NCBI GenBank assembly: GCA_024220525.1
Contig: JAMYWO010000069.1
Span: forward strand, 1 to 23,168
Direction: 5' to 3'
DNA: 23,168 bases
Origin: Cochliopodium minus
Taxonomy: Eukaryota; Discosea; Himatismenida; Cochliopodiidae
The translations under genes were made by a program, and so were the position numbers. Positions within the stretch are counted from its first letter, which is position 1, and the number at the start of each line of letters is the position of its first letter. A model generated the notes under the pieces. That model saw only the letters and a program-made list of their open reading frames with translations, ran no database searches and was not told the origin of the DNA. Shown one piece after another: positions 1 through 23,168 of the stretch.

Positions 1-321
1 TTTCCTATTCCCAATTCTCCATTTTTATTGTATCCAAATGAAAATAAATCTCCATTTTTAAAGAAGATCAAAGAAAAATCTTCTCCCAAACAAATTGATT
101 TTATATTTTTATCATTCTTCAATAAAATTGGTTTATTTGTTTGTTTAATATCTTTTCCAATACCCAATTGACCATATTCATTATCTCCCATTGCAAATAA
201 ATCTCCATTATCTTTTTTTGAAAGGATAAAGGAAAAATTTAAAGAATTATTTAAAATTAATATTTTTACAACAATAAAACAAAAGATGGTCTGAAGGATA
301 GCCATTGCTGATTCTTTTCAT
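1..321 (-). CDS. RCC1-repeat protein, 5' part (cut by window edge)
   Basis: This is the start of a third RCC1-repeat gene; its 3' part lies left of the window. Exon 1 runs 321-270 from ATG (MKRISNGYPSDH...). A 58-base intron at 269-212 has GTAAAA and AAAAAAG ends, and exon 2 continues to position 1. Without splicing the frame stops at once, and with splicing it reads through the intron site as in the two complete copies. The visible part covers two RCC1 blades, with NGDLFAMGDNEYGQLGIG and NGDLFSFGYNKNGELGIG. It is very close to the gene at 1763-3113, which implies recent tandem duplication. Only 46 bases separate its ATG from the stop of the next gene upstream. RCC1 propellers act as exchange factors or as binding scaffolds; the partner here is unknown. 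Confidence 0.8.
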
Positions 322-367
322 TTTTTTTTTTGTTTTTTTAATTTTTTATTTATAATTTTTTTAATTT

Positions 368-1727
368 TTAAATAAAAGAATATTCGATGATAAAGAATAG
401 AAGGTGTTTTGGAAGTTTAGATGCAATTTTTTTTTGGAAACATTTTGAAACAAGAACAAATTCAAGAATAGATTGTTTTATTTCATTTGAGTAAAGAAAA
501 TGAGTTTGAGGAGACCATTCAAGAACATCACCTGATCCAATAAATATCAAAGAAGGATTCTCAAAAATCAAATCATGTAAATATATTTTTGAGCAAAAAT
601 ATCCTCTAATGTAAACTTTTCCATCATTGAAATGAATGAAAGAAGAACTGCATAAACAAAGAACAGATTGAATGTTTTCATCTTTCATTATTACTTGAGG
701 TGAAAAAGATTCATTTTTTTTACTATTTACACTTAATTTATTGCATTTATTTGATCCAAAACCAATAATTTCTCCATCTTTTTTCAAAATAAGGGCGTAG
801 CTCGTTTTAGTGGAAATAGTTTTTATATTTTCTATTTTCATCGAAAAAGTTTGATTTTTTAATATTGTTACTTTTTGTCTTAATCCCAATCTTTTATCAT
901 TACTATTTGGAAATTGGAATTTTTTTTTACGACTAAAAGTTTTAATTTTTAAATAACAAAAAAGAACAAGTTTTTTTTTACTTGTTTCCAAAAACAAAAA
1001 CTTCTCCATTTTTCTTGTAGTAAATTGTATATTCATATCCACAAACAATATCTTCAATACCAAGATCATTCAACAAAAAAGTGGGTGTATTTCTATCAAT
1101 ATAATCTCCCAATCCAAGTTGTGCATATTGATTATCACCAAAAACCAACAAATCTCCATTTTCTTTGTAAATAAACGAATGAGATCCTCCCAATCTTATC
1201 ATTTTGATTGTTTTATCTTTCATCAACAAAATTGGGGTTGATGTATTTTCGATTTCTGATTTTCCAATTCCTAATTGTCCACAATCATTTCTTCCAAACA
1301 CAAATAATTCTCCATTTTCTTTGTAAATCATTGTATGATTTTCTCCACATGAAATTAATTTGATTGTTGCATCATTCATCACCAATACTGGTTCATATTG
1401 ATCTTCATAATTTCCTATTCCCAATTCTCCATTTTCATTGTATCCAAATGCAAATAAATCTCCATTTTTATAAAAGATCAAAGAAAAGCAACCTCCCAAA
1501 CAAATTGATTTTATATTTTTATCATTCTTCAAGAAAATTGGTTTATCTGTTTCTATTATATCTTCTCCAATACCCAATTGACCATATCCATTATCTCCCA
1601 ATCCAAATAAATCTCCATTATCTTTTTTGCAAGTATAAAGGAAAAATTTAAAAATTATTTCAAATTAATATTTTTTACAACAATAAAAGAAAAGATGGTC
1701 TGAATTGTAGCCATTGCTGATTTTCAT
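368..1727 (-). CDS. RCC1-repeat beta-propeller protein with C-terminal WSPQTH tail (copy B)
   Basis: The model has three exons: 1727-1679, 1621-982 and 902-368, with introns of 57 and 79 bases. It gives 407 aa. I chose the ATG at 1727 because splicing then gives a clean first blade (SNGYNSDHLFFYCYNGDLFG) and the neighbours match it. About seven blades follow the RCC1 pattern G-(D/E)-(L/V)-hhhFGxNxxxQLG, the last one short (NDGKVYIRGYF). Intron 2 splits the FGN-NNDKRLG blade, and removing it restores the repeat. After the propeller comes a ~50-residue tail with WSPQTH and then a helical KLPKHLLFFII stretch. No signal peptide or membrane segment is seen. RCC1 itself is the nuclear Ran exchange factor, but most RCC1-repeat proteins have other partners, so the function is open. 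The neighbour at 1763 is a close paralogue. Confidence 0.88.
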
Positions 1728-1762
1728 TTTTTTTTTTTTATTTTATTTTTTATTTTTTTATT

Positions 1763-3113
1763 TTAATCAAAAGAAAGATGAATGATGAAGAAAAGAAGGT
1801 ATTTTGGAAGTTTAGATGCAATTTTCTTTTGGAAATATTTTGAAACAAGAACAAACTCAAGAACAGATTGTTTTGTTTCATTTGAGTAAAGAAAATGAGT
1901 TTGAGGAGACCATTCAAGAACATCACCTGATCCAATGAACATCAAAGAAGGATTCTCAAAAATTAAATTATGTGAAAAATCTTTTGAATTAAAATATCCT
2001 CTTGCAAAAACTTTTCCATCATTGTAATGAATGAAAGAAGAACTGTAAAAACAAAGAACAGATTGAATGTTTTCATCTTTCATTATTGTTTGAGGTGACA
2101 AAGATTCATTTTCGTCAATTTTTACACTTAATTTATTGTAATCATTTGATCCAAAACCAATAATTTCTCCATCTTTTTTCACAATAAGGGTGTGTTGATA
2201 AGTTCTGATCATGTTTATATTTTCTATTTTCATCAATAAAGTTGGTTTTATTATTATTTTTTCTTTTGCATTTAATCCCAACCTTTGATCATTACTATTT
2301 AAAAAAAAGTTATTTTATTTTAAAAATATCGATTACGGAAGATTTAAACAAAATTTTATTTTACTTGTTTCCAAAAACAAAAACTTCTCCATTTTTCTTG
2401 CAATAAATTGTATATTCATATCCACAAACAATATCTTCAATACCAATATCATTCAATAAAAAAGTAGGTGTATTTCTGTTGTTTTTATCTCCCAATCCAA
2501 GTTGTCCACAATTATTTTCACCAAAAACCAACAAATCTCCATTTTCTTTGTAAATAATCGAATGATCCCCTCCCAATCTTATCATTTTGATTGTTTTATC
2601 TTTCATCAACAAAATTGGAGTTGATTGTTTTTTGATTTCTGAGTTTCCAATTCCTAATTGTCCACAATAATTACTACCAAACACCAATAATTCTCCATTT
2701 TCTTTGTAAATCATTGTATGAGCCTCTCCACATGAAATTAGTTTGATTGTTGCATCATTCATCACCAATACTGGTTCAAATTGATTTTCATAATTTCCTA
2801 TTCCCAATTCTCCATTTTTATTGTATCCAAATGCAAATAAATCTCCATTTTTAAAGAAGATCAAAGAAAAGCAATTTCCCAAACAAATTGATTTTATATT
2901 TTTATCATTCTTCAATAAAATTGGTTCATTTGTTTGTTTAATATCTTGTCCAATACCCAATTGACCATATCCATTATCTCCCATTCCAAATAAATCTCCA
3001 TTATCTTTTTTGCAAGTATAAAGGAAAAATTTAAGAATTAAATTAAAATTTATATTTTTACAACAATAAAAGAAAAGATGGTTTGAATTGTAACCATTGC
3101 TGATCTTTTTCAT
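1763..3113 (-). CDS. RCC1-repeat beta-propeller protein with C-terminal WSPQTH tail (copy C)
   Basis: The model has three exons: 3113-3062, 3004-2365 and 2294-1763, with introns of 57 and 70 bases. It gives 407 aa, the same length as copy B. The first intron is a multiple of three with no stop, so a naive ORF reads through it. I treat it as an intron because the same site must be spliced in the copies starting at 321 and 1727. Seven RCC1-type blades are visible, for example NGDLFGMGDNGYGQLGIG and NGDLLVFGENNCGQLGLG. A split blade is rejoined as FGNNNDQRLGL. The tail again holds WSPQTH followed by KLPKYLLFFII. Most differences from copy B are scattered substitutions. The stop lies only 35 bases before the ATG of copy B. 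Confidence 0.88.
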
Positions 3114-3149
3114 TTTTATTTAATTTATAATTTTTAATTTTTTTAATTT

Positions 3150-3440
3150 TTAAATAAAAGAAAGATGAATGATAAAGAAAAGAAGGTATTTTGGAAGTTT
3201 AGATGCAATTTTCTTTTGGAAATATTTTGAAACAAGAACAAACTCAAGAATAGATTGTTTTGTTTCATTTGAGAAAAGAGAATGAGTTTGAGGAGACCAT
3301 TCAAGAACATCACCTGATCCAATAAACATCAAAGAAGGATTCTCAAAATCCATTCATGAGAAAAATTTGTTGAAGAAAAATATCCTCTTGCAAGACTCTT
3401 CCATCTTTGAAATGGAAGAATAAGAATTTTTTAATTTTTC
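3150..3440 (-). pseudogene. Truncated RCC1-gene remnant (3' end only)
   Basis: This stretch matches the 3' end of the neighbouring RCC1 genes: the last blade plus the WSPQTH tail, ending KLPKYLLFFIIHLSFI. The tail frame (3150-3353) is intact. Just upstream, about 3375-3395, a single-base deletion relative to copies B and C breaks the blade that should read DGKVFARGYF. Beyond about 3440 the similarity stops, and no propeller exons, start or first intron are found. It is most simply the leftover 3' piece of an unequal crossover within the array. It could still be transcribed as a 3' end, but no start is visible. Confidence 0.75.
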
Positions 3441-3561
3441 ATCAAAAAATCTTCAATAAATCATTTAAAAAGTGGTTAACATCTGAACAAACCAAATAAA
3501 AAAGAATAAAGAAATTGTTTTAAAAAAAGAAAAACTCAAGAAGAAACCATTGTTAAATAAT

Positions 3562-4564
3562 TTAATTAGCAGTTTTATTTTCTTGGATATCTTCATTCAA
3601 AGACCAAAGAGGAGGTTTTTCAGCAAACCATACTTTATCTTTTACACCAAGAACAGCTTTAGAAATTTCAAGAAAGAGATTTTCAACATTATGATTTGTT
3701 TTTGAGGAAATTTCGAAATAAGGACAGTTTTTCTTTTTTGGAAAAGTAATTTGATGAGGTTTAATTTTTCTATTCAAAACATCATCTGATTTATTTCCCA
3801 CAAAAATCACAGGAATGTCTTGGAGTTGAATAATTTTTCTGTACAATCCGATAATTTCTTTGTATGAAAATAAATAAGTCAAATCAAACATTAAGATGAT
3901 TGCTTTGATATTTGTATCCAATTTACTGTTTAACCTTAAAATTTTGAGTATATTATATTTATCCAAACATTTCAAATTCAATTTTCCAATATTCAAACTG
4001 AAAGAGAGTGTTGTTGATTCATCATAAAAAGTTGCTTTTATTTTTTTTTTTTAAAATTTTTTTTTGAAAAATAATAAAATAATAAAATGTTTTTACGTCT
4101 GTAGTGTTTATTGGTACTTGAAATCTCAAACTCTACTTGTCCAAACTTTGCAATTAAAGTTGTTTTCCCAACTGCGCTTACACCTATTAAAATAAATTTA
4201 ATTTGAATCTTTAAAAAATATTTACTTTTACCAACAATAATTATTTCACGTTCCCCAAGATCATTGTTTTTCTGTTTTTTGAATTTTAATTTAAATATTT
4301 TCAAAAATATAAAAAATAAAGTATCATAAAAAAGGAGGATATTTTGATTTACTATCTCTTCAAGTTTTATCTTCATCATTTTATTCCAATGTTTATTTAT
4401 CAATCCCATTCTCCAAATTGTTTGTAAATCCAAAAATTCAGTCAAATATAAACAAAGCGTTTTATAAAGATTTGAAAATTCAATTTTATTCTTTTGAATT
4501 ACAGAAAGATTTCGAATAATAAAATAATTTGGAAAATTGGGATAGATTTTTTGAAGATTACCAT
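3562..4564 (-). CDS. F-box-Ran-like small GTPase fusion, switch II lost (copy D)
   Basis: The model has five coding exons: 4564-4562 (ATG only), 4490-4353, 4271-4232, 4183-4097 and 4034-3562. It gives 246 aa. Exon 2 encodes an F-box-like segment (residues ~5-45: LTEFLDLQTIWRMGLINKHW), the type that binds Skp1. Splicing joins it to a GTPase domain. P-loop GVSAVGKTT (61-69) is intact, switch I has a Thr (RPTFYDE), the base-binding motif is NKSD, and ISSK replaces SAK. The family signature of Ran is seen in FPKKKNCPYFEIS and a Pro-rich end (AEKPPLWS). The G3 motif DxxGQ is missing; the site reads CLDKYN. Hydrolysis by the usual mechanism is therefore unlikely. The usual Ran acidic tail is also absent. 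It is tandem with three paralogues. Confidence 0.8.
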
Positions 4565-4699
4565 CCCAAAAGCTAAATCTCAGTCTGATTTCAAATTTTT
4601 TTTTTTTTTTTCTCAATGAAAAATTAATTCTTTTTTCACTCAAAATTACTTTTCTATCCTTTTTCAAAAATTGTTTAAAATCATAAAGTAAATTAAAAA

Positions 4700-5712
4700 T
4701 TAACATTTTAATTTACAATTTTTTCTATCTTCTTGATTGATCTCACTAACATCAATAATTTCACTCGGAGACCAAAGAGGAGGTCTTTCAGCAAACCAAA
4801 CACTTTCTTTTAGACCAAGAACAGCTTTAGAAACTTCAAGAAAGAGATTTTCAACGTTATGATTAGTTTTTGCGGAAATTTCGAAATAAGGACAGTTTTT
4901 CTTTTTTGGAAAAGTAATTTGATGAGGTTTAATTTTTCTATTCAAAACATCATCTGATTTATTTCCAACAAAAATCACAGGCCTAAATATATGGCGAGTA
5001 GCATTTCGATACCATGTTGATATATTCTTGTGAGAGGCTCTTGATGTTAGATCAAACATTACGATGGCTGCTTTAAAGATAGGATCATCGAATTTATCAT
5101 CACTCCACCAATTATATCTGGTATATTTATCCCAACATATTAAATTTAATTTACCAATATTCAAGCTAAAAGAGAGTCTTGTTGATATATCATTAAATTT
5201 TACTTTATTTTTTAAAAAAATATTTATTTAAATTATTTTTTTTTTATTAAAAAATAAAATTTTTTACAATAACATTTATTTGGGATCTCAAATTCAACTT
5301 TTCCAAACTTTGCCATCAATGTTCTTTTTCCGGCGCATATGTCTCCTTTATTTTTGTAAAAAAATTCAAAAAAAAAACAATAAATTTTTACCAATAATGA
5401 TTATTTCATGTTCTCCAAGATCTTTGTTTTTCTGTTTTTTGAATTTTAATTTTTATATTTTCAAAAATTTAAAAAATAAAGTTTTTTTTTTAAAAAAAGG
5501 CGGATATTTTTTTGATTTACTATTTGTTCAAGTTTTATTTTCATCATTTTATTCCAATGCTTATTTATCAATCCCATTCTCCCAATCGTTTGTAAATCCA
5601 AAAATTCAGCCAAATATAAACAAAGATTTATAAAGATTCGAAAATTCAATTTTATTCTTTTGAATTACAGAAAGATTTCGAATAATAAAATAAATTGGAA
5701 TATGATTACCAT
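4700..5712 (-). pseudogene. Decayed F-box-Ran-like GTPase gene (copy E)
   Basis: The gene keeps the exon plan of its neighbours: 5712-5710, 5656-5521, 5431-5392, 5345-5268 and 5202-4700. The F-box exon is 136 bases instead of 138. A two-base deletion near 5625 (just after the NLYK codons) shifts the frame and meets a stop within a few codons. The P-loop reads GDICAGKRT, so the Ser/Thr after Lys that holds Mg is Arg. The switch I Thr is also gone, and G3 reads CWDKY instead of DxxG. An extra A near the end replaces the normal last residues. The long last exon is still open and retains NKSD and ISAKTNHN. Most likely it is a pseudogene; a short product starting inside the F-box (RMGLINKHW) cannot be excluded. 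Confidence 0.65.
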
Positions 5713-5846
5713 CCCAAAAGCTAAATCTCGGTCTGATTTCAATTTTTTTTTTTTTCTCAATGAAAAATTAATTCCTTTTTCACTCAAAATTACTTTTCTA
5801 TCCTTTTTCAAAAATTGTTTAAAATCATAAATTAAGAATTAAGATT

Positions 5847-6862
5847 TTAATTTACAATTTTTCTATCTTCTTGATTGATCTCACTTTCATCAATAACTTC
5901 ACTCGGAGAATAATGAGGAGGTCTTTCAGCGAAGCATATTTTTTCCTTTACACCAAGTACGATTTTAGATACCAAAAGAAAAAACTTATCAACATTATGA
6001 TTAGTTTTAGCGGAAATTTCGAAAAAAGGACGCTTTTTCTTTTTTGGAACAGTAATGAGATGACATTTAATTTTTCTATTCAAAATATCATCTGATTTAT
6101 TTCCGACAATGATAATGGGGATTTTTGGGAAATACACCAAAGCATGTTTGTACCAAGTAGGCACGTTTTTGAATGAAAAAAAGTCAGTAAGATCAAACAT
6201 TATGATGATTGCTTTTACATTTTTTAATTTTGCAAAAGGATATCTTGACATATATACCATATTATTCCTCATATATTGATCCCAACAATTTAGTTTTAAT
6301 TTACCAATATTTAAACTGAATGAGAGTGGAGTTAATTTATCTGATAATGATGCTTTTTATTGAAAGAAAAAAATTGTGAAAATTTTCAAAAATTTTAAAT
6401 TCTGTTTTTTACGAATATAGAGTAGTTTGGAATTAGGGTGTTTGGGCTTTCCAAAATTTTCCACAAGAGTTGTTTTTCCAACAGAAGATTCCCCTATTAA
6501 AAAGTTATTTAGTAAATAAAATTTAAATAAAAAAAAATAATTAAAATTTTTACCAACAATAATTATTTCATGTTCCCCAAGATCTTTGTTTTTCTGTTTT
6601 TTGAATTTTTAAAATTTTTTAAAATTATAAAAATATAAAAAAAGGCGGATATTTTTTTGATTTACTATTAGTTCAAGTTTTATCTTCATCATTTTATTCC
6701 AATGCTTATTTATCAATGCCATTCTCCCAATCATTTGCAAATCCAAAAATTCAGCCAAATATAAACAAAGAGTTTTATAAAGATTCGAAAATTCAATATA
6801 ATTCTTTTTAATAACAAAGATTTAGAATAAAGTGATTTTGAGAGATCTCAAAAACTTACCAT
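5847..6862 (-). CDS. F-box-Ran-like small GTPase fusion, switch II altered (copy F)
   Basis: The model has five coding exons: 6862-6860 (ATG only), 6803-6666, 6593-6554, 6493-6413 and 6352-5847. It gives 255 aa. The F-box-like exon is intact (LAEFLDLQMIGRMALINKHW). The P-loop GESSVGKTT (61-69) is intact, NKSD and ISAKTNHN are present, and Ran-like VPKKKKRPFFEIS is visible. The switch I Thr is replaced by Ser (YIPSLSDK). The G3 site reads CWDQYMRNN, so the DxxG glycine and catalytic Gln are absent and switch II is longer than in Ran. The C-terminus is SEINQEDRKIVN, acidic but without the Ran DEDDDL-type end. It is likely a nucleotide-binding protein with slow or no hydrolysis. The ATG is only 46 bases from the stop of copy G. 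Confidence 0.8.
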
Positions 6863-6908
6863 TAAATCTTTCCTTCAATTTTTTTTTATTTTTCCAAATA
6901 AAATTTAA

Positions 6909-7930
6909 TCAAAAATCATCTTCTTCATGAAGAATAAACTCATGATATTCTTTCACGTTTTGAATTGCGATATCTATATCCACAGTAGCAGTTGGCTCCT
7001 GAAGGAGAGGTTTGACAGCATATCTCATTTTCTCCTTGGTGAAACCAAGAACAAGTTTGGATACTTCCAAAAAGAGATTTTCGATGTTGTAGTTTGATTT
7101 CGCCGAAATTTCGAAATAAGGAAGGTTTTTCTTTTTTGGATAGAAGATTTGTTTGGGTTTTACTTTGCGATCAAGAAGATCTATTTTGTTTCCAACAATA
7201 ATTATAGGAACATTATCCACTCTTCTAGCCTCTCTAAACCAAGAGTGAATATTTTTGTAAGTTGCCCGAGAAGTCACATCAAACATGATTATTACTGCCT
7301 TAGATCTTTTATAGTACTCATCGTTTCTATACCACCTTCCACAATAGTCCCAACAAATCAATTTTATTTTGCCAACATTCAGTTGGAATTCAAATGGAAA
7401 TATTACAGTGTCATATCCCTCTATTTTTTAATTATTTTTTAAAAAGTTTTTAAATTTTAGTTGATTTTTAAACAATACTAAAGTAATTCTTGTTTTTATC
7501 AGCTTCTTTGAATCTACTCATTAATGTTGACTTTCCGACCCCTCCATCACCTTCAAAATGTTCTTATTATTAAACAAAACAAACACAAAAAAATAAAATC
7601 CTCAAACTTACCAAGAATAATTATTTTATGTTCCCCAAGATCTTTGTTTTTCTGTTTTTTGAATTTTAATTTTAATATTTTCAAAAATATAAAAAATAAA
7701 GTTTTTTTTTTAAAAAAAGGCGGATATTTTTTTGATTTACTATCTGTTCAAGTTTTATCTTCATCATTTTATTCCAATGTTTATTTATCAATCCCATTCT
7801 CCCAATTGTTTGTAAATCCAAAAATTCAGCCAAATATAAGGAAAGCGATTTATAGAGATTCGAAAATTCAATTTTGTTCTTTTGAAAAGAAATAAATTGA
7901 AACATATGGATTAATAACAAGACTCACCAT
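6909..7930 (-). CDS. F-box-Ran-like small GTPase fusion, most Ran-like member (copy G)
   Basis: The model has five coding exons: 7930-7928 (ATG only), 7878-7741, 7651-7612, 7550-7479 and 7420-6909. It gives 254 aa. An F-box-like segment occupies ~5-45. The P-loop is GDGGVGKST (61-69), nearly the Ran sequence. Switch I has Thr89 (GYDTVIFPF). G3 is WDYCG (108-112), with Arg113 where Ran has its catalytic Gln. NKID (162-165) and SAK (190-192) are canonical. The stretches MFDVTSRATYKNI and KKNLPYFEISAKSNYN, and the acidic end EEDDF, match Ran closely. The effector and nuclear-transport-factor surfaces may therefore be partly kept. It is probably the least derived member of the array, lying at its 5' end. 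Confidence 0.85.
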
Positions 7931-8122
7931 TCTATCTTTTTTATATTTTTTTATAAATTCAATTAAACAATTTTTTTATTTTTTTGGTAAAGAAAATTCA
8001 ACTCTTATTCATCATTTCTTTTTCTTTCCTTTTCTTAATCTTCCAAAAATTGAAAATTTTATAAAAGAACAGGTTTTAATAAATAATGTTTTTTTTTTTA
8101 AAAATACACAAAGTAAGTTTTT

Positions 8123-10457
8123 TCAAAAGAAATCCTTCAAATTGGTGCTTTTTTTAGACAACAAGTCCATGTCATTCCCTCTGAATTCTAAACGCGAAAA
8201 AAAAATGATTGTAACAAAAAAATAAAAAAATGAGATTACTGTTTTGCAAACTAAAAAAGGATTTGTTCATGGTGTGATAGCCAAACTTCTTATTGTTGTT
8301 AATGGTATTGTTGCTGGAAGAGTTTTCATTGCTTCCCGAAGTGGATCTCCTCTGAGGCTTCAACTTAAACTTAAACTTTGAAATATTTTCAATGGAAACC
8401 AGTCTAAAAGAATAAAAAAAAATTTTTAAGAAGAAAATTAAAAAAAAAAACGAAGATTTTTACGCTTCCTCCTTTGATTCTTCATTGTCCCACTTTTCTA
8501 TTTTAAATTTCATTTTAGGAATTATAAATCTAAAGTTTTCGAACAAAGATTGCAAAGTAAACTGATATTTTAGAAGATGAGAGACACTGGTGATGAAGCA
8601 GTCAATCTGTTGATCGGAATCTCTGGAAGAAATTCTCTGAATGATTTGTTTGATTCTCTCTTTAGAGGAGAAAACAAGTTCGTTGAAAATTTGGTACTTT
8701 TCTTTCTCTTCCACTTCTGTGATTTCGCATACTATGTTTTTCAAAGTGGATGAAACACAAGTCAAAGCATTTCTTTCTTCGTTACTAATTGATTCTTCTT
8801 TTTGTAAAAAAAAATTTTAGTTCATGAAAATTTTCAATGAAAAGTTTTAAAAAAAAATTTGTTTTTTTTTACTTTGAAATAAATCCGTTATCGAAAGATA
8901 GTTTTCGGGCATTGTCACTCCTTTTTGGAGTATTCTAAAAAAGAACAAAGATATTATTGCATTGCTCCCATCTCCCCCAAATTTTTGTATGGACTTCTCT
9001 TTTATCATGGAGAACAAATGAATAAATAAACTATTTTTTAAAAAATAAAAGAAAATTATAATATAAAAAATAAAATGAAAGATAAAAATAAATAAAATAA
9101 AATAAAATTAAAAATAAAATAAAAAATAAAAATAAAAAAAAAAAAAATTTTACCTAGGAATATCCTCAATGACATTTTCAATTGATGTGAGAATTTCTTC
9201 ACAGATGTTACAGATGTTCACTATATTCTCTTTGGTTGTGTCCACGTCGTTTCTCTTGGCAGTGTACATCTTTGGATCTTTGAGGATCTTTGTGATGGGC
9301 CCAATGAGGATCTTGTGCATGAAAGTGCTCGCATATTTTTTGTCGACTTCTCTTAACAACTTTGTATCGATCCCATCTTCCCTAAGCATTTCATTTTCGC
9401 TCGCTAAATAAAAAATTAAAAAAAATAAAAGATATAAATTAATATGTCAATGTTTTTTTTAATTTAAAAACAGACCACTGATTAAATTAATTTGATAAAA
9501 GAAATAAATAGATTACATTTTTATTATAATTAAATTTCCCAAAAGGATATTAAAAAAAAATTTTTGTTAGAAATTGTTTACGTGTTTTCTTCATCCTATC
9601 TTCAAATGCCCACTCAAAAAAGTTTATCATCAGATTTTTGTTTTCAAGGAAATCCAACACTTGTGATTCTATCACTTCTCTTCCCTCGTTGGTCGCTATT
9701 TCTATAAACAAAGATAGAACTCGGAAATTTTCTTCGAGAAGTTTTTCGATCAAATAATTCTTTTTTTTTTTGAATTTATTAAATATATATTTATGTTAGC
9801 AGGGTTATAATTATATAAATAATTAAATAAATATGAATTTTAAGTGAAAAAATAGAAATTTCCTTACAGAGACTGATATATTTTCATTATTATTTTCCTC
9901 TTCTTCATTGTTTTTTTCATATCTAAAAGTGAATGTTAAATTTAATTTAAGATGGTTTTTTATTTTTTTTACTGTTTTTCACTTATTCTATTTCCCTTCA
10001 AGATGTTATTTCTATTTTTAAATATATTTATGTATCCAGAAAGGATATTCTCAAACCAATCTATACTATCTGATATTAATTGAAGGATCTTGAGTTCTTC
10101 TATGAAATTTTCGTCATTCATCAATTCTTTGTATCTCCTTAACAAATCTTGTTCCAAATCAACCTATATACGAATCAATGGAAGTAAGAAATTTGAAAAA
10201 TTTCAACATAATAATAAAGCATCTTTCACCTTGTTTCCAATTAGATATTCTTTATAAAATCTCCTTATTTTATTTAATAGTTGAATGACGTTTAATTTTT
10301 TGTCGAAGAGTGTATATAGTTTGTAAAGGAAAGTATAATTGGAAATCTGATTTGAATGTGTAAGATATTTTTTGAATTGATTTTTTTCGGAGGGTTCTTT
10401 ATCCAATAAAAAGATAAATTCCTTGACATTAAAGTTTTCTTCTTTGGATATCAACAT
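8123..10457 (-). CDS. RasGAP-domain protein with N-terminal RGS-like domain (copy H)
   Basis: The model has nine exons: 10457-10230, 10163-9973, 9922-9868, 9759-9582, 9403-9154, 9030-8873, 8797-8464, 8403-8240 and 8187-8123. It gives ~540 aa. Residues ~10-95 resemble an RGS domain (QFKKYL..., then IRRFYKEYLIGNKVDLEQDL). A RasGAP domain follows from about 160 to 375. The arginine finger is Arg225 in MLREDGIDTK, the second signature is FFFR (Arg333), the block MPENY follows it, and a C-terminal helix reads SSTLKNIVCE. The 108-residue spacing between the two arginines fits RasGAP. RasGAPs speed GTP hydrolysis on Ras. The tail is Ser/Asn-rich (RRSTSGSNENSSSNNT) and probably disordered. The last two exons are the least certain. 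Intron phases agree with paralogue I. Confidence 0.75.
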
Positions 10458-10783
10458 TTTTTTTATTTTTTCTTATTCAGTTTAAAATTAAAAAAAAATT
10501 TTTTTAAAAGAGGAATTAAGGCAACATTTCATATTTTACAAAGTTATTATATTTTGGAAACATCCTTATTTTGACAAAGATGAGATAATCCACTTCAATC
10601 GGGTGATTAATGAATTTAAAAAAATTTATAAAATAAAATGAACTTTGAAAGATTTTCAAAAAAAAAAAAAAAATTTTTAATCAAAAATAAATAAATAATA
10701 AAAAATCAAGAAGTGAAAATGGAAACAGATTAAAAATGTCCACATTCCTTTCTCTATTCTCTTTAAATATAAACAATAAATAC
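10458..10783. other. Gap between the two RasGAP genes with one coding-like pocket
   Basis: This 326-base gap is mostly A/T homopolymer. An exception is about 10516-10620. There the minus strand is open for some 33 codons (NHPIEVDYLIFVKIRMFPKY...) and is clearly less repetitive than its surroundings. It ends in TAA at 10518-10516. I found no splice path that joins it convincingly to either RasGAP gene. It could be an upstream exon of copy H, a relic, or chance. Confidence 0.35.
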
Positions 10784-12912
10784 TCAATAATTGGATTTAT
10801 CATGTGAAGTAGAGCTCTTTTTCCCTAATTAAGAAATATCTGTCAGTAAAATTGAAGAAAAAGAAAATAAATTTATAATTTTACTTGATGCAACAGTTGA
10901 ACATCTCCTGCGCTCAAGCTGTGGAGTCATAAAATCTCTTTTGGGAATGATATTCGAAGATTTCCTCTTAGACATGATGGAGGTCTTCAAAATGTTATCC
11001 AAGCTCTCCAAGGCATTCTCCTTCTCAGATACAATAGTCCATTTATCAATAAAAGATTTGATTTTGGGCAAAAGGGATTGAAAAGAATCAGCCAAACCAT
11101 CAAAGTAGTGAGAGGAGCTGGGCAAATTGAATTCGCTGTGAACAACAACTCGGAGCCTCTTTATTTTTTGGGATAATGTGTTCTGTTTGCAGATGCTGTT
11201 GAGAATCTCTTTGATCCTGTCTTGAGATGAAACAACGAGGTCATCTATGCTGTTTCTCTTCTTCTCTTCCTCTTGAGTAATTCCACATACGATGTTTTTC
11301 AGAGTTTTGGATACGCTTGACAAAGCACTTCTCTCTTCTATAGTTATTTTATCCTCTATTTTCAAAAAAAAAAAAAAATTTTATTCAAATTCAATATAAA
11401 ATTTATTAAATTTTACTTTGAATCAGTTTGAAGGATTCTGGAAGCAATATCCTCTATTTTATTGATAATTATTTTAAATGAGATAAAGACTTTATTAAAG
11501 ATTTTTTTTTTTACCTTTTGAATGATCCTGAGGAAGAATAAAGAAATCAAAGAATTTGTACCATCTCCTCCAAATTTTTGGATAGACTTCTCTTTTATCA
11601 ACAAACATAAATCGACCAATATCCTTAATAAAAAGTAAATAATGTGTAATGAATTCAGAATAATTTTTTTTTGAAATAGAAATTTTACTTTGGCATTTCT
11701 TCAATTCTATTTTCTATTGACAATAAAATCTCATCACATATCTTGCATAGATTAGTTGTATTCTTCTTTCCATTCTCATCTTTCAATGTCAAAATGTAGG
11801 ACTTTGGATCCTTCAATACCTTCTTGATAGGCTTCTCCAAAACCTTCTTGATAAAGGAATTTGCATATGTATAGTCTATAACCCTCAATATCTTTGTATC
11901 AACTCCATCCTCTCTCAACATTTCATTCTCGCTCACTAAAATTGAAAAATAATTAATTAAATTGGGTTATATTTTGTGGAGATGAATTTACGTGTCTTCT
12001 TGATCCTTTCTTCGAATGCCCATTCATAGAATTTGCTCAATATCTTGTTCTTTTCAAGGAAGTACAATACTTGAGATTCCATTCCGCTATCTGTGCCTTC
12101 CAAGGTTGCCAATTCAATGAATAATGACAATACATTGAAATTCTTGGTTAACAATTTCTCTATCAAAAGATTCTTGAACAAATTAAGCAAATATTTAGTA
12201 TTTTTATTGTATGTTTTAATTTGATTTTATAATGTTAAAATAAGAAAGTGTTGGGGTTATAATATAACAATATTCCAAAAAATAAAAAATTTTTACGGAA
12301 ATGTTATTTTCATCTGGATAACGGGAATTCTTTCCTTCATCAAAAAAACTGAAATATTTTTTTTATTTTATTAGGTGAATAGAAAATGAGTCAATTTTTT
12401 CAAAATTATTTCTATATTTCTTTACCTGTTCTCTGTTATTCTCCTATCTCTCAATTCTATGCTATATACACCTTGGAAGTTCTGTATAGATGGTGTTAAT
12501 CCTTTCTCCGCTTGTATCTTACATTCCCCAAGCACTTTATTTATTTTTTCTCTGATTGGAACTAGATCATTGATACAATTGGTAAAATCAAATTTGGTTT
12601 GATTATCTACAATCTAAATGAAAGAAAAATAAGATTATAAAAGGAGTAAAATGGAGGCAAAAAAATAAATAAATAATTTTTTTATTATTTTAGCTTTACA
12701 TCGTATTTGTTGCAACTGAAATAAATTTTGTATATTCTTTTCATTCCTTTTATCATTTGCAGATCATTTTGATAGCTCTTATTTATCAATATTGTAATTC
12801 TGTTCCAAAATTTGTACAAAATCAATATACTTGAATATTGTTGAAGATATTTCTTGAATTCATTCTTTTTTGATGCATCCAAATGAGAGAGGAATTCACC
12901 AGCATCCAACAT
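10784..12912 (-). CDS. RasGAP-domain protein with N-terminal RGS-like domain (copy I)
   Basis: The model has nine exons: 12912-12700, 12613-12426, 12348-12297, 12172-11992, 11935-11689, 11623-11515, 11453-11417, 11355-10885 and 10824-10784. It gives ~512 aa. The N-terminal ~70 residues look like the front of an RGS domain (KKNEFKKYLQQYSS, MKRIYKIYFSCNKYD), weaker than in copy H. The RasGAP domain has arginine finger Arg219 (MLREDGVDTK), FFLR (Arg326), ILLPESFKLI in place of PAIVSPE-type sequence, and VSKTLKNIVCG. The two arginines are 107 residues apart, as in known RasGAPs. It carries one more intron than copy H, at 11514-11454 between IIQK and RILLPES. The last exon (RKKSSTSHDKSNY) is my preferred of two possible ends; the other ends at 10835 or so after acceptor ACAG. 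Confidence 0.77.
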
Positions 12913-13646
12913 TAAGTTAAATAAAATGAAATGAATTTAAAGAGATGTTTGAATTTTTTTTTTTATATTTTTTTATTTTATAATTTATAATTTTCAATTC
13001 TAGAATTTGGGATTATTGAAATAAACAACAAACATTGAACTTACATTTCATTTCTAAAAATCGATCTTTTTGACTTTGGGGAAAATTTAAAAATATATAT
13101 ATATTTTTTTTATTCAAGTGAGATAATTTTGAGAATATCTGAAGAAAAAATAATATTTATTTGAATGAATGTCTCAATTATGAGTATTTTAGTAATATGG
13201 AAGGTTTTTTTTTAATTTTGTTGTGAATTTGTAAAAAATGTTCTCCAAAATTTAATTTATATTGCAAAGATGGATTTTCCTTCACTATATATTTTCTAAA
13301 CAAAATTTTAATTCCACCCCTTTTTAAAAAACATTTGAAATGGAAATTGTCAAATTCAATTGGTAATCAAATTTATTCAAATGTAAAATAAAATTGATCT
13401 AAAGATCACAATTTGAAAGCGAATTAAATAATTTCAAGATTTCTTTAATTTTTATATTTTATCAATTTGGCAAAAAATGATGCAAAATTTTGTTTAAACT
13501 GACAATAAAGCAACTTCAAAAATTTGATTTAAACTGACTTTATTTTTTTTTTACCAAATAAAATTTGCCAAAAAATAAATTTAGCAGAAAAAATGATGAG
13601 AAAATTCAAATGAAATTTGTTTTTATTTTTTTTTTTAAAAATAATT
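12913..13646. other. Intergenic region, no gene seen
   Basis: This 734-base stretch is the longest gap in the window. It lies between the 5' end of RasGAP copy I and the 3' end of the DNAJC21 homologue, so it probably holds the promoter of copy I. It is AT-rich with homopolymer runs, an (AT)n tract near 13095-13105 and short related words (TTTAAACTGAC at about 13492 and 13528). A strong donor-like GTAAGT on the minus strand near 13042 could mark a 5' UTR intron, but no coding sequence supports this. Confidence 0.5.
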
Positions 13647-16600
13647 TTAATTTTTTGTTGCATTGGCATGTCCTTTTTCTTTGATATGAGTAAACATGGA
13701 ATTTCTGGTATCGAATACCTCTTTACAAACACGACATTGAAAGGATTCAACCTTTTTGTTGTTTCTCTTATTCTTTTTCTTATTTTTATTTTGAGAATTA
13801 TATTCCTCCAAAGTATAATCATTTTCATTATCTCCTTCATCTAGTTGATTATCATTTGTTTTGACATCATTTGTCATCTTCTTTGAATTGTTTGTAATTG
13901 TATTTTTTTGAATAAGTTTCTTGCTTTTTGGAGGTTTTTCTTTCTCGATTGCTTCTTCTTGCTCTTCTTCGTTATCTTCTGTCAAGTTTTGTTTTCTCCT
14001 TTGGTTCTTTTTGCTTTTTTTGGTTGTTTTTGACGATTCTTTCTCTTCTTCACTTTCTTCCACTTGCTCTTCTTTCTTGTTTTGAACAGTTTTTTTATTG
14101 TTTGTGTTTTTTTTTGTTTTAGAATTTTTTTGAGGTTTATCTTTCTCCATTACTTCTTCTTCTTGCTCTTCTTCTTCGTTTTCTTCTGTCAAGTTTTGCT
14201 GTTTTCTCCTTTGATTCTTTTTACTTTTTTTACTCTTTAGAGGGGTTTTTGACGATTCTTTCTCTTCTTCACTTTCTTCCACTTGTTCTTCTTCTTTCTT
14301 GTTTTGAACAGGTTTTTTATTGTTTGTGTTTTTGTTGGTTTTAGAATTTTTTTCAGGTTGCTTTCGTGGAGGTTCTTCCTCCTCATCTTCTTCATTTTCT
14401 TCTGTCAAGTTTTGCTGTTTTCTCCTTTGGTTCTTTTTACTTCTTTTACTCTGTTGAGATTTTTTAGGAAAGGTTTCTCCAATTTCTTCCTCTTCCACTT
14501 GTTCTTCTTCTTTCTTGTTTTGAACAGGTTTTTTGTTGTTTGTGTTTTTGTTGGTTTTAGAATTTTTTTCAGGTTGCTTTCGTGGAGGTTCTTCCTCCTC
14601 ATCTTCTTCATTTTCTTCTGTCAAGTTTTGCTGTCTTCTCCTTTGATTCTTTATACTTCTTTTACTCTGTTGAGGTTTTTTTGACGACTCTTTCTCTTCT
14701 TTATTATTTTCTTCTTCAACTTCTTCTTCTTCATTCTCTCCGTCTTGTTCTTCTTCATTTACCTCTTCTTGTTTGATGTCTTCCTCATCTCCCTCTTCCT
14801 CATCATCAAAGTAGTTGTCCTTTTTCTGTTTTAAAATTTGTTGTTGTCTCTTTCTTTGGTTCTTTTTGTTTCTCTTGTTCTGTTTGGATTTTTCCATCGC
14901 CTTCAGCGGAGAAGCATTGGTAAATTCCTCTTGTGAATCATCTATGAATAAAAAATTTTAAAATAAATAAAAAATGAAAATGAAAAAAATAAAAATCTGA
15001 ATGTTTCAAAAAATTAATTTTAAATTAAAAAATATTTCAAAAAGTAATTCAATAAAATTTAAAAAAATTTTGAACGAAAATTTCTTTTTTTTTTTTTTGC
15101 CTTTATCGCCCGCTTCCTCTTCCAACTCTTCTCCTTCAACCAAGAGCTCCTCACGAAACTTCCTGGCCATCTGCTTATGCTTGTTGGAACTCTCATGATT
15201 CTTGAACTGCTTCTCAGACTTGAAATTCTTGTTGCAAATGACACATTCATAAACATTTAAAACGTTTTCTTCATCGACATCATTTCTTTCATAATTGCTC
15301 ATTTGTTCTTTGAGAAACTCTTCGTTGACTTCTTCTTCGAGGAGCTGCTGGGATCTTTTCATCGTGCTTTCCTTGAGTTGCTTTTGTTTTTCGAGCTTTT
15401 GTTTTTTCTTCTCCTCCATCTCTTTGGTTTTTTTCTCTTGCTCCTCTTTTACTCTTTCGCTGATCTGTTTGATTCTTGGATCTCTTTTTTTGACGAAAGA
15501 GATCAAGTTTCTCACCTTTTATAAAATAAAAAATAAAAATATGAGATATAAATGAAAAATAAGAAAATGAAAAAAATAAATAATAAATAAAAAATAAGAA
15601 ATGGTAAATAATAAAATAAATAATAGATAAAAAAAATAAAAAATTAGTTTTATTAAAAAAATAAAATGTTAATAAAACATTAAAAAATAAAAAAATAAAA
15701 AATAAAATAAAAAATAAAATAAAAAATAAAATAAAATAAAATAAAATAAAACAAATAAAATAAATAAAATTAAGAATTTTCATTGAATCTTTTTTTTTTT
15801 ACTTCATCTACAAAGACTTTTTTGGCTTTCTTTTTGAGCTTCTCGTTTTCTCTTTCGATGACTCTTCTACTGTATCTATCGTGGGCCTCTTCCATGGAGT
15901 ATTTCTCCTCAGAGTAAAACTTTCTGAAAGAGCGGAAGCCCGACCATTGATTGTAAAAATACAAAACTTTGTCATCTCTTTCATTAGGACCACCTTTTAA
16001 ATCAAAATAAAAATTACAAAAATGGATTCAATAATTTACAATTAAAATAAAATTTTTTTAAATAAAAAAATAAAAAATTATAATAAAAAAATAAATAAAA
16101 AAATTAAAATTAATTACAATCAAATATTTATCAGTAAAAAAATAAAGAAATTAAGAGGGATAAAAATAATTTTATAAAAAAATAAAAAAAAATAAAAAAA
16201 AGGTAAAAAAAAAGAAAAAAAAAATATAAACCAAAAATTTATCAGTAAAAAAAGAAAGAGATTGAAAGTACAAATGTGAATAATATTTTTTAATTATTTA
16301 CCAAAAGCAACCCAGTTAATATCTGAACCACTTTCAAGTTCTACTTTGGAGATCTTTTCGAACAAGTCTTGGAAGGTTTGGTAGAAGTTTCCCTCCTTTT
16401 TCTCTTCGAAGACTTGGTAGCATTTGTTGGACTGGTCGAAATATGATAACAGGTTGAAGTCATCTTCATCATCTTGCCCTCCTCTCAAAATGCTTTCTCT
16501 AAAAATATTTTAAAAATATTTAGAAAAAGTAAAATTAACTTTTAAAAAAAAAAATATTTAATATTAAGAAAAAAAAAACATTAAAAATTAAGCGTTAAAA

Positions 16601-17101
16601 AAAAAAAATAAAACGAAAATTTAAACAAATAATTTTAAATAATAATTTTTTTTTCATGCCTGTATCTATCGTAGAATGATCTCTCTTGTGGATCAATTAA
16701 TGTCTCGTATGCTTGTTGTATCAACTTAAAAAGTGTGACACATTCTTCTCTGTTTTCAGGATTTTTATCAGGATGGTATAATCTCGTCAATTTTTTATAT
16801 GATTTCTTTATCTCCTCTTCTTTTGCATTTCTTTGCACTTCAAGAACCTATAATAGGAATGATGTATTATTATTGGATTTTGATTAAATATATTGTATTG
16901 ATTATGAACATATTTTTGATATAAACTGATTTATACATCATAATTGTGGAATAATTAGTTCTCATTGAATGATATAATGATATCTCTTTTTTATGTCAAT
17001 CTTTTGTTGTGATATTTGATTTTTAGGATAATTTTTGATATTTATAAACTAATTACTTCATAATGGCATCTTTTCTTTTCTTTTGTTGGTTTCTCTTCCA
17101 T
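13647..17101 (-). CDS. DNAJC21: DNAJC21/Jjj1 homologue: J-domain co-chaperone with two C2H2 fingers
   Basis: The model has six exons: 17101-17057, 16847-16660, 16498-16302, 15993-15803, 15515-15101 and 14941-13647. It gives ~776 aa. The J domain (~12-77) begins CHYEVLEVQRNAKEEEIKKS and has HPD at 40-42. Then come the family blocks ILRGGQDDEDDFNLLSYF, FYNQWSGFRSFRKF and NLISFVKKRDPRIKQ, a long charged helix, a first C2H2 finger (~297-319, YECVICNKNFKSEKQF) and a final finger (~748-770, FQCRVCKEVFDTRNSMFTH). Jjj1/DNAJC21 works with Hsp70 in cytosolic 60S ribosome maturation, releasing Arx1 and recycling Rei1-type factors. The protein is about 200 residues longer than human or yeast forms because exon 6 holds acidic/basic repeats. 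Introns 2 and 5 appear to use GC donors. Confidence 0.9.
14062..14675 (-). repeat. Coding tandem repeat of about 72 codons in the DNAJC21 homologue
   Basis: Exon 6 carries about three copies of a ~216-219-base unit, starting near 14062, 14281 and 14497 on the plus strand. The last two are nearly identical over ~179 bases. Each unit alternates a basic block (SKKNQRRKQQNLTEENEE) with an Asn/Lys block (NSKTNKNTNNKKPVQNKK) and an acidic run. The frame is kept. A degenerate partial copy lies at about 13950-14061. Copy number is likely to vary between strains. Confidence 0.85.
14942..15100 (-). other. Probable GC-AG intron 5 of the DNAJC21 homologue
   Basis: The upstream exon reads ...EEAGDK and then runs into poly-A and a stop. 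The downstream exon with the repeats and last zinc finger is in another frame. No GT lies near the junction. Splicing AAAG|GCAAAA to TTCATAG|ATGATT keeps phase 1 and reads AGDKDDSQEEF. An earlier GTGAGG at about 15158 is a better-looking donor, but it would remove a coding-like acidic stretch. Confidence 0.55.
15516..15802 (-). repeat. Simple (AAAAT)n-rich intron 4 of the DNAJC21 homologue
   Basis: This 287-base intron splits FVDE|VRNLISF at phase 0 with GTAAAA and TTATAAAAG ends. On the plus strand it is almost wholly AAAAT/AAAAAT units, clearest at 15680-15770. A short inverted repeat (AATGTT...AACATT) lies near 15665-15683. The next intron (15994-16301, 308 bases) is similar and holds no other feature. 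Confidence 0.75.
16499..16659 (-). other. GC-AG intron 2 of the DNAJC21 homologue
   Basis: The exon ends GAT AGA TAC AG and is followed by GCATGA, with no GT before the frame stops. Joining it to AGAAAGC after ATTTTTAG restores DPQERSFYDRYRESILRGG. This matches the conserved DPQER-W-YD-R-E-LL-GG block of the family. The donor keeps exonic AG|G context, as usual for GC-AG introns. Confidence 0.8.
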
Positions 17102-17238
17102 TTTTTTTTTTAATAATTTTATGAGAAAAAAGAAAAAAAAAGATTATTGTTTCATTCTGATTTATATCATGATTGTGAATGCATGAAGATCAAACTAGAG
17201 ATAAGTCTGATAAAAAAAAAATCTTAGATCTAAAGTTA

Positions 17239-20200
17239 TTAATCTTCAATTGGATCAAACATAATATCATTATGTTCAATAGGAGTCCTATAAAATTGGA
17301 AAAATTTTATTTTAAAACAAAATTGACATAAAGTAAAAAGAGTTTTTATTTTTAAAGAATTTGAACTAATACATAACAAAAGAAAAACTTATGATCATGA
17401 AACTCAGGGGCTTTGGAATTTTTCGAGTAACTTTTGCCCAAACCATAAAACATGTCAGAATGGTTTCTACTCTTTTACGAGTAGAGTAAGGGAAATTTTT
17501 GTGAGTTTTTTTGTTCCTTTAATAAAACAATTTTAAAATTAAATTGAAAATTAAATTAAAAAAAATTAATTAAAGATTATCATTGGAAGAATAAAAAATA
17601 AAAAAATAATAAAAATTATCACCAAAAATTTCCACTTTCAAAACTGATAAAAGTGTCAATAAGTTCATCATCACCACTACTGAAAGCCATTAATTTAGGA
17701 GTGAAACCCTTTTAAGAAAAAATATTTAATAAAAAACTGAAATAAAAATTTTTAAAAAAAAAATTAAAAAAAAAACAATTAAAAATGAAAATGTTTTACT
17801 TTCTCGTTTAAAACATTTAATTATGGTAAGTGTGAAAGTAAAATATAAAGTGTTTTGGCACAATCTTTTTTGACGGCCAGGTGAAGCAAAGAATTTCCTT
17901 GAAGTGTCGCATTGACAGAAGCACCATTACTCAACAAAATATCCAACATTTTCAGCTCCCCTCTTTCTATGGTTCCGAACACTCCGTCGATAACCTCAGT
18001 TCCCCCAAAATTTTCCACTTCCAAGAAAAATTGAAAATTTTTATTATTTATTTAATGTTTTTTGATGAAATATGAGGAAATAAATTTAATTTATTTTTTT
18101 ATTTATTATTTTGTTATTAATTATTTATTTTCACTATTTTTTATTTATTAATTTTTTTATTTGTATCTTTAATTATTTTTAATTTTTTTTAATTATGAAT
18201 ATAATTTAAATATTTTATTTTTTATTTTTTATTTTTTATTTTTTATTTTTTATTTTTTATTTTTTATTTTTTATTTTTTATTTTTTATTTTTATTTTTTT
18301 TATTTTAATATTTTTTTATTTTTTTTTATTTTGTCAGGTAATTATGAATATAATTTAAATATTTTATTTTTTATTTTTTATTTTTTATTTTTTATTGGTT
18401 TTTTTTTGATACCGACACTCTTAAGAACGAGATTTCTGTATTTTCTTATTCCCAAAAGTGTATACAATGTAGTACCACCTTCGTTGCAAACATTCGGTGA
18501 AACTTTGTAGTCTATGAATAGCTTCACCATATCAGATTGTGTGTCTTGGAAAAAAATAAAATAAAAAAATTAAAAATATAAAAAAATAAATTAAATAAAT
18601 CAAATAAAAAAATAAAAAATTGAATAAAAAAATTAAATTAAAAAATTAAATTTTAAAAAAAATTAAATAAACCAATTATAAATAGATTATTATGAGATCT
18701 TTCAGTATTTTTTACCATTAAAATTCAGGCAAATGTACATCAAAAGTCTCTCTCCATTGATAGTGGCATGTGGATTGGCTTTGTGTTTGAGTAAATATTG
18801 CTTATACAAATCAGAAACTTTTATTAATTTTTTTAAAAATAATATAAAAATTTTTTAAAAAATCACCATCACTTCTGGTTTTCTGTACCTCTTGCAACAT
18901 GCCCTTAAACTACTTGTAAATGAACAAGCTCCTAAAAGAAAATATTAAAGAAAAAAATTTTTTAAAAAAAAATGAGAATAGAAATTAATAAAAAAAATTT
19001 TAACACAAAAAAAATTTTTAATTAAAAAATTTATATTTCCATTTTATTTTATTTACATATTTGTGTTTTATAAACAAAATATTCAAAAAATTTTACCATG
19101 TTTTTTGACTAACAAATCCATTTTCTCAAGATTAGATGTCAAACAAGCCGATTTGAAGAAAGAATTTATTTCCACCTTGTCTATTTTGATTTCACTGAAA
19201 AGAACATCCAAAATGTCGTTGTTTGCCTTTAAGTTTTCACACAACAATTTCAGTGCGCTTTTTTTGGTTTTGTCTTTAATCCTAATAAATATGAAAAAAA
19301 AATTAAATGAAATTAATTGATATTTTTAATTTATTTGAAATTTAATAAAAAAAGATTAATTTTATATAATCTCCCATTTTTATTTTTATTTTTTACCTTA
19401 AATCCGATTTGTTGTCAATTAAATATTTTATTCCTTCAATGTGTATGTTTTCATTTTCACAAAGCAGGTGAATAGGAGTTTTCCATCTGTCTTCTGTATG
19501 CCCCATCAAGTCTGCTTTGTTTTCCACAAATAGTTTTATTATTTCTATTTTTGGTTGTTTTGATTCACATAAAAGATGTAACGGAGTGTATCCATCTCTT
19601 GCTGTTTAAATAAAATAATAATCATAAAAATTTGAGTAAATAATGAATAAATAAATTAATAAAAACATGAAAAATTTAAAATATTTTTTTAAACAAGTAA
19701 AAATTATTTACCTTTTTGATTAACATCAAAGTTTTTTTCAAGAAAAAATTTGTAATACTCCAAATCTGTTCCTATGTCATCAAATCCACTGTGCAAGAAC
19801 GTCCTCTTAAACAGTTTGTCCTTCATCATATTTACATCAACTTTTTTCTCGAAAAATATCTTTCATGAATATTGTGATTTTAATTTTGGAATGAATTGAA
19901 ATTAAATTTAAAATATTCAATAATGTTTAATTATTTTTTGAATTTAAAAATAAAAAATAAAATATAAAAAAATAAAATATAAAAATTATTTTTATACCTT
20001 CAAAATATCCAAATTAAGAGGCATTTTTTCAACAATCCCTTCAAATAATTCAATCTTTTGATTTGCATGAATCATTGGGATGATAATCTTTCTATCAGGA
20101 GAATCCATAAAACAATATTTCTCAAAGATGCTGATCTTGCCATTCTTCCCAATCTTGGCGTTGGGATCTGCATCATTTTCCAATAAAAATTCAATCACCT

Positions 20201-20351
20201 CATAATTTGATTTCTCGCATGCATAATAGAGGAAGGTCATACCCTTTTCATCTGGTGTATTCATCAATTTATCATTCTTCAACAATTTCTTGATTTTGGC
20301 AACATCATTTTTTTCCAAGGCCCCTTGATATTTCTTCACAACATTTCCCAT
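17239..20351 (-). CDS. Ankyrin-repeat protein gene interrupted by an in-frame stop (copy K)
   Basis: Exons: 20351-19998, 19859-19712, 19601-19397, 19281-19097, 18931-18867, 18800-18716, 18544-18413, 18017-17800, 17708-17623, 17516-17373 and possibly 17287-17239. All splice phases match copy L. Ankyrin repeats run through most of the protein, for example GMTFLYYACEKSNYEVIEFL, DGYTPLHLLCESKQPKIEII and NGASVNATLQGNSLLHLAV. In exon 8 the codon at 17823-17821 is TAA where copy L has AAA (PKLNVLNEK). Translation should therefore end after ~456 aa, losing the last repeat and the tail. Downstream exons nevertheless stay open and nearly identical to copy L. It may be a very young pseudogene, a truncated protein gene, or a sequencing error. 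If the last exon is unused, the gene ends at TAG 17366. Confidence 0.65.
17366..17516 (-). other. Conserved tail exon of ankyrin copy K
   Basis: This exon follows an AAAG acceptor at 17517 and completes the Trp codon split by intron 9. It encodes WNKKTHKNFPYSTRKRVETI, then a hydrophobic helix, RKIPKPLSFMII and SFSFVMY before TAG. It aligns with the C-terminal tail of the RCC1 proteins (WSPQTH...KLPKYLLFFII). A donor GTATTAG just before the stop could instead splice to an exon at 17287-17239 ending DIMFDPIED. Confidence 0.7.
18018..18412 (-). repeat. Long intron 7 of ankyrin copy K with ATTTTTT microsatellite and internal duplication
   Basis: This 395-base intron has GTATCA and CTTGGAAG ends. 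On the plus strand it carries (ATTTTTT)n at about 18215-18295 and again at 18361-18395. The segment beginning AATTATGAATATAATTTAAA occurs at 18191 and 18340, so ~149 bases were duplicated. The matching intron of copy L is 227 bases and lacks this structure. No gene is seen inside. Confidence 0.75.
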
Positions 20352-20494
20352 ATCAGGGATGATATCTTTTTTTTATTTTTTATATTTAAAAACATAATTT
20401 TTTATTATAAAAATAAATAGTTTAACAAAACTATCTTTTTAAAAAACAAAACTGACATTAAGAAAAAGAATTTTTAATTTTTGGAGAATTTGAA

Positions 20495-20645
20495 CTAATA
20501 CATAACAAAAGAAAAACTTATGATCATGAAACGCAGGGGCTTTGGAATTTTTCGAGTAACTTTTGCCCAAACCATAAAACATGTCAGAATGGTTTCTACT
20601 CTTTTACGAGTAGAGTAAGGGAAATTTTTGTGAGTTTTTTTGTTC
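20495..20645 (-). other. Conserved tail exon of ankyrin copy L
   Basis: This exon is the counterpart of 17366-17516 and differs from it at one base I can see (Ser to Arg in KPL(S/R)FMII). Identity continues ~12 bases past the stop but drops in the intron before it. It carries the Trp...Thr-His, Arg-Lys-Arg-Val and Lys-Ile-Pro-Lys landmarks of the shared tail. Confidence 0.75.
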
Positions 20646-23168
20646 CTTTAAGAAAACAATTTTTAAAATTAAATTAAAAATAATTAAATAAAAAATTGGA
20701 ATAACATTTGAACATTCTTTATTATTTACCAAAAATTCCCACTTTCAAAACTATCAAATATTTCAAGAAGTTCCTTTTTCTCGTCAATGTATGCCAATTG
20801 TTTGGGAGTAAAACCCTAGTTAAAGAAAAATATAATTAAAACTTTGAAAATTAAAAAATTAAAAAATAAAATTAAAAAATTAATCATACATAAAAATTAA
20901 TAAAATATGAAAAGATTTTTATTTCTTACTTTTTCGTTTAAAACATTTAATTTTGGTAGGTGTGAAAGTAAAATACAAAGAATTTCAGAATCGTTTTGAT
21001 TAACAGCCATGTGAAGTAAAGAATCCCCTTTTAGAATAAAATTAACAGAAGCTCCATTACTCAACAGAACGTCAATCATAGCTAATTCCCTTCTTTCCAC
21101 TGCACCGGCTATTCCTTTGAAAACCTCCACCCCTCCACAGATATGCACTAAAAAAAAATTAAAATTTATTTTTGTTTCTTATTTATTTTTAATTTATTTA
21201 ATTATTTTTTTTTGAAAATTTTTAATAATTATTTTAATTTATTATTTTGTTTATTAATTTATTAATTATTTTTTTTGTTTATTTATTTTTAAATTTGAAT
21301 TTTTTCTAATTTTTTTTATTTTTAATTTATTTTTTGTTTTTTTTATTTTCATTAAATTTTATTTCTTTTTTTACAATGTAATCTGGCAATTGCATTCATA
21401 TTTCTGAATTTTTTTAATCCAAGTAGGTAAAAGATGGTAAACCCTGCTTCATTACAAGTATTCGGGGAAACATTGTGTTTCAAAAATAGATCCACTATTT
21501 CTGATTTTATAACTTATTTGAAAGAAAATCATATTAAAAATTAAACTTTAAAAAAAAAAATAAAAATAAAAAAATAAAAATAAAAAATTAAAACGAAAAA
21601 ATAAAAACGAAAACAAATAAAAATGAAATGATAACAAATTAAAAATAAAATAAATAAAATAAAACAAATTACTAAAATGAACACAAATGTACATCAGAAT
21701 TCTTTCTCCTTTAATAATTTCATTTGGATCGGCTTTGTGCTCAAGTAAATATTCCTTTTTTTAATAACAAAAGAAGAATTAAAAATCTAAAAAATTTTTT
21801 AAAAAAATTACAATAACATCGTAATGTCTGTTTCTCTTGCAACAAGCCTTCAAACAGTTTGTGAAATTGTTTGCTCCTATAAATTTTTGAAATAATAAAA
21901 AAATTATTAATCAATATAATTAATATAAAATATTTTTAAATTTTTTTAAAAAAATAATTGATCAAAATAAATTAAACAAATTTTTTTTATTTTTTTTACC
22001 ATGCTTCACTAACAAATCCATTTTTTCAAGATTAGATGTCAAACAAGCAGATTTGAAGAAAGAATTCAATTCCACTCTTTCCATTTTGATGCTTTTGAAA
22101 ATAATATTGAGTATTTCGTTATCTGCTTTTGGGTTATCACACAAAAGTTTTATAGGGCTCCTTTTAGTTTTATCTTTGAAACTTTAAAGAAAAAAATAAA
22201 ATTAAAAAAAAAATTTAATTTTTTTATTTAAAAAGAAATACAATAAAAAATTTAATTTTTTTTATTTAAAAAGAAATACTATAAAAAATTTTTTTGATTT
22301 TTTATTTTATTATTTACCTCAAATCCGATTTGTTGTCAATTAAATATTTGATTCCTTCGATGTGTACGTTTTCATTTCCACAAAGTAGATGAATAGGAGT
22401 TTTCCATCTGTCTTCTGTGTAGCCGTTCAAGTTTGCTTTGTTCATCACAAAATGCACTATTATTTCCATGTTTGGTTTTTTTGATTCACATAAAAGATGT
22501 AACGGAGTGTATCCATCTCTTGCTGTTTAAATAAAATAATCATAAAAATTTGAGTAAATAATAAATAATGAATAAATAAATCAATTTGATTTTCGAATAT
22601 TTTTTTAAACAAGCAAAAAATTATTTACCTTTTAGATTAATATCCAATTTTTTTTCAAGAAAAAATTTGTAAAAGTTTAAGTCTGTCTCTTTGTCATCAA
22701 ATCCACTGTGCAAGAACGTCTTCTTAAACAGTTTGTCCTTCATCATATTAACATCAACTTTTTTCTCGAAAAATATCTTGTTATAAATATTGTGATTTTA
22801 ATTTTGGAATGAATTGAAATTAAAATTAAAATATTCAATAATGTTTAATTATTTTTTGAATACAAATGAATTTAAAATAAAATATAAAAAAATAAAATAT
22901 AAAAATTATTTTTATACCTTCAAAAGATCCAAATTGAGAGGCATTTTTTCAACAATTCCCTCGAATAATTCAATCTTTTGATTTGCATGAATCATTGGGA
23001 TGATAATCTTTCTATCAGGAGGATCCATAAAACAATATTTCTCAAAGATGGTGAATTTCCCAATCTTGGCGTTAGGATCTGCATCATTTTTCAATAAAAA
23101 TTCAATCACCTCATAATTTGATTTCTCGCATGCATAATAGAGGAAGGTCATACCCTTTTCATCTGGTG
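20495..23168 (-). CDS. Ankyrin-repeat protein with C-terminal WNKKTH tail (copy L, 5' end outside window)
   Basis: Exons in the window: 23168-22918 (partial), 22776-22629, 22522-22318, 22181-22000, 21876-21812, 21754-21673, 21512-21375, 21147-20930, 20815-20730 and 20645-20495. The first visible codons (TPDEKGMTFLYYACEKSNY) match residue ~33 of copy K, so about 32 codons lie to the right. All exons are open and in phase. Ankyrin repeats include GYTPLHLLCESKKPNMEIIV, EYLLEHKADPNEIIKGERIL and GASVNFILKGDSLLHMAV. The last exon gives WNKKTHKNFPYSTRKRVETI and RKIPKPLRFMII, ending at TAG 20495. Ankyrin arrays bind proteins; the partner is unknown. No signal peptide or membrane span is visible. Unlike copy K it keeps Lys at the site of the nonsense codon, so this is the intact member. 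Confidence 0.85.

Follow-up and report, generated by a model that had tools for sequence, protein, structure and literature searches.

Among small GTPases of cullin-based ligases, the characterised cases found here are RhoBTB and Rab40. RhoBTB is an atypical GTPase with an altered switch II, fused to a domain that recruits a Cul3 ligase; autoinhibition between its GTPase and BTB domains has been proposed, and whether its binding of nucleotide is coupled to that of the cullin is described as an open question (PMC4931677). Rab40, also a small GTPase, belongs to a Cul5 ligase, which it directs to its targets (PMC10509765). Furthermore, combinations of an F-box or BTB domain with a GTPase of the ARF family have been reported from sequence (PMC8358228). 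Here, we describe an array of genes in Cochliopodium minus, in which an F-box-like exon is predicted to precede a Ran-type GTPase. In RhoBTB and Rab40, the recruiting domain is C-terminal, namely the BTB domains following a Rho GTPase (RhoBTB; Cul3; PMC4931677) and the SOCS box following a Rab (Rab40; Cul5; PMC10509765); this architecture is not found in the array, where the F-box is N-terminal, the GTPase is of the Ran type, and the cullin would be Cul1. The F-box-ARF fusions (PMC8358228) also combine an F-box with a Ras-superfamily GTPase, but that GTPase is ARF and not Ran. The claim in the preliminary description that no characterised protein has this order of domains thus needs qualifying: F-box-ARF proteins are in print as sequences, and RhoBTB and Rab40 are characterised but have the reverse order. 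We regard the latter two as analogues of the fusions examined here.

The window, i.e., the whole stretch analysed, is contig JAMYWO010000069.1 of 23,168 nucleotides, with an A+T content of 75.5% as compared with 72.0% in the fetched loci of the genome. As previously claimed, it contains four adjacent genes in tandem on the minus strand, and the span of 3562-7930 is exact, beginning with the ATG of c4 (7930-7928) and ending with the stop codon of c1 at 3562. The hand-fitted models of c1-c4 share a plan of five exons (ATG, F-box-like exon, short exon, P-loop exon, and Ran-type body) with GT-AG borders throughout in all four copies; A+T content is 68-73% in exons and 83-88% in introns. Gene c4 (6909-7930; 254 aa, open from end to end) consists of exons at 7930-7928, 7878-7741 (F-box-like), 7651-7612, 7550-7479 (P-loop), and 7420-6909 (Ran body with the acidic tail EEDDF). 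The corresponding exons are 6862-6860, 6803-6666, 6593-6554, 6493-6413, and 6352-5847 in c3 (5847-6862; 255 aa) and 4564-4562, 4490-4353, 4271-4232, 4183-4097, and 4034-3562 in c1 (3562-4564; 246 aa), and these three spliced models are free of stops. The model of c2 (4700-5712; exons 5712-5710, 5656-5521, 5431-5392, 5345-5268, and 5202-4700) is not open. At the junction between the F-box-like exon and exon 3, the donor ATA/GTAAATC and the acceptor AACAG/AAAAAC (slashes marking the splice sites) were confirmed by hand fitting in all four copies with a phase-0 join. Nonetheless, the join is not in frame each time as had been described, because the F-box-like exon of c2 has 136 nt instead of the 138 nt in c1, c3, and c4, and the frame is hence broken within the F-box; exons 3-5 of c2 remain in frame. 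Gene c2 is likely to be a pseudogene or an assembly error.

The recurrence of these splice signals does not amount to four independent observations, since the copies are paralogous and intron 2 is almost identical between c2 and c4. Better evidence for splicing would be the intron layout, which by eye is common with that of ordinary Ran, together with the frame translations, which contain no in-frame ATG between the F-box-like exon and the P-loop in any of the four copies. The F-box-like exon could alternatively belong to another small transcript and never be spliced to the GTPase; indeed, for helminth annotations, spurious gene fusions have been reported as widespread (PMC12964723). We nevertheless consider such an artefact very improbable, given the missing ATG and the phase-matched GT-AG borders in the array, the two-domain models of Rac-type genes at an unlinked locus, and the seven contigs on which an F-box lies no more than 1 kb ahead of a GTPase in the same orientation, as opposed to 0 and 0 in two opposite-strand controls.

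The F-box-like exon (138 nt and phase 0-0 in c1, c3, and c4; 7741-7878 in c4) was called an F-box from its pattern, a call that stands on homology to accepted F-box exons but not on the window's own sequences. None of the three spliced models (c1, c3, and c4) matched the Pfam F-box models (PF00646/PF12937) up to an E value of 10, nor did the c4 and c1 exons when searched singly against the Pfam F-box models, and the usual LP is absent from the window sequences. A search with the c4 exon returned 19 matches in the genome at E values up to 10, including 12 at up to 1.7e-4 with the window's own four among them, and hhalign gave 98.9% between the window exon and a related exon family of the genome. 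When queried as exons only, three of seven related exons tested (L013, L015, and L016) exceeded a Pfam F-box cut-off; L014, L017, L018, and L020 were below it. A phase-0 GTA donor is present in seven of eight distinct related exons and in all four window copies; counted downstream from the first codon of NK[HY]W, it lies at 12-13 codons in the former and at 15 in the latter; a GT donor was not found at the expected place in L013. A textbook F-box has three helices, and an AlphaFold2 model of the c4 exon (46 aa; pLDDT 81) has two, at 10-17 and 22-45, the second being long. The F-box identity of the window exons is supported through the homologous exons only.

The GTPase part was identified by sequence, and the Ran-type assignment was borne out by a search of the PDB with c4 and c1 and by a tree of c1-c4. 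The spliced model of c4 matched PF00071 with an E value of 1.9e-30 (3.2e-21 for c3 and 4.7e-21 for c1); its best PDB match was Ran at 6.2e-43 versus 9.4e-23 for the first Rab, the best matches of c1 were Ran/Gsp1, and all four copies grouped with the host Ran in the tree with support of 100/99. In the body of c4 (6909-7420), NKID and SAK are kept, and DYCGR is found in place of DxxGQ. Indeed, the switch II motif DxxGQ is present in none of the four copies, the Thr of switch I remains in c1 only (Ser in c3; lost in c2 and c4), and the P-loop GxxxxGK[ST] is intact in c1, c3, and c4 but damaged in c2 (GDICAGKR). NKxD is retained in all four, and the acidic C-terminal tail in c4 alone. The loss of DxxGQ makes a normal GTP switch unlikely, and in combination with the changes in switch I and the damaged P-loop of c2, it makes the four copies look like degenerate GTPase folds. 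The "Ran-like switch" of a "nucleotide-gated" ligase put forward in the preliminary description, in which the Ran domain would continue to alternate between its GTP and GDP states and thereby gate ligase activity, sits poorly with these losses and appears unlikely to us, even though the three intact P-loops, the four NKxD motifs, and the SAK and Ran-like acidic tail of c4 would accord with it. As RhoBTB illustrates, nucleotide binding can persist despite such changes (PMC4931677), and the Ran-type copies may therefore bind nucleotide without hydrolysing it.

By eye, the host Ran gene on contig C347 has an ATG-only exon 1 followed by a phase-0 intron, and its phase-1 introns before the P-loop and after KKYV match those of the array. 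Ran and the array are thus alike in the GTPase body, the ATG-only first exon, the positions and phases of introns, and, for c4, the acidic tail; the array differs in having the extra F-box exon, in lacking DxxGQ, in the degenerate switch regions, and in the tail lost from c1-c3. An ordinary Ran with an ATG-only first exon and equal intron phases points to entry of the F-box exon into Ran's first intron, and exon shuffling of this 138-nt phase 0-0 exon is most likely how the fusion arose. An exon of the homologous family occurs elsewhere in the genome (L013-L017 and L020; with a phase-0 donor in L014-L017 and L020), where, by eye and with putative splicing, it is followed by ankyrin-like repeats and not by a GTPase. 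We consider it reasonably probable, as a whole, that an extra copy of Ran would have gained an exon of this family in its first intron, directly 3' of the ATG, with the reading frame preserved because the exon is of phase 0 on both sides, and that the fused gene would then have multiplied by tandem duplication. The products, if spliced in vivo as modelled, would most likely be F-box proteins docking on Skp1-Cul1 through the N-terminal F-box, and the Ran-derived domain, its hydrolysis motif gone and presumably no longer cycling GTP, would act as a diverging module for binding, recruiting partners of Ran or other proteins to an SCF ligase as substrates. Compatible with this explanation is a tentative possibility that the F-box exon is a cassette, included or skipped to give either F-box-Ran or a plain Ran-like protein: if the exon is skipped in c1, c3, and c4, exon 3 follows the ATG with the frame unchanged, and the layout is again that of host Ran, but the skipped product would still be without DxxGQ.

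A 249-nt block from the F-box exon to exon 3 of c4 (7608-7856, minus strand; repeat family D4) is 93% identical to 5388-5636 of c2 and represents a homogenised 5' part of the genes. The dS values are 0.18-0.37 for the F-box exon (three pairs) versus 0.53-1.18 for exons 3-5 (six pairs). The four genes might instead be pseudogenes or relics in which the F-box exon is merely carried along; the frameshift of c2 fits such decay, as do the degenerate G motifs and dN/dS values of up to 0.64. Three of the copies nonetheless stay open over about 250 codons each in an A+T-rich genome, and dN/dS, taken without a significance test, is below 1 in all six pairs for exons 3-5 (0.36-0.64) and in all three pairs for the F-box exon (0.19-0.31; about 25 synonymous sites). 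Decay of the whole array is, in our view, improbable.

SCF receptors with a non-switching Ran module, which we prefer, would find a possible context in C. minus, since Skp1 (PF01466; all six matches over the cut-off) and cullins (PF00888; 26 of 29 matched stretches over the cut-off) are present. The domain identities (F-box by homology and Ran by sequence), their order, and this possible context hold from the earlier interpretation, but not the nucleotide-gated switch; the SCF function of the genes is something we infer. RCC1-repeat genes, belonging to the family of the Ran exchange factor, looked suggestive beside the Ran-like genes but are unremarkable, given 1306 first-look RCC1 candidates in the genome (150 scored).

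An F-box is also placed ahead of Rac-like (five in tandem and one single), Ras-like (two), and ARF-like (two) GTPases, mostly as read from frame translations only, a path to new ligase receptors that seems to have been taken repeatedly. In two modelled Rac-type genes on contig 11, both Pfam domains exceed the cut-off in one frame, the P-loop, DTAGQ, and TKxD are kept, and the protein ends in CaaX; nucleotide gating would fit these two genes better than the Ran array. By eye, switch II is lost in three other genes of the contig 11 array and in the readable Ras- and ARF-type fusions. Another Rac-type F-box gene, on C224, probably keeps its switch motifs, as described from frame translations, its spliced model being off frame at the third exon. 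On C63, which was searched in pieces, the frame breaks between the F-box stretch and the next, the P-loop is altered, and the gene may be a pseudogene. On C134, an F-box lies downstream of a Ras gene. A single origin of the Ran- and Rac-type GTPase parts was rejected by the tree, and a profile comparison of the window-type and contig 11 F-boxes gave no significant similarity (hhalign probability 0.1-1.5%) that would point to a common source. A broader and rather speculative reading, to which we give little weight, is that the host repeatedly built SCF receptors from Ran, Rac, Ras, and ARF, always with the F-box N-terminal, that in Rac-type members with a preserved switch, namely the two modelled genes and probably the one on C224, a membrane-anchored SCF ligase is gated by the state of the bound nucleotide, and that the F-box exon of the Ran array is an optional cassette whose inclusion makes a ligase receptor of a Ran-like protein.

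In conclusion, the Ran array preserves a probable exon-shuffling event in legible form, in which the donor exon family, the recipient gene, the intron, and the phase are all still visible. With F-boxes ahead of four kinds of GTPase in one genome, some with intact and most with degenerate switches, C. minus would offer a natural set for testing the link between nucleotide and cullin binding.

On the minus strand of the window (7930..3562), within an assembly of 44.65 Mb, four genes named c1-c4 (c1, 3562..4564; c4, 6909..7930) lie in tandem, and hand-fitted models gave all four a common five-exon layout: namely, ATG alone, an F-box-like exon of 138 nt (136 nt in c2), an exon of 40 nt, the P-loop exon (72-87 nt), and a closing exon (473-512 nt). 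Every exon/intron border was GT-AG, the introns were 46-89 nt long, and the A+T content was 68-73% in exons versus 83-88% in introns. The single exon plan claimed in the preliminary description was thus borne out (4/4), while the in-frame F-box/GTPase join, also ascribed to all four, was found in the spliced models of c1, c3, and c4 (ATG-to-stop frames of 246, 255, and 254 amino acids, respectively) but not in c2, the frame of which is lost within the F-box exon and is kept in exons 3-5. We also noticed that the c1 frame at 4038-4712 has no stop across introns 2 and 3, so that its F-box exon would be linked to the P-loop even if unspliced.

The proposed Ran-type domain was confirmed, with PF00071 (Ras) matching c4, c1, and c3 (E-values of 1.9e-30, 4.7e-21, and 3.2e-21). 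Among solved structures, the top match of c4 was Ran (6.2e-43; first Rab, 9.4e-23), as was that of c1 (Ran/Gsp1, 1.2e-22), and c1-c4 clustered with the host Ran in a 17-row tree (support 100/99). In the tree alignment, NKxD was present in all four, SAK in c2, c3, and c4 (SSK in c1), and the P-loop was intact in c1, c3, and c4 and damaged in c2; the switch I Thr was kept in c1, Ser in c3, and neither in c2 or c4, and the switch II motif DxxGQ was found in none of c1-c4. A Ran-like acidic tail was present in c4 only. Judging from these sequences, the domains are Ran-derived and unlikely to run a normal GTPase cycle.

As for the F-box, the Pfam models matched none of the three spliced sequences (c1, c3, and c4) and neither of the c4 and c1 exons searched singly; of seven related exons tested singly, three (L013, L015, and L016) were over the Pfam cut-off and four (L014, L017, L018, and L020) were under it. 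The F-box assignment of the window exons is supported through these relatives and not by Pfam matches of their own. The c4 exon hit 19 places in the genome at E ≤10, 12 of which were at E ≤1.7e-4, including the window's own four. Translation around seven of the eight good places beyond the window showed ankyrin-like repeats downstream in six (L013-L017 and L020; by eye, with putative splices); L018 ran on into something else. When 17 exons (3 window, 8 related, and 6 Rac-type) were aligned, PF12937 and PF00646 were each found in 13/17 at E ≤10, and hhalign related the window exons to the related exon family at 98.9%. A phase-0 GTA donor occurs 15 codons after the NK[HY]W motif in all four window copies and 12 or 13 codons after it in seven of eight distinct related exons, being absent at the expected place in L013. 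An AlphaFold2 model of the 46-residue F-box-like stretch was fairly confident (81), with two helices.

The G motifs, DTAGQ, and a DEDDL tail are all present in the ordinary host Ran (C347), the gene of which appears by eye to begin with an ATG-only exon, an exon encoding QNQQNIPNFKLVLV, and a P-loop exon, with intron phases of 0, 1, and 1. The ATG-only first exon is apparently common to ordinary Ran (L044, C347) and the window array. The introns are identical in layout, but the array, unlike host Ran, has an extra 138-nt phase 0-0 exon between the ATG and the second Ran exon. The simplest reading is that intron 1 of a Ran copy would have received an F-box exon before the gene was duplicated in tandem; since this exon is symmetric, its skipping would yield a Ran-like protein in frame. 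Synonymous divergence was 0.18-0.37 in the F-box exon (three pairs of c1, c3, and c4) and 0.53-1.18 in exons 3-5 (six pairs of c1-c4), and c2 and c4 share a near-identical intron 2 and a 249-nt block of 93% identity. Gene conversion has probably kept the 5' part of the copies alike, the GTPase part diverging meanwhile. As point estimates, dN/dS was 0.36-0.64 in exons 3-5 and 0.19-0.31 in the F-box exon, the latter from about 25 synonymous sites.

F-box places (215 after merging) were joined by position with 328 GTPase places obtained from profiles or queries. Match lists were entered manually, and a match was excluded if it overlapped one in a previous list; the counts are lower bounds, given that at most the best 150 candidates were scored per family search and that one list comprised 150 of 164 matches. 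An F-box lay upstream of a GTPase on the same strand within 1 kb in at least 15 pairs on seven contigs. Excluding the contig 11 and window arrays, at least six pairs remained on five contigs (C63, C74, C224, C243, and C384), compared with one downstream pair on the same strand (C134), 0 and 0 on opposite strands, and a chance expectation of 0.79 per orientation. With the distance widened to 1.5 kb, the same contigs held at least eight pairs, versus 2, 1, and 3 in the other orientations and 1.18 by chance. C63 and the C224 GTPase were found via two queries built from the contig 11 array and hence are not independent draws; general Pfam searches yielded C74, C243, and C384.

In the contig 11 array (123081-129984; locus C11:122000-131900), an F-box lies upstream of a Rac-like GTPase in each of five tandem units. 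The models built for two of them (316 and 318 amino acids) have six exons and are in frame; both have F-box-like and Ras domains over the Pfam cut-off, end in CaaX, and retain the P-loop, DTAGQ, and TKxD, one of them (C11u2) with SSK in place of SAK, and a structure search with one gave Rac1 as the best match (2.3e-58). The other three have apparently lost DxxGQ (by eye). At C384, an F-box region (PF00646, 26.4 bits; read without a start) continues in frame over a single intron into a Ras-like domain that has lost DxxGQ. From frame translations, C224 appears to be a single F-box-Rac-like arrangement with DTAGQ, C63 an F-box-Ras-like one with a frame break and DTAGT, and C74 and C243 F-box-ARF-like ones. 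At C187:25660-57454, numerous short Rho-like fragments follow one another on a single strand, several of them containing stops; this is possibly a decayed GTPase array, known from coordinates only.

A single clade of the Ran- and Rac-type GTPase parts (c1-c4, C11u2, and C11u5 against 11 host rows, a group chosen after the first tree was seen) was rejected (AU p 1e-52), and C384 clustered with host Ras on a long branch (94/91). Together, these sequence comparisons support a minimum of two independent fusion events, with three or four being likely.

Among the window neighbours, tandem RCC1-repeat genes (Pfam, two exons) lie immediately downstream of the array (1-3407); RCC1 repeats are very numerous in the genome, and the adjacency is therefore probably coincidence. 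Two related tandem genes at 8460-12936 each have one exon with a weak RasGAP match under the cut-off (E of 0.005 and 0.0012). On the minus strand at 13647-16847, DnaJ and zuotin-homology pieces over the cut-off and a weak C2H2 finger follow in this order, as they do in DNAJC21/JJJ1-type proteins; an acidic stretch of 216 nt in this region is repeated.

F-box or BTB domains have already been reported in ARF-family proteins (PMC8358228), and RhoBTB (PMC4931677) and Rab40 (PMC10509765) are the characterised GTPase-ligase proteins. F-box-Ran, F-box-Rac, and F-box-Ras fusions were not recognised among the literature matches listed, a scope mostly outside subscription papers. Six Skp1 matches, cullins, and 150 or more scored F-box matches occur in the genome, which Skp1, the cullins, and the spliced genes mark as eukaryotic. 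By analogy, the F-box-GTPase proteins would act as receptors, the N-terminal F-box docking on Skp1 and the GTPase-derived domain selecting the target. Among these fusions, most have a degenerate switch II, which makes nucleotide gating, improbable already, slightly less probable still. For the window array, the best-supported reading is that the degenerate Ran domain serves as a binding module; gating by nucleotide would more plausibly apply to those few Rac-type members in which the motifs are intact, and the contig 11 array is possibly the functionally more interesting of the two.
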